Positions 1 through 64,000 of a stretch of DNA of 64,000 nucleotides are shown here, piece after piece. This DNA comes from Euzebyella marina (GTDB lineage: Bacteria > Bacteroidota > Bacteroidia > Flavobacteriales > Flavobacteriaceae), in contig NZ_JACYFK010000004.1 in assembly GCF_014855515.1 (NCBI RefSeq), forward strand, positions 186,001-250,000, written 5' to 3'. Below the pieces are notes generated by a model that saw only the letters and a list, made by a program, of their open reading frames with translations, was not told where the DNA came from and ran no database searches. Made by a program: the position numbers and the translations under genes. Numbering within the stretch: the stretch's first letter is position 1; every line of letters starts with the position of its first letter.

Positions 1-1
1 G

Positions 2-1357
2 ACCGATTTAGACCTACCTGTAAATGTAGAAGAGGTCAACAATAGAGAAGGCGTTATTTATATCAATTTATCGGATAGCTTAGAGCTCGATGCCACCGAG
101 GCATATCAGCTTTACGTAACACCCGACTCAATCATTCTTAATTCCAACACGGCCGAAGGCGCCTTTAGAGGCGTACAGACATTACGTCAAATAATTCCTG
201 AAACCAGTATTGATACTGTGGCAGAATATAAGGTTTGGGCTATTCCGACCGGAAAAATAATCGACAATCCCGTCTTTGAATATCGTGGTAGCATGCTCGA
301 TGTAGCCCGTCATTTTTTCAGCGTAGAAGATGTAAAGAAATACATTGATCTGTTGGCCTATTACAAATACAACACTCTACATTTACACCTTACCGATGAC
401 CAAGGGTGGCGTATAGAAATCAAGTCTTGGCCTAAATTAACCGAAGTTGGTGGGAGTACCGAGGTCGGCGGTGAGTCGGGGGGCTTCTTTACCCAAGAAG
501 ACTATACCGAAATTGTAAATTATGCTGCTGACAGATATATTATCGTAGTACCTGAAGTCGATATGCCCGGACACACCAATGCAGCCTCGGTATCATATCC
601 GTTTCTGAATGGTAATGGCAAAAAGGTAGAGCTTTACGAGGGTACGCATGTTGGCTTTAGTACTTTCGACACTAGAAAAGATACTGTTTATACCTTTATA
701 GACGATGTGGTAAGGGAAATATCAGCCATTACCCCTGGCCCGTATTTTCATATGGGAGGTGATGAAAGCCACGTTACCAAAAAGAATGATTACAAGTACT
801 TTGTAGAAAAGGTCGAGAAAATTGTCAAAAAACACGGCAAAAGAATGATTGGCTGGGATGAAATCGCAACCACTGATATTGATTCAACTGCCATTGCCCA
901 GTTTTGGTCGAGCAAAGAAAATGCCGATTTGGCCATTAAAAAGGGAATGAAAATAATCATGTCGCCAGCTAAAAAGGCTTATTTAGATATGCAATATGAT
1001 ACGTTATCTAAACATGGGTTGCATTGGGCCGCATATATACCAACGGATACGGCTTACATCTGGACACCCGAAAAATATGAAGGCATTCCATTGGAAAATA
1101 TTCTAGGTATCGAGGCACCTCTTTGGTCTGAAACCGTAAGCAATATTGATGAAGTTGAATATTTGGCCTTTCCGCGCGCAATTGGGTATTCTGAATTAAG
1201 TTGGTCTACACCCGAAAATCGCAATTGGGAGAATTATAAAGTACGTTTGGCAAATCAGGCTCCGTTTCTAGACCGGATGGATGTAAAGTATTATCCTTCT
1301 CCCCTCATCGACTGGAAGAAAAGCAAATACACCTACGAAGAAATTAAAAAAGACTAG
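2..1357 (+). CDS. Beta-N-acetylhexosaminidase, GH20 (5'-truncated by window)
   Basis: Glycoside hydrolase family 20 enzyme, which removes terminal N-acetylhexosamine from glycans by substrate-assisted catalysis. The reading frame is open from the first bases of the window. Residues before the GTG at 218 (an EAYQLYV stretch, then GAFRGVQTLRQ) match the small alpha/beta domain that precedes the GH20 barrel, so the GTG is internal and the true start lies upstream of the window. The catalytic Asp-Glu pair is in the HMGGDESH motif (codons near 761-766). Other barrel signatures are LHLHLTDDQGWRIEIK, IGWDEI and a terminal FPRAIGYSELSWS. No T9SS C-terminal domain is present; the protein ends soon after the barrel. 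The nitrilase gene begins 15 bp after the stop and may be co-transcribed. The family is clear; the substrate (chitin, peptidoglycan or host glycans) is not. Confidence 0.93.
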   Translation, partial: TDLDLPVNVEEVNNREGVIYINLSDSLELDATEAYQLYVTPDSIILNSNTAEGAFRGVQTLRQIIPETSIDTVAEYKVWAIPTGKIIDNPVFEYRGSMLDVARHFFSVEDVKKYIDLLAYYKYNTLHLHLTDDQGWRIEIKSWPKLTEVGGSTEVGGESGGFFTQEDYTEIVNYAADRYIIVVPEVDMPGHTNAASVSYPFLNGNGKKVELYEGTHVGFSTFDTRKDTVYTFIDDVVREISAITPGPYFHMGGDESHVTKKNDYKYFVEKVEKIVKKHGKRMIGWDEIATTDIDSTAIAQFWSSKENADLAIKKGMKIIMSPAKKAYLDMQYDTLSKHGLHWAAYIPTDTAYIWTPEKYEGIPLENILGIEAPLWSETVSNIDEVEYLAFPRAIGYSELSWSTPENRNWENYKVRLANQAPFLDRMDVKYYPSPLIDWKKSKYTYEEIKKD

Positions 1358-1372
1358 TATAAAAGATTTAAA

Positions 1373-2320
1373 ATGAAAATCAAGGTCGGCCTCATACAAG
1401 ATAGTCCTGTTTTTTTTGACAAGGCCAAGACCCTTGAAAAGATAGAAACCTTGGTTGGCAAGTATGCCAATCAAGGTTTTCATTTACTAGTATTCCCAGA
1501 GTCATTTATACCAGGTTATCCCAGGGGTTTCACTTTCGGCACAAAGGTTGGCAGTCGCTCAGATCAGGGGCGCGAGATGTACCATCGGTTCAGAGAGAAC
1601 AGTTTTGACCTCAATGGCGGTGAGTTAAAGAAACTAGAAAGCCTCAGCCGAGTGAACAATTTGTATTTGGTTGTAGGGGTAACCGAAAAACAAAATGGCC
1701 ATGGAAGTCTTTATTGCTCCATGTTATACATTTCTCCGACTGAAGGATTGTTGGGCGTACATCGAAAAATAAAACCGACCGGGGCCGAAAGACTTATCTG
1801 GGCCGAATCGGATGCTGACTCATTGGTTACTTTTGAATCAAAAATTGGAAAGCTTGGCGGATTGATTTGCTGGGAAAACTACATGCCCTTGGCACGGATG
1901 GCGATGTATAAAAAAGGGGTTGAAATCTATATCGCACCAACTGCCGACTCGCGAGAAAGTTGGACCGCAACTATGCGGCATATAGCCATGGAAGGCAGGT
2001 GTTTTGTTTTAGGATGTAATCAATATGCCACTGAAGACATTTACCCCGAAGAATACTCAAAATTATTGGATGGGGATGATTCTGCGAACAATTGCCCAGG
2101 AGGCAGTGTAATAGTTTCCCCCATGGGAGAGATATTGGCAGGCCCTTTATTCAACGAGTCCGGGATAGTCTCTGCAGAATTGAATTTGGAGGATATACCT
2201 AAAAGCAAGCTCGATTTTGATGTGATCGGACATTATTCAAGAAATGATCTGTTCAAATTTGAAGTGGTCGGCCAACCGGAAATGATAAAAGAAAAAGCCC
2301 ATAAAAAAACCCTCGATTAA
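1373..2320 (+). CDS. Nitrilase (carbon-nitrogen hydrolase family)
   Basis: A 315-residue member of the nitrilase superfamily, expected to hydrolyse an organic nitrile to a carboxylic acid and ammonia in the cytoplasm. The catalytic triad is visible: Glu43 in FPESFIPGYPRG, Lys134 in a KPTGAER motif, and Cys166 in GGLICWENYMPLAR. The CWEN-MPLAR context and the KPT-ER motif fit true nitrilases (aliphatic or arylacetonitrilase type) better than the amidase or NAD-synthetase branches. No signal peptide is seen. The ATG follows the GH20 stop by 15 bp, so the two probably share a transcript. The stop codon sits in the loop of a terminator hairpin. The physiological nitrile cannot be read from the sequence. 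Confidence 0.9.
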   Translation: MKIKVGLIQDSPVFFDKAKTLEKIETLVGKYANQGFHLLVFPESFIPGYPRGFTFGTKVGSRSDQGREMYHRFRENSFDLNGGELKKLESLSRVNNLYLVVGVTEKQNGHGSLYCSMLYISPTEGLLGVHRKIKPTGAERLIWAESDADSLVTFESKIGKLGGLICWENYMPLARMAMYKKGVEIYIAPTADSRESWTATMRHIAMEGRCFVLGCNQYATEDIYPEEYSKLLDGDDSANNCPGGSVIVSPMGEILAGPLFNESGIVSAELNLEDIPKSKLDFDVIGHYSRNDLFKFEVVGQPEMIKEKAHKKTLD

Positions 2321-2337
2321 CGAGGGCTTCTTTTATT
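2306..2337. terminator. Bidirectional terminator between convergent genes
   Basis: A 6-bp GC-rich stem (CCCTCG at 2310-2315, CGAGGG at 2321-2326) has an A-run on its left and a T-rich run on its right. It sits between the nitrilase gene (plus) and the DUF5606 gene (minus), so it can serve both. The nitrilase TAA lies in the loop. Confidence 0.75.
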
Positions 2338-2761
2338 CTTCTTCAGAAGATTTATCTTCTTTTGCTTCTTTACTATCAAAATCGGTTATTCCGTTATCAT
2401 GCAAGATATTGTACCATTGAATCACCTTTTTAATGTCGCTTGCATACACTCTATCTTCATCATAGTTAGGCAATACCTCAAAAAAATATTCCTCTAGTTT
2501 TAACTTATCATCTTTGTGGCCAATAGAAGTTTTACCTCCTTTTTCCTTCACCTGAATATTTAAAAAAACCTCTCTTAGGGGAACCTCTTCCTCTAAAGTA
2601 TAGATAGCAATCTCCGATAAGACACTTACATTGCTACGCATACCTACGGTAATTCTTTTTTTGTCAAGAAGTGATTCCGCAACGAAACCAGTTCTGGTTT
2701 GTGTTACCAATTTAAAAAGGCCTGGCTTACCGCCGATAGATAGAATTTTGTCTAAACTCAT
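2333..2761 (-). CDS. DUF5606 family protein
   Basis: A 142-residue cytoplasmic protein recognised by its N-terminus (SLDKILSIGGKPGLFKLV) and overall length as the DUF5606 family, common in Bacteroidota and of unknown function. The first ~60 residues look like a small beta-barrel. The central part, ending in VIQWYNILHDNGITDF, looks helical, and the tail is highly acidic (Glu/Asp/Ser/Lys). There is no signal peptide or membrane segment. It lies 59 bp downstream of the peptide deformylase gene on the same strand, so it may be the last gene of a ruvX-def-DUF5606 transcript. The association with def is seen here; any functional link is inference. Confidence 0.85.
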   Translation of the reverse strand: MSLDKILSIGGKPGLFKLVTQTRTGFVAESLLDKKRITVGMRSNVSVLSEIAIYTLEEEVPLREVFLNIQVKEKGGKTSIGHKDDKLKLEEYFFEVLPNYDEDRVYASDIKKVIQWYNILHDNGITDFDSKEAKEDKSSEEE

Positions 2762-2820
2762 ATAGAATTTTACATTTTAGGAGCGCAAATATTATACTTT
2801 TAGATGGATTACGATAAAAT

Positions 2821-3411
2821 TTAACGTGCTTTTTTCATGTTCGGAAATCGCATGCGGTAATCAACGGCAATCTTACCTTTTGAAATGTTGTTCAGTCTAC
2901 TTTTCAACATTCTTTTCTTTAAAGGAGACAGCTTATCTGTAAAAAGTACGCCTTCAATATGATCGTATTCGTGCTGTATAACCCTTGCCAAAAGTCCGTC
3001 ATAGGTTTCGGTATGTTCAACAAAGTCTTCGTCTAGATAATTGATGGTTAGTGTACCTTTTCTTTTAACATCTTCCCTTACATCAGGTATGCTCAAACAC
3101 CCCTCGTTAAAGGCCCATTCTTCGCCAGTTTCATCTTCTATATAAGCATTTATAAAAGCCTTTTTAAAGCCTTTAAGTTGCCCTCTTTCTTTGGCCGATA
3201 ACTCTTCATCGTCGGCAAATGGGGTTGTATCCACCAAAAAAATACGTATCGGCAAACCAATCTGTGGTGCAGCGAGACCAACACCACTGGCATTATACAT
3301 CGTTTCCCACATATTCTCCAATAACTCGTCGAGTTTTGGGTAATCTTTGGTAATATCCTCTCCGACCTTGCGTAAAACAGGGTCTCCGTATGCTACAATT
3401 GGTAAAATCAT
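2821..3411 (-). CDS. def: Peptide deformylase
   Basis: Removes the N-formyl group from the initiator methionine of nascent proteins, using a metal ion (usually Fe2+). All three family motifs are present: GVGLAAPQ at residues 43-50, EGCLSIP with metal ligand Cys105, and QHEYDH with ligands His147 and His151 and catalytic Glu148. At 196 residues it is the usual length for Bacteroidota, with an insert between motifs 1 and 2 (roughly residues 62-98). The start codon overlaps the stop of ruvX by four bases (ATGA), which indicates translational coupling and a shared promoter upstream of ruvX. Confidence 0.97.
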   Translation of the reverse strand: MILPIVAYGDPVLRKVGEDITKDYPKLDELLENMWETMYNASGVGLAAPQIGLPIRIFLVDTTPFADDEELSAKERGQLKGFKKAFINAYIEDETGEEWAFNEGCLSIPDVREDVKRKGTLTINYLDEDFVEHTETYDGLLARVIQHEYDHIEGVLFTDKLSPLKKRMLKSRLNNISKGKIAVDYRMRFPNMKKAR

Positions 3412-3821
3412 TTGATTTTGTTTAAGTAATCTTGCAATATGATAGTGGCACTAATTTGATCTACCAACGCTTTATTTTTGCGCTGTTTCTTTTTCAATCC
3501 ACCGTCAATCATACTCCTAACGGCAAGTTTTGAAGTGAATCGTTCATCTTGCCTCACAATAGGAATATTCGGAAAATTATTCTTTAATAGATTCAAAAAA
3601 GGTATGATCAACTGTTCCGATTCAGAAGGCAAGTTGTTCATCTGCTTAGGTTCGCCTACCACAAAACTCTCAACGGACTCTTCTTTTAAATATCCTTTTA
3701 AGAACTCAATAAGTTGATCGGTATCTATGGTTGTCAAGCCCGAAGCGATAAGCTGCAATTCGTCGGTAACAGCAATACCCGTTCTTTTTTTGCCATAATC
3801 TATAGCCAACAATCTTCCCAA
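3408..3821 (-). CDS. ruvX: Putative pre-16S rRNA nuclease / Holliday junction resolvase-like RuvX (YqgF)
   Basis: A 137-residue YqgF-family RNase H-like nuclease; family members process the 5' end of 16S rRNA and were earlier proposed as Holliday junction resolvases. The N-terminal LLAIDYGKKRTGIAV carries the first catalytic Asp (residue 8), VVGEPKQ the second acidic position, and DERFTSK the following conserved motif. The start is TTG at 3821. No ATG is available upstream, and a -7 promoter element at 3844-3837 leaves only about a 10-base leader, which fits this start. It overlaps def by four bases (ATGA). Confidence 0.92.
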   Translation of the reverse strand: MGRLLAIDYGKKRTGIAVTDELQLIASGLTTIDTDQLIEFLKGYLKEESVESFVVGEPKQMNNLPSESEQLIIPFLNLLKNNFPNIPIVRQDERFTSKLAVRSMIDGGLKKKQRKNKALVDQISATIILQDYLNKIK

Positions 3822-3836
3822 TCCTTATTTTTTTGG

Positions 3837-3844
3837 CAAAAATA
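3837..3844 (-). promoter_or_regulatory. Promoter -7 element for ruvX-def
   Basis: On the minus strand the sequence reads TATTTTTG, an exact match to the Bacteroidota -7 consensus TAnnTTTG, about 16 bases upstream of the ruvX TTG start. No clear -33 TTG is seen at the expected distance. Confidence 0.6.
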
Positions 3845-3898
3845 ACCGATAAATTGTTATAAGCGTAAAATTGGACTTTTAATTACTATTCGACCTCT

Positions 3899-3906
3899 TA
3901 TATTTG
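3899..3906 (+). promoter_or_regulatory. Promoter -7 element for dapD
   Basis: TATATTTG matches TAnnTTTG exactly and lies 87 bases before the dapD ATG, predicting a leader of about 80 bases. A TTG at 3871-3873 is 25 bases upstream, slightly beyond the usual 17-23 spacing. This promoter and the ruvX promoter share one divergent intergenic region. Confidence 0.55.
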
Positions 3907-3993
3907 CAATCCGTTTCCCGTATCTGAAGATTTAAAAATTAAATCGGGGAATATTCATCGAGACTTATATAAACACCATAATACAAGAGAACC

Positions 3994-4809
3994 ATGAACG
4001 AATTAAGAAAAAAGATTGAAAATGCTTGGGACAATAGGGAACTTCTAAAAACCCCTGATACTCAAGAAGCAATTCGTGAGGTTATCGACCTACTTGACCA
4101 AGGAAAATTACGATGTGCCGAACCAACTTCTGATGGTTGGCAAATTAATGAATGGGTCAAAAAAGGGGTGGTGCTCTATTTTCCAATCCAAAAAATGGAA
4201 ACCTTGGAGGCCGGTATTTTTGAATACCACGACAAGATACCTTTGAAAAAAGGATATCAAGAAAAAGGTATTCGTGTGGTACCCCATGCGGTGGCCAGAC
4301 ATGGTTCTTATATTTCGTCAGGAACCATTTTAATGCCTAGTTATGTGAATATAGGCGCTTACGTTGATGAGGGTACAATGGTAGATACTTGGGCAACCGT
4401 AGGTAGCTGCGCACAAATAGGCAAGAATGTTCACCTGAGCGGTGGCGTAGGAATAGGAGGTGTTTTAGAACCACTTCAAGCAGCACCTGTCATTATTGAA
4501 GATAATTGCTTTATCGGTTCTAGATGTATTGTTGTTGAAGGCGTACGTGTTGAAAAAGAGGCTGTTCTTGGTGCGAATGTGGTTTTAACGGCTTCCACAA
4601 AAATCATTGATGTAACCGGAGAAAACCCTATTGAATTAAAAGGTAGGGTTCCTGCACGTTCAGTTGTTATACCTGGTAGTTATACTAAAAAGTTTGCAGC
4701 CGGTGAATTTCAAGTGCCTTGTGCACTGATTATCGGAACACGAAAGGAGAGCACCAATAAAAAAACATCCTTGAACGATGCCCTACGTGAATACGACGTT
4801 GCTGTATAA
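3994..4809 (+). CDS. dapD: 2,3,4,5-tetrahydropyridine-2,6-dicarboxylate N-succinyltransferase
   Basis: Transfers succinyl from succinyl-CoA to tetrahydrodipicolinate in the succinylase branch of lysine and meso-diaminopimelate synthesis. The 271-residue length is standard. After an alpha-helical N-terminal domain, the hexapeptide repeats of a left-handed beta-helix run from about residue 105 to 235 (MPSYVNIGAYVDEGTMVDTWATVGS and following turns). The conserved GGVGIGGVLEP loop that binds substrate is present. It is monocistronic here, with its own promoter; lysA, for the last step of the same pathway, lies 53 kb away at 58034. The preceding start context has a poor Shine-Dalgarno sequence, as is normal for this phylum. 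Confidence 0.97.
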   Translation: MNELRKKIENAWDNRELLKTPDTQEAIREVIDLLDQGKLRCAEPTSDGWQINEWVKKGVVLYFPIQKMETLEAGIFEYHDKIPLKKGYQEKGIRVVPHAVARHGSYISSGTILMPSYVNIGAYVDEGTMVDTWATVGSCAQIGKNVHLSGGVGIGGVLEPLQAAPVIIEDNCFIGSRCIVVEGVRVEKEAVLGANVVLTASTKIIDVTGENPIELKGRVPARSVVIPGSYTKKFAAGEFQVPCALIIGTRKESTNKKTSLNDALREYDVAV

Positions 4810-4959
4810 TATGTAGGATTTTTTTGATTAAACATAATTTTTTTGTTTTTTCTTTGTTATTAGAGGGTAGGATTTTTTAGTGAGCATAAAAACGCAACCT
4901 TTTGTGTTCTTTTTAATCTACAAAGTAGAAAACCGAACCAAACCCCAAATAAATTAACA

Positions 4960-5754
4960 ATGCCCAAGGAAAAACAAAAGTTATCGGCCCTCGTCATTAC
5001 CTACAACGAAATAGGTTACATTGAAAAATGTATTGAATCTGTCGAGTTTGCCGATGAAATTATTGTTGTTGATTCTTACAGTACCGATGGCACTTACGAA
5101 TATCTAAAAGAACATCCGAGGGTAAAGGTTATTCAGCATCCTTTTTCGAATTTCACTCAACAGAAATCTTTTGCGTTAAAACAAGCCTCTAATGATTGGG
5201 TCTTGTTTTTAGATGCTGATGAAGTGGTTTCGCAAAAGCTTCAAGTAGAGGTTAGTGCTACCATAAACAGTGAAACCGATGTTGCTGCCTTTTGGTTTTA
5301 TAGAAAGTTCATGTTTCTAAAGAGACCTTTGCATTTTAGCGGTTGGCAGACCGATAAAAATTATCGTCTTTTCAGAAAAAGTAAGGCGCGTTTTTCTGAC
5401 AAGAAAATTGTTCATGAGACTTTAATCGTTAATGGCTCTTCAGGAATTTTAAGGGAAAAACTCACCCATTTCTGCTATAAGAGCTATGAAGACTATAAAG
5501 GCAAAATGCTCAAGTACGGTAGATTGAAAGCTAAAGAAGATTTTTATAGGGAGAGAAGATACAATGTGCTTTCACTTGTATTTAAACCTCTTTGGAAATT
5601 CATTAATCACTATTTGATTCGTTTAGGTATTCTTGACGGTAAAAAAGGAATTACCATTTGCTATCTCAATGCTCTAGGAGATTTAGAAAGATACCGAGAA
5701 CTTAAAAAGCTTGAAAAGAAAAACGAACTGGCTTACTACTTGGTAATGCCGTGA
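4960..5754 (+). CDS. Glycosyltransferase family 2 (WaaE/KdtX-like)
   Basis: A 264-residue GT-A fold glycosyltransferase. The N-terminus LSALVITYNEIGYIEKCIESV begins the nucleotide-sugar fold, IIVVDSYSTDGT gives the first acidic cluster, and VLFLDADEVVS is the metal-binding DxD motif. This pattern (ADEIIVVDSYSTDGT...LFLDADE) is typical of the WaaE/KdtX-like GT2 group, which adds a hexose to LPS core heptose in proteobacteria; the acceptor here is unknown. There is no clear membrane segment. The 3' end overlaps the convergent GT2 gene by 19 bases. Context (two GT2 enzymes plus nonulosonic acid genes) points to lipopolysaccharide, lipooligosaccharide or capsule assembly. Confidence 0.85.
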   Translation: MPKEKQKLSALVITYNEIGYIEKCIESVEFADEIIVVDSYSTDGTYEYLKEHPRVKVIQHPFSNFTQQKSFALKQASNDWVLFLDADEVVSQKLQVEVSATINSETDVAAFWFYRKFMFLKRPLHFSGWQTDKNYRLFRKSKARFSDKKIVHETLIVNGSSGILREKLTHFCYKSYEDYKGKMLKYGRLKAKEDFYRERRYNVLSLVFKPLWKFINHYLIRLGILDGKKGITICYLNALGDLERYRELKKLEKKNELAYYLVMP

Positions 5755-6548
5755 TAGGTCCAGACACTTTTGTTCTGTCTAACCTCTTTTCTAATCACTT
5801 GATTTTTGGCAATTGCTTCCGGTGTCTTGTAACCACGTTCGTGATCAAGATGTATACATACAGCACTATACCTCAACTGTTTTGACTTGACCCCATAATT
5901 AAAAAGGCGCTCACCGAACTCCCGGTCTTCACCTCCATACTGCATCCGCTCGTCAAAACCGTTTACATTAAGAATGTCTTTTTTCCAACCAGATGAATTA
6001 TGTCCGTTCCAACTGGCATTGGTAGGGGTGAACGTATTGAAGAGTGTAGAAATAAACCCTCTAGCCGTTAGTTTGTTATTTTTGAATGTTTTGGGAATAC
6101 CTTTTTCTTTTAACCATTGAATGTTGAAGCAATTTTGCTTTTCTATATCTTCAAGGGTGATAGCCTTTGAAATATTCATTGGAAGCATATAGTAACCTCC
6201 AGAAATGAAATAGCCAGGCTCTTTATTTATATAGTGTACCTGAACAAAATCTTCTCTCGGTATACAATCACCATCTGTCATTATCACATATTCGGCACTA
6301 CAAGCCTTTACAGCCTTGTTTAAAATTCTGCATTTTTGAAAACCATCGTCTTCTTGCCAAACGTGTTTTATTTCAAAAGATACCTTATTTCGCAATTCAT
6401 CAACCAATTTCTTAGTTTCTTGACCAGAACCATCATCGGCAACGATGACTTCAAAATCTTTGTAGGTCTGGCACTGAAAGCCCCAAATTACCTTCTCGAG
6501 CCACTCTGGGTGGTTATAAGTACTTATGATGACACTGACCGTGCTCAT
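5736..6548 (-). CDS. Glycosyltransferase family 2 with galactosyltransferase-type C-terminal region
   Basis: A 270-residue GT-A enzyme starting VSVIISTYNHPEWLEKV. It has an acidic VIVADDGSGQET motif and a DxD motif (VIMTDGDCIP) for metal and nucleotide-sugar binding. The C-terminal half has the FDERMQYGGEDREFGERL segment typical of the glycosyltransferase 7C-type region found in chondroitin and galactosyl transferases. It lacks a signal peptide. Transcription is divergent from the sialyltransferase-like gene, from a promoter that abuts the opposing promoter at 6569-6584. The 3' end overlaps the other GT2 gene tail-to-tail by 19 bases. It probably adds one sugar of the same surface glycan; donor and acceptor are not known. 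Confidence 0.87.
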   Translation of the reverse strand: MSTVSVIISTYNHPEWLEKVIWGFQCQTYKDFEVIVADDGSGQETKKLVDELRNKVSFEIKHVWQEDDGFQKCRILNKAVKACSAEYVIMTDGDCIPREDFVQVHYINKEPGYFISGGYYMLPMNISKAITLEDIEKQNCFNIQWLKEKGIPKTFKNNKLTARGFISTLFNTFTPTNASWNGHNSSGWKKDILNVNGFDERMQYGGEDREFGERLFNYGVKSKQLRYSAVCIHLDHERGYKTPEAIAKNQVIRKEVRQNKSVWTYHGITK

Positions 6549-6568
6549 TACAATTGTTGAATTTTAGC

Positions 6569-6576
6569 TACTTTTG
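6569..6576 (+). promoter_or_regulatory. Promoter -7 element for the sialyltransferase-neuA-neuB operon
   Basis: TACTTTTG is an exact TAnnTTTG match, 50 bases before the chosen ATG at 6626. Initiation is predicted near 6582, so the TTG at 6554 would not be in the transcript. It lies head-to-head with the minus-strand -7 element at 6577-6584. Confidence 0.6.
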
Positions 6577-6606
6577 CAAATGTAGTTTTTTGAGGTCCAT
6601 CTCCAA
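6577..6606 (-). promoter_or_regulatory. Promoter for the minus-strand GT2 gene
   Basis: On the minus strand a TTG (6606-6604), a 19-base spacer and TACATTTG (6584-6577) match the Bacteroidota TTG-N17-23-TAnnTTTG promoter. Initiation would fall near 6571, about 23 bases before the ATG at 6548. It directly abuts a plus-strand -7 element. Confidence 0.65.
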
Positions 6607-6625
6607 TATTATTTTGCCAATTTCT

Positions 6626-7669
6626 ATGAAGCGAACCTACGTCGGGTCTACCATTTATCACATCTACCTTTCGCTTTTACATATACTGAAAGACAGCAAT
6701 TTTAATACCGAGAATAGAGGCAACAATCTTCTGTTTTTAATTGAAAGTACCCCTTTTATTGAAACTTTGATTCCCAATTTGAAAAAGAACTTCTTTAGAG
6801 ATGTACACATTATTTCAGAAAGAAAGATTCACAGACAAGAATTAGGCAAATTCAATTACTCCTTTAGAAGAAAGGCCACGCTCCTACCTTATCTAAGAAA
6901 GAAGCATACTATATTAATCGAAGAAAACGAGTTTATACTCGACTCAGAAATTTACCTTTGCGATACCGATTCGTCAAAAAGCTATTTTCTATATGCTTAT
7001 GGCCATAAGAAAATGAATATGATTGAAGATGGTGCCCGTACGTATAACCAACGTCATACCAGATTAGAACAGTTTTATAAAACTTATTTGACTAAGACAC
7101 CTATCGGCGGAGGTTTTGACCCAGAAATTAAAGCAATTTTTGCCCAGCATCCTGATAGATTGCCCCAACCGATAAGGTCGAAATCAAAAGAACTTAACAT
7201 TCGTCAAGTGGTCTCAAAATTAGATCAATCAACCAAATGTGAAATTTTCAATATTTTTTTGAGAGAACAAAATTTTCTATTCGCAGAAGGAAATCACGCT
7301 TTGGTGTTGACCCAACCCATTTCTGAAGATGGTGTAATTAAAAATGAAAATGAGAAGATTGCCATTTACAGAGATATTTTGTCGAAAATTCCTGGTGACA
7401 TGAACATCGTACTAAAAACACATCCGAGAGAGCATACCCGGTATGAAGAACATTTTAATAACATTACGGTTCTACCTGGGCTTTTTCCAATAGAAATCCT
7501 ATGCCTTAAAGAAGGTTTTCATTTCAACCATGGCTACACTTTATTTTCAACGGCGTTGACCAACCTAGATATAGTTAATAAGCGCTTTTTTCTAGGTAAA
7601 GATTATTTAGATAAATTTACCACCAAGGCTACCAGAAATCTAGTCAAAAACATGGTAGTAGACCTATAA
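6626..7669 (+). CDS. Sialyltransferase-like glycosyltransferase (GT52-like)
   Basis: A 347-residue protein carrying the three short motifs shared by bacterial sialyltransferases of families GT38, GT52 and GT80: a D/E-D/E-G motif (IEDG, Glu124-Asp125-Gly126), an HP motif (KTHPREHTRYE, His256-Pro257), and a late Ser/Thr motif (GYTLFSTAL). The order and the segment NITVLPGLFPIEIL after the HP motif fit GT52 best. The expected role is transfer of a nonulosonic acid from its CMP form to a surface glycan. The two genes that make such a donor follow directly, starting 9 bp after the stop. The ATG at 6626 is preferred over an in-frame TTG at 6554, because the TTG lies upstream of the -7 element. Linkage and acceptor cannot be read. 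Confidence 0.72.
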   Translation: MKRTYVGSTIYHIYLSLLHILKDSNFNTENRGNNLLFLIESTPFIETLIPNLKKNFFRDVHIISERKIHRQELGKFNYSFRRKATLLPYLRKKHTILIEENEFILDSEIYLCDTDSSKSYFLYAYGHKKMNMIEDGARTYNQRHTRLEQFYKTYLTKTPIGGGFDPEIKAIFAQHPDRLPQPIRSKSKELNIRQVVSKLDQSTKCEIFNIFLREQNFLFAEGNHALVLTQPISEDGVIKNENEKIAIYRDILSKIPGDMNIVLKTHPREHTRYEEHFNNITVLPGLFPIEILCLKEGFHFNHGYTLFSTALTNLDIVNKRFFLGKDYLDKFTTKATRNLVKNMVVDL

Positions 7670-7678
7670 TTAAGGCTT

Positions 7679-8851
7679 ATGTCAAAAAAGGCGATCGGTT
7701 TTATTCCCCTAAGAAAGGGCTCAAAGGGTATTCCAGGAAAAAACAAAAAAAAATTATTGGGTAGTCCCTTATTTACATGGGTTCTTACCGAAGCTTTGTT
7801 TTCAGACTTAGACGAGGTTTACATTTTTACCGATGATGATGAAATTATCGGCTACGTCAATCAAAATTTTAGCTGGTCTAAAAAAGTTAAAACCTTTAAA
7901 AGAGATGCTTCTAACGCCACAGATACTGCCAGCACAGAATCGGCTATGTTAGAGTTCTGTACAGAATCAAAGGTCTCTTTTGAAATATTTTGCCTTTTAC
8001 AGGCTACATCGCCAATGACTAAAAGCACAGATATTAATCTTGCACTTAAGAAATTGAGATCCGAAAATTACGATAGCTTGCTAAGTGTCGTAAAAACCCA
8101 TCGTTTCACATGGTCTAAAAATGGCGAATCTTTAAATTATGACTATAGAAATCGACCAAGAAGACAAGATTTCGATGGTTTACTTATTGAGAACGGGGCT
8201 ATTTATTGCACCACTCAAGAGGCTCTGATGAATTCCAGAAATAGACTTAGCGGTAAAATCGGAACTATTGAAATGGTTGAAGAATCTTTATCTGAAATCG
8301 ATTCTGAAACAGATTGGAGTATTATCGAACAGTTATTAATAAGCAAGTTTAAAACTAAAAAATCGCTAGGTCGTATCAACTATTTAATTTTAGATGTTGA
8401 TGGCGTTTTTACCGATGGTAAGGTTTCATTCAGTAAAGATGGCGAACTCTCAAAGGTATTTGATATGCGTGACGGAATGGGCTTAGAAATTTTGCGTCAG
8501 CATCAGGTAGAGATAATAGTTATGACTTCTGAAAATTCGGAAGTAGTAGCCCAAAGAATGAAAAAACTTAAAATCGAAAATACGTTCTTGGGTGTTAAGG
8601 ACAAATTTTCTTTTTTGCATAAAGTTTGTGAAGAGAAGGCTATTTCGTTTGAAAATTTGGCCTATATAGGTGATGATGTGAACGACTTGAGCAACATGTT
8701 AAGAGCAGCTTGGTCTTTTTGCCCGGCCAATGCGACAAAGGCTATAAAATATCACGCAGATATCATATTGAAAAACGATTCGGCCAATGGAGCCATCAGG
8801 GAAGCTTGTGAATTTATTATAAATTACAATTTAAGATTTAATGACTTATAA
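7679..8851 (+). CDS. Acylneuraminate cytidylyltransferase fused to KdsC-like HAD phosphatase
   Basis: A 390-residue two-domain enzyme. Residues 1-228 are a CMP-sialate/CMP-KDN synthetase: the nucleotide-binding FIPLRKGSKGIPGKN motif near residues 8-22, LLQATSPMTKSTDI near 106-119, and RRQDF at 161-165. Residues 230-390 are a KdsC/YrbI-type HAD phosphatase with nucleophile Asp239 and Asp241 in LILDVDGVFTDG, a Lys in the GVKDK segment, and IGDDVNDL as the metal site. Such a domain usually removes a sugar phosphate, suggesting that the synthase downstream makes a 9-phosphate that is dephosphorylated and then CMP-activated by this protein. It overlaps the synthase start by 11 bases. Full length with no frameshift. 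Whether the substrate is Neu5Ac, KDN or another nonulosonate is unknown. Confidence 0.86.
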   Translation: MSKKAIGFIPLRKGSKGIPGKNKKKLLGSPLFTWVLTEALFSDLDEVYIFTDDDEIIGYVNQNFSWSKKVKTFKRDASNATDTASTESAMLEFCTESKVSFEIFCLLQATSPMTKSTDINLALKKLRSENYDSLLSVVKTHRFTWSKNGESLNYDYRNRPRRQDFDGLLIENGAIYCTTQEALMNSRNRLSGKIGTIEMVEESLSEIDSETDWSIIEQLLISKFKTKKSLGRINYLILDVDGVFTDGKVSFSKDGELSKVFDMRDGMGLEILRQHQVEIIVMTSENSEVVAQRMKKLKIENTFLGVKDKFSFLHKVCEEKAISFENLAYIGDDVNDLSNMLRAAWSFCPANATKAIKYHADIILKNDSANGAIREACEFIINYNLRFNDL

Positions 8852-9710
8852 AAAGCCTTATGTTATTGCCGAAATAGGTTGTAACCATAAAGGAGATTTG
8901 AAAATAGCCAAAGAGCTAATCAATATGGCGAAGATATTTGGCAACGCCAACGCGGTAAAATTTCAAAAGAGAAACAATAAAGAACTATTAACCGATGAAC
9001 AATACAATGCTCCTCATCCAAATCCAATAAACTCATACGGTAAAACGTATGGCGAACATAGAGAGTTTTTAGAATTCAATTTAGACCAACATCGAGAATT
9101 GAAAGTTTTCTGCAAAGAAATATGTATTACCTATTCAACTTCTGTCTGGGATACTCATTCAGCAAAGGAGATTGCTAGCATCGATCCGGTATTTATTAAA
9201 ATACCATCTGCATGTAACAATAATTTTGAAATGTTAGATTGGCTTTGCGAAAATTACCGTGGCGAGATTCATATTTCAACCGGTATGACTACAAAGAATG
9301 AAATTGAGACTATCGTCAATTTCTTTGAGAAAAAGGGTCGTTCTAAAGATTTAGTAGTATACAATTGTACCTCGGGCTACCCTGTTCCGTTTGAAGATGT
9401 TTGTCTATTGGATATTATCAAGTTAAAGGACAAATATGGAAATCGAGTTAAGAACATCGGTTTTTCAGGCCATCACTTAGGTATAGCTATAGATGTTGCA
9501 GCATATACTTTGGGCGCCCATATTATAGAAAGACACTATACCCTAGACAGAACATGGAAAGGAACCGATCATGCAGCATCATTAGAACCTATGGGTTTAA
9601 GAAAATTATGCCGTGACCTTAACGCTACGTATGAAGCGCTAACCTATAAGCAGCAAGACATATTGGCTATAGAAGATGTTCAACGAAAGAAGTTAAAATA
9701 TCAGAAGTAA
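8841..9710 (+). CDS. NeuB-like nonulosonate (sialic acid / KDN) synthase, lacking SAF domain
   Basis: A 289-residue TIM-barrel synthase that condenses phosphoenolpyruvate with a mannose-type sugar. Signature segments are YVIAEIGCNHKGD at the N-terminus, NAVKFQKR, KIPSACNNNFEML, HISTGMTTKNEI, YNCTSGYPVP, IGFSGHHLG and IIERHYTLDRTWKGTDHAASLEP. Typical NeuB proteins are about 340-350 residues and end in an antifreeze-like SAF domain; this protein stops soon after the barrel, so that domain is absent. The ATG overlaps the 3' end of the cytidylyltransferase gene by 11 bases, and the stop shares one base with the next ATG, so translation is tightly coupled. No NeuC-type epimerase is nearby. Given the fused phosphatase, a phosphorylated substrate (ManNAc-6-P or Man-6-P) is plausible but inferred. 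Confidence 0.87.
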   Translation: MTYKKPYVIAEIGCNHKGDLKIAKELINMAKIFGNANAVKFQKRNNKELLTDEQYNAPHPNPINSYGKTYGEHREFLEFNLDQHRELKVFCKEICITYSTSVWDTHSAKEIASIDPVFIKIPSACNNNFEMLDWLCENYRGEIHISTGMTTKNEIETIVNFFEKKGRSKDLVVYNCTSGYPVPFEDVCLLDIIKLKDKYGNRVKNIGFSGHHLGIAIDVAAYTLGAHIIERHYTLDRTWKGTDHAASLEPMGLRKLCRDLNATYEALTYKQQDILAIEDVQRKKLKYQK

Positions 9711-10282
9711 TGGCGGCCGATTTTACCAAGGAAATAAATAGTTGTATCGATGTTCTTCAAAAAGGAGGACTCATCCTCTACCCTACAGATACTGTATGGG
9801 GTATTGGTTGTGATGCCACCAATACAGAAGCGGTAAAAAAAGTTTACGACATAAAAAATAGGGAAGACAGTAAAGCCCTTATCTGCTTGGTGGCCAATGA
9901 TGCAATGTTAGAGAGACACGTTGACTTTGTACCTGAACTGGCCTACGATTTGATAGATCTCTCAACCAAGCCGACTACTATTATCTACGACAGTCCGAAA
10001 GGTGTCGCAAAAAATCTAGTTGCTTCTGATGATACATTGGCCATTAGGGTCGCATCTGATAAATTTTGCCAGTATCTTATCAATAAATTCAAAAAACCTA
10101 TTGTTTCTACCTCGGCCAATATTTCAGGTCAGCCGACGCCTAGAACATTTGACGAAATTTCATCGGTCATTTTAAAAGGTGTAGACTATGTGGTAAATTT
10201 GCAGCCCGAACATAAAAATGCCGTTCCTTCAGCAATTATAAAATTGAGTAACGACGGAAAGGTTAAGGTGATTCGGGAGTAA
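9710..10282 (+). CDS. L-threonylcarbamoyladenylate synthase (Sua5/YrdC/YwlC family)
   Basis: A 190-residue YrdC-fold protein that makes threonylcarbamoyl-AMP from threonine, bicarbonate and ATP for t6A37 modification of ANN-decoding tRNAs. Conserved stretches are GGLILYPTDTVWGIGCDA near residues 20-37, KNREDSKALICLV, KPTTIIYD, LAIRVASD and IVSTSANISGQPTP. The length fits the YrdC-only form; no C-terminal Sua5 domain is present. The ATG shares its A with the preceding TAA (TAATG), so the gene is coupled to the nonulosonate genes, although the function is housekeeping. The CCA-adding enzyme, another tRNA gene, follows after 73 bases. Confidence 0.92.
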   Translation: MAADFTKEINSCIDVLQKGGLILYPTDTVWGIGCDATNTEAVKKVYDIKNREDSKALICLVANDAMLERHVDFVPELAYDLIDLSTKPTTIIYDSPKGVAKNLVASDDTLAIRVASDKFCQYLINKFKKPIVSTSANISGQPTPRTFDEISSVILKGVDYVVNLQPEHKNAVPSAIIKLSNDGKVKVIRE

Positions 10283-10355
10283 AAGGATAAGGACAAGTTG
10301 ATTACCAATTGTCCAACTGGGATGAACCCAAGCAAATTTTCAAACGAATTATCTA

Positions 10356-11774
10356 TTGAATCATCAGGACGCCTTAAACAACCCCATTTTTAAAATAGTT
10401 GCGGAAGCAGCTGACGAACTCGGTGTTTCCACTTACGTCATTGGCGGTTTCGTAAGAGACTATTTGCTACAAAGAGGAACTCCGAAAGATATTGATGTAG
10501 TCGCCGTAGGTAGCGGAATAGAACTTGCTCAAAAAGTAGCCACTAAATTAGAGGGCGCACCCCAAGTAGCCGTATTTAAAAACTTTGGTACGGCGATGAT
10601 CAAGCATGAAGGTATCGAACTGGAGTTCGTGGGTGCTAGAAAGGAAAGCTATCAGAGGGACAGTAGAAAACCAATTGTAGAAGACGGTACTCTGTCCGAT
10701 GATCAAAATAGGCGCGATTTCACGATCAATGCCTTGGCCATATCTCTTAACTCACACGATTATGGCACTCTATTAGATCCTTTCAATGGTCTCATCGATT
10801 TACAAAACAAATTAATCAAAACTCCTTTAGAACCCGGTATTACCTACTCTGACGACCCTCTACGAATGATGAGGGCAATTCGTTTTGCCACTCAATTAGA
10901 TTTCACAATAGAACTGAATTCATTAAAAGCTATCGTAGAAAATAAAGAACGGATAAAAATAGTCTCAAAAGAGCGGATTGTCGACGAACTGAACAAAATA
11001 CTATCTAGCTCAAAACCATCTAAAGGTCTTGGGCTTCTGCATAAAACTGAACTACTACCCTTTATACTGCCTGAACTGACAGCACTTCAAGGCATTGAAG
11101 AAAAAGAAGGGCAACGGCACAAAGATAACTTTTGGCACACCCTTGAAGTTGTTGACAATATTGCCGAAACTACCGAAAACCTCTGGTTACGTTGGGCTGC
11201 CCTATTACATGATATCGGTAAGGCACCTACCAAAAAATTCAATAAAAAAATAGGCTGGACATTTCATGGACATGAATTTGTAGGGTCAAAAATGGTTTAC
11301 AAGTTGTTCAAACGGTTACGAATGCCATTGAACGACAAAATGAAATATGTGCAAAAAATGGTGATGATGAGCTCAAGGCCTCAAATTCTTTCAGAAGATT
11401 TTGTGACCGATTCCGCTGTAAGGCGTCTTGTTTTCGAGGCGGGTGACCATGTTGACGATTTAATGACCCTTTGCGAAGCTGATATAACCACCAAAAATGC
11501 CAAAAAACAGAAAAAATATAAGAACAACTTCAAAATTGTTCGTCAAAAAATTCAAGAGGTAGAAGAACGTGATCATATTAGAAATTTTCAACCGCCCATA
11601 AGTGGTGAGGAAATTATGACCATTTTTAATCTACGCCCTTCGAAGGAAATTGGCATAATTAAAGATGCTATCAAAGAGGCAATTCTAGAGGGAGAAATAC
11701 CTAATGAATATGAAGCGGCCAAAGATTTTATGCTCACTAAAGGGAAAGAGTTGGGTTTAAAAAGTAATTTGTAG
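10356..11774 (+). CDS. cca: CCA tRNA nucleotidyltransferase with HD domain
   Basis: A class II tRNA nucleotidyltransferase (472 residues) that builds or repairs the 3' CCA of tRNAs. The head domain has [11 protein letters not shown] and the metal-binding Asp45-x-Asp47 in KDIDVVAVG, followed by the [10 protein letters not shown] motif. The neck is at [18 protein letters not shown]-terminal HD phosphohydrolase domain with ALLHDIGK and [10 protein letters not shown] occupies about residues 250-390. The start is TTG at 10356: the frame is closed upstream (TGA at 10323) with no ATG between, and the next Met is far inside the domain. Confidence 0.95.
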
Positions 11775-12334
11775 TCCTCCTACAAAACAAATTATTCAAC
11801 GATTTAGGCATTTTTATTTCCTACATGACCCCTTTCGCATTCCGCCTAGCATAAAAAGTTTTAACAAACTTCAATCAAGCGAAAACGTTTTATACATTTT
11901 GACATTTGATAATCGTTCAAGTGCAATAATATCAGATATTTATCGACAAACCACATTCTTTGCTCTGTTCACATCAAATTCATCTTTCCACCCAACAAAT
12001 ATTGAAACCGCACCATACCTTTACCTATATTTGTTTTGCCTACAATTTTTATATGTATTTTCTTACTTATTTAAATATTGAAATTCATCACTAGCAATGC
12101 TTAATAAATAAAACATCACATCATGAAAAAGAATGCTCCCCATTCAGCACAAAACATCATTATCTTATTTACTCAAATCATTTCCTCCTTCTTTAGTAAC
12201 GTTTTCCATTTACCGAATAACAGGGAATCAAAGAGCAGACTTTGCCCTGTAAGAATACGTCGAAACTAAAATTGGATACCTTTACGTTATTAGAAAAGAA
12301 AGAGTACCTACTTATATCGCCAAAAAATAAGATT
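11775..12334. other. Intergenic region, 560 bp, before porP copy 1
   Basis: No convincing gene. There is a 60-codon open frame (11899-12081) rich in Phe, Tyr and Leu, and a 46-codon frame from ATG 12123 to TAA 12269; neither resembles a known protein. Weak promoter-like matches are TACATTTT near 11894 and TACCTTTA at 12277-12284, the latter placed to drive porP copy 1. No terminator hairpin is evident after cca. Confidence 0.5.
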
Positions 12335-13273
12335 ATGAAAAATATTGTTGTCAGTACTTTCCTGCTCCTTTTGAGTGTCATTGGCCTTCAGGCCCAGCAA
12401 GATGCGCAGTACACCCAGTACATGTACAATACAATGGCAGTCAACCCTGCTTATGCCGGATCAAGGGGCGTGCTTAGTATAGCTGCGCTGCACAGGTCTC
12501 AATGGGTCGGGCTAGACGGCGCGCCCCGAACGCAGACATTGAATTTTCATACGCCGGTTTCCGAGCGGGTGGGCCTAGGCCTTTCCATAGTCAACGACGA
12601 GATTGGTAACGGCACCAACCAAGAAACCTATTTCGATGGTGTGTTCTCGTATACTATACCCCTTTCACGCGAGGCCAAGCTTTCCTTTGGCGTGAAAGCG
12701 ACCGCACACCTTCTGAACGTCGATTTCAACAAACTGGCCAATTACAATAACGAGGCCTCTTCCGTGGGTTTGAGCAATATAGACCGTAAGTTCTCACCCA
12801 ATTTTGGTGCCGGTGTATACTACCATACCGAGAATGCCTATGTGGGACTTTCGGTACCAAATTTTTTGAAGACAAAACATTTTGACGATTCGTCATCAAG
12901 TACTTCGTTTCTTGCAGAGGAGCGTATGAACATTTACCTGATTGCCGGTTATATTTTTGATATACACCCACAGTGGAAGTTCAAACCCGCAGGTCTGGTC
13001 AAGGCCGTTAGCGGTGCCCCATTACAGGTTGACCTTTCAGCTAATTTTCTATACAACGACAAATTCACCCTCGGTGCTGCTTACCGTTGGGATGCTGCCC
13101 TTAGCGCTATGTTCGGTTTTCAGTTAACCGATCAATTCCTGATTGGCCTCGCCTATGATCGTGAAGTAACGGAACTAGGAGGCACCAGATTCAACGACGG
13201 GTCTTTCGAGATTTTGTTGAGATACGAGTTCCTTACTCGCTACAAAAGAATTATAACGCCCAGATTCTTCTAA
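12335..13273 (+). CDS. PorP/SprF family T9SS membrane protein, copy 1
   Basis: A 312-residue outer-membrane beta-barrel of the PorP/SprF family. In flavobacteria SprF is required to secrete SprB, whose C-terminal sorting domain is type B. A signal peptide (STFLLLLSVIGLQA) is followed by the family hallmark QQDAQYTQYMYNT and NPAYAGSRG, then alternating strands ending FEILLRYEFLTR. The ATG at 12335 is chosen because the signal peptide starts there; an upstream in-frame ATG at 12242 would add a charged stretch. A PorE-like gene follows after 10 bases. The protein is closely similar to copy 2 at 20455, with the same length. The DNA looks more GC-rich than copy 2. Confidence 0.93.
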   Translation: MKNIVVSTFLLLLSVIGLQAQQDAQYTQYMYNTMAVNPAYAGSRGVLSIAALHRSQWVGLDGAPRTQTLNFHTPVSERVGLGLSIVNDEIGNGTNQETYFDGVFSYTIPLSREAKLSFGVKATAHLLNVDFNKLANYNNEASSVGLSNIDRKFSPNFGAGVYYHTENAYVGLSVPNFLKTKHFDDSSSSTSFLAEERMNIYLIAGYIFDIHPQWKFKPAGLVKAVSGAPLQVDLSANFLYNDKFTLGAAYRWDAALSAMFGFQLTDQFLIGLAYDREVTELGGTRFNDGSFEILLRYEFLTRYKRIITPRFF

Positions 13274-13283
13274 ATAAAATAAC

Positions 13284-15236
13284 ATGAAAAACAGACGGCC
13301 GATACTGGTAGGGCTCTCGCTGTTTGCCCTTTTTTCCATCAGCGCCCAGACGCAGAAAATAAAAAAGGCCGACGAGGCCTACGAAACCTTTGCCTACCAT
13401 GATGCTATCGAAAGCTATGAAAGTTTGGTCGCAAAAGGATATGAAGGAAGGGAAATCTACAGAAATCTTGGTAATTCCAACTACCATAATGCACGATATG
13501 AGGATGCAGCCTCTTGGTACGGCAAGTTCTTCATGGAAACGGGTTCAGAGGATGATGCCCATCCGGAGATGATGTACCGTTACGCCCAATCGCTCAAATC
13601 TACTGGAGAGTATACCGCCGCGGAAACTTGGATGAAGAAATTCGAGGCAGCGCAGAACGAAGACCTTAGAGCAGAAAAGTTCAGAAGCCAACCTGACTAC
13701 CTTGAGCGAATAGAAAAAATGTCGGGCAGGTACGAAATCAGCAATCTGGCAATCAATTCTCCCGAATCTGACTTTGCCCCCTCCAAGCTGGGAGAGACAC
13801 TTATCTTCTCAACAGCTAGGGATACAGGTAAGACTTTTAGAAACGTTCACGAATGGAACAACCGTTCATTTCTGAACTTATACAAAGCCACCCCCGGTAC
13901 CGGTGGCATGTATCAAAATGCTGTTAAGCTTCCCAAAAGCATGAATAAAAAGACCCACGAGTCGACCACCACTTTTACCAGAGATGGCAATACGGTGTAC
14001 TTTACCCGTAACAATTCCGACGATGGGCGTTTCGAGCGTGACGATGAAGGTGTCAGCAGGTTGAAAATCTTCAGGGCCGAAATTGATGGCGACCAATGGA
14101 AGAACGTTACAGAACTGCCCTTTAACGGCGATTCGTATTCATCGGCGCACCCTACCCTTAGCCCCGATGGAAGGAAACTTTTTTTCGCCTCCGACAGAGA
14201 AGGAAGTCATGGGGCCTCCGACATCTTTGTGGTAGAAGTAAACGAAGACGGTACTTTTGGTGAACCCAAGAACTTGGGTAGTAAAATCAATACCGAATCA
14301 AGGGAAACTTTTCCCTTTATAACCGATGACAATATTCTCTATTTCGCATCAGATGGCCATCCAGGGCTTGGAGGACTTGACATATTTGCGGTCAGGATTG
14401 ATGGAGAGAATATATCCGATATTATTAACCTGGGCAAACCGGTGAACGGCGAACAGGATGATTTCTCCTTCTATATCGATCACGACACAAATACAGGCTT
14501 CTTTGCCTCCAATAGAAAGGGAGGAAAAGGTAGTGACGATATTTATTCCTTTAAAGAAAACCGACCTATTGCGTTTGAATGCAAGAAGACCTTTGGTGGG
14601 ATTGTTAGGCAGGGCGATGGCAACCTTCCTTTGGCCAATGTTGCATTTGAATTGATAGGACCTAATGGTAACGTTGTTTCCCAGAGCCGCACCGATGCCG
14701 AAGGCAATTTTGAATTCGAAGTTGAATGTAACGAAGGCCCTGAGTTGAGATTAAAAGCTTCCAAAAAGGAGTTCGAGAGCTATGAAATGGCCATCGATAT
14801 TGAAAATATCGAAGATGGTAGGCTTCTGGCCCTTAACCTGAAAAAAGAAGTAATAATGGCTCCAAAAGGTACTAATCTTATTACCTACCTGAAACTGGAA
14901 CCCATCTATTTCGACCTAGATAAGGATGTAATCAGGCCAGATGCCAGGCATACCATGCAAATGGTCATTGACTACCTCAAAGAATATCCTCAGATGAAAA
15001 TTGAGGTTCAATCACATACCGATGCAAAGGCAAGTGATGCCTATAATATGAACCTATCGGCAAGAAGAGCCAAAAACACAGAGGCCTATCTGATTGCCAA
15101 TGGCATAGCCGACGAAAGAATTAGCAACAAGGGCTTCGGCGAATCCCGACTCGTGAACGATTGCAAAGACAGGAATTCATGTCCCGATGAAAAACATCAG
15201 GCGAACAGAAGATCAGAATTTATTGTGGTCGATTAA
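13284..15236 (+). CDS. PorE-like OmpA family protein (TPR, beta-propeller, CRD, OmpA), copy 1
   Basis: A 650-residue envelope protein with the domain order described for the T9SS protein PorE of Porphyromonas: TPR-like helices (residues ~25-135), a PD40/WD40-like propeller starting at SDFAPSKLGETLIFSTARD (~150-430), a carboxypeptidase-regulatory-like domain (~435-520), and an OmpA domain binding peptidoglycan (~545-650, PIYFDLDKDVIRP, MNLSARRAKN). A signal peptide ending SISAQ is visible. The OmpA domain has a small Cys-containing insert (NDCKDRNSCPDE) also found in copy 2. It is preceded by porP copy 1 at 10 bases and followed by a strong terminator, so the pair is one operon. It likely tethers the PorP-like protein or translocon to the cell wall. 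Confidence 0.9.
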   Translation: MKNRRPILVGLSLFALFSISAQTQKIKKADEAYETFAYHDAIESYESLVAKGYEGREIYRNLGNSNYHNARYEDAASWYGKFFMETGSEDDAHPEMMYRYAQSLKSTGEYTAAETWMKKFEAAQNEDLRAEKFRSQPDYLERIEKMSGRYEISNLAINSPESDFAPSKLGETLIFSTARDTGKTFRNVHEWNNRSFLNLYKATPGTGGMYQNAVKLPKSMNKKTHESTTTFTRDGNTVYFTRNNSDDGRFERDDEGVSRLKIFRAEIDGDQWKNVTELPFNGDSYSSAHPTLSPDGRKLFFASDREGSHGASDIFVVEVNEDGTFGEPKNLGSKINTESRETFPFITDDNILYFASDGHPGLGGLDIFAVRIDGENISDIINLGKPVNGEQDDFSFYIDHDTNTGFFASNRKGGKGSDDIYSFKENRPIAFECKKTFGGIVRQGDGNLPLANVAFELIGPNGNVVSQSRTDAEGNFEFEVECNEGPELRLKASKKEFESYEMAIDIENIEDGRLLALNLKKEVIMAPKGTNLITYLKLEPIYFDLDKDVIRPDARHTMQMVIDYLKEYPQMKIEVQSHTDAKASDAYNMNLSARRAKNTEAYLIANGIADERISNKGFGESRLVNDCKDRNSCPDEKHQANRRSEFIVVD

Positions 15237-15253
15237 TAACGTACGACTTTAAA

Positions 15254-15284
15254 ACAAAGCCACCCAATGGGTGGCTTTGTTGTT
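15254..15284 (+). terminator. Rho-independent terminator after porE-like copy 1
   Basis: A perfect 12-bp inverted repeat (ACAAAGCCACCC at 15254-15265, GGGTGGCTTTGT at 15269-15280) around a 3-base AAT loop, followed by a T-rich tail. It closes the first PorP-PorE operon and separates it from the adhesin gene. Confidence 0.88.
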
Positions 15285-15407
15285 TATTTACAACCCCTTA
15301 GCGCAGAGATGTATCGCGAGAAACATCTGTATTGGCCGCTCTTAAAATACTAGCCTACAAGCTTTACTAGGTAGACATCTATTACAAAGCCCTATACAAC
15401 ATAATAT

Positions 15408-15454
15408 TTGACAGGTATCTGAAGCCACCTAAATTTACTTTTTACAACGTTGTA
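15408..15454 (+). promoter_or_regulatory. Predicted promoter of the repeat adhesin, with palindrome at the start site
   Basis: TTG at 15408-15410, a 19-base spacer and TAAATTTA at 15430-15437 fit TTG-N17-23-TAnnTTTG except for the last base. A perfect 12-base palindrome, TACAACGTTGTA (15443-15454), lies exactly where transcription would begin, about 52 bases before the TTG start codon. It may be an operator; this is inference. Confidence 0.45.
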
Positions 15455-15505
15455 CAAATTCATATTTCTACTTAATGAAGAGATATGGTTTAATTCCATT
15501 CCCAT

Positions 15506-18500
15506 TTGGCGAATATTTTAAAAAAAATACAGGGGCTACTATTCTTAACTCTAATCTTCAACTTTGGAGTATACGCTCAGCAGACCACCACTTGGAATTC
15601 TATTTCCCCCTCTGTTTGGGAAACTATAAGTTCCGATGGGCTGGTACGTGTTGAATGCCATGTCTCGGGAGGTACTTTTATCATAGGCAATGAAATAATG
15701 GGTTGTACAGATGCATCGACCTATAGCGACCCAAATATTTTTGGTAGTACTTCCCTAGAAATCCAAGCTAGCGCCAGCACCCATGGTACACTTAATTTTT
15801 ACTTTTTTGATGCCGTAACAGACGACCCCGTAAATATTATCGAACCTGTTCTACATGTTGACAAAGTGGGTACATTGGAAGTACTGACCGTACTCCCCTT
15901 ATTTTCAGAAGCCGCCACTGCAAATTTTAATCTTTCAAACGGAACCTGGACCGAGCTTAGTTCAAACGGACCCATTTTTCGTTCAACACCAACTCAATTC
16001 AATATTGATGATGATGCCCTTTTGTTCAGTTTTGGTGGGGAATGTGGCAATGGAACCAATACGGGTACAGGTGGAGGTAGCCTCCAAATCAACTCGACTA
16101 CTGAATCAATCGAGATGGATACCAACGTCACCGGAGGCTTACTGGCCTTCTTTACAGCTTCTGACGCAGTTGAGTTTGTACTCTCTGAATTGATCATCGC
16201 CAATCCTGAACTAGAGGTGACAAAAACGGTAAGTGAAAATTTTACTGATCCCGTATCTGTGGGTGACGTTATTGACTACACTATTACCATTGAAAATACA
16301 GGAAATGTACCGCTTGACAATATTCGATTAAACGATGTCTTAAATGACGCAGATGGTATCGCACTTACCTTAACCAATGGGCCAAGCTTTTCAGGAAACA
16401 GTCTTGGTTCGCCAGAAGGTACTCTTGAACCTTCTGAAGTAGCTACCTATTTGGCTAGTTATACTCTAAGCAGTTCTACGATTCAAACAGGAGGGGTTAT
16501 AAATCAAGTTTCAGTTTTGGCCAATAGTCCTTTTGACGTTGATGATGTAAACGACACCTCTGACGACGGAAATGATTCTGATGGAAATACCACTGATGAT
16601 CCAACAGAAAGCTATTTTCCTTTGGTAAGAAATGATTCTCAAACTGTTTGCGAGAACGGCACTATAGACATAAATGTTCTGGCCAATGATGATTTTGGCG
16701 GAAATGGTCCCTCAGCCGGAACCATATTTCTTATAAGCTCACCTACCTCGGGAACGGCCATTGTTAATGATAACGGCACTGCTACCACCCCTATTGACGA
16801 CTATGTATCGTATACATCGGCACCCGGCTATACAGGAAGCGATAGTTTCATCTACGGTATACGTGATGCTCTAGGATATACTCAACATGGCACGGTCACC
16901 ATTACCGAACAGGCATTACCTGATGCAGGTACTGACGGTAATTTAACGATTTGCGAAGGGTCGTCGGTGACTGCCAGCGATTTATTTGCTGAATTAGGGG
17001 GAACTCCCGATTCGGGAGGTACTTGGTCACCCGCTCCATCCGGCGCAGGCACCTACACCTATACGGTAGCCCCCACTTCACCCTGTACAGCTCCTGCCAC
17101 GGCAGAAATTATTGTAACCGAACAAGCCCAGCCAAATGCAGGTACAGATGGAAATCTTACCATTTGCGAGGGGGAAAGTGTAACCGCAAGCCAATTGTTC
17201 GCCCAATTAGGGGGAACTCCCGATTCGGGAGGTACTTGGTCTCCAGCTCTTTCAGGAGCGGGAACGTATACATATACGGTCAATGCTACTTTGCCTTGTA
17301 CCGTTCCTAGTACCGCAGAGGTAGTGGTTACCGAACAAGCTGCACCGAATGCAGGTAGCAATGGAAATTTGACTATTTGTGAAGGAGCTTCTTTTACCGA
17401 AGCAGACCTTTTTGCGAGACTAGGCGGCACACCCGACTCTGGCGGCACTTGGTCTCCAACTCCATCAGGTGCGGGCACATACACATATACAGTTTCGCCC
17501 ACAACACCTTGCGTCTCCCCAGCCACTTCCGAAGTCATTGTAACCGAACAGGCCCAGCCTCATGCGGGAAGCGATGGCACATTAACTATTTGTGAGGGTG
17601 AAAGTATTACCGCTACAGAGCTTTTCTCCAGATTAGGTGATACACCTGATTCGGGTGGCACTTGGTCTCCGACTCCTGCCGGGGCGGGAACTTATGTCTA
17701 TACCGTAACAGGAAACGCACCTTGCAGTGGAAAGGACACCGCAGAAGTAACGGTTAGTGAGCAAACTTCACCAAATGCAGGATCTAACGGAATACTGACT
17801 ATTTGCGAAGGAACGTCTTTTACAGAATCAGATTTATTTGCGCAGATAGGCGGTAATCCTGATTTAGGAGGAACATGGTCTCCAACAATTTCGGGCGCCG
17901 GAACCTATACCTATACCGTAGCGCCTACCAGCCCCTGTACAGTGGCTGCCACTTCTGAAGTGGTTGTTGTAGAGCAAACGGCACCAAATGCTGGAACTAA
18001 CGGAAACTTAACTATATGTGAGGGAAGTACTTTTACTGAAAACGACCTTTTTGCAGAACTAGGAGGCAACCCAGATTCAGGAGGTACTTGGTCTCCTTCC
18101 ATCGCAGGGGCTGGAACCTACACCTATACGGTCTCGAGTACACTGCCATGTACAGGCAATGACACTTCGCAGGTAGTGGTGACCGCTCAACCTGCCCCAG
18201 ATGCGGGAACAAATGGATCTTTAACTATTTGTGAAGGAACAATTGTATCAGAAAGCCAATTATTTGCCCAGCTTGGAGGATCCCCGGATACGGGAGGGAC
18301 ATGGTCTCCCACCCTCTCCGGTGCAGGAACATACACATATACCGTTAATGCACAATCTCCTTGTTCCATTCCGGCTTCTGCCGAAGTTACTGTAACTGAA
18401 CAGGCCGCCCCGAATTCGGGGTCGAACGGTTCATTGGTTATATGCGAAGGAGCGTCATTTACAGAGTCTGATTTGTTTGCACAATTGGGCGACACCCCTG

Positions 18501-20446
18501 ATTCAGGTGGTACTTGGTCTCCTGCAATTTCCGGCCCGGGAACTTATACCTACACCGTACCAGCTAGCTCACCATGCTCGTCGCCATCCGCTTCAAGCGT
18601 AACGGTAACCGAACAATCCAATCCTAGTGCAGGTACCGACGGTTCTTTAATCATTTGTGAAGGGGCTAGTGTAACCGAAGCCGATTTGTTTACTGAACTA
18701 GGTGGTAATCCAGATACCGGAGGAACATGGTCACCTTCTTTCTCGGGAGCTGGCACCTATACCTATACAGTGGCATCTACCTCCCCATGTGTTGGCAATG
18801 ACTCATCACAGGTGGTCGTTACAGAACAGACTTTGCCCAATGCCGGAACGGACGGTAATTTAATATTGTGCGAAGGCACCACTTTTAATACTGCTGATCT
18901 TTTTACCCAATTAGGAGGGACACCCGATTCGGGAGGAAGCTGGTCACCCGCTATCGCAGGTGCAGGAACTTATACGTATACGGTTCAACCAACGACCCCG
19001 TGCGCACAGCCTGCATCCTCACAAATATCGGTAACCTATATTGACGCCCCTGACGCCGGTGCCGATGGATCTTTAACCGTCTGTGAAGGCTCTTCCTTTT
19101 CTGAGTCAGACTTGTTTTCAAGTCTTAATGGGAATCCTGATGAAGGAGGAACTTGGTCTCCAACCCCTGCCGGTCCAGGTATCTACACCTACACGGTTTC
19201 CCCGACCGCTCCATGCGCCTCACCCTCAACTTCAGAGGTGGTGGTCACCGAGCAGACGGCCCTCAATGCCGGATTAGATGGTATTTTGACTATTTGCGAA
19301 GGAACAATGGTAGACACTAATAGCCTCTTTGCAAGTTTAGGGGGAACCCCTGATACTGGCGGAGCTTGGTCACCTATGCCAAACGGCGCGGGAATTTATA
19401 CTTACACGGTCTCCAATAGTTTTTGTGAAAGTGTGAGTGCTACTATTGAAGTTCAAGAAGAGATCAGGCCCAATGCTGGTCAAAGCACCTCTTTAGTGGT
19501 GTGCCCTGGCATTACCGTTTCCTCGGCTCAATTACTTGAGCTATTGGGTACCACCGACACCCGAGGAACTTGGAGTCCGAACCCTGATGGTGCCGGAGAA
19601 GGCATCTATACATATACGGTAAGTGGCAATGCTTGCAGCCAACCCTCTTCTGCCAGTGTTACCATAACTGTCTCAGACCTTGACTCAGATGGCGATGGTG
19701 TTTTAGATTGTGATGAAGTAGAACACGGTAAAGACCCCTATAATGACTGCGACTCTATTGGTGGAAAACCTTTGCCCACCAGCGATTGTGATAATGATGG
19801 TTTAACAGAGGAGGAAGAAAATCTTTTAGGTACAGATCCTACCAATCCTGACACCGATGGCGATGGTGTTTTAGATGGCCAGGAAGTGACCGATTTTACA
19901 GATCCGCTTGACCCATGCGATTTTCTTTTGGTCAATCAAACTCTTACCCCATCTGACGAGTGGACCCAAATGGATTGTGACATGGATGGTCTTACAAATG
20001 AGCAAGAAATGGAAATCGGAACAGATTTAATCAACCCCGACACAGATGGCGATACCATTATGGATGGACAAGAGGTTACCGATGGCACTGACCCATTAGA
20101 CCCGTGCGACTCAAGGGGAGGAAGTGCACCGGCCCATATTGGTTGCGAACTTTATGTTGAACTAGACCTAGTTAAACCCGGTGATATACTCAATGGCACT
20201 TTTCAAATCATCAATATTGAAAGATTCCCTGATAATCAAGTGGAAATATATAATCGTTGGGGAGTATTGGTATGGGAGACTTCTAGGTACGATAACAAGA
20301 ATAATGCTTTTGATGGTAAATCAAAAGGACGCATAACGATTATAGAAAATCAAAAACTACCATCAGGGGTTTATTTCTATGAAATCAAGTATGTATCAGA
20401 TGGTGAAGACAAAATTAAAACTGGCTACCTCTACGTAATGAGATAG
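15506..20446 (+). CDS. Repeat-rich surface adhesin with T9SS type B (gliding motility) C-terminal domain
   Basis: A 1646-residue secreted protein. A signal peptide (GLLFLTLIFNFGVYA) follows the TTG start at 15506; an in-frame TAA at 15491 rules out an earlier start. Domains in order: an N-terminal region of unknown fold (~25-230), a DUF11-like domain (233-~365, NPELEVTKTV), a cadherin/Ig-like domain (~372-471), thirteen tandem repeats of about 71 residues (472-1392) each with an ICEG Cys and a later PC Cys, thrombospondin type 3-like Asp-rich calcium repeats (~1393-1540), and a gliding motility-associated C-terminal domain (~1556-1646: VEIYNRWGVLVWE, LPSGVYFYEIKY). It is presumably exported by T9SS and held at the surface. 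A PorP/SprF gene begins 8 bases after the stop, which suggests a dedicated partner. Confidence 0.9.
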   Translation: MANILKKIQGLLFLTLIFNFGVYAQQTTTWNSISPSVWETISSDGLVRVECHVSGGTFIIGNEIMGCTDASTYSDPNIFGSTSLEIQASASTHGTLNFYFFDAVTDDPVNIIEPVLHVDKVGTLEVLTVLPLFSEAATANFNLSNGTWTELSSNGPIFRSTPTQFNIDDDALLFSFGGECGNGTNTGTGGGSLQINSTTESIEMDTNVTGGLLAFFTASDAVEFVLSELIIANPELEVTKTVSENFTDPVSVGDVIDYTITIENTGNVPLDNIRLNDVLNDADGIALTLTNGPSFSGNSLGSPEGTLEPSEVATYLASYTLSSSTIQTGGVINQVSVLANSPFDVDDVNDTSDDGNDSDGNTTDDPTESYFPLVRNDSQTVCENGTIDINVLANDDFGGNGPSAGTIFLISSPTSGTAIVNDNGTATTPIDDYVSYTSAPGYTGSDSFIYGIRDALGYTQHGTVTITEQALPDAGTDGNLTICEGSSVTASDLFAELGGTPDSGGTWSPAPSGAGTYTYTVAPTSPCTAPATAEIIVTEQAQPNAGTDGNLTICEGESVTASQLFAQLGGTPDSGGTWSPALSGAGTYTYTVNATLPCTVPSTAEVVVTEQAAPNAGSNGNLTICEGASFTEADLFARLGGTPDSGGTWSPTPSGAGTYTYTVSPTTPCVSPATSEVIVTEQAQPHAGSDGTLTICEGESITATELFSRLGDTPDSGGTWSPTPAGAGTYVYTVTGNAPCSGKDTAEVTVSEQTSPNAGSNGILTICEGTSFTESDLFAQIGGNPDLGGTWSPTISGAGTYTYTVAPTSPCTVAATSEVVVVEQTAPNAGTNGNLTICEGSTFTENDLFAELGGNPDSGGTWSPSIAGAGTYTYTVSSTLPCTGNDTSQVVVTAQPAPDAGTNGSLTICEGTIVSESQLFAQLGGSPDTGGTWSPTLSGAGTYTYTVNAQSPCSIPASAEVTVTEQAAPNSGSNGSLVICEGASFTESDLFAQLGDTPDSGGTWSPAISGPGTYTYTVPASSPCSSPSASSVTVTEQSNPSAGTDGSLIICEGASVTEADLFTELGGNPDTGGTWSPSFSGAGTYTYTVASTSPCVGNDSSQVVVTEQTLPNAGTDGNLILCEGTTFNTADLFTQLGGTPDSGGSWSPAIAGAGTYTYTVQPTTPCAQPASSQISVTYIDAPDAGADGSLTVCEGSSFSESDLFSSLNGNPDEGGTWSPTPAGPGIYTYTVSPTAPCASPSTSEVVVTEQTALNAGLDGILTICEGTMVDTNSLFASLGGTPDTGGAWSPMPNGAGIYTYTVSNSFCESVSATIEVQEEIRPNAGQSTSLVVCPGITVSSAQLLELLGTTDTRGTWSPNPDGAGEGIYTYTVSGNACSQPSSASVTITVSDLDSDGDGVLDCDEVEHGKDPYNDCDSIGGKPLPTSDCDNDGLTEEEENLLGTDPTNPDTDGDGVLDGQEVTDFTDPLDPCDFLLVNQTLTPSDEWTQMDCDMDGLTNEQEMEIGTDLINPDTDGDTIMDGQEVTDGTDPLDPCDSRGGSAPAHIGCELYVELDLVKPGDILNGTFQIINIERFPDNQVEIYNRWGVLVWETSRYDNKNNAFDGKSKGRITIIENQKLPSGVYFYEIKYVSDGEDKIKTGYLYVMR
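16919..19681 (+). repeat. Thirteen tandem ~213-bp coding repeats
   Basis: Eleven units are exactly 213 bp (71 codons), the twelfth is 207 bp (starts 19262) and the thirteenth 213 bp (starts 19469). Conserved in each unit are an NAG-type start, an ICEG (or VCPG) Cys motif, an LF/LL segment, GGTWSP, a GAGTYTYTV motif, a PC or lone Cys, and a VTEQ-type end. The last two units are the most diverged. Two Cys per unit could form a disulfide. Confidence 0.95.
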
Positions 20447-20454
20447 TATTCGAT

Positions 20455-21393
20455 ATGAAAGCAAACTGGTTTAAAATAGTATTTTTTCTTCTTGCAGCAG
20501 TACCCCTGTACGCTCAGCAAGACGCTCAATTTACCCAGTACATGTATAATACTTTGACCGTAAATCCAGCATATGCCGGATCAAGGGGTGCATTGGGGGC
20601 TTCAATTCTTCATCGCTCCCAGTGGGTTGGGCTTGATGGTGCACCAAGCACCCAAACCTTCAATATTCAAGGTCCCTATTCTGAAAAAGTGGGTCTAGGA
20701 TTATCGATTGTTCATGATGAAATAGGTAACAACACAAATCAAAATACTTATTTCGATGTTGCTTTTTCTTATAGCGTACCTACCTCAGAAAAATATAGGT
20801 TGAATTTCGGTATTATGGCCGGAGGCCATATGCTCAACATCGATTTCAACAAACTAAGAAATTACAGTGCAAGTTTGGCTCCATCGGTCGAAGAAGAACT
20901 ATACAAGCGTTTTTCACCGAATATCGGGGCAGGTATTTATTTTCATTCGAACAAATTTTATATCGGCCTATCGGTTCCGGATCTTTTAGAAACAGAGCAC
21001 TTTCAAAACCCTGATGACGAAGGAAGTGTGTTCGCCTCCGAACGTATGAACTTTCATTTGATATCTGGATATGTCTTTGACCTTAATCCGTCTTTAAAGT
21101 TCAAACCAGCTTATTTAATAAAAGCCGTTCCTGGAGCTCCATTACAGATAGACCTTTCTGCAAATTTCTGGTTCAACGAGAAATTCACTTTGGGTGCCGC
21201 TTATCGCTTAGATGCTGCCGTAAGTGCGCTCATGGGTTTTCAAATGGGCAAAAAGTTTATGTTAGGCCTGGCATATGACAGAGAGGTTTCCTCTCTTGGC
21301 GGCACTCGTTTCAATGATGGTTCATTTGAGGTTTTTCTTAGGTACGAGTTCATTAAAAATGAAAAAATTGACCTAACCCCAAGATTTTTCTAA
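20455..21393 (+). CDS. PorP/SprF family T9SS membrane protein, copy 2
   Basis: A 312-residue paralogue of the protein at 12335, with the same QQDAQFTQYMYNT and NPAYAGSRG hallmarks after a signal peptide (VFFLLAAVPLYA), and the same C-terminal FEVFLRYEFIK then TPRFF ending. It is expected to be an outer-membrane barrel that works with a type B-sorted substrate. The ATG is 8 bases after the adhesin stop, and the PorE-like copy 2 begins 4 bases after this stop, making an adhesin-PorP-PorE operon. Alignment by eye shows identity spread over the whole length, so duplication of the pair rather than domain sharing is likely. Confidence 0.94.
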   Translation: MKANWFKIVFFLLAAVPLYAQQDAQFTQYMYNTLTVNPAYAGSRGALGASILHRSQWVGLDGAPSTQTFNIQGPYSEKVGLGLSIVHDEIGNNTNQNTYFDVAFSYSVPTSEKYRLNFGIMAGGHMLNIDFNKLRNYSASLAPSVEEELYKRFSPNIGAGIYFHSNKFYIGLSVPDLLETEHFQNPDDEGSVFASERMNFHLISGYVFDLNPSLKFKPAYLIKAVPGAPLQIDLSANFWFNEKFTLGAAYRLDAAVSALMGFQMGKKFMLGLAYDREVSSLGGTRFNDGSFEVFLRYEFIKNEKIDLTPRFF

Positions 21394-21397
21394 ACAG

Positions 21398-23323
21398 ATG
21401 AAGCTACAATTGACATATAAGCTATCGTTAGTTCTCGTCTTGATAAGTTGTATCTGTAACTCTCAGGACAAGAAAGATAAAGAACGCGTAGATAATTTTG
21501 ACCATTATGCTTACATGGAGCCCATCGATAATTACAAGGCCTTATTGGAAGAAGGGCTCGATGAAACCTCCATCTATAAAAAATTGGGCAACGCCAATTA
21601 TCATAATGCCAATTACGATGTTGCTACTTACTGGTATGAAAAATTACTGTTACGCAATGAGGTTTCTGTTTCGCCCGATTACCTTTATCGTTACGCTCTA
21701 GCATTGAAATCTATCAAAAGATATGACGAATCCAATGAGTGGATGACCAAATTTAAAAGGATAAAATCTTCCGATTCAAGAGCTAAATTGTTCTCCGATA
21801 ATGACGAATATCTAAAAAGACTTCAGGCGCCTTCAAACAGTTATACGGTTGAACCACTGGAAGCCCTAAATTCTGAAGAGTCAGATTTTGCACCTTCATT
21901 AAGAGGCGATTTACTGATATTCTCAACAGCCCGTGATCTTGAAATGCAAGAATACAACCCGCTGCCTTACCTCAATCTATACCAAACGACAGTAGAAGAT
22001 AATAATACTGTGGGTACAGTAGCACCTTTTTCATCGAGTCTTAACACAAAGGCAAACGAGTCTTCAACGTCTTTTTCCAGTGATGGTAAAACCATGTACT
22101 TCACCAGAAACAACTTTTCAAAAAAATCGTTCAAACGTGATAAGAAAGGGGTTAGTCGACTAAAAATATATCGTTCTCAATTTATTAATGGTTCATGGAG
22201 TGAAGCTGAAGACTTACCTTTTAATGGAACAAAATATTCCGTGGCACACCCTACTCTAAGTGCTGATGGTAAACAACTGTACTTTGCATCCGATATGCCC
22301 GGTGGCATGGGTGCATCCGACATCTATGTCGTCGAGGTTAAGGAAGATGGCAGTTTTGGCGAACCTAAAAACCTCGGAAAGCCTATAAATACAGAAGGAA
22401 AAGAAACCTTCCCCTTTATCTCTAAAAACGGAACACTCTATTTTTCTTCGGATGGTCATCAAGGCCTTGGCGGACTCGATGTGTTCAAATCGCAACTCGA
22501 TGAAAACAAAGAAGTGGAGAATTTGGGTAGCCCAATTAACAGTCCGTATGATGATTTTTCACTTATCTTGAATGATGAGGAAATAGCCGGTTACTTCGCT
22601 TCCAACAGAAAGGGAGGAAAAGGTAGTGATGACATATATTATTTACAACGTAGTGACATTGAATGTCTAATTACCATTGATGGAACTGCAAATGATAAAG
22701 ATACCGACCAACCTCTGGCAGATACCGTTATTGAGGCATTTGACAGTGACGGGAGAAAAATTGGCGAAACTGCTTCCAACTCGAGTGGGGCCTATAGTTT
22801 AGAAATTCCTTGTCAGGAAAAGCAATATCAAATAACCGGAAAAAAAGAGGGATACGAAGAAGGCAACCTGTTTATGTTGACCACTTCCGACAACAAACAT
22901 ATAGAAGGCACCAAAATAGAATTGGAAGAGTCGAGCAAAGTCGCAGGCCTCGGTTCTGATCTTGTGAAGATTCTAGAACTGAGCCCTATTTATTTTGACC
23001 TTAACAGTTCTTATCTACGCCAAGATGCCATTGCCGATTTAGATAAAGTTGTTGACTATATGAATCGTAGGCCCGACATCAAAATTGCGGTCGGCTCGCA
23101 TACCGATAGTCGCGAAAGTGACGACTACAACATGTGGCTTTCAAAAAGAAGAGCCAAAAGAACGGTAGATTATATCATTTCAAAAGGGGTTAATGCCTCA
23201 AGAATATCAGGAGAAGGTTATGGTGAAACACAGCTGCTTAATAAATGTTCAAATGGGGTTAAATGCCCCGAAAGCGAACATCAATTAAACCGTCGTTCTG
23301 AATTTATCGTTATCCAAAAATAA
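21398..23323 (+). CDS. PorE-like OmpA family protein, copy 2
   Basis: A 641-residue paralogue of the protein at 13284, with the same TPR, propeller (SDFAPSLRGDLLIFSTARD), carboxypeptidase-regulatory-like and OmpA domains (PIYFDLNSSYLRQDA, SKRRAKRTVDYI). It differs at the N-terminus: the hydrophobic stretch ends LVLISC, which reads as a lipobox with Cys18, so this copy may be a lipoprotein whereas copy 1 looks like a signal peptidase I substrate. The OmpA-domain Cys insert (NKCSNGVKCPES) is retained. It is the last gene of the adhesin-PorP-PorE operon; heme A synthase follows with its own promoter. Confidence 0.9.
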   Translation: MKLQLTYKLSLVLVLISCICNSQDKKDKERVDNFDHYAYMEPIDNYKALLEEGLDETSIYKKLGNANYHNANYDVATYWYEKLLLRNEVSVSPDYLYRYALALKSIKRYDESNEWMTKFKRIKSSDSRAKLFSDNDEYLKRLQAPSNSYTVEPLEALNSEESDFAPSLRGDLLIFSTARDLEMQEYNPLPYLNLYQTTVEDNNTVGTVAPFSSSLNTKANESSTSFSSDGKTMYFTRNNFSKKSFKRDKKGVSRLKIYRSQFINGSWSEAEDLPFNGTKYSVAHPTLSADGKQLYFASDMPGGMGASDIYVVEVKEDGSFGEPKNLGKPINTEGKETFPFISKNGTLYFSSDGHQGLGGLDVFKSQLDENKEVENLGSPINSPYDDFSLILNDEEIAGYFASNRKGGKGSDDIYYLQRSDIECLITIDGTANDKDTDQPLADTVIEAFDSDGRKIGETASNSSGAYSLEIPCQEKQYQITGKKEGYEEGNLFMLTTSDNKHIEGTKIELEESSKVAGLGSDLVKILELSPIYFDLNSSYLRQDAIADLDKVVDYMNRRPDIKIAVGSHTDSRESDDYNMWLSKRRAKRTVDYIISKGVNASRISGEGYGETQLLNKCSNGVKCPESEHQLNRRSEFIVIQK

Positions 23324-23370
23324 ACGGCATAAAGTTAGGCGCCATTTTCGTAAAATACTTTAAGTAGCCG

Positions 23371-23378
23371 TATTTTTG
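23371..23378 (+). promoter_or_regulatory. Promoter -7 element for heme A synthase
   Basis: TATTTTTG, an exact TAnnTTTG match, lies 18 bases before the ATG at 23397. It overlaps an in-frame TTG at 23376, which argues that translation begins at the ATG. Confidence 0.6.
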
Positions 23379-23396
23379 CGGGTAATAAAGATTACC

Positions 23397-24434
23397 ATGC
23401 AAAATAGCTTTAGAAAGGTCGCCAAGTTATCATTGATCCTGGTTTATTTGGTCATTATTGCAGGGGCAGTGGTACGAATGACGGGTAGTGGAATGGGCTG
23501 CCCCGACTGGCCTAAATGTTTTGGTCACTATATACCCCCTACCGATGAATCTGAACTACAATGGCAAGCAAATACCCCTTTTACCAAGGGCCAAATAATC
23601 ATTCGAGACGAAGCTCTTGTAGTGGCCAATAAATCATTTACTACTGGTAACGATTTTGAAGCTGCTAATTGGGATGCTTATACCAAACATGATTATGCTA
23701 CATTTAATGTAGCCCATACTTGGATTGAGTATATAAATCGCTTGTTCGGTGCATTGGCAGGTTTTGCCACCCTGATTCTGGCTGTTCTTTCGTTCAAATT
23801 TTTAAGGAATAAAAAGCGCGTTACAGTACTTTCTTGGCTCGTTGTTTTTGGCATGGGCTTTCAAGCTTGGCTAGGTGCCACTGTAGTGTATTCGGTTCTC
23901 GAACCTGTTAAAATCACGTTACATATGATTATGGCCCTTGTAATCGTAGCTATGTTGTTGTATTTGATATATATAACAAAGCAGGAAAAAGAGCCTTTAG
24001 ATAGACCGCAGGTGAAAATTGCACCATTGATGACTTTGACCTTGGTTCTTACCTTGGTTCAAATAGTCTTAGGCACACAGGTTAGGCAGTTCGTTGACGA
24101 ACAGATAGACGTATTCGGAGAAAGTGCTAAGAACCTTTGGCTCTCAGATATCGACTGGAAGTTTTACCTTCATCGCAGCTTTTCTATCATAGTGGTACTT
24201 TTGAATATCGTACTTGCCCAACGAATTTATAAAATAGGGTTGGGCTTCAAAAAGATCAATTGGGTACTTGGCCTAATAGCACTGGAAGTAATTACAGGAA
24301 TATCGATGTACTACCTTGATTTTCCGTTTGCATCGCAACCGGCACATCTTGTATTGGCCTCTTTACTTTTCGGTGTTCAGTTTTATCTGGTTTTGGAGGC
24401 TTACAGTTCGAGAAAAACGCTTAAATCTTTGTAA
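23397..24434 (+). CDS. ctaA: Heme A synthase (COX15/CtaA family)
   Basis: A 345-residue multi-pass membrane enzyme converting heme O to heme A for aa3-type cytochrome oxidase. The N-terminus carries AGAVVRMTGSGMGCPDWPKC, with the extracytoplasmic Cys35/Cys41 pair. Three of the four usual heme-ligand histidines are visible: His176 (KITLHMIM), His259 (FYLHRSF) and His317 (QPAHLVL). The first site, normally ExxHR, reads EYINR (Glu111, Asn114), so the His is replaced by Asn, although a His lies nearby at 107. About eight helices can be traced, in two similar halves. ATG 23397 is chosen because a -7 element overlaps the only upstream candidate. The gene is flanked by T9SS genes but is a respiratory gene. 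Confidence 0.93.
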   Translation: MQNSFRKVAKLSLILVYLVIIAGAVVRMTGSGMGCPDWPKCFGHYIPPTDESELQWQANTPFTKGQIIIRDEALVVANKSFTTGNDFEAANWDAYTKHDYATFNVAHTWIEYINRLFGALAGFATLILAVLSFKFLRNKKRVTVLSWLVVFGMGFQAWLGATVVYSVLEPVKITLHMIMALVIVAMLLYLIYITKQEKEPLDRPQVKIAPLMTLTLVLTLVQIVLGTQVRQFVDEQIDVFGESAKNLWLSDIDWKFYLHRSFSIIVVLLNIVLAQRIYKIGLGFKKINWVLGLIALEVITGISMYYLDFPFASQPAHLVLASLLFGVQFYLVLEAYSSRKTLKSL

Positions 24435-24439
24435 CTTTG
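24432..24439 (+). promoter_or_regulatory. Promoter -7 element for the pRiA4b ORF-3-like gene
   Basis: TAACTTTG, an exact TAnnTTTG match, begins at the stop codon of ctaA and ends 23 bases before the ATG at 24463. This indicates a short leader and a transcript independent of ctaA. Confidence 0.6.
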
Positions 24440-24462
24440 CCTTCGCCCAAAAAGCAAAGACT

Positions 24463-24957
24463 ATGATTTATAAGATACGTATCATCTTGGATGCCCAAGA
24501 AGATATTTTTCGTGATATTGAAATAGAGGCAGGTAACTCAATGGAAGAATTTCATAATGCCATTGCTCAATCTTTTGGGTTTTTAGGCAATGAAATGGCC
24601 TCTTTTTATACCTGCGATGATGAATGGAACCAAGATGAAGAAATCGCTCTTTTCGATATGAGCGAGAATGGTTCTGATGTTCGGCTTATGAACGAGACAT
24701 TTTTAGAGGATGTTTTGACCAGAAACAGCCCAAAGCTCATTTACGTGTACGACTTTTTGAGCATGTGGACGTTCTTTGTTGAACTAGCCGATATCGTAGA
24801 AAATGAATCGGGAAGGTCATACCCCAATTTACTTTTCAGTTTTGGAGAGCTTCCAGAAACTCCTCCAGAGAAAAACTTTGAGTCTAGTCCTCAGTTCGAT
24901 TTTGATGACACGCTCGAAAACTACGATGACCTAGATTTCGACGAGAATTGGAACTAA
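24463..24957 (+). CDS. pRiA4b ORF-3 / IS1096 passenger TnpR-like family protein
   Basis: A 164-residue cytoplasmic protein of the plasmid pRiA4b ORF-3-like family (also named for the passenger gene of IS1096). The beginning MIYKIRIILDAQEDIFRDIEI, the AIAQSFGF segment and ASFYTCDDEWNQDEEI are typical. The C-terminus is very acidic and probably disordered. The function is unknown; despite the family name there is no transposase or inverted repeat here, and such genes are stable chromosomal genes in many flavobacteria. The ATG at 24463 is chosen because it follows a -7 element; in-frame codons upstream overlap ctaA and would be outside that transcript. Confidence 0.85.
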   Translation: MIYKIRIILDAQEDIFRDIEIEAGNSMEEFHNAIAQSFGFLGNEMASFYTCDDEWNQDEEIALFDMSENGSDVRLMNETFLEDVLTRNSPKLIYVYDFLSMWTFFVELADIVENESGRSYPNLLFSFGELPETPPEKNFESSPQFDFDDTLENYDDLDFDENWN

Positions 24958-25022
24958 GAGCATTTCATCAGTTAACATCATCATCTCAAAGTCTTAACCT
25001 ATATTAATCTCGCTATTTTCAA

Positions 25023-26081
25023 ATGATCAATTTATATCCAACCCAAATTGAAACTATCTCACTTCACCGCGTCGGTAATAAGAATAAAAGTGAAGGTGTT
25101 TTTCTATCATCAGAACCTTTTTCGTTAAATGATGAGACAAACGGTCTTTTGAAAGAGTATTTCTTCAAACCCTTTCGTGATAAAGAAGAGAACTATTTTA
25201 GGTTTACAAATGATGTAGATGTTGAGTTTAACGAGTTGTTCAAGATTGCATCCGCTATTTTTTCCGACCCTGACAGCAACCATGAAAACTCAAAAAGAAT
25301 AGCCACCCATTTATTCGAACAATCGAACCATCCGCATATAAAAAGTGGAGAACTATATGTTACCTACCTTACGGGTATTATGTTGGATAATGAAAAGGTT
25401 GACGCCATCGGCATTTTCAAGAGTGAGCTAAAACATGATTTTTTGCAGTTTGAAGAAAAGGGAAGCAATCTAGACATCGTTATTCAGCAAGGTATCAACA
25501 TCAATAAGTTAGATAAAGGATGTTTGATCTTTAATTCTAAAAAAGAAGAAGGTTATAAAATATTATCGATTGACAGTAACCGTTACGACACGAAATACTG
25601 GCTAGAAAACTTTTTGGATGTCGAGGCATTGGCCGACGAAAACTTTTACACCAAAAATTACCTCAAATTCTGTCAAAATTTCGCTAAAGATGTGGTATTG
25701 CCTGCTGAGGATAAGCAGCAAGAAGTACTATTCATGAACCGTGCTGTCAATCACTTTGCCAAAAACGATTCATTCGAAGAAACCAACTTTTTGAACGAGG
25801 TGATGGACAATCCGGAATTCATACCGGAATTCAAACATTATAAGGTAGAAAAAGGTCCGAAATACAGCATTGAAGATGTTAGCAACTTTGATATTGCCAA
25901 CAAAGCGGTTAGTGATGTTAGAAAGAAGATTAAAAACGTTATTAATCTAGACACTAACATTCAAATAAAGATGGATTTCATCAATCCTGAATCGGCACAA
26001 AAGTTCGTAGAGAAAGGTTGGGACGAAGAACGGCAAATGTATTATTACCTAGTTTATTTCAACAAGGAAGAAAAAAGTTAA
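25023..26081 (+). CDS. Nucleoid-associated protein (NdpA/YejK family)
   Basis: A 352-residue cytoplasmic protein of the 37-kDa nucleoid-associated family. Recognition rests on overall length, the N-terminal INLYPTQIETISLHRVGNK, the following segment FSLNDETNGLLKEYFFKPF, GELYVTYLTGIMLDNEKVDAIGIFKSE and late ISxxxFDIANKAVSD-like residues. Family members bind DNA or the nucleoid; the precise role is unsettled. It stands alone on the plus strand and converges with the next gene, 9 bases away end-to-end. No signal peptide or membrane segment is present. Confidence 0.85.
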   Translation: MINLYPTQIETISLHRVGNKNKSEGVFLSSEPFSLNDETNGLLKEYFFKPFRDKEENYFRFTNDVDVEFNELFKIASAIFSDPDSNHENSKRIATHLFEQSNHPHIKSGELYVTYLTGIMLDNEKVDAIGIFKSELKHDFLQFEEKGSNLDIVIQQGININKLDKGCLIFNSKKEEGYKILSIDSNRYDTKYWLENFLDVEALADENFYTKNYLKFCQNFAKDVVLPAEDKQQEVLFMNRAVNHFAKNDSFEETNFLNEVMDNPEFIPEFKHYKVEKGPKYSIEDVSNFDIANKAVSDVRKKIKNVINLDTNIQIKMDFINPESAQKFVEKGWDEERQMYYYLVYFNKEEKS

Positions 26082-26090
26082 GACTGAATC

Positions 26091-27185
26091 TTATTGATTT
26101 TGTTGTACTTTGATCCGTTGTTCTAAAATTTGCTTCATACTAACATCTTCATAGTTTCTTCTAACAAAATCCAAAGCAAGGTCTAACACCTCTCCCATAG
26201 AATTACACTTTCTAAAATTGAGGTCCAGAGTAAGCTCATAAATTTGTTCTTTGAGCATATCGGTGTTCTCACTGGTTGAAATAATATCGCTTTTGGCAAT
26301 GGTTCGAAGTTTACGGATTCGATTGCCCGAACTTAAAATTCTCTTGGCAACGATTGAACGTTCTTCTAGTTTGTACTGATCCACTGAGTTACGTAATAGT
26401 TTATTTCGCACAAGCTCTACCATTTGAAAATTTTCTTTAAAGAACTGCGGCCTATAAACTTTGAGTTTACCTTCAAAACACTGCTGATCAAAATCGATGG
26501 CCCTTATCCGGTACACCACATGATCAAAATCGTGAACGGGCACGATTACATAGTTATACGAACGCATATCTCCCAAAAGGCGAATCATACAGCGCTCATT
26601 GAACTTGACGAATTCTTTCGCCAGTTGCGCCTTCTCCGACTCCGTGCAGCTTGGTAGCATATCTTTAATAAAAACATCGCCTGGTATACCCGCAATGTGT
26701 TCTTCTATCAAAGTATCTTTGTAAACCAAAAAGTTAAGATTATAGGGCGACAGCATATGTTCGAGCTCAAGCCCGTAAATACGAGACGCATCGGTTCTTT
26801 TCACATAGAAATACGTGAAGTTGTCATTAAGTATATTCCTTACTTTAATGCGAAATGGTTTTGAGTTTCCGAAAGTGCAAAAATCAACGGCGTCAACATT
26901 AAGGTATTGATGAATATTATCACTACCGTCAGAATGCAGAATTGAATAGACTTTTTTTAGGGAGTTATCTATTTCTTTTCTTTCGAACTCTGAGTAGAAA
27001 ACCCTGATCCACAGGGTATCTTCATCGTTAGAATCATATACGACCACCGATCCGGAAAAGCGCAAAAGGTCTTCGTAAAAGATGGGAATTTCTATCTTTC
27101 TACTATAATGAGCCAAATAAGCATCCAATTCTTTGGTCACCGGATAGGCCGGTTTTTTCTTTGACATTAAGCGTTCTTCAGACAT
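26091..27185 (-). CDS. Protein of unknown function with protein-kinase-like motifs
   Basis: I do not recognise the family. The 364-residue protein has no signal peptide or membrane helix. Several residues line up with a kinase (APH/HipA/ePK-like) fold: YFYVKR with Lys129 as a possible ATP-binding lysine, Glu140 or Glu142 in LELEHML as a possible alpha-C partner, an EEHIAG segment like a hinge, RLLGDMRSYNYVIV with Asp206 and Asn211 spaced as in the D-x4-N catalytic loop, and AIDFDQ at 230-234 like a metal-binding DFG/DFD. The N-terminal ~100 residues would be a separate domain, and residues ~245-364 are helical. This is inference from motif spacing; it may instead be a Bacteroidota-specific uncharacterised family. 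The stop lies 9 bases from the convergent nucleoid-protein gene. Confidence 0.55.
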   Translation of the reverse strand: MSEERLMSKKKPAYPVTKELDAYLAHYSRKIEIPIFYEDLLRFSGSVVVYDSNDEDTLWIRVFYSEFERKEIDNSLKKVYSILHSDGSDNIHQYLNVDAVDFCTFGNSKPFRIKVRNILNDNFTYFYVKRTDASRIYGLELEHMLSPYNLNFLVYKDTLIEEHIAGIPGDVFIKDMLPSCTESEKAQLAKEFVKFNERCMIRLLGDMRSYNYVIVPVHDFDHVVYRIRAIDFDQQCFEGKLKVYRPQFFKENFQMVELVRNKLLRNSVDQYKLEERSIVAKRILSSGNRIRKLRTIAKSDIISTSENTDMLKEQIYELTLDLNFRKCNSMGEVLDLALDFVRRNYEDVSMKQILEQRIKVQQNQ

Positions 27186-27356
27186 AGCATTATTTTTCCT
27201 ACAAAATTCCTACAAAAATTTTAAAAATCCGTGCTAAACACCCTTAATTCAGGGCTTTTATCGACATGCAACAAAACTAGTGTACTTGGCAACATTTATT
27301 TAATCAGGGGCTAAAAGCTACGTTATTTTGTAGTGTCCCAAATTGAAGCCAAACCG

Positions 27357-30300
27357 ATGATCAAGTTGCCAAAACCTCAGTTGAAGTTCTTTATACTTAC
27401 ACTATTCCTTCTCTGTTCCTATCTAGGATTTTCACAATTAAGCGACTTGCACTACCTACCGCCTTTAAAGCAAGGTAGGAATAATCAGGCTGTAGAGCAA
27501 CAAGCAATTTATTTATCTACACCAGAGCCAACCACATTTACGGTGAATGTCTATCGCGGTACCAGCAACACACCGATTACCTCATTCAACATTTCAAATA
27601 CCAACCCGGCGGTTTACAATTTACCGAACGGTGACAACAACATTACCTTGGTCGATAACAACCATACTGGTATCGTACTTGATGATGCGGGCCTAAGGTT
27701 TGAATCGCCCAGCAACAATAAATTCTATGTCAACTATCGAGGTAATTCAAGTGCTCAGGCCGCTTCTTTGACCTCAAAGGGGCGTGTTGCCTTGGGTACA
27801 AAGTTCAAGTGGGGCGGACTACCCAACTTGGGTCAGCACAATACGAAATCGAATACATTGGGCATCATGGCCACCGAAGATAACACCACGGTACGATTGT
27901 TCGGTTATGACCCTGCCTGTGAGTTTCGCCTACAGGGTGATGCCGACGGATTGACCAATGATAGCTACACCATCAATCTAGATGCCAATGAATCATTTGT
28001 CTTTGAAACCTATCTATCGGAATCGCCTGCCCATGTCGACGGTTGGATCGGGGCGAGTATAGAATCAAATAGAGATATTGTTATCAGTAATGGTGGAATG
28101 AATACCGGTCGACAACTCAACAACGGAAACAGAGATGCTGCTATCGACCAACCAGTACCGGAAAATAGACTCGGCAAAGAATATGTTTTCGTTAGAGGAA
28201 ACGGTACCAACGATACCGAATTTCCGTTGATCATTGGTATTGCCGATAACACCCAAATTTTTGTAAACGGTTCTGCAACTCCATTTGCCACCATCAACAA
28301 TGGGGATTACGTTGAAATACCTGGAACATTTTATTCAGGAAATTCGGCCGGAGCCAATATGTTGGTTACCACTTCAAAAGATGCCTATGCCTATCAATCT
28401 ATGGCAGGTGGTTCTGCGGTTTATACCCACGGTCTTAACTTCGTGGCCCCGGTGAACTGCCTATTGCCTGATGTGATGGACAACATTCCTGATATCACGA
28501 ATATGGCAGGCACCTCGGTAAATGGTGGGGTCACTATAGTTGCCGCTACGGCAACCCCTGATGGAAACATTACCGTTACCGATGGAAACGGACCGGTTAC
28601 TTTACCACCTTCCAATCCCGTAGCAGGTACCGATGATTGGAAAACCATTTTCATACCCAATCTTACAGGTAATGTCAGCGTACAATCTACCGGCCCCATT
28701 GCGGTCGGGTTTTTTGGTTTGAACGGGGCACGTGGCGTTGCGGGGTACTTCTCGGGCTTTGATACGGTTCCCGTCGTTAATTTGGAAATACGGGGAGGAA
28801 GCGGATGTTTCGTAGGCTCCGAGATTTTTGAGGCTACCGGTAATTTCGATGCCTATCAATGGTTTGGCGATGGAGAGATGATTCCCGGTGCCAACAGCGA
28901 AAATTTTGCGCCTACCGTAGCCGGTGATTATTTTGTAAGGGGGACAAAAGGCCCCTGTACATATGATTCGCAACCTATTTCAGCCTACTACTGCGATCCT
29001 GATGTAGTTCTGGAGAAATCGGTCGACAAGCCCGAAATAGTGGAAGGCGAAAGAGCTACCTTTACCATTAAGGTTAGAAATCTAGGTGTAGGCCCTGTGA
29101 CCAACCTTAGAATCACCGATAACATTCCTTCAGGCCTTAGCTTGGTAAATGCACAGACGATAACCGGTAGCTGGAGTGGCAACACTTGGAATATTGGAAC
29201 GCTCAACGGGGGAGAAACTGCTTTTTTGAGCTTAGAGGTTCAAGCCGACGAAATAGATATTCTACCCTTACTCAATCTGACTAACACCGCAACCAACTCT
29301 CAAGATCAAACCGATACGAATATTACTCCTGATTCTCCCTCAGCCCGTATCATCGTTCATAATGATTACGATAACGATGGAGTGGTTGACAGTGTTGATT
29401 TAGATGATGACAATGACGGAATTCTAGATACCGTAGAACAGTTGTGTACCATACCAAATGATGTAGTCTTTTCAGCTCCATCAAGTATAATTGTTGGGGG
29501 TGCTCCTGTGACGGAAATTTATACCAATTTCAATGATTTATGGAGGAGTTCGTTAAGCAACAGAAATTCTTTGCATCCTAATCTTTCCCACGACTTACTG
29601 GCCTTTACATCCGGCGGAACAACTTTTACAACTGGCGTTTTTGATGACGATTTGATCGATTCCAATGGCAATAATCTTTACGATGGTATTGACACCAATA
29701 ATGACGGAATATCAGATGTAATCGCTACCGAATCTAATTGGATGGCGCTGACCCCATCAAAAAATATTTACGGCGAAGCTACCATAGAAGCCAGCTTGAA
29801 TGATGGTAATGCCAATAATGCCCTAGGTTTAACCTTGGTAGAAAATCCGACCACCGATCCATTGAACCCGCTATTGACCAATGGAATAAACGGTTTGGAT
29901 TTAGGCTCTGGAATAGCCAATATTGGTGATACTTGGGTTTATGAGATTGACCCTATCGTTGCAACAACAGTTGGCGATGGCATTCCTGATATTTTATTGA
30001 CACAAGTTGCAGACCCTGGGGGTGCGGGCCATACCGTTAGTCTTTATGATGCCTCGGGTGCACCGCTTGGTAACGCCGTTCGCGTTCAGGCCTATAGCGG
30101 TGGGGCACTTGCTAGTATCGTAGGTTCCTACAGGTTAGATGTGTATCACGCAAATGGTAACGTCTTCTTTCATAATACACGAAGAGATTACCGACTGGCC
30201 ACTATAGAATTATCAGAATTTGGTATTCCAACGGCCAACCTCAGCGATGTTGCTTTCTTACGACTGCAGCTTTCTTCAAATGCCGATGTTGCCTTTTTAG

Positions 30301-33300
30301 CTTACAACACCGATTCGTTTTCAGGTTTTTGCGCCAATCTAGACACTGATATGGATGGTATTCCGGACCATTTAGATTTAGATAGTGATGGAGATGGTTG
30401 TAGCGACGCCAATGAATACTATAAAGATAACAATGCTGATGGTGGCGATGGTGGTGAATTTGGTACGGGGGTTCCAGCGGTAGACCCTACTGATGGTAAG
30501 GTTATTGACGCCTCTTACGAACAGGTGCATGCTCCGATCATACTTTTGGGTAATACTTCAGAAGATCTGGGTGGTACTGATATTAATGGAGAAGATCTAG
30601 ACCTTGGAGAGACTTTTAATTATGTCATCAGATTTCAAAATACAGGAGATGATGATGCTACCAACTTTACTATCAGAGACGTACTACCGTCCAACGTGAC
30701 GGTTAACGACTTTGATTACTCGAATGCTACAGGGGTTACCGAAACTTTTGACCCACTGAGCAACTCAGTTGTATTTTCCATTCCCGATAATTTGGTAGAG
30801 GTCGGTGACCCGGAATATAAAATAGCAATAGAGGTAACCATTTCTGGAGATTGCTCAGAATTCGTAGCCGCTTGTGCATCGCATTTAGAAAATCATGCTT
30901 ATGCCTCCTATGAGGGAATTCTTAATTCAAGAACATTCTCAGATGAGGATGGTACCAATTCCGCCGGCACCTGTACTTCGTCTTTAGAAGTAGCTACCAA
31001 CGATTTATCCGAAGCACTTCAAGATTGCGATGTGGCCAGAACGGTTTTATTATGTGGTGATTTTGTGACCCTGACCGCTGGTGAAGGTTTTACCTCCTAT
31101 TCATGGGCCATCGACAACAACAACAATGGACAAATTGATGGGGCTGATACGATTTTAAATGATGGTGACCCTGACAGTGACCCAAGAACTATGGTCGTTA
31201 CGAGTGTAGGTAACTACATAGTCGAAAAAACTGCCAATACAGGCTGCGATGACCAATTGGAAAGAATTACGGTCAACAGATTTGGCGATGTGCAGACCAA
31301 CCCTATTGTAGATTATTTCAATCAGGTAAACGCAGACTCGAACCCAGATAATGATATCCAGGGCGAAATAGTTACCTGTTCTGTTGATGGAGATGTATTG
31401 CCTAAAATATTTCTTTGTGGCTCTAATGATAGTGTGCTTTTACAATTAGGTATAACAGATGCCCAAAGCATCACTTGGCAAAAACTGGATGAAACCAGTT
31501 GTTCTTCTGCCGGAGATGACTGTGCCAATAAAAATGGCACCTGCACATGGAACAACCTTGTTCAACAAAACAACTATACCGTTACTGAAAGTGGCAGCTA
31601 TAGAGTAGTCATTGCCTATGAAAATGGATGTTTCAGTCGATTCTATTTCAATGCTTTCCAAAACACCTTGGACATCGATTACATTTCTTCTAATATCGTT
31701 TGTAGTACCGATGGAAGAATAAGAATTACTAATGTCGGTAGTGGATACGGTTACCAATTGTATAACGTTACAAACGATGCGATCGAAGTTCCTTTTAGTG
31801 CGGGCCAAGGTCCGAATTTTAATATTTCCACTAACGGAACTTATAAAGTTCAGGTTACACAACTAAACCCGTCTAGCGGAGCACCGATAGCCAATAGCTG
31901 TATTTTTGAAACAGAGGATATTGGTATTCAAAGAAGAGAGTACGAGGTCAATTTATCCAGTACACCTGCCGATTGTAATGAACAGGGCACCATTAGTGTG
32001 CAAGCATTGAACGTACTTCCTGACTATAGTTACGAGCTATATATTGATGATGGCAGTAATGGAGGGGCTGGAAGTTTTGTCACCTCTGAGCTCGTGAGCA
32101 TTGACAACACCCATACTTTTACCGGTGTGGCTCCTGGCGACTATATTGTAGTTACTTCTACAACCGACGGTTGTACCGACACTCAAACAATCACTGTAAA
32201 TGAAATACCCGAACTTAGACTATCTGCCAATACCCAAGAACATATTACTTGTTTGCCCGGAGTGATCAATCTATCAGTAAGCGGTGGTACAACGGGGCAT
32301 AGATATGCCATCTGGAGTAAAGACGGGATACCCAACTATACAGATGAATCTAGCATTCCCGAATCTGATTTCATTGGTAGTACCAATTTCTTTTTTGGTC
32401 ATAGAGGAAACCCCTCTACTTATTACCCTAATGAAGATGGCGAATATGTTTTTATTGTTAAAGATGATAATGGTTGTTTTGCCCTGTCGAATAGCGTTCA
32501 AATCGAGGATTTAGGAAGCGTAACGATTACGGCTTCCCATTCCGATATTCTTTGTGCAGATTCCGGCAACTCTACCCTCACTATTAACGCTAGCGGAGGA
32601 ACCGCCCCCTACCGTTACAGTCTGGATAATGGAGTAACCTATCAAAATGAAAACTTCTTCAATAATCTCACCGCGGGTATATACACGATTACCGTGAGTG
32701 ACTCAAGCGGCTCTGATGATACTTACTCTTGTGTAGAAAGTATTCAATATGAGATTACGCAACCTTTTAGGCTTACTGCTTCAGCGACCATTATTGAGGA
32801 TGCTTCTTGCAACCCTAGTGGCGCCTTGGTCAAAATTTCGAATGCAAATGGAGGTCAAGCACCCTATGAATTTAGCTTTGATGGCGGTTCCAATTTTGGT
32901 ACCCTGGATGAAACACGATTAACAGCAGGAAGCTATCAATTGGTCCTTCGTGATGCGTTGGGATGTACCTTTGATATGGAATTGACGGTGCCAAGTGAAA
33001 CTCCCGACCCAAATTTAAGCACCGACATCAACTATAATTGTGACGGAACGGGAGAAATTACCATTAATACCGACAACAGTTCTGATTTTGATTATACCTA
33101 CCAAATAAACGGTATACCTTACACTCCTGTAGATTCCAACATTTTTAATAATGTCGCTGCCGGAACACATACATTAACCATCGGCTATTCAAGTGCCCTG
33201 GGTGCGGATCAAAGCACACTTTTCTTTGAAGACTTCGGCAGTGGCCCGACCACTCAAATAGGCGAGATAGGCACTGGTTATTGCTACGAGCCCCAAAACG

Positions 33301-36300
33301 GTTCTGAAACCGCTTGCAATCTAGGGCCTGCAGGAATTCTCGTGAGTGGCGAATATAGCGTGACCAATTTTGTCACAAATCCGATTTCAGCTTGGAGAAG
33401 CCCCAATGACCATACCGGTTTGGCAGATGGTAGGTTCTTGGCCGTAGATATTAGGGTACACGAAAATGCCGATGAATCCATTCTTTGGAGAAGACAAAAT
33501 TTAGAGGTACTACCTAACAGACCGATAACCGTTGCCTTTTCGGCATATAACCTTAGAAGGGTTTCCGCTAACGGTAACAATCCAGATGTATTGGTAGAAT
33601 TGGTAGATGGCTCTGGAACTGTTTTAGGCTCCGGTACCACGGGTGATATCCCTAAAAACACTAATGCCGACAGCTGGCATGATTACAACTTTACTTTTGA
33701 CCCTGGTGCCAATACCAATGTGAGCGTCGTTTTCAGAACAAATTTGAACAGTGCTGATGGTAACGACCTTATTTTAGATGATATTTCTGCCACCCAAGCA
33801 CCTGAGATTTGTGAAAAAACACAAGATATAACGGTCGTTGTAGAGACAGGAAAAACCTTTGAGGTACAAATTCTCGGAAGCTCATCTCCTACCTGCAATG
33901 GTGCCAATAATGGAAATATTCGTTTTGAAGTCAGTAATTTTGACCCTGCGTTCGGTTATGAATACTCATTGGACGGTGGCGTAAATTGGATGATGGAGAC
34001 CACCTCTCCTTTCACGACCCCATCAACTTTGGATGACGGAACGTACAATGTAACAGTTAGAAAAGTAGATGATAATAGCTGTACCGCAACCTCTTCTACT
34101 GGAGCTACGCTTGCTTCCCCAAATGCGTTAACGGCGAATTTGGTACAGACATCAGATTTCACTTGTTATAATACTGGTGCGACCCTTGAAGCTTCTGCAA
34201 CAGAGGGAACACCGGGCTATAGTTATCAATTGGAACGAACAGATGGTTCCATAGAAAGAATTTTCAGTAGTAATTCTACCTTTCTGAATGTACCTGCCGG
34301 CGATTATGTGGTCAGGGTAAGAGACATTAATAATTGTGAAGTTGTTTCGACTACAACTGTCACGGTTACTGCCCCTAATACATTGACCTTGGGTCTTACT
34401 GCCACCCAATGCTATGATGGGCAAAACAATGCAACAATTATGGCAACGGCCAATGGCGGAAATGGCGACTTTACTTTTAGATTGAACGGCGGCGCTTGGC
34501 AGACCCCTACTCCAGCCAATTCTTCTACTTTTACATTTAGCGGACTGTCAAATGGCAGTTATAATGTAGAAGTGATGGATCAGTACGGCTGTGCTTCTCC
34601 ATTGGAAACTATCACAATTGCTCCTGATATAACTCTTTCGGTGGCTATTTCGAATGCCAGTTCTTGTAACGATGGTAGCTTAACAGCCACGGCGGTAGGA
34701 GGAACTGGGTCTTATGTATATGCTTTTGTTCCTAGCGGAAACACGGTGAGCGATGCCGACTTTTCACCTTCAAACACCTTTGCTGTTCCACTTGCTGATG
34801 TTGGTCAATATGATATTTATGTAAGGGACAATGCTGGAAACCCAGGTTATTGTTCAGAGACAGTCACAGAAGAAGTTCAGGCAAGTCCGAATTTGACCTT
34901 TACAGCTACACCGACCGATGCTGAATGTTTTGGTGGAAACGGAAATATTGAAGTAATAATTACAAGTGGACTAGCACCTTATGATTATCAACTGATAGAT
35001 GTAACTCATGGTATTGCGGATCAAACCCACAACGATGTGGTATCAGCTGATAGAACATTTTACAATCTACCTGCTGGTACCTACGATATTATTGTTACGG
35101 ATGCCGCCGGATGCTCTCAAACCCAAGCAGGTATTGTTGTTGATGAACCTGTAGAATTAACAGCGGACATCAATGGAGTTACCCCTGCCAATTGTACCGG
35201 TTTGGCCAGTGAATTCGGTTTTGATTTTGACAATTACCCCACAGCGATAGGTACGGTTGAATTCAGTAGTGATGGAGGTATCACATGGCAGTCTTCCGAT
35301 GAGTTTAGAGGCTATCTTTCGGGAGAAGAGGTTTACCCTTCCCTTAGAACAATAGACGGTAGCGGAAATACCATATGTCAAACAGATTTGCCAAGATATA
35401 CTATTCCATATCCGCTAGATGACCTAGACATTACAATTTTACCGATTATCGTGAACTGTAATGAACTTCAAGTAAGTGTTCGGGGGCAGAATGGTACGGC
35501 CCCTTATGAATACACCTATGCCGAAGATCCTGCTAATTTCGACCCAGCAGCTCCAACTCACCCTTGGACCGCACCTTATGCTGCAGGAGTTACACATACC
35601 TTTCCTAATCTTGTACCCGGTAGAACGTATGCCTTCTATGTACGCGATAACGTCGGGTGCATTAGGCAAAGTAGTGTGAACGTCAACGATATCATCACAA
35701 ATCCCATGGAAATAACGGCTACGGTTAGTCCGGCTTGCCATGCAAGTAGCAACGGGGAAATTACTTATACCATCGTTGATAACCATGGTAGCACCGAACC
35801 GAATATGGAGTGGTTCCTATACGATACTACGGGAACTGTTGTGGCCAATAGTGGCGGAATAGTTGCTTATTCAAATACGATTAGTATAACCGGATTAGCG
35901 GCCAATGAATATTACTTAGAGGTACAACAAATTGATAGTGGTGGAAATCCTCAATGTATCAGTGCCAGCGAAAACGAAATTTTAGATGAGCTCGATGTTA
36001 TTACCGGAACGCCTCAGTCTATTCAAGACATCAGTTGTGAAAATCCGGGCCTTATTGAAATAGAGAATACGCAAGGTGGCGGTGGAACTTATTTCTATAC
36101 CGTTACAGGTCCTGCTCCGTTTACGACGATTACGGCCTCAGGAGATAATCCTATTGAAATACCGGCTAATTCACCTGCTGGAAATTACGATATATCCGTT
36201 GAAGACCAGTATGGATGCTCTTACCCCCTAGGTAGCGTTGCCATGAGTTTTATGGCCGCCCCAACTATTTCTAATGTAGTAATTGATAACTGTAACGCCA

Positions 36301-39300
36301 ATGCTTCTATCACAATTACAGCGACGGGAACAGGTACCCTCTTGTATTCTATTGATGGCGGCAGTAATTATCAAACGAACCATGTATTCAGTAATATTCC
36401 GGCAGGCAACTATGATATTTACGTTAAAGATGCCTCTGGTTGTACCGATAATGTTAATAGAGATGTTCATGCAACTTTACAGGCCACGGCCAGTCTTGCG
36501 GTTCAATTAGGTTGTGGACCGGGCAATGAAGCTGAAATTTCTATTGAAGCGATAGCTGGATCTGGAAATTATGAGTTTGAGGTTTTAGACAGTGCTTCTG
36601 GAACTACCATAGCTCGTCAAGTTTTGGCGACCAACCCGCAAAATATTCAGTTGAGCATTGCTGACACTTATACGGTAAATGTTTACGATATGGGAACCGA
36701 CAGCCCTGTTTGTAACAGGTCGTTACTAGTTGAAGTACCAGCGGCGATTCAACCCCAAGTTACTGCCAACCCAACAGATGTTAGCTGCCCTGGAGCTGAT
36801 GACGGTCGTATTGAGTTGACCCAGGTAAACAATGGCAATAATCCGCTAACATATACCTTAAACCCTATGCCTTCAGGTGCTAGTTGGGATGCATCTACAC
36901 AGTCTTTCATTAATCTATCAGGTAATAATTATACGATTACTGCTACAGGGCCCAATGGTTGTGAAACGGTAATCAATTCCTTGGTCAATGAAAACGCTGT
37001 ATTGACCTTCGACGTTCCTGATATTGTACAATTCGGTTGTTCATCAGATAACGATGTCAATAATGCCACCATAGCCATCAACACCTCTTCTATTGCAGGT
37101 GGTAGCGGAACTTTTAATAGATTCGTCTTTGTCGATGATGCAACTGGCAACGTGCTTCAAGATAGTAGTGACCCTAACTACATTTATACCGATACAAATG
37201 GTGGTGACGTAATCGTTCGTGTGTACGACAATCAAGGCTGCCCATCAGAACATGTGGTTACCATAAGCGCCTATGATGCTCTAGTTGATGCGACGATTAC
37301 CGTAGATAGAAATATTGATTGTGTGAACAGTGGTGAAGACATTAGTATTGATGTATCAAGCACATACACAGATTTTGCTTCCAATCCGACCAACTATGAA
37401 TTCAGGCAATTGCCTTCGGCTTCTTATCAGGCTTCAAATCAGTTCTTGAACCTTTCGGCAGGCACATACACCTTCGCAATCAGGAATATGACCACTGGAT
37501 GTGAGATTACCAGAAGCCATACGGTTGAAGAGCCCAATACATTTGATGTTACCATCGACAAATTATCTGATGTTATCTGTCATGGTGGTGATGGAAGCAT
37601 CAGCCTAACCCTTGTTGATGGCACTTACGCTGCTGGATTCAGCTATACGATTTTCAATAATTCAGGAACGAATATTCTATCTGGAAGTTCAGTCAATGTG
37701 GGCCCTACCCCGGCAATTTTGGTACCTGCCGGAAATTATACGGTAGAAGTTACACAAGATGCTTTTCCTGAATGTATACAAACAAGAAGTTTCAGTATTG
37801 CGACACCTGAAGCTCCACTTGCCCTTGACCCAATAAATACTGAAGAAGTAGGTTGTAACAATGACAGAGGTAGTGCCCAGATTACACCTACTGGCGGCAA
37901 GGCCCCTTACGACATTGTAATGACCCATAACGCTTTAGGTACCAATTATACCGCCAACGGTGTACATTCCTTCCTTTTTCAAGGTTTAGGTGCCGGTCAG
38001 TATAACATCGAAATTACCGATGCCCTAGGGTGTACAGTCAATTTCAACAATGCTTTTGAGTTGGTAGTACCGGACCCGATAACTGCCTCTATCTCTAACA
38101 CCGATTTGGTTTGTGAAGGTGATAATGACGCATCGGTCACTGCAACCGTGAACCCTAGAAATGTAAATGCCAATTACAGATATATTCTCAATAAATACAG
38201 TGATGCTTCCGGCATTACTTTATTGGAAGCTTCTGCATCGCGAACAATTAATACATTCAACAATTTGGGTAGTGGTTTCTATAGCATTTCAATCTTAGAT
38301 GATATGGATTGCAGCTATGAAACAGCGATTATTGAAATAGCCGAACCCACCGAGGTTGAAGGTTTGTTGACTACAGTTCAAAGAATGACCTGTCAATCGA
38401 ACGCCGAGTTATTATTGACTGCCTCTGGTGGTACTGCCCCTTATATGTGGAGTACAGACGGTTTAAGTTTTAACGCAATGAACCAATCATCTGGGGCGAA
38501 TACCCATTTGTTCACCAATGTGATTGAAGGCGAGTACCACTATTTTGTGCGCGATAGTTTTAATTGCGTTTCGATTGTCACCAATTCGGTAAGAGTCAAT
38601 GAAATTGAAGATTTAACGGCCGTGATTGATCTCTCTGCTGCAAGAGTCGCATGTCGAGGTGAAAGCACCGCTGTTATCGAAGCAAAAGCTGATGGTGGAT
38701 TGGGTAATTACCAATATGCCTTATTCAGAGACCTTGCCTTAAACGATGAAGCAAGACCGAACCAAGCTACCGGTTTATTTACAGACCTTCCAGTTGGCCA
38801 GTATTATTTGAGGGTTGAAAGCGGCGACTGTGAATTTATTTCGTCCAGAATTGAAATTTCAGAACCGACTCCATTGGCTATTGAATACGACGTGAACAAC
38901 ATTTCTTGTAATGGCGCTGAAGATGGTAGTATTGAAATCGAAGTGACGGGTGGCACAGGCAGCTATCAATATGCCATTTCGCCCAACCTCAACCAGTTCT
39001 TTGACGATAATGTGTTTGACGAATTGGCTCCTGGTGACTATATGATTATCATTCAAGACAGCAATGGCTGCTTTGAAGTTATAGATGCCGCTATTACAGA
39101 ACCTGAAGTGTTGGAAGTGGAAGCAACTACTACCCCTGAAATTTGCGAAGGAGAAGAAAATGGTACTATCGAATTGATGATTTCAGGTGGTACGGCTCCC
39201 TACAGTACTAGATTGGCATCAGAAAATGACTTTATCCAAGGAAGAACCAATTTCTCAGGCCTTTCAACGGGCAATTATATCATCTTTATCGAAGATGCAA

Positions 39301-40067
39301 ATGGCTGCGAAGACAATTTAATGGTAACAATAGAACCTGGAGTTAATTTAAATGCACACGTAGAAACGGTGTATGGCTGTAACGGAAATACTCCCAACAA
39401 CTACGTTAATATCGTCATGGATGATGAAGGATTGGAAGATCAAGTACTTTTCGGCTTGGATACCATGAACCCCATGGAAATGCAATTAAATCCTTTCTTT
39501 AGAGATGTTGCCCCAGGTACACATTACATATCCATATCCCATGAAAATGGCTGTATTACTACTCATACATTTGAGGTCGAACATTTTGAACCTTTACAAC
39601 TTACGGTTACACAGACCAACATAAATGAGATTACAGCAGCCGTTAGTGGCGGAAGGGAAAGTTACACCATTTACTTTGGCGCTATAAATAATGGTTCTGA
39701 CAATGTGTATCATATTACTAAAACCGATACATACCTTGTAACGGTAGTTGATGAAAACGGTTGTGAGGCAACGGCCAGTATTTATATGGAATTCATTGAT
39801 ATCGAAATACCCAATTTCTTCACACCTAATGGAGACGGAAAAAACGATACCTGGAAACCTAAAAATATAGAAGTCTATCCAAACATCTACATCAGTATTT
39901 ATGATCGTTATGGAAGAACCGTCTATACCTTTGAAGACAATGAAGATGGTTGGGACGGTATTTATCAAGAAAGCGACCTTCCATCGGGAGATTATTGGTA
40001 CATCATAAAAATGAATGGTGAATCTGACACTAGGGAATTTGTGGGCCACTTCACCCTTTATCGATAG
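27357..40067 (+). CDS. SprB-like giant surface adhesin with T9SS type B C-terminal domain
   Basis: A 4236-residue (12.7 kb) secreted protein resembling the mobile gliding adhesin SprB. A signal peptide (FFILTLFLLCSYLGFS) precedes a large N-terminal region of the IgGFc-binding-like type seen in SprB-like proteins (to ~530). Next come a DUF11-like domain (~547-660), Asp-rich calcium repeats (~672-695), another beta domain, more calcium repeats (~995-1030) and a second DUF11-like domain (~1058-1165). About 28 SprB-type repeats span ~1441-4145 (typical: DILC..., GGTAPYRYSLD, GIYTITVSD...C), interrupted near 1954-2150 by a different beta-sandwich-like segment. The end (FFTPNGDGKNDTWKP, YDRYGRTVYTFE, LPSGDYWYIIK) is the gliding motility-associated sorting domain. 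ATG 27357 is preferred to the in-frame GTG at 27333 because the signal peptide then has a normal basic start. Confidence 0.92.
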   Translation: MIKLPKPQLKFFILTLFLLCSYLGFSQLSDLHYLPPLKQGRNNQAVEQQAIYLSTPEPTTFTVNVYRGTSNTPITSFNISNTNPAVYNLPNGDNNITLVDNNHTGIVLDDAGLRFESPSNNKFYVNYRGNSSAQAASLTSKGRVALGTKFKWGGLPNLGQHNTKSNTLGIMATEDNTTVRLFGYDPACEFRLQGDADGLTNDSYTINLDANESFVFETYLSESPAHVDGWIGASIESNRDIVISNGGMNTGRQLNNGNRDAAIDQPVPENRLGKEYVFVRGNGTNDTEFPLIIGIADNTQIFVNGSATPFATINNGDYVEIPGTFYSGNSAGANMLVTTSKDAYAYQSMAGGSAVYTHGLNFVAPVNCLLPDVMDNIPDITNMAGTSVNGGVTIVAATATPDGNITVTDGNGPVTLPPSNPVAGTDDWKTIFIPNLTGNVSVQSTGPIAVGFFGLNGARGVAGYFSGFDTVPVVNLEIRGGSGCFVGSEIFEATGNFDAYQWFGDGEMIPGANSENFAPTVAGDYFVRGTKGPCTYDSQPISAYYCDPDVVLEKSVDKPEIVEGERATFTIKVRNLGVGPVTNLRITDNIPSGLSLVNAQTITGSWSGNTWNIGTLNGGETAFLSLEVQADEIDILPLLNLTNTATNSQDQTDTNITPDSPSARIIVHNDYDNDGVVDSVDLDDDNDGILDTVEQLCTIPNDVVFSAPSSIIVGGAPVTEIYTNFNDLWRSSLSNRNSLHPNLSHDLLAFTSGGTTFTTGVFDDDLIDSNGNNLYDGIDTNNDGISDVIATESNWMALTPSKNIYGEATIEASLNDGNANNALGLTLVENPTTDPLNPLLTNGINGLDLGSGIANIGDTWVYEIDPIVATTVGDGIPDILLTQVADPGGAGHTVSLYDASGAPLGNAVRVQAYSGGALASIVGSYRLDVYHANGNVFFHNTRRDYRLATIELSEFGIPTANLSDVAFLRLQLSSNADVAFLAYNTDSFSGFCANLDTDMDGIPDHLDLDSDGDGCSDANEYYKDNNADGGDGGEFGTGVPAVDPTDGKVIDASYEQVHAPIILLGNTSEDLGGTDINGEDLDLGETFNYVIRFQNTGDDDATNFTIRDVLPSNVTVNDFDYSNATGVTETFDPLSNSVVFSIPDNLVEVGDPEYKIAIEVTISGDCSEFVAACASHLENHAYASYEGILNSRTFSDEDGTNSAGTCTSSLEVATNDLSEALQDCDVARTVLLCGDFVTLTAGEGFTSYSWAIDNNNNGQIDGADTILNDGDPDSDPRTMVVTSVGNYIVEKTANTGCDDQLERITVNRFGDVQTNPIVDYFNQVNADSNPDNDIQGEIVTCSVDGDVLPKIFLCGSNDSVLLQLGITDAQSITWQKLDETSCSSAGDDCANKNGTCTWNNLVQQNNYTVTESGSYRVVIAYENGCFSRFYFNAFQNTLDIDYISSNIVCSTDGRIRITNVGSGYGYQLYNVTNDAIEVPFSAGQGPNFNISTNGTYKVQVTQLNPSSGAPIANSCIFETEDIGIQRREYEVNLSSTPADCNEQGTISVQALNVLPDYSYELYIDDGSNGGAGSFVTSELVSIDNTHTFTGVAPGDYIVVTSTTDGCTDTQTITVNEIPELRLSANTQEHITCLPGVINLSVSGGTTGHRYAIWSKDGIPNYTDESSIPESDFIGSTNFFFGHRGNPSTYYPNEDGEYVFIVKDDNGCFALSNSVQIEDLGSVTITASHSDILCADSGNSTLTINASGGTAPYRYSLDNGVTYQNENFFNNLTAGIYTITVSDSSGSDDTYSCVESIQYEITQPFRLTASATIIEDASCNPSGALVKISNANGGQAPYEFSFDGGSNFGTLDETRLTAGSYQLVLRDALGCTFDMELTVPSETPDPNLSTDINYNCDGTGEITINTDNSSDFDYTYQINGIPYTPVDSNIFNNVAAGTHTLTIGYSSALGADQSTLFFEDFGSGPTTQIGEIGTGYCYEPQNGSETACNLGPAGILVSGEYSVTNFVTNPISAWRSPNDHTGLADGRFLAVDIRVHENADESILWRRQNLEVLPNRPITVAFSAYNLRRVSANGNNPDVLVELVDGSGTVLGSGTTGDIPKNTNADSWHDYNFTFDPGANTNVSVVFRTNLNSADGNDLILDDISATQAPEICEKTQDITVVVETGKTFEVQILGSSSPTCNGANNGNIRFEVSNFDPAFGYEYSLDGGVNWMMETTSPFTTPSTLDDGTYNVTVRKVDDNSCTATSSTGATLASPNALTANLVQTSDFTCYNTGATLEASATEGTPGYSYQLERTDGSIERIFSSNSTFLNVPAGDYVVRVRDINNCEVVSTTTVTVTAPNTLTLGLTATQCYDGQNNATIMATANGGNGDFTFRLNGGAWQTPTPANSSTFTFSGLSNGSYNVEVMDQYGCASPLETITIAPDITLSVAISNASSCNDGSLTATAVGGTGSYVYAFVPSGNTVSDADFSPSNTFAVPLADVGQYDIYVRDNAGNPGYCSETVTEEVQASPNLTFTATPTDAECFGGNGNIEVIITSGLAPYDYQLIDVTHGIADQTHNDVVSADRTFYNLPAGTYDIIVTDAAGCSQTQAGIVVDEPVELTADINGVTPANCTGLASEFGFDFDNYPTAIGTVEFSSDGGITWQSSDEFRGYLSGEEVYPSLRTIDGSGNTICQTDLPRYTIPYPLDDLDITILPIIVNCNELQVSVRGQNGTAPYEYTYAEDPANFDPAAPTHPWTAPYAAGVTHTFPNLVPGRTYAFYVRDNVGCIRQSSVNVNDIITNPMEITATVSPACHASSNGEITYTIVDNHGSTEPNMEWFLYDTTGTVVANSGGIVAYSNTISITGLAANEYYLEVQQIDSGGNPQCISASENEILDELDVITGTPQSIQDISCENPGLIEIENTQGGGGTYFYTVTGPAPFTTITASGDNPIEIPANSPAGNYDISVEDQYGCSYPLGSVAMSFMAAPTISNVVIDNCNANASITITATGTGTLLYSIDGGSNYQTNHVFSNIPAGNYDIYVKDASGCTDNVNRDVHATLQATASLAVQLGCGPGNEAEISIEAIAGSGNYEFEVLDSASGTTIARQVLATNPQNIQLSIADTYTVNVYDMGTDSPVCNRSLLVEVPAAIQPQVTANPTDVSCPGADDGRIELTQVNNGNNPLTYTLNPMPSGASWDASTQSFINLSGNNYTITATGPNGCETVINSLVNENAVLTFDVPDIVQFGCSSDNDVNNATIAINTSSIAGGSGTFNRFVFVDDATGNVLQDSSDPNYIYTDTNGGDVIVRVYDNQGCPSEHVVTISAYDALVDATITVDRNIDCVNSGEDISIDVSSTYTDFASNPTNYEFRQLPSASYQASNQFLNLSAGTYTFAIRNMTTGCEITRSHTVEEPNTFDVTIDKLSDVICHGGDGSISLTLVDGTYAAGFSYTIFNNSGTNILSGSSVNVGPTPAILVPAGNYTVEVTQDAFPECIQTRSFSIATPEAPLALDPINTEEVGCNNDRGSAQITPTGGKAPYDIVMTHNALGTNYTANGVHSFLFQGLGAGQYNIEITDALGCTVNFNNAFELVVPDPITASISNTDLVCEGDNDASVTATVNPRNVNANYRYILNKYSDASGITLLEASASRTINTFNNLGSGFYSISILDDMDCSYETAIIEIAEPTEVEGLLTTVQRMTCQSNAELLLTASGGTAPYMWSTDGLSFNAMNQSSGANTHLFTNVIEGEYHYFVRDSFNCVSIVTNSVRVNEIEDLTAVIDLSAARVACRGESTAVIEAKADGGLGNYQYALFRDLALNDEARPNQATGLFTDLPVGQYYLRVESGDCEFISSRIEISEPTPLAIEYDVNNISCNGAEDGSIEIEVTGGTGSYQYAISPNLNQFFDDNVFDELAPGDYMIIIQDSNGCFEVIDAAITEPEVLEVEATTTPEICEGEENGTIELMISGGTAPYSTRLASENDFIQGRTNFSGLSTGNYIIFIEDANGCEDNLMVTIEPGVNLNAHVETVYGCNGNTPNNYVNIVMDDEGLEDQVLFGLDTMNPMEMQLNPFFRDVAPGTHYISISHENGCITTHTFEVEHFEPLQLTVTQTNINEITAAVSGGRESYTIYFGAINNGSDNVYHITKTDTYLVTVVDENGCEATASIYMEFIDIEIPNFFTPNGDGKNDTWKPKNIEVYPNIYISIYDRYGRTVYTFEDNEDGWDGIYQESDLPSGDYWYIIKMNGESDTREFVGHFTLYR
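31690..39790 (+). repeat. About 28 SprB-type repeat units within the giant adhesin
   Basis: Each unit is roughly 80-110 codons, begins with a conserved D-x-x-C type motif (DILC, DASC, DAEC, DISC, DVIC, NISC and so on), contains a GG-x-x-PY-x-Y or similar motif and a Y-x-Y-S-x-D-G strand, and often ends with a GC-containing turn. Units are diverged at the protein level, unlike the near-regular 71-residue repeats of the smaller adhesin. The count is by eye. Confidence 0.85.
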
Positions 40068-40077
40068 TCAAAACAAC

Positions 40078-40106
40078 AAATGGCAGCTTTTCAGCTGCCA
40101 TTTTTA
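40078..40106 (+). terminator. Rho-independent terminator after the giant adhesin
   Basis: A perfect 11-bp inverted repeat (AAATGGCAGCT at 40078-40088, AGCTGCCATTT at 40093-40103) with a four-base loop, running into a T tract. It lies 11 bases after the adhesin stop codon. Confidence 0.88.
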
Positions 40107-40185
40107 ATAGTTTAAATAAAGAAACCGCTGTAACAATTTAGGCTCATGCTCGTCTTGTTTACATAAATCAATCAAAAAACAAGGC

Positions 40186-41088
40186 TTGAAAACTATTTTA
40201 TCGGTTCATTCCCTTACCAAAAAATTCGGGCATCTAACAGCTGTCAATAATTTATCCTTCACCATAGAAAAAGGGAACGTTTACGGAATACTAGGTCCCA
40301 ACGGAAGTGGAAAAAGTACAACCTTAGGTATTGTTCTGAACGTTGTTAATAAAACTTCCGGAGAATTTAAATGGTTCGACGGCAGCAAATCTACTCATCA
40401 AGCCCTTAAAAAGGTCGGGGCGATTATTGAACGACCCAATTTCTACCCCTACATGTCGGCCGTTCAAAACCTGAGATTGGTGTGTAAAATAAAAGGGGTT
40501 TCTGAAGGTAAAATAGAAGAAAAACTTCAGGTCGTTGGGCTTATAGAAAGAAAACACAGTAAGTTCAGAACCTATTCATTAGGTATGAAACAAAGATTGG
40601 CCATCGCCTCTGCCCTATTGAACGACCCCGAAATTCTTATTCTTGACGAACCCACAAACGGACTCGACCCCCAGGGTATACATCAGATTAGGGAAATCAT
40701 TAAAAAGATAGCTGCTGATGGCACAACTATTTTACTGGCATCGCACTTACTTGATGAAGTTGAAAAAGTTTGCAGTCATGTCGTCATTTTAAGAAAAGGC
40801 GAAAAATTATATTCCGGGCGTGTAGATGGTATGTTGGCAAGTCATGGCTTCTTTGAACTAAAATCTGATGACCTATCTGTTTTAAAATCTTATCTCGAAA
40901 AGAATGCCAGTTTCGGTGAGGTCAAAATAGAAAACGGTATGCTCACCGCCTTTTTAAAAGAAGAAATGAATGCCCTTGAGCTTAATCAAACCCTGTTCTC
41001 CCAGGGTATTGTTTTATCGCATTTAGTAAAAAGAAAAGAAAGCCTCGAAGAACAATTCTTAGCTCTAACCAAAAATAGTCAACCATGA
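40186..41088 (+). CDS. ABC transporter ATP-binding protein
   Basis: A 300-residue ATPase of an ABC-2 type exporter. Walker A is GPNGSGKST (37-45), the signature is YSLGMKQRLAIA, Walker B is ILILDEPTNGLDPQG, and the switch His follows in LLASHLLDEVEK. The C-terminal ~80 residues form the extra domain usual in drug or bacitracin-type exporters. The start is TTG at 40186, which immediately precedes the conserved beta-strand; no ATG exists at that point. It overlaps the permease gene by four bases (ATGA). It lies between two T9SS type B genes, but no sequence feature identifies its substrate and it does not obviously match GldA. Confidence 0.92.
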   Translation: MKTILSVHSLTKKFGHLTAVNNLSFTIEKGNVYGILGPNGSGKSTTLGIVLNVVNKTSGEFKWFDGSKSTHQALKKVGAIIERPNFYPYMSAVQNLRLVCKIKGVSEGKIEEKLQVVGLIERKHSKFRTYSLGMKQRLAIASALLNDPEILILDEPTNGLDPQGIHQIREIIKKIAADGTTILLASHLLDEVEKVCSHVVILRKGEKLYSGRVDGMLASHGFFELKSDDLSVLKSYLEKNASFGEVKIENGMLTAFLKEEMNALELNQTLFSQGIVLSHLVKRKESLEEQFLALTKNSQP

Positions 41089-41918
41089 ACAGACTGCTTC
41101 AAATTGAGTTCATCAAACTTTGGAACAATAGGGCTAGTAAAATTTTGATACTATCCTATTTTATACTCCTTACCTCCATAGCGCTAGTAGCTGCCATTAA
41201 ATTTGATATTGGCCCAATTAAATTTCATTTGGCGGAACAGGGTATTTTCAACTTTCCTTATATCTGGCATTTCAACACTTTTGTGACCGCACTTTTCAAA
41301 CTGTTTCTGGCAATAGTCATCGTTTCGATGATGTCTAATGAATACAGCAACAAAACCATAAAACAGAACCTCATCGACGGTCTATCAAAAAAAGAGTTTA
41401 TACTCTCTAAATTCTTGACAGTAGTTGTGTTTGCTTTGGTTTCTACCATTTTTGTATTCGTTGTTTCCCTTATTTTAGGCCTTTTTTATTCCGATTATAA
41501 TGAGTTGTCGATAATATTTTCCGATTTGGAGTTTCTTGTTGCATTTTTTGTTAAACTAGTTGGCTTCTTTTCATTTTGTCTCTTCTTGGGTATTTTGGTG
41601 AAGCGCTCAGCTTTTGCCTTAGGCTTTTTGGTACTTTGGATGATTTTTGAGCAAATGCTTTTCGGGCTTTTAGGATGGAAGTTCGTTTCTTGGGAAACGG
41701 CCCAGAATATTAAGGGTTTCTTGCCTATGGAGGCCATGTCAAATCTCATCAACGAGCCTTTCTCGCGGTTAAAAGCGGTACAATCGGTAGCCGCCCAAAT
41801 GGGCGAGAGTTTTGCATTGAACTATGCCGTTCATTGGTATGAAATACTCATTGTGCTTCTTTGGAGCGCCCTTTTCATTTACCTTTCGTATGCTATTTTG
41901 CGCAAACGAGATTTTTAA
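41085..41918 (+). CDS. ABC-2 type transporter permease
   Basis: A 277-residue integral membrane protein with about six helices: one near residues 20-40, one after the NTFVTALFKLF segment, then paired hydrophobic segments to the C-terminal LLWSALFIYLSYAIL. A cytoplasmic SNEYSNKTIKQNLIDGLSKKEF motif between helices 2 and 3 is typical of ABC-2 permeases. It is translationally coupled to the ATPase gene by a four-base overlap and forms the membrane half of that exporter. No neighbouring regulator or accessory gene was found. Confidence 0.87.
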   Translation: MNRLLQIEFIKLWNNRASKILILSYFILLTSIALVAAIKFDIGPIKFHLAEQGIFNFPYIWHFNTFVTALFKLFLAIVIVSMMSNEYSNKTIKQNLIDGLSKKEFILSKFLTVVVFALVSTIFVFVVSLILGLFYSDYNELSIIFSDLEFLVAFFVKLVGFFSFCLFLGILVKRSAFALGFLVLWMIFEQMLFGLLGWKFVSWETAQNIKGFLPMEAMSNLINEPFSRLKAVQSVAAQMGESFALNYAVHWYEILIVLLWSALFIYLSYAILRKRDF

Positions 41919-42100
41919 CATTGAACATCGATCGAATCGATAAATCATCGAGTTATCACATTATCAAATTATAATTGTAGTATCTTGTTTTGATTTGCTA
42001 TGAAAGTCTAAAGGAAGCTTTAATGGAATTTCTTTAGCCATTTTCTTCGAGCAAATCCTTTTTGCTAGACTTAAAGATTTAAGAGAACAACTACAAGAAA

Positions 42101-43549
42101 ATGCGACTCGTCATACTCATATTTTTAATCATTTATGCTCATGAATCCGTTGGGCAGACTTGTTCTTCACTGAGTACCCCAATAGATGGGGCGTTAGATG
42201 TTCCGGTTGATTCTCCCATCCGTTGGAGAACTGTACCTAACATTATCGGTTACGTAGTTTCCTTAGGCACTACTCCAGGGGGTGGCGAAATAATCAATAG
42301 ACGATCGTCTGGACAGAATAATTTTTATCTTCCTGAAGTAGGTCTTCCTGCCGACACCCAAATTTATGTGACTATTGGCTACTTCAAAGAGGGGCAAGAC
42401 TTCACCACTTGCGATGTAGAAACGTTTAGAACGGTAAAAGTAACCCAACCTCCTCCTTGTACAAATTTAGAAACACCAATGAAAAATAGTTCTAACATTG
42501 CTGCAGATACAGATCTTCAATGGAATTATGCCCCCACGGCAACGGGTTATTTTTTATCAATTGGCACTTCAGTTGGTAGTAATGATGTTCTGGATAATTT
42601 TGATGTTAAAAACACTCTTAGTTATGAAGCTCCCGATGGCTTACCTGCAGACACCGAGGTTTTTGTTCAAATAACACCCCATAATGGAATTGGAGAAGCG
42701 GTTAGTTGTCCCACGGAAAGCTTTATTACAACTTCAGCAGTCATTGACTGTGGTCCGTATTTCGATTTTACTTCGGGCACCACCATAACTTTAGGTCCTG
42801 AAATTACTATTCCCGATGCCATCGGGCTCTGTGCACAACAACCGGTAACTACCATTGTAAGCGAAGATGTCGCCGACGGTTTTAGATGGTATTTTTTAGA
42901 ACCTGACGGAAACGAAAACTTGATATCAACGGAACCCTACATAGAACTTTCTAAGGCAGGTGCGTATCGTTACGAAGCTTACAATAATATTTCGCAGTCG
43001 GCCACCATAGTAGAATGTAGTCAATCTAAGTTATTTCATGTATTCGATTCCGATGCGGCGGTGATTGAATTTATTGAGGAAACTAGAGAGACCAATGGGA
43101 GAGATATAAAGGTAAATATTTCCGGTGCCGGAGATTACGAATTTGCTCTGGGCAATAGAGAGGGCCCCTACCAAACGAGCAATACCTTTTCCTCTGTTTC
43201 CCATGAATTTCAGGAGGTTTTCGTACGTGACAAAAATGGGTGCGGTATTACCATTTCATCCATTCCCCGTAGGTTAAGTAAAGATGATTTTCCAAAATTC
43301 TTCACTCCAAATGGCGATGGGGTTAACGATTTCTGGCAGTTTACCAAACCTTTAAGGGCCAACGAGATAGATATTACCGAAATTCATATATTCAATCGAT
43401 TTGGACATTTACTGGCAATTATCGAACCAGAAAGAAAAGGCTGGAACGGGGTTTACCAAGGTACCTTGTTACCTGAATCGGATTATTGGTATAGGGCCTA
43501 TTCAGCAAACGGAGAAGAAATACGAGGTCATTTTACACTTAAGCGTTAA
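42101..43549 (+). CDS. T9SS type B sorting domain protein with fibronectin type III-like domains
   Basis: A 482-residue secreted protein. A signal peptide (LVILIFLIIYAHESVG) precedes two related beta-sandwich repeats of FN3 type (~20-110 and ~112-205), each with an alternating TP-x-DGA..DVP...I-W and LPADT(Q/E)(I/V)(Y/F)V pattern, then an Ig-like region (~210-385). The C-terminal ~90 residues (KFFTPNGDGVNDFWQF, IHIFNRFGHLLAII, LLPESDYWYRAY) are the gliding motility-associated type B sorting domain. It is the third such protein in the window and is followed by uvrB after 58 bases. It is probably a cell-surface or matrix protein; the ligand is unknown. Confidence 0.88.
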   Translation: MRLVILIFLIIYAHESVGQTCSSLSTPIDGALDVPVDSPIRWRTVPNIIGYVVSLGTTPGGGEIINRRSSGQNNFYLPEVGLPADTQIYVTIGYFKEGQDFTTCDVETFRTVKVTQPPPCTNLETPMKNSSNIAADTDLQWNYAPTATGYFLSIGTSVGSNDVLDNFDVKNTLSYEAPDGLPADTEVFVQITPHNGIGEAVSCPTESFITTSAVIDCGPYFDFTSGTTITLGPEITIPDAIGLCAQQPVTTIVSEDVADGFRWYFLEPDGNENLISTEPYIELSKAGAYRYEAYNNISQSATIVECSQSKLFHVFDSDAAVIEFIEETRETNGRDIKVNISGAGDYEFALGNREGPYQTSNTFSSVSHEFQEVFVRDKNGCGITISSIPRRLSKDDFPKFFTPNGDGVNDFWQFTKPLRANEIDITEIHIFNRFGHLLAIIEPERKGWNGVYQGTLLPESDYWYRAYSANGEEIRGHFTLKR

Positions 43550-43607
43550 GACTATCTATTAGTTCATTAGCACCAAATCAAAGGTACTTCTTTCGTAATT
43601 TTACGAT

Positions 43608-45596
43608 ATGAAATTCAAAGTAGTATCAGATTATCGCCCCACGGGCGACCAGCCAAACGCCATCAAGCAACTATCAGAGGGCATAGAAACAGATGAAAGG
43701 TACCAGACCCTCTTGGGTGTAACCGGATCCGGAAAGACCTTTACCGTAGCTAATGTCATTGAAACCGTTCAACGCCCTACCCTTGTATTGGCACACAACA
43801 AGACTTTGGCGGCCCAATTGTATTCAGAGTTCAAGCAGTTCTTTCCCGATAATGCAATTGAATACTTTGTTTCGTACTATGATTATTATCAACCAGAAGC
43901 TTTTATTCCCACTACAGGGCTTTACATCGAAAAAGATCTATCTATCAATGAAGATATTGAAAAACTCAGACTGAGTGCCACGTCTTCATTACTTTCTGGC
44001 AGACGTGATGTATTGGTAGTAGCCTCGGTATCTTGTCTTTATGGTATAGGTAACCCCATAGAGTTTCAAAAAAATGTAATCTCGATAAGAAGGGATCAGG
44101 TAATCCCGCGAACCAAATTCATGCACCAACTGGTTCAAAGCCTCTATTCTCGCACGACGGCAGATTTTAGAAATGGAAATTTTAGGGTAAAAGGTGATGT
44201 GGTAGACGTATTTCCAAGTTACGCTGATCATGCGTTTAGAATTCATTTTTTCGGGGATGAGATTGAGGAAATCGAAGCCTTCGATCCTTTTAATAACAAC
44301 GTCATCGAAGTGTATGAGAACCTGAATATATACCCTGCGAACATGTTCGTTACATCTCAAGACGTTCTTCAAAACGCAATTCATCAAATTCAAGATGATT
44401 TGGTCAAGCAAGTCGACTTTTTCAAGGAGGTCGGTAAGCCTTTGGAAGCTAAAAGGCTTGAAGAGCGCACTAATTTTGATTTAGAAATGATTCGAGAGCT
44501 CGGCTACTGTTCGGGAATCGAGAACTACTCAAGATATCTCGATGGTCGAGAACCGGGTACTCGACCCTTTTGCCTTTTAGATTATTTTCCTGACGACTAC
44601 TTGATGGTGGTAGATGAAAGTCACGTAACGATACCGCAGGTTCACGCTATGTACGGGGGCGACCGTAGCAGAAAGGTGAATTTGGTTGATTATGGTTTTA
44701 GATTACCAGCGGCCATGGATAATCGTCCGTTGAAATTTGAAGAATTTGAAGCCTTACAAAATCAGGTCATTTATGTAAGTGCCACTCCGGCGGATTACGA
44801 GCTGCAATTAAGTCAAGGGATCTACGTAGAGCAGGTTATAAGACCAACCGGATTGTTGGATCCGATAATCGAAGTTAGACCTAGTCTAAATCAGATTGAT
44901 GATTTGGTGGAAGAAATACAAACACGGGTTGAAAAAGATGAGAGAACCCTCGTAACAACTTTGACGAAGAGAATGGCGGAAGAATTGGCCAAGTACCTTA
45001 CTCGGATTAATGTGCGCTGTCGATACATTCACAGTGATGTCGATACCCTCGAGCGGGTTGAAATTATGCAAGATTTGCGTAAAGGCATTTTTGACGTGCT
45101 GATAGGGGTCAACTTATTGAGAGAAGGTCTTGACCTACCAGAGGTATCTCTAGTGGCTATATTGGATGCCGACAAAGAAGGATTTCTACGTAATAATCGT
45201 TCGTTGACCCAGACGGTAGGTAGGGCTGCAAGAAACTTGAACGGCATTGCCATTATGTATGCCGATAAAATCACCGAAAGCATGCAAAAAACCATCGATG
45301 AAACTACCTATAGAAGAGAGAAACAAATAGCTTATAACCAAGAACACAATATTACCCCAAAAGCACTTAATAAAAGTTTGGATAGCGTGCTTGCAAAAAA
45401 CTCGGTTTCCACTTATCATTTTGAGAAAGAAGAGAGGCGGGCAGCAGAACCCGACATGGACTATTTGACCAAAGATCAAATTGAAAAATTGATTCGCGAA
45501 AAACGGAAGGCTATGGAAAAAGCTGCCAAAGAATTAGATTTTATGCAAGCAGCAAAACTTCGTGATGAAATCAAAACGTTACAAGAAAAAGAATAA
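43608..45596 (+). CDS. uvrB: Excinuclease ABC subunit B
   Basis: A 662-residue helicase-like subunit of the UvrABC nucleotide excision repair complex; it verifies damage and loads UvrC. Walker A is GVTGSGKT (37-44), the DNA-clamping beta-hairpin is in VSYYDYYQPEAFIP, and DEXX-type Walker B is VVDESHVTIP. Helicase motifs V and VI appear as LREGLDLPEVSLV and QTVGRAARN. The C-terminal UVR motif (EKLIREKRKAMEKAAK...MQAAKLRDEI) that contacts UvrC is intact. Length and domain order are normal. No terminator is obvious after the stop. Confidence 0.98.
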   Translation: MKFKVVSDYRPTGDQPNAIKQLSEGIETDERYQTLLGVTGSGKTFTVANVIETVQRPTLVLAHNKTLAAQLYSEFKQFFPDNAIEYFVSYYDYYQPEAFIPTTGLYIEKDLSINEDIEKLRLSATSSLLSGRRDVLVVASVSCLYGIGNPIEFQKNVISIRRDQVIPRTKFMHQLVQSLYSRTTADFRNGNFRVKGDVVDVFPSYADHAFRIHFFGDEIEEIEAFDPFNNNVIEVYENLNIYPANMFVTSQDVLQNAIHQIQDDLVKQVDFFKEVGKPLEAKRLEERTNFDLEMIRELGYCSGIENYSRYLDGREPGTRPFCLLDYFPDDYLMVVDESHVTIPQVHAMYGGDRSRKVNLVDYGFRLPAAMDNRPLKFEEFEALQNQVIYVSATPADYELQLSQGIYVEQVIRPTGLLDPIIEVRPSLNQIDDLVEEIQTRVEKDERTLVTTLTKRMAEELAKYLTRINVRCRYIHSDVDTLERVEIMQDLRKGIFDVLIGVNLLREGLDLPEVSLVAILDADKEGFLRNNRSLTQTVGRAARNLNGIAIMYADKITESMQKTIDETTYRREKQIAYNQEHNITPKALNKSLDSVLAKNSVSTYHFEKEERRAAEPDMDYLTKDQIEKLIREKRKAMEKAAKELDFMQAAKLRDEIKTLQEKE

Positions 45597-46178
45597 ATTA
45601 GGTATATTTAGACTTGAAATTTATCCAAATCGAAATCCTTAAGTTATTATACAAATAACATCATTTAAAATTTTGGTAAACAATTCTTTAATATAAATTT
45701 TTAGATAAGACTAAATTTGGTAATTCCTTGAAAAATTCTCAAAAATTCATTTAATTACAATTTTACAAAGCATTAATCTCCAAGCAAAAAATATTTCTCA
45801 AAAGTTGCCTTGAACTTAGGAATGACGCAGGTAACCCAATTGCATTTCTCAAGAATATAATCACTCATACCTGTACAAAACTACATATCATTCCTCTTAA
45901 AATTTAGATATTAAACTTAAAGGAAAACACCCCCGTTCATGCCTATAAAAGAGTCATCTAATTTTGAATTATTCGAAAACTTAAATAGGAAAAACATCAC
46001 CAAAAAAACATTGAACAACGACCTGTTTTGATTGCAAATAAAACCATTTTCAACTGCGCTTTTGCAATAAAAAAACGCCTCGAAATTGAACTTCAATCCA
46101 AGGCGTTTTCCAACTAACCAACTAAACTTAAAAATTTCCTACATTGACCGGTAGGCCGGCTAAAACTCTCTTACGAGT
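45597..46178. other. Intergenic region, 582 bp, between uvrB and the small heat-shock gene
   Basis: Strongly AT-rich, with stops in all frames and no gene-like open frame. The only structured element seen is the minus-strand terminator at 46069-46110. Scattered A/T runs and short direct matches are present without a clear pattern. Confidence 0.55.
46069..46110 (-). terminator. Terminator of the small heat-shock gene (nested hairpin)
   Basis: An outer stem AAAACGCCT (46072-46080) / AGGCGTTTT (46101-46109) encloses an inner ATTGAA-C-TTCAAT hairpin (46085-46097). Read on the minus strand it ends in a T run, 69 bases downstream of the heat-shock gene stop. Confidence 0.72.
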
Positions 46179-46604
46179 TTACTTTAATTCTATCAACCTT
46201 TTTGGTTTTGGCAATGACTCCTCTTTTTTAGGGAGTACAAACTTCAACAAACCATCTTCATACTCAGCTTTAATCTTATCGGTATCGATAGTTTCAGGCA
46301 AGGTGAAAGATCTCTTAAAACTTGAAAAGTTGTATTCCTTACGGGTATACTTACCCTCTTTCACTTCTTCTTCATGCTTCTTTTCAGAAGAAATAGTCAG
46401 CACGTCATGGTCGACTTCAATATTAAAATCCTCTTTTTTCCTACCCGGAGCCACAAGCTCTAGCTCAAAATCTTTTTCATTATCCTTTATGTTGACAGCT
46501 GGCACATCAAAATTTGATGTATCAACACCACCAAACCAATCAGGTTTAAAAATTTCGTTCATCAATGAAGGAAAAACCAAGTTATTTCTCTTTACAATAC
46601 TCAT
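46179..46604 (-). CDS. Hsp20/alpha-crystallin small heat-shock protein
   Basis: A 141-residue ATP-independent holdase chaperone. The N-terminus (VKRNNLVFPSLMNEIF) is the typical Bacteroidota arm. The alpha-crystallin domain occupies about residues 33-130, with VDHDVLTISSEKKHEE, FKRSFTLPE and the conserved GLLKFVLPK motif. The end (PKPKRLIELK) supplies the I-x-(I/L)-like tail. It is monocistronic, flanked downstream by a terminator. A long open frame on the opposite strand at 46144-46620 is its shadow. Stress-inducible expression is expected for the family, but no heat-shock regulatory site could be identified. Confidence 0.95.
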   Translation of the reverse strand: MSIVKRNNLVFPSLMNEIFKPDWFGGVDTSNFDVPAVNIKDNEKDFELELVAPGRKKEDFNIEVDHDVLTISSEKKHEEEVKEGKYTRKEYNFSSFKRSFTLPETIDTDKIKAEYEDGLLKFVLPKKEESLPKPKRLIELK

Positions 46605-46762
46605 GATATTTTGTTTTTAATTATTAGAACATTTATTCATTCCCTAAAAAACAAACAGCATACCATCAAGCAAAACATGCCTTTTTGACATATTTCAGCT
46701 ATCAAAAACTGTCATTTTGTCCTAAAACTATCTTAAAAAGACCTGTTTTTTGTCACAAGCTC

Positions 46763-47164
46763 TTAATTGTAATGAACCTTAAAAATATCTATGAGCGTTT
46801 TCGGCGGCACTACACCGCCAGGGTAATCGTTCATAACCGCTAGCACCCTTTGAATTGCCATTGGAGGCAACCCCATTGAAAGACCTAGATTATGAAGCTT
46901 GGTTACTTCTAACTCTTGCTGTTCAGCATCTACATTCATCAACAAGACCAATCGATGAAATTGAAGTATTCGGTCGGCCTGAGATTTAGGCTGAACATGC
47001 TCGACTTCTGAAACAAATAATGAATTAAAAGTTTCCCTATCTACACCTAACTGGTCGGCAACTCCTTTAAGAAAATTAAACTCGGGCTCTTTGATTTGTC
47101 CATCTACTTTTGCAAATTCGATCATTTCCGAAAGAATACTAAGCTTCTCTTTTTGCGATGCCAT
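46763..47164 (-). CDS. TerB-like family protein
   Basis: A 133-residue all-helical protein resembling the TerB tellurite-resistance fold: KEKLSILSEMIEFAKVDGQIKEPEFNFLKGVADQLGVD, then a second helical pair with LHNLGLSMGLPP. The acidic VDGQI motif in the first helix hairpin corresponds to the metal-binding region of TerB. No other ter gene is nearby, so the annotation denotes the fold and not tellurite resistance. It is single-gene, divergent from DUF1456 with 126 bases between starts. No signal peptide. Confidence 0.8.
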   Translation of the reverse strand: MASQKEKLSILSEMIEFAKVDGQIKEPEFNFLKGVADQLGVDRETFNSLFVSEVEHVQPKSQADRILQFHRLVLLMNVDAEQQELEVTKLHNLGLSMGLPPMAIQRVLAVMNDYPGGVVPPKTLIDIFKVHYN

Positions 47165-47290
47165 AAACCTGTTTTAATGTAGTCTATTTCTTATAATATT
47201 AAAATTACAAAATTGATTGACATACCCGTGTTAAAAAGTTTGAAGTTATTGAGATACCTATAAATTGTAATATCTTGCCAAAAAATTGAG

Positions 47291-47677
47291 ATGACCAATA
47301 ACGATATATTTAAAAAATTACGTGTAGCCCTAATGCTTAGGGACGATGAAATAGTAGAAATACTAAAATTGGTTGATTTTAATATCGGTAAAAGTGAGTT
47401 AGGCGCCTTTTTCAGAAAGGAAGACCACCCCAACTATCGTGAGTGCGGTGACCAGGTACTGAGAAATTTTTTGAACGGCTTAGTCATTCACCTTCGCGGA
47501 GACAAGAATACCCCAAAACTACCCGGTGATGTACTAAAAAACAGCCTTACACCAAAGACTTCGCAAAAAAAGGAGAGTGACCGAAACAAGAAAAGGTTTG
47601 CCAAACCGCAACAAGATATTACTCCTGTCAAGTACAAAAACAAGCCGTCGCAAAGAAAAGGTCAAAAAAAATCCTGA
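47291..47677 (+). CDS. DUF1456 family protein (YehS-like)
   Basis: A 128-residue cytoplasmic protein. The conserved core MTNNDIFKKLRVALMLRDDEI, then FRKEDHPNYRECGDQVLRNFLNGL, matches DUF1456, a family of unknown function. It usually has two copies of an ~60-residue domain; only one well-preserved copy is obvious here, and the second half is replaced by a basic, low-complexity tail (QKKESDRNKKRFAKPQ) that could bind nucleic acid (inference). It is followed immediately by a hairpin that begins just before the stop codon. Confidence 0.85.
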   Translation: MTNNDIFKKLRVALMLRDDEIVEILKLVDFNIGKSELGAFFRKEDHPNYRECGDQVLRNFLNGLVIHLRGDKNTPKLPGDVLKNSLTPKTSQKKESDRNKKRFAKPQQDITPVKYKNKPSQRKGQKKS

Positions 47678-47703
47678 CACCTTATAGAAAAGGTATCAGG
47701 AAA
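47672..47703. terminator. Terminator between DUF1456 gene and small secreted protein gene
   Basis: A 12-bp inverted repeat with one mismatch (TCCTGACACCTT at 47672-47683, AAGGTATCAGGA at 47690-47701) overlaps the DUF1456 stop codon and has an A-run on the left. It sits between converging genes and could work in both directions. Confidence 0.65.
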
Positions 47704-47722
47704 CTTAATAAACAACTCACGA

Positions 47723-48058
47723 CTACAGCGCCACCCTAACAGCAACTGTATAAAGTTTACCTTCTACAAAAGATGACATATTCACCTTTTTGTAATTCAA
47801 TTTGGCCTTGACAAAATTCTCAAGGTTGGCATCTTCAGAATCAACAGACAAGACGACGATTTCCTGCTCTTTATTCAAGGTGAAACGTACTTGAGCGGTC
47901 ATATCGACTTCATTCGAGGTTAAGGTATTCTCACTAAGAATTTCAGAAATTTGCTTTGATAGGGAATTAGAACCTGATTTTGGTTCAGAATCATTGGCAA
48001 GAACATTACCAAAGGTTAACAGCATTGCAGATACTAGTACTAAACTAATTTTTCTCAT
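47723..48058 (-). CDS. Small secreted protein of unknown function, paralogue A
   Basis: A 111-residue protein with a signal peptide (RKISLVLVSAMLLTFGNVLA). I do not recognise a named family. The mature part has a Ser-rich linker, then a predicted beta-alpha-beta region: VRFTLNKEQEIVVLSVDSE, then NLENFVKAKLNYKKV and GKLYTVAVRVAL. This half aligns residue by residue with the protein at 55251, so the two are paralogues; the topology resembles a TonB C-terminal-like fold (inference). No Cys in the mature part. It is monocistronic, with a terminator downstream and the Lrp gene upstream on the same strand (130 bases). Confidence 0.75.
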   Translation of the reverse strand: MRKISLVLVSAMLLTFGNVLANDSEPKSGSNSLSKQISEILSENTLTSNEVDMTAQVRFTLNKEQEIVVLSVDSEDANLENFVKAKLNYKKVNMSSFVEGKLYTVAVRVAL

Positions 48059-48188
48059 GACTTTCGTTTTTAAATGATTGATGATTGATGATATATTTAA
48101 AAGACGAGTGCAAAAGAAAACTGTTACGGCATCAGTTCATTTTAACAAATTTTTAAAATTTAAACTGAATTCTTTACCCGAAGTTTTT

Positions 48189-48650
48189 TCATTCACCAAA
48201 ATCGATATGTCGATTCATGGTTTCCTCCAAAGAAATAAAAGATTCAATGTCACGAATACCGTCAATCAAGAGTATAGATTCTTGATAAAGTTGACGATAA
48301 TGAATACTGTCACGGGCATGAATCTTAACGAAAACATCATACTTTCCCGTGCTGTGGTGAATCTTTACCACTTCGGGTACCTCAGATAGCTTGTCGATAA
48401 CACTTTTGTATAGCGATGCCTCCCTTAGGTAAAGACCCAAAAAAACCGTCATCTTCCACCCTAATTTGCTGTAGTCGAGAGAAAGCGTAGCACCTTTGAT
48501 AACTCCCAAATTCCTCATTTTTCGTGTCCTCATATGAACTGTTCCCGGTGAAATACCAGCCCTTTTGGCTACCTCGGTATAATTCATTTGAGCATCTTCC
48601 GACAGTATTGTCAATATCTTGTGGTCTACAGCATCGAGCTTATCTTTCAT
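48189..48650 (-). CDS. Lrp/AsnC family transcriptional regulator
   Basis: A 153-residue leucine-responsive-type regulator. An N-terminal winged helix-turn-helix (LDAVDHKILTILSEDAQMNYTEVAKRAGISPGTVHMRTRKM) is followed by a ligand-binding RAM domain (KMTVFLGLYLR ... VVKIHHSTGKYDVFVKIHARD ... GIRDIESFISLE). Family members form dimers to hexadecamers and respond to amino acids. The gene is divergent from the TonB receptor with about 550 bases between them, so it is a candidate regulator of the receptor-aminotransferase cluster; this is inference from position. Confidence 0.93.
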   Translation of the reverse strand: MKDKLDAVDHKILTILSEDAQMNYTEVAKRAGISPGTVHMRTRKMRNLGVIKGATLSLDYSKLGWKMTVFLGLYLREASLYKSVIDKLSEVPEVVKIHHSTGKYDVFVKIHARDSIHYRQLYQESILLIDGIRDIESFISLEETMNRHIDFGE

Positions 48651-49201
48651 AATCTAAAATTTGGCGTCTTTAATTCAATTCAGTTGGCAATTTCAAAACA
48701 CATTTGACGTTTTAACCCCATATTTTCTTGAATTAAATCTATCAAAAATGCGATTTCAGTAAATTTAATTTAAGCTTTTGAAAAAAAGCGTAATAATATG
48801 CTAATAAACCCCCTTATTTAATGAATAATGCGTTTTTTTTGACAACTCAAATTTTAGATGTCGTAAAAATGATTTTTTTAAATAAAATATAGATTTAACA
48901 GTTTTTTAACCGTTAAAAAACATGGTTCTGCCGATTCGTTAGAAAAATCGCTTAAAATTTTCTTTTAAGTAGATTTTAAGGACATAAACCTCTATAACAC
49001 AGTCTTTTCTATAACTTTCACATTTTTTTTTGTGAAAAACTCCCATTAATATTGTTTAGTTGTTAAATCGTGTTAACGAAACCAACAAAGTAAAGTATCC
49101 GGAACTTTTCTTTCATTGAATTTGACCCCCAATCCATTCATTATGAGTGAGGTGTGGTTGGGCAAATGACAACGTTTAGTATCAACCAAAACCTTGTACT
49201 T
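48651..49201. other. Intergenic region, 551 bp, between lrp and the TonB receptor, with an inverted repeat
   Basis: Very AT-rich and without a credible gene. It holds a perfect 10-bp inverted repeat with a one-base centre at 48901-48921 (GTTTTTTAAC-C-GTTAAAAAAC), about 280 bases upstream of the receptor start. No clear TAnnTTTG element was found for either flanking gene. The region could contain the binding sites of the adjacent regulator. Confidence 0.5.
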
Positions 49202-52147
49202 ATGAAGAAAGCTCTAATACTGTCATTCTTTTCTTTAATATCTCTTTCGGTCGGTTTGGCCCAAGAGATAATGATTACCGGTAAGGTAATAGATGACCAA
49301 GGAGTTGTACTGCCTGGTGTAGACATTATAATAAAAGGAACTACCAAGGGCACAACCACCAATTTTGATGGGGAATTCACAATAGATGCACCCTCAGACG
49401 CCATCTTGATTTTTTCATCCTTGGGATTTTCAAAGAAGGAAATTCCGGTAGATGGCCAGAATAAACTAGATGTGATATTGGTTCCTGCTGCAGAACAATT
49501 ATTGGAAACCATTGTAATCGGTTCAAGAGGGCAGCCAAGAACCAAACTGGAAACCCCCGTTCCGGTAGATGTAATAGATGTAAGCCAACAAGCTATCAAT
49601 ATGCCCCAAACAGATTTGGGAGATGTGCTTAAGGCTTCAGCCCCCTCGTTCAACGCGTTTCAATCGCAAGCGGGGGATTTGTCGTCTCATGTGGTACCGC
49701 CCACTTTAAGGGGTTTGGCACCTAACCAAATGTTGGTACTCATCAACGGCAAAAGAAGACATTCATCGGCCTTGTTACTGGGCAACCAAACAGGTACGAG
49801 CTCCAATGCAACAGACATGAGCTTTATACCTACGGCCGCTGTACAACAAGTTGAGATCCTTCGTGATGGTGCTTCTGCACAATACGGATCCGATGCTATC
49901 GCAGGTGTTATGAACATTATAATGAAAAAAGGAACAGACCAACTTACAGCCACCCTTAGTATGGGCGGCTATCCTGGTTTAGAGCCTGACATGAGCGATC
50001 AACTTACCCCTGAAGAAAATATTCTTGAGCGGGGTTTCGATGCTGATGGATTCAATTATCAGTTTGATGGCAATTATGGTGTTGCTTTTGATAATGGAGG
50101 ATACCTTAACGTAACCGGAACCTTAAAACAGGCCAAAAGAAGTATCAGGCCCTCAGTTTTGGGGCTGGATAGATCTCCGCTTTATAGTAGCGATTATCTG
50201 ACCAACCAAACAACCGACACTTATGGAAACCCTATTATTACCAACCCTGAACTCGTAGATGCCCTTGCCGCAGGTAACACCTCATTGGCAGCAGAAGTTT
50301 CTACCCTTGAAGGCCTTATGGAGGCCAGAGGCATCGAACAAAAGGATGTCGCTTCTTATGCCGGTAATCCGGCCATTAACCTAGGGGTTTTAGCCTATAA
50401 CTTTTCAACTCCCCTGACCGAGAACGTCGACCTTTATTCATTTGGCGATATAGGTTTCAAGTATACCGAAGGTTTTAGTTGCTTCTACAGAAGGGCTGCA
50501 CAGGCCGATAGAACAAGTTATGCCCTCTACCCTAACGGGTTTAGACCACAAATGTACTCCAATCAATTCAACACAAGTTTTGCATCGGGAGTTTCAGGTA
50601 CTCTTGGGGAATTCAATTTTGACCTGAGCAACACATTTGGTGCTAATAAAATGGCGATAGGTATGTTCAATACTTGGAACGCCAGTATCGGAGAATCTTC
50701 ACCAACAGACATGTACCTTGGTACGCACAACTACCTTCAAAACACGACCAACCTAGACATAAGCAGATATTACGAAGATATTTTTGAAGGACTGAACATC
50801 GCAGGTGGTGTTGAGTACCGAGTTGAAAGGTACCAAATCGAAGAAGGTCAAGAAGAAGGCTGGACAGCTGGTAGCGCTGGTATCTACACCGCTACGGAAG
50901 ATAATGAGGCTTTGGTAGGCCCTGATGGTTTACCGCTTGAAGACCTTAGTGGCAACCCTATTGTTGATGAAAATGGAGACCCCTTGGTGTTGAGCAATGC
51001 AGGTTACTCTGCCGAATTGGTGAAAGGTTACGCATTAAACTGCCAGTGTTTTAGGGGCTTCGGTCCTGATAACGCAAGCCGCAACTTTAGGTCGGTAATC
51101 GGGGCTTACTTAGATGTTGAAATGGACTTTACGGAGAATTTCTTTGTGGGTCTTGCAGTTCGCTCTGAGTCGTATTCCGATTTTGGAAAGGTATTCACCG
51201 GCAAAATCGCTTCTAGACTATCTTTAAGTGACAACTTTGCCCTTAGAGGTTCTTTCAGTAACGGTTTTAGAGCACCTTCGCTTCAAGAACTAAATTACTC
51301 ACATAGTTATACGTTTTTTGTGAACTTGGTTCCTTTTGATGGTACCCTGTATAGAAATAGTAGTGCTGCCGCCAGAGCAATTGGCATTTCCCAACTACAA
51401 GAAGAAAGATCGACCAACTTCAGTTTCGGTTTCACCACCAAACTTTTTGACAAGTTAGAATTGACCGTTGACGCCTATAAAATAGACGTTACCGATAGAA
51501 TTTTTCAAACTTCGGAATTTGATGCAACAGAGGCTCCTGCTTTAGGTCCGGTAATTGGTTCCGGTCTAGCAAGTTTCAGGATCAATGGTGGCGACGTTAG
51601 TACAAAAGGTATCGAACTGGTTGCCAACTATACCACATTCTTAGGTGAGAATAAATTGAATGCCACCCTATCAGGAACTTTCCGTGAGAACAAATTCGAG
51701 CAAGTAGTTGTTCCTGATTTGAACACCGCCTTGACAGACGATGAATTGGCGGCCAAATATGTCGACAGGGCTTCGATTGGCCAATTCGAAACCGGTACGC
51801 CTAGCTCTACCGTCATAGGCACTCTAAACTATTCGTTCGGCAAGTTCAGCACGATGATCAGAGGTACTCGCTACGGATCGGTAGAAAACTTGGCGGCCAA
51901 CGAGCAGAACCTTTTTGGTGGCGGCTTCGGATATCCTGATCAAACGTTCACTCCTGAATTTGTGGTCGACCTAGGTATCACTTATAAATTCAGCGATATG
52001 TTGAGCCTTACCGTTGGGGGTAACAATATTTTCAACGAATATCCTGAGATACACAGATATGAGAACAGAAGCTTTAGCCTATTCTCTAATTATCAGCAAG
52101 GGTCTAACGGTTCTTATTATTTCGGACGCCTAACATTGACACTATAA
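49202..52147 (+). CDS. TonB-dependent outer-membrane receptor with carboxypeptidase-D regulatory-like domain
   Basis: A 981-residue outer-membrane transporter. After a signal peptide (LILSFFSLISLSVGLA) comes a carboxypeptidase D-like extension (QEIMITGKVIDDQGVVLPGVDIIIKG, residues ~20-105), a plug domain (VPVDVIDVSQQ ... LRGLAPNQMLVLINGKRRHSS ... EILRDGASAQYGSDAIAGVMNI) and a 22-strand-type barrel ending YYFGRLTLTL. It lacks an N-terminal signalling domain and has no SusD partner next door, so it fits single-component receptors for siderophores, vitamins or other small ligands better than SusC. The ATG at 49202 begins the signal peptide; an upstream in-frame GTG is less likely. A lipoprotein and a periplasmic aminotransferase follow, suggesting an amino compound as ligand (inference). 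Confidence 0.93.
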   Translation: MKKALILSFFSLISLSVGLAQEIMITGKVIDDQGVVLPGVDIIIKGTTKGTTTNFDGEFTIDAPSDAILIFSSLGFSKKEIPVDGQNKLDVILVPAAEQLLETIVIGSRGQPRTKLETPVPVDVIDVSQQAINMPQTDLGDVLKASAPSFNAFQSQAGDLSSHVVPPTLRGLAPNQMLVLINGKRRHSSALLLGNQTGTSSNATDMSFIPTAAVQQVEILRDGASAQYGSDAIAGVMNIIMKKGTDQLTATLSMGGYPGLEPDMSDQLTPEENILERGFDADGFNYQFDGNYGVAFDNGGYLNVTGTLKQAKRSIRPSVLGLDRSPLYSSDYLTNQTTDTYGNPIITNPELVDALAAGNTSLAAEVSTLEGLMEARGIEQKDVASYAGNPAINLGVLAYNFSTPLTENVDLYSFGDIGFKYTEGFSCFYRRAAQADRTSYALYPNGFRPQMYSNQFNTSFASGVSGTLGEFNFDLSNTFGANKMAIGMFNTWNASIGESSPTDMYLGTHNYLQNTTNLDISRYYEDIFEGLNIAGGVEYRVERYQIEEGQEEGWTAGSAGIYTATEDNEALVGPDGLPLEDLSGNPIVDENGDPLVLSNAGYSAELVKGYALNCQCFRGFGPDNASRNFRSVIGAYLDVEMDFTENFFVGLAVRSESYSDFGKVFTGKIASRLSLSDNFALRGSFSNGFRAPSLQELNYSHSYTFFVNLVPFDGTLYRNSSAAARAIGISQLQEERSTNFSFGFTTKLFDKLELTVDAYKIDVTDRIFQTSEFDATEAPALGPVIGSGLASFRINGGDVSTKGIELVANYTTFLGENKLNATLSGTFRENKFEQVVVPDLNTALTDDELAAKYVDRASIGQFETGTPSSTVIGTLNYSFGKFSTMIRGTRYGSVENLAANEQNLFGGGFGYPDQTFTPEFVVDLGITYKFSDMLSLTVGGNNIFNEYPEIHRYENRSFSLFSNYQQGSNGSYYFGRLTLTL

Positions 52148-52173
52148 TCGAAGCATCAACAAAAAATAGCATT

Positions 52174-52680
52174 ATGATGAAAAATATAATCAAACATATT
52201 TCCTCCGCATTAGCCATGCTTTTGATTTTGGCTTCATGTGATCAAGAACGTTTAGAACCAGTACTTACCGCAGCCGATGGCGGTGGCAAAATGACCTCCT
52301 ACACTGCTTATTCTATTGGTACTGAATCGGAAACGGATGTATACGGTCGGGTCGTATTTTGGATGGATGCCGCTGGCAGAACCCAGGTACAGGTCTCTGT
52401 ATACAACACCGAAGTTGGGTCTACCTATCCAGTAAGTCTAATTAGTGGAACAAGCGCCGCAGCGGGAAGCGAATTAATGGCCTTATATGATTTGATTGGT
52501 AAAGAATCGAACGGACTCGTATTCGGAGAGCTTGGCGAGAGCAAATTTTACACTATTACCGACACCTCATTTTACGACGCTTTACCGGAATTGGATGCAC
52601 ATATCAGCATTTTCTCCAGTGGCGCTATCATTGCCTCGGGCGATGTGGGTGCCAATGCCGAGCCGGTTGAAATGAATTAA
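52174..52680 (+). CDS. Lipoprotein of unknown function
   Basis: A 168-residue lipoprotein with a lipobox LILASC (Cys22) after a hydrophobic signal. The mature protein has the Asp/Glu-rich start and alternating beta pattern (VYGRVVFWMDAAGRTQVQVSVYNTEVGSTYPVSLISG) of an all-beta domain; I do not recognise a family. It lies 26 bases after the TonB receptor and 30 before the aminotransferase, so the three form one operon. It could be the surface or periplasmic partner of the receptor. Confidence 0.75.
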   Translation: MMKNIIKHISSALAMLLILASCDQERLEPVLTAADGGGKMTSYTAYSIGTESETDVYGRVVFWMDAAGRTQVQVSVYNTEVGSTYPVSLISGTSAAAGSELMALYDLIGKESNGLVFGELGESKFYTITDTSFYDALPELDAHISIFSSGAIIASGDVGANAEPVEMN

Positions 52681-52710
52681 ATAGAACTTTTAACTTAAAT
52701 ATATAGCACT

Positions 52711-53898
52711 ATGGAAACATTAAACAGAAGAGCCTGGTTAAAGCGAGGAGCTTTAACGGCCGCAGGTGCCATGGTTATGCCCCATCTTTCGTTTGGGGAA
52801 GCCCCAATGGCAAAACTTAATTTCGATGCCCAAGGCAGAACTATTTACAGCCCATTTTTCAAAGAATTCAATTCGAAGGTATTTCCTGATAGCGCCAAAC
52901 TTTTGGCCAAACTAAATGCCAACGAAAACCCTTATGGTCCGTCACCCATGGCAGTCGAGGCCTTCAAAAACGCCACTCAACTGGGCAACAGATATGCTTG
53001 GAGAGAACTTTTTGACCTAATGGATAAAATTGCGGTTAAAGAAGGGGTTAAGATAGAAAATGTAATGATGGGCCCTGGTTCTTCAGACCTTTTGGAGAAA
53101 ACGGCCATGGTCATGTTCGCCGAAGGCGGCAACGTAGTTTCTGCAGATCCTTCTTATATGTCTCTCATAAAAGTGGCCCAGGCAACCGGAGCAAGTTGGA
53201 AACCTGTCCCTCTAAAAGATGATTGGTCTCACGACTTAAAGGGTATGGAAGCTGCCATAGACAAAGACACTAAATTGGTATACATCTGTAACCCTAACAA
53301 CCCCACAGGAAGCATGACCGATCACGCCGAGTTGGTTGATTTCTGCTCTAGGGTGTCTGAGAAAGTACCGGTATTTGTTGATGAAGCGTACATGGGCTTT
53401 CTTGAGGACGGAGATAAGAAAAGTATGGTCAACTTGGTTGCGGAAGGTAAAGATGTAATCATCGCCAGAACCTTTTCTAAAATTCATGGTATGGCCGGTC
53501 TTCGCGTTGGCTATATCGTAGCTCAAGAAGCGACTTTAGATAAAATACAGGATATAACAAGAGGTGGTATGGGCATTACCTACCCATCTGTTTATGCTGC
53601 CTCGGCCAGTATGGATGATGTTGAGTTTCAGAACAAATCTAGAAAACTGAACGCTGAATGCAGAGAGTTTGTGTATTCTACTTTAGAAAAAATGGGCTAC
53701 GAGTATGTTCCATCATCTACCAGTTTCATTCTCTTCCCAATAGAAATGGAAGGAGAAAAATTCTTGGAAAAAATGACCGCCCAAGGCGTAGGTGTTCGTG
53801 CTTTCGATATTATGGACAAAAATTGGTGCCGTGTTAGTATGGGAACCATGGAAGAGATGAAAATCTTCTCTACAGCCTTACAAAAAGTGCTCGTTTAA
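52711..53898 (+). CDS. Tat-exported PLP-dependent aminotransferase (class I/II, histidinol-phosphate aminotransferase-like)
   Basis: A 395-residue fold type I aminotransferase. Expected landmarks: NENPYGPSP (71-79), GPGSSDLL (121-128), Asn197 in NPNNPTG, Asp224 and Tyr227 in VDEAYMGF, and the Schiff-base Lys257 in ARTFSKIHGMAGLRVGY. The sequence is closest to the histidinol-phosphate aminotransferase group, but it carries an N-terminal twin-arginine signal, NRRAWLKRGALTAAGAMVMP, which a cytosolic HisC lacks. The enzyme is therefore expected to fold with PLP in the cytoplasm and act in the periplasm or be attached to the membrane. It lies in an operon with the TonB receptor and lipoprotein. 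The substrate is unknown. Confidence 0.85.
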   Translation: METLNRRAWLKRGALTAAGAMVMPHLSFGEAPMAKLNFDAQGRTIYSPFFKEFNSKVFPDSAKLLAKLNANENPYGPSPMAVEAFKNATQLGNRYAWRELFDLMDKIAVKEGVKIENVMMGPGSSDLLEKTAMVMFAEGGNVVSADPSYMSLIKVAQATGASWKPVPLKDDWSHDLKGMEAAIDKDTKLVYICNPNNPTGSMTDHAELVDFCSRVSEKVPVFVDEAYMGFLEDGDKKSMVNLVAEGKDVIIARTFSKIHGMAGLRVGYIVAQEATLDKIQDITRGGMGITYPSVYAASASMDDVEFQNKSRKLNAECREFVYSTLEKMGYEYVPSSTSFILFPIEMEGEKFLEKMTAQGVGVRAFDIMDKNWCRVSMGTMEEMKIFSTALQKVLV

Positions 53899-53906
53899 GT
53901 TAAGTT

Positions 53907-53969
53907 AGCCCATTGAGTCGGGTTTGCGTTATTGCCTTGATACGTTAAAATCCGGCTCAGTATGGGCTC
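53907..53969 (+). terminator. Large imperfect hairpin after the aminotransferase gene
   Basis: AGCCCATTGAGTCGG (53907-53921) pairs imperfectly with CCGGCTCAGTATGGGCT (53952-53968), enclosing about 30 bases. There is no T-run after it, so it is a weak terminator candidate or a mRNA-stabilising structure between this gene and the AEC permease. Confidence 0.35.
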
Positions 53970-54020
53970 ATGACTACAGATTACCCTTCAGTACAACTAA
54001 AACTTCAAAACTAGATTCTT

Positions 54021-55172
54021 ATGAACTTCGCGCTTCAAAACACCCTTGAACTGGTATTGATTATCGGCTTAGGACTTTTGCTACAAAAGAAAGTGGCCAA
54101 GCAAGACTTAAAGGGCGTTAAAACTATAATACTCAGCGTGGCCCTTCCGGCCGTTATTTTTGTGGCCCTTTTGAAAATAAAGCTCGAGAGTTCGCTGTTG
54201 ATATTCCCAATTTTGGCATTACTTTTCAACCTGATAATGCTTGCCTGCTCAAAGTATTTCTTGAGCACTACTCTTTCAAAAAACGAAGACTCGAAGAAGC
54301 GAACGATTATGATGCTTCTGCCCTCTTTAGCTCCAGGGCTTTCATGCTTTCCTTTTATAGTAGTTTATCTTGGCGATGATTCTCTGGCCCTAGCCGCATT
54401 GGCGGATGTCGGAAACAAAATATTCGGGTTGATTCTGCTTTACATGCTTGCCATGCATTGGTACCACAAACGCACTTTAAAAGATGCCAAGGCATCGACT
54501 TCGAGCAAATTAAAAAGTTTGGCCCTCTCATTACTTCAAGAGCCTATTAATATGGTAATTATTGTCGGGTTGGTCTTGCTGGCCTTTGGCCTCAATATGA
54601 CCTCGTTACCCGTGTTTTTACAGGGTACAATAGAACAATTGAAAATTTTAATGACCCCATTGGTTTTACTCTTTATTGGCATGGCGGTTAGAATCAAATC
54701 TGGCGAATTCGGCCTTATTCTATCACTTTTGGCCAGAAGAGCGGGTATTACCTTTATATTGTCGGCCATCTTTGTCTTTATTTTTCCTGCATTGACACCG
54801 GCTCTTATTCTGCTATTGGTCGTTTTTCCTCAAAGCTCTTGTAGCTTTTGGCCATTTGCGCATATGAGCGCCGTAAGTACTATGGAAGAAAGTGATGGGC
54901 AGCAAAACCCCACTTTTGACATTAACTTCGCCGTCAATATCTTGGCTTGCTCCCTACCCTTTTCGACTATATTGATTATAACCATTTTCTCATTTAGCGA
55001 GTTTTTCATCAATCCGTGGGCTTTATTATCGGTTGGTGCCTTGGTAACCGTAGCTTCGTTTGTGCCTTCTTTGATTTCAAAAATCAAGAAAAGTAAAGAA
55101 ACGAAAATTGAGACCGCCAGGTATGGTAGTTACGCTAGTCTGAACCCAACATCATCCGGTGAGGAAAGCTAA
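54021..55172 (+). CDS. AEC family permease (auxin efflux carrier-like)
   Basis: A 383-residue inner-membrane protein with about ten helices, in the AEC/malonate-type transporter family. Features are the N-terminal LELVLIIGLGLLLQKK, GVKTIILSVALPAVIF, PSLAPGLSCFPFIVVYLGD with the conserved family Pro/Gly breaks, and a second half starting INMVIIVGLVLLAFGLN. It lies 122 bases after the aminotransferase on the same strand, separated by an imperfect hairpin, so it may be part of the same cluster, for instance moving the product or substrate of the aminotransferase across the inner membrane. That role is inference. A terminator follows. Confidence 0.78.
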   Translation: MNFALQNTLELVLIIGLGLLLQKKVAKQDLKGVKTIILSVALPAVIFVALLKIKLESSLLIFPILALLFNLIMLACSKYFLSTTLSKNEDSKKRTIMMLLPSLAPGLSCFPFIVVYLGDDSLALAALADVGNKIFGLILLYMLAMHWYHKRTLKDAKASTSSKLKSLALSLLQEPINMVIIVGLVLLAFGLNMTSLPVFLQGTIEQLKILMTPLVLLFIGMAVRIKSGEFGLILSLLARRAGITFILSAIFVFIFPALTPALILLLVVFPQSSCSFWPFAHMSAVSTMEESDGQQNPTFDINFAVNILACSLPFSTILIITIFSFSEFFINPWALLSVGALVTVASFVPSLISKIKKSKETKIETARYGSYASLNPTSSGEES

Positions 55173-55196
55173 AATTTAATTTCACAACCAACCATA

Positions 55197-55233
55197 AAAA
55201 AACCTCTGGAGAATTATTCTTCAGAGGTTTTTC
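55197..55233. terminator. Bidirectional terminator
   Basis: AACCTCTGGAGAA (55201-55213) pairs with TTCTTCAGAGGTT (55217-55229), with one G-T pair, an A-run before and a T-run after. It separates the AEC permease (plus) and the small secreted protein (minus). Confidence 0.85.
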
Positions 55234-55250
55234 AGCTAATTGGTACTTGT

Positions 55251-55592
55251 CTATTTTTTCACTTCAATAGGAATTCTATATACAACCCCCTGTTCAAAGG
55301 TACCTTTTGCCAACCTTTGAAAATCAACGTTCTTTTTAATAAATTCCTTAAGTGCAACATTCTCGGTTTCCACGGTAAGAATACGCAAATAGTTGCCCCT
55401 ATCTACTGCCAAACGAACTTCTGCCCTATGGCCACGAATTTCATCAGGAATATTAGGCACATCAAGCATTTTGTATACCTGAGCTGCCACCGCTTTTGAA
55501 GGCACCGGATCAATCATTTCTGAATCGGCAGTCATGGCATAACCTACACCCGTAACTACCGTCACTATCAACATAAATAAAATCTTTTTCAT
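55251..55592 (-). CDS. Small secreted protein of unknown function, paralogue B
   Basis: A 113-residue protein with a signal peptide (KKILFMLIVTVVTGVGYAM). The C-terminal half, AEVRLAVDRGNYLRILTVETEN, then ALKEFIKKNVDFQRLAKG and GVVYRIPIEVKK, aligns with the protein at 47723-48058 including spacing of the FV/FI-KK helix and the last strand. No known domain was recognised; the pattern could be a TonB C-terminal-like or related beta-alpha-beta fold. The protein is monocistronic, with a shared terminator 20 bases downstream. Confidence 0.75.
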   Translation of the reverse strand: MKKILFMLIVTVVTGVGYAMTADSEMIDPVPSKAVAAQVYKMLDVPNIPDEIRGHRAEVRLAVDRGNYLRILTVETENVALKEFIKKNVDFQRLAKGTFEQGVVYRIPIEVKK

Positions 55593-55800
55593 CTTTAGGA
55601 TATATTTTTACTACTAATTCAGGTTAAAGATAACATAATTTAAAGGTTTTAAATTATTGATTTACTAAAATTTAACATGAAAAAATTGCAAATATTAAAA
55701 ATTATTCAATAATCTAACGAATCATCAGATTTTACTCAAAAATCTACTAAAACGTTTGAGACGTGTTAAACCAATTTAGGGTTTAGGTTAATTACATATT

Positions 55801-55830
55801 AAAAAAGGTGGCCAATTTGGCCACCTTTTA
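55801..55830 (-). terminator. Terminator of sucC
   Basis: GGTGGCCAA (55807-55815) and TTGGCCACC (55817-55825) form a perfect 9-bp inverted repeat, extended by four A-T pairs on the outside to a T-run on the minus strand, 26 bases after the sucC stop. Confidence 0.88.
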
Positions 55831-55855
55831 CATATTATTTCGAAGCAAAAAATTA

Positions 55856-57049
55856 CTAGCCTAGTACTTCTTTCACTTTGTCCGCAGCTTCTTGAAACTG
55901 CACTGCAGAATGAACGGCTAAACCGGAGTTATCGATAATCTCTTTTGCCAATTCGGCGTTGGTACCTTGTAAACGAACGATAATCGGCACTTTGATGGCA
56001 TCTCCCATATTTTTATAGGCATCTACAACACCTTGTGCAACCCTATCACAGCGTACGATACCACCGAAGATGTTGATTAAAATGGCTTTTACTTCCGGAT
56101 CTTTCAATATAATTCTGAAAGCTTCTTCTACTCTCTTTGCATCGGCGGTTCCACCCACATCTAAAAAGTTAGCTGGTTCACCACCGGCCATCTTAATAAG
56201 ATCCATTGTGGCCATGGCCAATCCCGCACCGTTCACCATACACCCAACGTTACCATCAAGGTCGACATAGTTAAGGCCTACCTCACGCGCCTCGACTTCA
56301 ATCGGATTCTCTTCTCGAAGGTCTCTCATTTCAGCATATTGCTTTCTGCGGAACAAAGCATTGTCGTCGATAGACACTTTGGCATCTACCGCCATGATTT
56401 TATCATCAGAAGTCTTAAGCACCGGGTTTATTTCGAACATGCTTGAATCGCTGTCAACATATGCTTTATAAAGAGCCGAAACGAACTTGGTCATCTCTTT
56501 AAATGCAGTTCCGGAAAGGCCTAAGTTAAAAGCGATTTTACGCGCTTGAAAAGGCAAAAGACCGGTTGCAGGATCTATCTCTTCGGTAAAAATTAAGTGA
56601 GGGGTTTTATCTGCCACCTCTTCAATATCCATTCCACCTTCGGTAGAATACATAATCATGTTTCTTCCAGTACCTCTATTCAATAGTACCGACATGTAGA
56701 ATTCACTTGTTTCGCTATCCCCTGGGTAGTAAACATCTTCGGCAACCAATACCTTGTGTACTTTTTTACCTTCGGCCGATGTTTGCGGCGTAATCAGGTT
56801 CATACCTATGATATTACCGGATAGCTCTTCGACCTCTTTAAGGTTTTTGGCCAATTTAACGCCACCACCTTTACCTCTTCCCCCTGCATGCACCTGGGCT
56901 TTTATAACGTGCCATCCTGTTCCGGTTTCAGCTGTCAACTGTTTGGCTGCCTCTACTGCTTCTTTAGCATTGTGGGCCACAATTCCACGCTGAATGCGCA
57001 CTCCAAAACTGGCCAATATTTCCTTTCCTTGGTACTCGTGAAGATTCAT
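55856..57049 (-). CDS. sucC: Succinyl-CoA ligase (ADP-forming) beta subunit
   Basis: The 397-residue beta subunit, which converts succinyl-CoA to succinate with nucleoside diphosphate phosphorylation in the TCA cycle, together with SucD (not in this window). The ATP-grasp N-terminal part includes [33 protein letters not shown] and FEINPVLKT; the C-terminal CoA-ligase part has [28 protein letters not shown] and [10 protein letters not shown]. Length and motifs are normal. A consensus promoter (TTG-N21-TATTTTTG) precedes it and a strong terminator follows, so it is monocistronic. Confidence 0.97.
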
Positions 57050-57078
57050 ATGTTAAAGGTCTATTTTAGGTTCAGCAG

Positions 57079-57110
57079 CAAAAATAGGCAACTGTATGTT
57101 CAAATTCCAA
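57079..57110 (-). promoter_or_regulatory. Promoter of sucC
   Basis: On the minus strand TTG (57110-57108), a 21-base spacer and TATTTTTG (57086-57079) match the full TTG-N17-23-TAnnTTTG consensus, about 30 bases before the ATG. Confidence 0.75.
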
Positions 57111-57228
57111 TTTAGATGCTGCAAATTCAGAAAAAAATTAAGGTTTAAAAGAATCAATTTATCAAGTATGATTCAGGTTTTTAAAAATCACGTAATAACC
57201 ACCCTATAGAGTGAAATAATCACAACGA

Positions 57229-57867
57229 TTAGAGATTAAAATCTTTAAAGTCTAAAGGATCAAAATTTCTAAAATCACCGTTCATTTTTATTGTCTTTTT
57301 GGTTCTGTCTACCTCGGTCAACACGGCGATGGTCGTGAGCAAATGTTGTTTGAGATAATTAAGACGTTCGCTTTCTTTGGCCATTTGCAAGAGTTCGTAT
57401 TCCTGCTCAAAGGAAAGTCCCATTTTATGGGCAAGCACATAACTATTGAACTTATTTACCGTCAACGGGGTAAAAGGCACTTCCATTAGTTCATAAAGTT
57501 CATGTATCTTTTCCAATACTTCACGCTTTAGGCCGATTTTCGCGTCATTCAAATTATCTAAAAAGTCGACCTCGCCCCCTGCATATAGCTTATTGTTCAT
57601 TTTATTGTCAAAACTGACTATACGAAATACTTGACGGGCAACGCAAGTGACATCCATCTCACCACCTTCATAAGTATTTACGATTTCAACCAATTGCACC
57701 TCAGTGCCAAAAACCATTTTATTATTGATAAAAACCGGAATACCGAAGGTAACCGCCTCATCTCGGCAATCTTTGATCAACTGTTTATAACGGTCTTCGA
57801 ATATGTGGAGCGGAACCGTTTCACCAGGAAAAAATATAGACTGCAATGGAAAAAAGGGCAATTTCAT
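57229..57867 (-). CDS. LON peptidase substrate-binding domain protein
   Basis: A 212-residue protein with the N-terminal domain of Lon but no AAA or protease domain. The start MKLPFFPLQSIFFPGETVPLHIFEDRYKQLIKDC matches PUA-like Lon-N proteins, and the C-terminal half (LSFEQEYELLQMAKESERLNYLKQHL) is helical. Function is uncertain: related free-standing Lon-N proteins are found widely in bacteria and may act as protease adaptors. It is transcribed alone, with no clear TAnnTTTG element upstream. Confidence 0.87.
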   Translation of the reverse strand: MKLPFFPLQSIFFPGETVPLHIFEDRYKQLIKDCRDEAVTFGIPVFINNKMVFGTEVQLVEIVNTYEGGEMDVTCVARQVFRIVSFDNKMNNKLYAGGEVDFLDNLNDAKIGLKREVLEKIHELYELMEVPFTPLTVNKFNSYVLAHKMGLSFEQEYELLQMAKESERLNYLKQHLLTTIAVLTEVDRTKKTIKMNGDFRNFDPLDFKDFNL

Positions 57868-57984
57868 GGGTTAGCATTTTCCGCTAAAAATACAACGCAA
57901 AATAACCTTGGGCAAGAAAGAAACAACAGACCTTTGTTTTATTTATAACATTTTGTTTTATTTTTAAAAACTACCGTCGATTTT

Positions 57985-58015
57985 TTGTCCATATCATTAG
58001 AAGGCGTTAGTTTTG
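57985..58015 (+). promoter_or_regulatory. Promoter of lysA
   Basis: TTG (57985-57987), a 20-base spacer and TAGTTTTG (58008-58015) match the Bacteroidota consensus exactly. The last TTG of this element is in frame with lysA (58013), but would not be in the mRNA, so ATG 58034 is the start. Confidence 0.8.
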
Positions 58016-58033
58016 CCGAAAACTGGAAGTATT

Positions 58034-59275
58034 ATGAACAATGCCGATTTGCTTAAGATAGCAAAAACTTATGGGGATCCCGTTTATGTCTATGATTCAG
58101 AGAAAATCATTTCTCAATTCAATCGACTTACCAATGCCTTTAGCACTGTAAAAAAGTTAAAGCTGAATTACGCCGCTAAAGCACTCTCAAATATTGCTAT
58201 ACTTAAACTAATGAACAGCTTAGGAAGCGGTCTTGATACCGTTTCTATTCAAGAGGTACAATTAGGCTTATTGGCTGGCTTTAAACCCGAATCTATCATT
58301 TTTACGCCTAACGGTGTTTCTTTAGAAGAAATCGAAGAAGCGGCCAAACTTGGCGTTCGTATCAACATCGACAACCTTTCGATTTTAGAGCAGTTTGGTA
58401 GCAAACACCCTGATATTCCTGTCTGTATTCGCATCAACCCTCACGTTATGGCGGGTGGCAACTCGAAAATTTCGGTAGGTCATATCGATTCGAAATTCGG
58501 TATCAGCATACACCAAATACCTCATTTGTTGCGTATTGTTGAAATTACGAAAATGAATATCAATGGTATTCATATGCATACCGGTAGTGACATTTTAGAT
58601 ATCGATGTTTTTCTATACGCTTCCGAAATTCTATTCGAAACGGCTAAGAATTTCAAAAATCTAGACTTTATCGATTTTGGTAGTGGCTTTAAAGTGCCTT
58701 ACAAAGAAGGGGATATCGAAACCAATGTTGAAGAACTTGGCAAAAAACTAGGTTCTCGTTTCAATGAGTTCTGTAAAGAATATGGCCGTCAGTTAACACT
58801 GGCCTTCGAACCAGGAAAGTTCTTGGTAAGTGAAGCCGGTCGTTTTCTGGCTAAGGTGAATGTCGTAAAACAAACTACCTCAACCGTTTTTGCAAGTATC
58901 GATACGGGCTTTAACCACCTTATTAGACCGATGCTTTACGGGGCCTCACATAGAATAATCAATATTTCGAACCCTGAAGGTAGAGAACGCTATTATTCAG
59001 TTGTAGGCTATATCTGTGAGACCGATACCTTTGCGAGCAATAGAAGGATCAATGAAATTTCTGAAGGCGATATTCTTTGCTTCAAGAATGCAGGCGCCTA
59101 TTGCTTTACCATGGCCAGTAATTACAACTCACGATTTAGGCCGCCAGAAGTGCTTTGGCATGAAGGCAAGGCCATACTTATTCGTGAGCGGGAGACTTTT
59201 GACGACCTCATTAAACATCAGGTCGATGTTAAAGACCTGTTCGAGCCCAAAAAGGTTAAGGCTGAAGCAAAATAA
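58034..59275 (+). CDS. lysA: Diaminopimelate decarboxylase
   Basis: A 413-residue fold type III PLP enzyme that converts meso-diaminopimelate to lysine. It has the PLP Lys49 in LNYAAKALSN, GSGLDTVSIQE, RINPHVMAGG, HMHTGSD, FGSGFKVPY and EPGKFLVSEAG, and the C-terminal residues ETDTFASNR with the active-site Cys of the other subunit. ATG 58034 is chosen because the exact promoter element overlaps the upstream TTG. It completes lysine synthesis with dapD at the other end of the window. Monocistronic. Confidence 0.96.
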   Translation: MNNADLLKIAKTYGDPVYVYDSEKIISQFNRLTNAFSTVKKLKLNYAAKALSNIAILKLMNSLGSGLDTVSIQEVQLGLLAGFKPESIIFTPNGVSLEEIEEAAKLGVRINIDNLSILEQFGSKHPDIPVCIRINPHVMAGGNSKISVGHIDSKFGISIHQIPHLLRIVEITKMNINGIHMHTGSDILDIDVFLYASEILFETAKNFKNLDFIDFGSGFKVPYKEGDIETNVEELGKKLGSRFNEFCKEYGRQLTLAFEPGKFLVSEAGRFLAKVNVVKQTTSTVFASIDTGFNHLIRPMLYGASHRIINISNPEGRERYYSVVGYICETDTFASNRRINEISEGDILCFKNAGAYCFTMASNYNSRFRPPEVLWHEGKAILIRERETFDDLIKHQVDVKDLFEPKKVKAEAK

Positions 59276-59293
59276 ATGAAGGCTATTTTTCGT

Positions 59294-59301
59294 TAGCTTT
59301 G
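59294..59301 (+). promoter_or_regulatory. Promoter -7 element for the thioredoxin-like gene
   Basis: TAGCTTTG is an exact TAnnTTTG match, 42 bases before the ATG at 59343. A -33 TTG at the normal distance was not found. Confidence 0.5.
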
Positions 59302-59342
59302 GTATAATTGTTGGACTAACTGTATACCTTAAGCCAAAGTTC

Positions 59343-59873
59343 ATGAAAATCTCCCTTTTTAAATCCCTTATTCTAGGTTTTACGCTGTTCTTAGCATCCG
59401 CGATAACACTTTCTGCTCAAGAAGTACAATGGCTTTCTTGGGATGAGGCCGCCCAACTGGCTTCAACGGATGAAAAGCCGAAGAAAATTTTTGTCGATGT
59501 CTACACAGACTGGTGTGGATGGTGTAAAAAGATGGATAAGGACACTTTTCAGAATGCTGAAGTAGCCGAGTATATGTCGAAAAATTTCTACATGGTGAAA
59601 TTAGATGGCGAAGGCAAAGAGCCCATAGAATTCAAGGGAAAGACCTATAAGTTTGTTCCCTCGGGAAGAAAAGGGTATCATGAATTCGCCGCCGCATTGC
59701 TGCAAGGCCGTTTAAGTTATCCGACAACTATTTTTCTAGATGAAGAAATGAACATGTTATCTCCGGTACCCGGTTATCAAAAACCGAAACCATTTTTGAA
59801 TATTGCGAAATATTTCGGGGATAATATCTACAAAGAAAAAGATTGGGCCACCTATTCTGGCGAAGGAAAATAA
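59343..59873 (+). CDS. Secreted thioredoxin-fold protein
   Basis: A 176-residue protein with a signal peptide (ILGFTLFLASAITLSA) and a thioredoxin-like domain of the thioredoxin_7/DUF255-like type: KIFVDVYTDWCGWCKKMDKDTF with a CGWC active site (Cys58, Cys61), a FYMVKLDGEGK segment, and a YPTTIFLDE cis-Pro motif. It should act as a periplasmic disulfide reductase or isomerase. The gene has its own promoter and terminator and is not linked to a cytochrome-maturation cluster. Substrate unknown. Confidence 0.88.
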   Translation: MKISLFKSLILGFTLFLASAITLSAQEVQWLSWDEAAQLASTDEKPKKIFVDVYTDWCGWCKKMDKDTFQNAEVAEYMSKNFYMVKLDGEGKEPIEFKGKTYKFVPSGRKGYHEFAAALLQGRLSYPTTIFLDEEMNMLSPVPGYQKPKPFLNIAKYFGDNIYKEKDWATYSGEGK

Positions 59874-59907
59874 AAAAAACTCCAACTTAACAGTTGGAGT
59901 TTTTTAT
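59873..59907. terminator. Bidirectional terminator
   Basis: A perfect 11-bp stem, AAAACTCCAAC (59876-59886) with GTTGGAGTTTT (59893-59903), a 6-base loop and A and T runs either side, between the thioredoxin gene (plus) and the lipoprotein gene (minus). Confidence 0.88.
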
Positions 59908-59908
59908 T

Positions 59909-60340
59909 CTATTTTTTTTCATATTTCTGACCGCACCCCTCTATACAAGGAAAAGAAAGAATAAGAGAGCCTTCTTCAATATGATAGTACACTTTAAAGT
60001 CCTCAATATCACATTCTTCAGGCATTAAGTAATTCTCTTCTGAAAATTGGGTGACGATGGTATCGTTCATCACATAAGTACCTGATGTATTTGTGCCTGT
60101 CTCAATAGTCAAATCACAAAGTTCACCGTTGGATTTAAAGATTCCGTCTTCTAAAAATTCAATGGATTTCTCACTATCTACCTCACGATATTCCCCGCTT
60201 CCGTCACCTGGATCCGAATATTGCTCAATCAACAACCAAGTGCCGACCAAGTCTGGATTTTCAGGGTCGATTTCATCATCGCTATCTGAACAGGATACCG
60301 TTAGAAGTGCCATCAAAATAAAAAAACTCAATCTTTTCAT
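59909..60340 (-). CDS. Lipocalin-like lipoprotein
   Basis: A 143-residue lipoprotein, lipobox LTVSC with Cys17, then an acidic spacer (SDSDDEIDPEN). The rest resembles the lipocalin-like family of Bacteroidota: LVGTWLLIEQYSD, a SIEFLEDGIFKSNGEL strand pair, TSGTYVMNDTIV and a closing SLILSFPCIEGCGQKY. Four Cys residues in the mature part (around CDL, ECDI and CIEGC) may form disulfides. Its ligand is unknown. It is monocistronic and convergent with the thioredoxin-like gene. Confidence 0.72.
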   Translation of the reverse strand: MKRLSFFILMALLTVSCSDSDDEIDPENPDLVGTWLLIEQYSDPGDGSGEYREVDSEKSIEFLEDGIFKSNGELCDLTIETGTNTSGTYVMNDTIVTQFSEENYLMPEECDIEDFKVYYHIEEGSLILSFPCIEGCGQKYEKK

Positions 60341-60395
60341 ACTTGTAATTTTTTATAAGATGCGCAAAAACCAAAAAGGTTGCCCACAAGTGGTC

Positions 60396-61868
60396 TTATC
60401 TACTGTAATTGGGCGATTCTTTGGTGATAGTAACATCATGCGGGTGGCTTTCATTGATGCCACTTGAAGTTATTTTCACGAAACGACCATTTTCTTTAAG
60501 CTCGTTGATATCTTTCGCGCCACAATAGCCCATACCTGCCCTAAGACCTCCAACAAATTGATGTATGCTTTCGTAGAGCTCCCCTTTGTAGGGTACACGG
60601 CCTACAATACCTTCAGGAACAAGTTTCTTTATATCATCTTCAACATCTTGGAAATAACGGTCTTTACTGCCTTCTTTCATAGCTTCTACCGAACCCATTC
60701 CGCGATATGACTTAAACTTCCTTCCTTCATAAATAATCGTCTCACCAGGAGATTCTTTGGTACCCGCTAGAAGCGACCCCAACATTACCGTATCGGCACC
60801 AGCCGCAATCGCTTTTGGAATATCACCTGTATAACGTATACCACCATCTGCAATCACAGGAACTCCGGTGCCCTTAATAGCAGAAGCAACTTCAAGTACT
60901 GCTGAAAATTGCGGGAAACCCACACCAGCTACCACTCGTGTAGTACATATAGAACCAGGACCAATACCTACTTTTACGGCATCGGCGCCAGCTTCTACCA
61001 GGTATTTGGCCGCTTCGGCCGTTGCGATATTACCAACGATTACCTCAAGATCTGGAAATTTTTTCTTGACCTCTTTAAGAACGCTAACCACACCTTTGGT
61101 ATGGCCATGGGCAGTATCGATAACAACGGCATCTACACCTGCCTCGACCAGAGCCTCTGCCCTATCGATGGCATCAGGTGTAACACCTATGGCAGCCGCA
61201 ACACGTAGCCTACCATAGTGGTCTTTATTGGCAATTGGTTTTAAGGTCAACTTGGTAATGTCCCTAAAGGTTATCAAGCCTACCAACTTATAATCTTCGT
61301 CAACAACTGGCAGTTTCTCAATTTTGTTCTCTTGCAATATATCTTCCGCCTCTGCCAAAGAGGTACCTTTACCTACCGTGACCAAGTTTTCAGAAGTCAT
61401 TACTTCAGAAATAGGACGATTGTTGTTTTTTTCAAAACGTAAGTCCCTATTGGTAACAATACCCAAAAGTTTTCCTGAGTCATCAACGATAGGAATACCT
61501 CCTATACTAAACTCTTTCATGCTCGCTTTGGCATCACGTACTTTTGAATCTAAGGGCAAAGTAACGGGGTCTAGGATCATACCGCTTTCAGCCCTTTTTA
61601 CCTTTCTAACTTTTACGGCCTGCTGTTCTATGGTCATGTTTTTGTGGAGAACACCGATTCCACCCTCTTGGGCGATGGCTATGGCCATACGTGATTCGGT
61701 AACAGTATCCATAGCTGCGGAAACTACAGGAACATTAATGGTGATGTTTCTAGTAAATTTTGTTTGAATGTTCACCTCTCTTGGAAGCACTTCAGAATAG
61801 GCCGGAACAAGGAGTACGTCATCGTAAGTAAGACCTTCTCCTAGAATCTTGTTTTGGTGGGCTTGCAT
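60396..61868 (-). CDS. guaB: Inosine-5'-monophosphate dehydrogenase
   Basis: A 490-residue enzyme that oxidises IMP to XMP with NAD+, the committed step to [23 protein letters not shown] opens the barrel; two CBS domains lie at about residues 95-215 ([10 protein letters not shown]...GIPIVDD and ...[13 protein letters not shown]); the catalytic loop is [10 protein letters not shown] with Cys308; and [12 protein letters not shown] and [10 protein letters not shown] follow. The start at 61868 is preferred over ATG 61895, because a perfect -7 element (61900-61893) sits on that upstream ATG and would exclude it from the mRNA. Confidence 0.97.
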
Positions 61869-61892
61869 AGCAATTAAGGATTTAATTGCGTG

Positions 61893-61900
61893 CAAATGTA
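61893..61900 (-). promoter_or_regulatory. Promoter -7 element for guaB
   Basis: TACATTTG on the minus strand matches TAnnTTTG, 25 bases before the ATG at 61868; an ATG at 61895 overlaps it. No obvious -33 TTG at the consensus distance. Confidence 0.6.
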
Positions 61901-61914
61901 GTGAATTTTATTGG

Positions 61915-62421
61915 TTATTCAGCAGTGTGTATGGCAGTCTTAAAACACAATTGGCACAACACCAAAATAGCGGAAGCCGTAAAGGTAAGGGTCATTAAAA
62001 TGCCTGAAAAGACCACTATGTATTTCATCCATAATATTCCCGACCACATGAGATATATACCTCCGAATGTTGCTATTACTGAAAAAAAGGGCTCAACGGT
62101 CAAAAACATTTTTAATCTCTTGGGCAATTGAATCAACCACACCAAGGCGCCCAGCAGAAAAAATATGAGGGACATGCTTAGAATATGGGTGTGAACGATG
62201 GTTAGCATTTCCCTTTCTCCTTTCTTAAACTTCATTACCTCGGCTTCCTCGTCTTCTTCATTGCCCAAGTAATTTTCTTGAATACCTGAAGGATGGTTAG
62301 AATCAGTTTCTTGAATAAATAGCAAACCAGTATAAAAACCTATGGAAAGAACCAATACAAAAACCCCAACGAACACCTTCACCTCTTTTGGCAAGGTCAA
62401 TAATAGACCGTTATACTTCAT
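61915..62421 (-). CDS. Integral membrane protein of unknown function
   Basis: A 168-residue protein with four predicted helices: VFVGVFVLVLSIGFYTGLLF (~16-35), ILSMSLIFFLLGALVWLIQ, FFSVIATFGGIYLMWSGILWM, and YIVVFSGILMTLTFTASAILVLCQL. Between helices 1 and 2 is an acidic extracytoplasmic loop (NYLGNEEDEEAEVMKF) followed by a His-containing EMLTIVHTHILS segment, a possible metal or heme site. I recognise no family; similar small proteins occur next to metal or respiratory genes in flavobacteria (inference). It is divergent from nothing and ends 47 bases from guaB's start on the same strand. Confidence 0.65.
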   Translation of the reverse strand: MKYNGLLLTLPKEVKVFVGVFVLVLSIGFYTGLLFIQETDSNHPSGIQENYLGNEEDEEAEVMKFKKGEREMLTIVHTHILSMSLIFFLLGALVWLIQLPKRLKMFLTVEPFFSVIATFGGIYLMWSGILWMKYIVVFSGILMTLTFTASAILVLCQLCFKTAIHTAE

Positions 62422-62497
62422 AGCTTACCGCTTTAAAATGCTAAAGCAATAAAACTTTTGAAAGAGCTGCAAATTAAAGTTGCAAAAGTCACAAACA

Positions 62498-62524
62498 AAA
62501 AAGACCACCAAAGGTGGCCTTTTC
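62498..62524 (-). terminator. Terminator of the Cys-rich protein gene
   Basis: A stem of about 10 bp with one mismatch (AAAAGACCACC against GGTGGCCTTTT) around a short AAA loop, with a T-run on the minus strand, 23 bases after the gene's stop. Confidence 0.75.
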
Positions 62525-62546
62525 TATCATAATTAGAAGTTTGCTA

Positions 62547-62795
62547 TTATGCGCTTGCACTTTGTGGTGCCCAATGGGCACATGACATGCCAGGGGCCGC
62601 TTTCTGCGGATTGGCACAGTCACTAGTCTCATATCTTACACAGGTAACACAATTTTCTTTATCCTTTAAGGTAGCCTTCATCTCAAAACTATCACAAGTA
62701 TAACTATTGCCTACCTTAACACCGTGCACCTTACAAACGTTGCCTTCAACTAAATTATCGCAGTTGATACAACTATTACCTAATCTTATAGACAT
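62547..62795 (-). CDS. Small Cys-rich protein, likely metal-binding, internal duplication
   Basis: An 82-residue protein with eight Cys residues: 9, 12, 21, 34 and 49, 52, 60, 72. Each half has the pattern C-x2-C-x7/8-C-x11/12-C, so the protein looks like two copies of a four-Cys metal-site module (zinc or iron-sulfur). There is no signal peptide or membrane segment. I do not recognise a named family. It is monocistronic with its own terminator. It could be a small zinc-ribbon-like protein or an Fe-S protein; which cannot be told from sequence. Confidence 0.7.
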   Translation of the reverse strand: MSIRLGNSCINCDNLVEGNVCKVHGVKVGNSYTCDSFEMKATLKDKENCVTCVRYETSDCANPQKAAPGMSCAHWAPQSASA

Positions 62796-62924
62796 AACTC
62801 ATTTTTTTAAAATTAAACTTATTCTAAGTTAATGAGCCAGCGCTTTAGAAGCAATTTAAATAACTGATTTACAGCTATATGAATTTAGATTGATTTAAAA
62901 TTGAACTAATAAAAATTCAATTTG

Positions 62925-64000
62925 CTAGACAGCCCTACTTGGCTGCCATCGTGCTACTTTTGTATTCTTTTTAAATTTACGCCCGTACCATAGCAACACA
63001 CCTGTTACAGGCAGACTTGCCACGACCAAACTTGCCAGAAAAGCAATGATTTTGCCAGCAAGCCCCCCTATGGCACCTACATGTATGTCATAATTCATTC
63101 GAATCAACTTATCGGAAACATTGGCATCTGCATACTTACCATAAATACCGTCGGTCTCAATCTCTTCCAATGTATATTGATCAAAATACCTATAATCATT
63201 TTCGTAATAGATACCCTCATTTCGCGTAACTTCTACGTATATACTGGTACTATCGGCAAAAGGATAATGTATCTCATAGCTAAGTGCGGTAGGATCTTCT
63301 TTTTTTAATTTACCTATCAGATTGTTCATTGGTATAGTTTCCCCCTCTTCGCTTTTCTCGCTCGTATTATTGGGGATGTAGAAAGTTGCGATTTTTTCAC
63401 CGCCGATACCTTTGTAATAAGATGAGTAAAACCAGTCATAAGCCATCACCGAACCCGTGAACGCCAACACTAGACCAAGACTGTACACATAAAAACCGAC
63501 TACTGAATGCAAATCAAAATTCTTTCTCTTCCATCTTGTGCTTGCTTTCCAATCAAATTTCAATCGCTGCTTTAAATTGGTTCGTTTTTTTGGCCACCAA
63601 AGTATCAAACCGGATATCAAAATGAACATAAATAACAGTACCGATATGGAAACTACATGTTCACCGATAACCGGCGGTAACCATAACCGAACATGCCCCT
63701 TTAATACAAAAGCAAAAAAACCGCTCAGGTGGTCTTTTACATAAAGAATTTCACCCGAATAAGGGTTAAGAAAAACACTTTGGTAGAACTCTGGCTCAAG
63801 CTCATAAAAAATGACTTCTAAAGGTTCATCGGGTTGGCCGTACAAAGTACCGTGAACATGCTTCTCAGGAAAAACTGTCTTTGCAATGTCTCTCGCCCTT
63901 GTTGCCGAAAGCATCTCAGAATTTTCCGCTTGTACTTGGCCATGATCGACATAAAGTGATTCTATCTCATCTCGAAAGACCCACAGACAACCTGTGATAC
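62925..64000 (-). CDS. PepSY-associated transmembrane domain protein (5'-truncated by window)
   Basis: The open frame continues past ATG 63914 to the window end, and the additional residues (TGCLWVFRDEIESLY before the Met) match the first helix/PepSY region of this family, so the true start lies outside the window. PepSY_TM proteins are inner-membrane proteins associated with iron or siderophore uptake reductase functions. Features: a PepSY-like domain (PYSGEILYVKDHLSGFF), helix ISVLLFMFILISGLILWWP, a cytoplasmic basic linker, helix VVGFYVYSLGLVLAFTGSVM with His in NFDLHSVVG, a periplasmic domain, and a C-terminal helix pair with NYDIHVGAIGG. The conserved His residues could bind heme. The protein lacks a visible reductase domain. 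Confidence 0.88.
   Translation of the reverse strand, partial: ITGCLWVFRDEIESLYVDHGQVQAENSEMLSATRARDIAKTVFPEKHVHGTLYGQPDEPLEVIFYELEPEFYQSVFLNPYSGEILYVKDHLSGFFAFVLKGHVRLWLPPVIGEHVVSISVLLFMFILISGLILWWPKKRTNLKQRLKFDWKASTRWKRKNFDLHSVVGFYVYSLGLVLAFTGSVMAYDWFYSSYYKGIGGEKIATFYIPNNTSEKSEEGETIPMNNLIGKLKKEDPTALSYEIHYPFADSTSIYVEVTRNEGIYYENDYRYFDQYTLEEIETDGIYGKYADANVSDKLIRMNYDIHVGAIGGLAGKIIAFLASLVVASLPVTGVLLWYGRKFKKNTKVARWQPSRAV

Follow-up and report, generated by a model that had tools for sequence, protein, structure and literature searches.

Which sugar is activated by a protein that carries a CMP-nonulosonate synthetase and a phosphatase on one chain, and does the phosphatase take part in making it? 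This question is raised by a stretch of 64,000 nucleotides from the genome of Euzebyella marina, hereafter the window, in which the gene for such a protein (7679-8851, forward strand) is overlapped by a gene for a short synthase of the NeuB family (8841-9710, forward strand). An earlier note on this DNA, made from the sequence alone, had left the sugar open. As judged from domain content, specificity residues and gene inventories, it can be narrowed to KDN derived from mannose-6-phosphate, and we consider it quite probable that the two genes make CMP-KDN from this precursor by a three-step 9-phosphate route.

The fusion, its short synthase and their neighborhood

Pfam and NCBIfam scans confirmed that the 390-residue protein combines an N-terminal cytidylyltransferase of the CMP-nonulosonate synthetase type with a C-terminal HAD phosphatase of the KdsC/YrbI type, as the earlier note had proposed. 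The model CTP_transf_3 (PF02348) spans residues 7-183 (E 4.5e-17), and the C-terminal part is matched by Pfam HAD models as well as by the KdsC-type phosphatase model TIGR01670, which covers residues 234-382 with 128.2 bits (cut-off 106.95). The DVDG and GDD motifs, said in the same note to be intact, are indeed so and lie at 239-242 and 331-333, respectively. The AlphaFold2 model of the whole protein is confident (pLDDT 90.8, pTM 0.89).

The N-terminal domain (7679-8362, forward strand; sequence RPRRQDFDGLLIENG) is probably a CMP-KDN synthetase. It resembles sialic-acid-type synthetases much more closely than KdsB, and its best match in the PDB is PpNeuA (9t4z, 251 residues) with 153.6 bits, followed by the CMP-Neu5Ac synthetase 1qwj with 114 bits. 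Judging from its name and length, PpNeuA is probably the CMP-Kdn synthetase of the alga Prymnesium parvum plus a tag, since that enzyme was expressed as residues 1-233 and formed no CMP-Neu5Ac, according to the accessible text (PMC6200933). The same text presents KDN synthesis by a 9-phosphate route as established in Bacteroides thetaiotaomicron and in P. parvum, where it leads, as proposed here, from mannose-6-phosphate through KDN-9-phosphate to CMP-Kdn. The alga differs from the window in that no phosphatase homologue was found in it and in that its synthetase ends in a transmembrane stretch, with no HAD domain mentioned in the accessible part of that paper (PMC6200933).

The synthase gene overlaps the fusion gene by 11 bases, its start codon lying before the latter ends, and encodes 289 residues, which bears out the short, overlapping NeuB gene of the earlier note. 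In the Pfam scan it is matched by PF03102 alone (220 bits), with no SAF or other second domain, and its confident AlphaFold2 model (pLDDT 87.3, pTM 0.87) displays a full barrel of eight strands followed by only two helices and no further domain. The best structural matches of the model are the NeuB-family enzymes SpsE, PseI and the NeuB of Leptospira and Neisseria, with DAHP and Kdo-8-P synthases behind.

The fusion is not a chance arrangement. It is matched over its full length in 42 of the 249 genomes sampled from the same family, the window's own included, and in 79 of the 80 listed among at least 576 confirmed loci of named genomes, a fusion ORF and a short synthase occur in one locus. The exception among these 80 is Flavobacterium covae (locus L165), where the fusion is broken into two pieces of 163 and 179 residues. 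In a sample of the whole phylum, 10 of 395 genomes presented a full-length match, these ten belonging to four families (by code), and an eleventh match was restricted to the HAD part. The listed named loci belong to Euzebyella, Maribacter, Flagellimonas, Flavobacterium (including the fish pathogen Flavobacterium columnare), Algibacter, Tamlana, Nonlabens and Polaribacter, and also to Mangrovibacterium, a member of another family, the Prolixibacteraceae. Both genes lie on the same strand in 120 of the 122 fetched loci that have both, not always side by side; these locus sets overlap, some named and unnamed loci coming from the same genomes.

Two GT2 genes and a GT52-type gene are found upstream of the fusion. 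The latter (6626-7669, forward strand), directly adjacent, encodes a candidate transferase of the CMP-activated sugar, with 347 residues from an ATG at 6626 (the ORF opens at a TTG at 6554) and matches to PF07922 (89 bits) and PF07388 (33.9 bits). Its position is shared by loci L070-L076 and, among the 80 listed named loci, by 14. Its E-D-G and H-P motifs, invariant in a nine-row alignment, are described as characteristic of bacterial sialyltransferases in the accessible part of PMC5811610. The two other genes form a conserved neighborhood, a GT2/GT7C-like glycosyltransferase (5736-6548, reverse strand; PF00535, PF02709) recurring at this position in L070-L073, L075 and L076, and a GT2 glycosyltransferase (4960-5754, forward strand; PF00535) in the neighborhood of L070-L076.

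Catalytic and specificity residues of the HAD domain

The HAD domain (8363-8851, forward strand) looks active, unlike its vertebrate counterpart. Residues D239, D241, G242, K309, G331, D332 and D333 are invariant in a 17-row alignment, and by the numbering of BT1713, a KDN-9-phosphate phosphatase, the domain has D10, D12, T54, E56, R64, K67, K80, D103, D104 and D107. We examined the 124 fusion ORFs (115 distinct) that exceed 350 residues and clearly match both halves, leaving out L165 and L128, whose fusion is cut by a contig end. The six catalytic residues D10, D12, T54, K80, D103 and D104 are kept in all 124, and D107 in 117, the remaining seven having Cys.

Vertebrate CMP-sialic acid synthetase (CMAS) is similarly built from an N-terminal synthetase and a C-terminal HAD-like domain, and such C-terminal domains are reported from vertebrates and some bacteria in the literature accessible in part. 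In the mouse enzyme this domain has no phosphatase activity and serves oligomerisation, according to the accessible text (PMC8636478), so that the HAD domain of the window could likewise be a non-catalytic oligomerisation module beside a synthase with an unphosphorylated substrate. We regard this as very unlikely, as the bacterial domain, unlike that of the mouse, retains its six catalytic residues in every one of the 124 ORFs, and as the synthase groups apart from NeuC-linked NeuB (see below). A further argument comes from genome G087, in which a fusion lacking the RPRRQ region in its N-terminal domain keeps the HAD residues (L108), while a synthetase of 227 residues made of the N-terminal domain only adjoins the short synthase (L107), a pattern expected if the HAD activity is required independently of the domain fused to it. 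Two other fusions, at L078 and L150, are each one letter off the exact RPRRQ string.

As to the substrate of an active phosphatase, the abstract of Daughtry et al. (Biochemistry, 2013) reportedly states that a Glu/Lys pair marks KDN-9-phosphate phosphatases. None of the 124 fusion ORFs (115 distinct) departs from the set Glu56/Arg64/Lys67 of BT1713, and the HAD pieces of L128 and L165, outside this set, likewise have E, R and K. Compared with the unaltered BT1713 chain, 4hgq has Ala at 56 and 4hgr has Ala at both 56 and 67. The stand-alone KdsC of the window's own genome has G, R and A at positions 56, 64 and 67, and the KdsC-type chains compared have Arg at position 56. The pair is no proof of a KDN substrate, since it is shared by five of 11 stand-alone HADs, which are KdsC-type by label, not by substrate, and were caught by a simple filter among 19 loci tried. 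On the KDN-9-phosphate phosphatase model NF058599, the window's domain reaches 126.8 bits, below the cut-off of 180 and about equal to its score on the general KdsC-type model (128.2 bits), and the fusions of L118 and L120 exceed this cut-off with 192.7 and 182.0 bits, respectively. The model has a second matching place in the window's genome (E <= 1e-25).

Membership of the KdsC/YrbI family (TIGR01670) would also suit a second Kdo pathway, in which the synthase would act on arabinose-5-phosphate and the fusion would make CMP-Kdo. This highly improbable reading was rejected because the genome encodes a separate KdsC-type protein of its own and because the synthase belongs to the NeuB family with 220 bits. 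The preference of the N-terminal domain for sialic-acid-type synthetases over KdsB argues against it as well, as does the Glu at position 56, where KdsC-type chains have Arg and the genome's own KdsC has Gly.

Kinship of the synthase and supply of its substrate

Of the 116 distinct short synthases, 19 entered a tree of 48 rows with several long branches, from which an over-long ORF, L081, was left out. The 19 cluster together (100/100), and a branch supported at 100/98 unites them with six synthases linked to KDN-9-phosphate phosphatases and sets them apart from 20 other NeuB; the node joining the six has a support of 89/74 only. Consistent with this, the motif G-x-[TS]-Y-G-x-H-[RK] is present in all 116 distinct short synthases and in the six linked long ones but in none of the 20 other NeuB, a clean split that is descriptive and no independent test, the motif having been defined after viewing the alignments. 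It is present in L081 too. The short synthases of L118, L120, L122 and L123, which are 63-69% identical to that of the window, stand beside fusions whose HAD part scores 176-193 bits on the KDN-9-phosphate phosphatase model.

The closest known parallel is the KDN pathway of B. thetaiotaomicron, which Wang et al. reportedly described in 2008 as the phosphatase BT1713, the synthase BT1714 and the synthetase BT1715. The three steps predicted here are identical, the window's HAD domain has Glu56, Arg64 and Lys67 in common with BT1713, and the synthases beside phosphatases of this type group with the short synthases. The Bacteroides-type loci compared (L112-L115) differ from the window in that the phosphatase is encoded by a gene of its own and the synthase is longer, with 344-353 residues against 289 and a stretch after the barrel; the window's synthase is 33-36% identical to these four, which were compared in place of BT1714.

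The small size of the synthase bears on its substrate as well. Classical NeuB uses its SAF domain near the N-acetyl group of the substrate, and the PDB titles include R314A and R314K mutants of Neisseria NeuB, in which Arg314 is presumably a SAF-domain residue close to this group. Loss of the domain would fit a substrate without an N-acetyl group, which would make it dispensable. Such a loss is not required, since the synthases beside KDN-9-phosphate-type phosphatases in L112-L115 keep their C-terminal stretch.

The steps proposed here would have the same order in an animal-like route to Neu5Ac, in which the synthase would act on ManNAc-6-phosphate, the HAD domain would release Neu5Ac from its 9-phosphate and the N-terminal domain would form CMP-Neu5Ac. 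The domain order is shared with the vertebrate CMP-sialic acid synthetase in the literature accessible in part, and human NANS, compared in an approximate sequence, provides no more than a lead, being about 39% identical to the window's synthase over 285 residues with the same motif; it scores similarly against several NeuC-linked NeuB. Met42 of NANS, which we take to be a determinant of KDN synthesis, proved unsuitable as a marker, since the matching column varies among the short synthases and no usable literature was found on it.

What separates a Neu5Ac route from one to KDN is in part the supply of the precursor, provided that the former needs NeuC or NanE. NeuC exceeds its cut-off in two of the 42 fusion genomes, and thus is missing at that level from 40, compared to all 16 of the controls, which encode a stand-alone NeuA and are the best-scoring of 26 non-fusion genomes with a match to the N-terminal domain only, minus G187 and its odd frame of 578 residues. 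NanE does not reach its cut-off in any of these 58 genomes (42 fusion and 16 control). Both NeuC-positive fusion genomes also have a second, full-length NeuB. A second NeuB-family match was found in nine of the 42, seven of which have no NeuC over cut-off, so that other NeuC-free nonulosonate genes would be present there and the fusion pathway is not alone in doing without NeuC.

The genome of the window itself encodes one NeuB only and no NeuC over cut-off, its sole Epimerase_2 protein being of the WecB type (295 bits against a cut-off of 210, compared to 64 against 236 on the NeuC model), and the synthase has no C-terminal SAF domain, both in contrast to the classical NeuC/NeuB/NeuA pathway to Neu5Ac. 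There is one clear PF07221 protein of the GlcNAc 2-epimerase family, with an apparent lipoprotein signal, and a second, marginal match. Unlike in the animal pathway, no supply of ManNAc-6-phosphate by a GNE-type kinase or NanE was found, and no clear ManNAc kinase was recognized, the single ROK protein having 244 residues. A type I mannose-6-phosphate isomerase is present. As NeuC and NanE are missing, the Neu5Ac route ranks second, and the KDN-type Glu/Lys pair of the HAD domain argues against it as well; we hold it to be unlikely. The evidence points to KDN from mannose-6-phosphate over Neu5Ac, KDN being favored by the specificity residues, the precursor supply and the kinship of the synthase.

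A predicted CMP-KDN pathway and its meaning for flavobacteria

In the pathway that we propose, the SAF-less enzyme (8841-9710), a probable KDN-9-phosphate synthase, would condense mannose-6-phosphate, provided by the phosphomannose isomerase of the cell, with PEP to form KDN-9-phosphate. The HAD domain of the fusion (8363-8851) would then take off the 9-phosphate, and the cytidylyltransferase domain on the same chain (7679-8362) would convert the resulting KDN and CTP into CMP-KDN, from which the upstream GT52-type transferase (6626-7669) would probably place KDN on a cell-surface glycan. The basis of this scheme is what was observed: the domains of the two proteins, the conserved pairing of their genes, the catalytic and specificity residues kept, the phylogeny of the synthase and the lack of recognized genes for ManNAc supply. 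From these we infer what each enzyme catalyses, which sugar is made, any passage of KDN from one domain to the other and what the transferase does. The central idea of the earlier note, that a 9-phosphorylated nonulosonate is dephosphorylated and CMP-activated on one polypeptide, gains support from the six HAD residues conserved throughout the 124 ORFs, the pattern of NeuC and NanE and the kinship of the synthase.

The fusion type is not new and is a widespread example of an arrangement known in outline. In the abstract of Daughtry et al. (2013), KDN-9-phosphate phosphatases are said to be either single-domain proteins or fused to the nucleotidyltransferase of the pathway, the latter being the same fusion as that of the window. 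A fusion in Leptospira was set aside as a precedent, the extra C-terminal domain, published as a phosphatase domain, being there on the synthase and called homologous to endonucleases in the accessible text (PMC3438082). Literature searches on bifunctional CMP-sialic acid synthetases with a phosphatase domain and on sialic acid genes of Accumulibacter found no paper.

The titles and abstract openings searched, largely from outside the subscription literature, contained no report of KDN synthesis in flavobacteria. A review of carbohydrate antigens of marine bacteria from 2011 names, in its accessible part, Cellulophaga fucicola as a source of pseudaminic acid and Flexibacter as one of a nonulosonic acid, and Kdn does not occur as a word in its main text (PMC3210612). 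We lean towards the view that a large, though patchily distributed, share of the Flavobacteriaceae has KDN or one of its derivatives on the cell surface, with a bifunctional phosphatase/CMP-KDN synthetase and a compact SAF-less synthase as the enzymes that make it. If true, KDN would often be found among the surface sugars of flavobacteria, a group for which the sources searched report none, and the pattern of presence suggests a simple genome rule that may separate KDN producers from Neu5Ac producers. The interest of the system thus lies in its breadth in the Flavobacteriaceae and in its compact synthase, which would offer a small test bed for the role of the SAF domain in NeuB enzymes.

Divided and interrupted forms of the fusion gene

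The synthetase and HAD phosphatase functions are divided between two loci in genome G087. The first, L107, encodes a stand-alone synthetase of 227 aa that consists of the N-domain only and adjoins the short synthase, and the second, L108, carries a fusion with a degenerate N-domain and intact HAD residues, flanked by the same housekeeping genes as the fusion in the window. At the Flavobacterium covae locus (L165), the fusion gene is broken into a 163-aa ORF and a 179-aa ORF, and many of the ORFs around it are short as well, a pattern that sequencing frameshifts, among other causes, might have produced.

Other fusions and a long ORF beside KDN-9-phosphate-type phosphatases

Two further loci encode, next to a KDN-9-phosphate-type HAD gene, an ORF in which a long NeuB-family synthase is preceded by an N-terminal region judged by eye to be nucleotidyltransferase-like (581 aa, L116:5370-7115; 597 aa, L117:8347-10140). 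These represent a different fusion within the same kind of pathway. At a third locus, a 559-aa ORF (L113:9304-10983) that combines a NeuB-like N-terminal part with a further long region adjoins a synthase and a phosphatase of the KDN-9-phosphate type.

Genes downstream of the synthase

In the window, the gene of a 1646-aa protein in which an 'ICEG' repeat recurs many times (15506-20446) sits between two copies of a gene pair (12242-15236 and 20455-23323), each formed by a 312-343-aa gene followed by a 641-650-aa gene.

The polysaccharide clusters of many loci harbor a gene of about 463-468 aa that follows the synthase at a distance of one or two genes, as exemplified by L079:10877-12268 and L139:6968-8365. 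One of these two examples matches the Pfam CDP-glycerol glycerophosphotransferase family below the cut-off, and the other has no Pfam match. In the species carrying this gene, its product is possibly the transferase for the sugar, proposed to be KDN.
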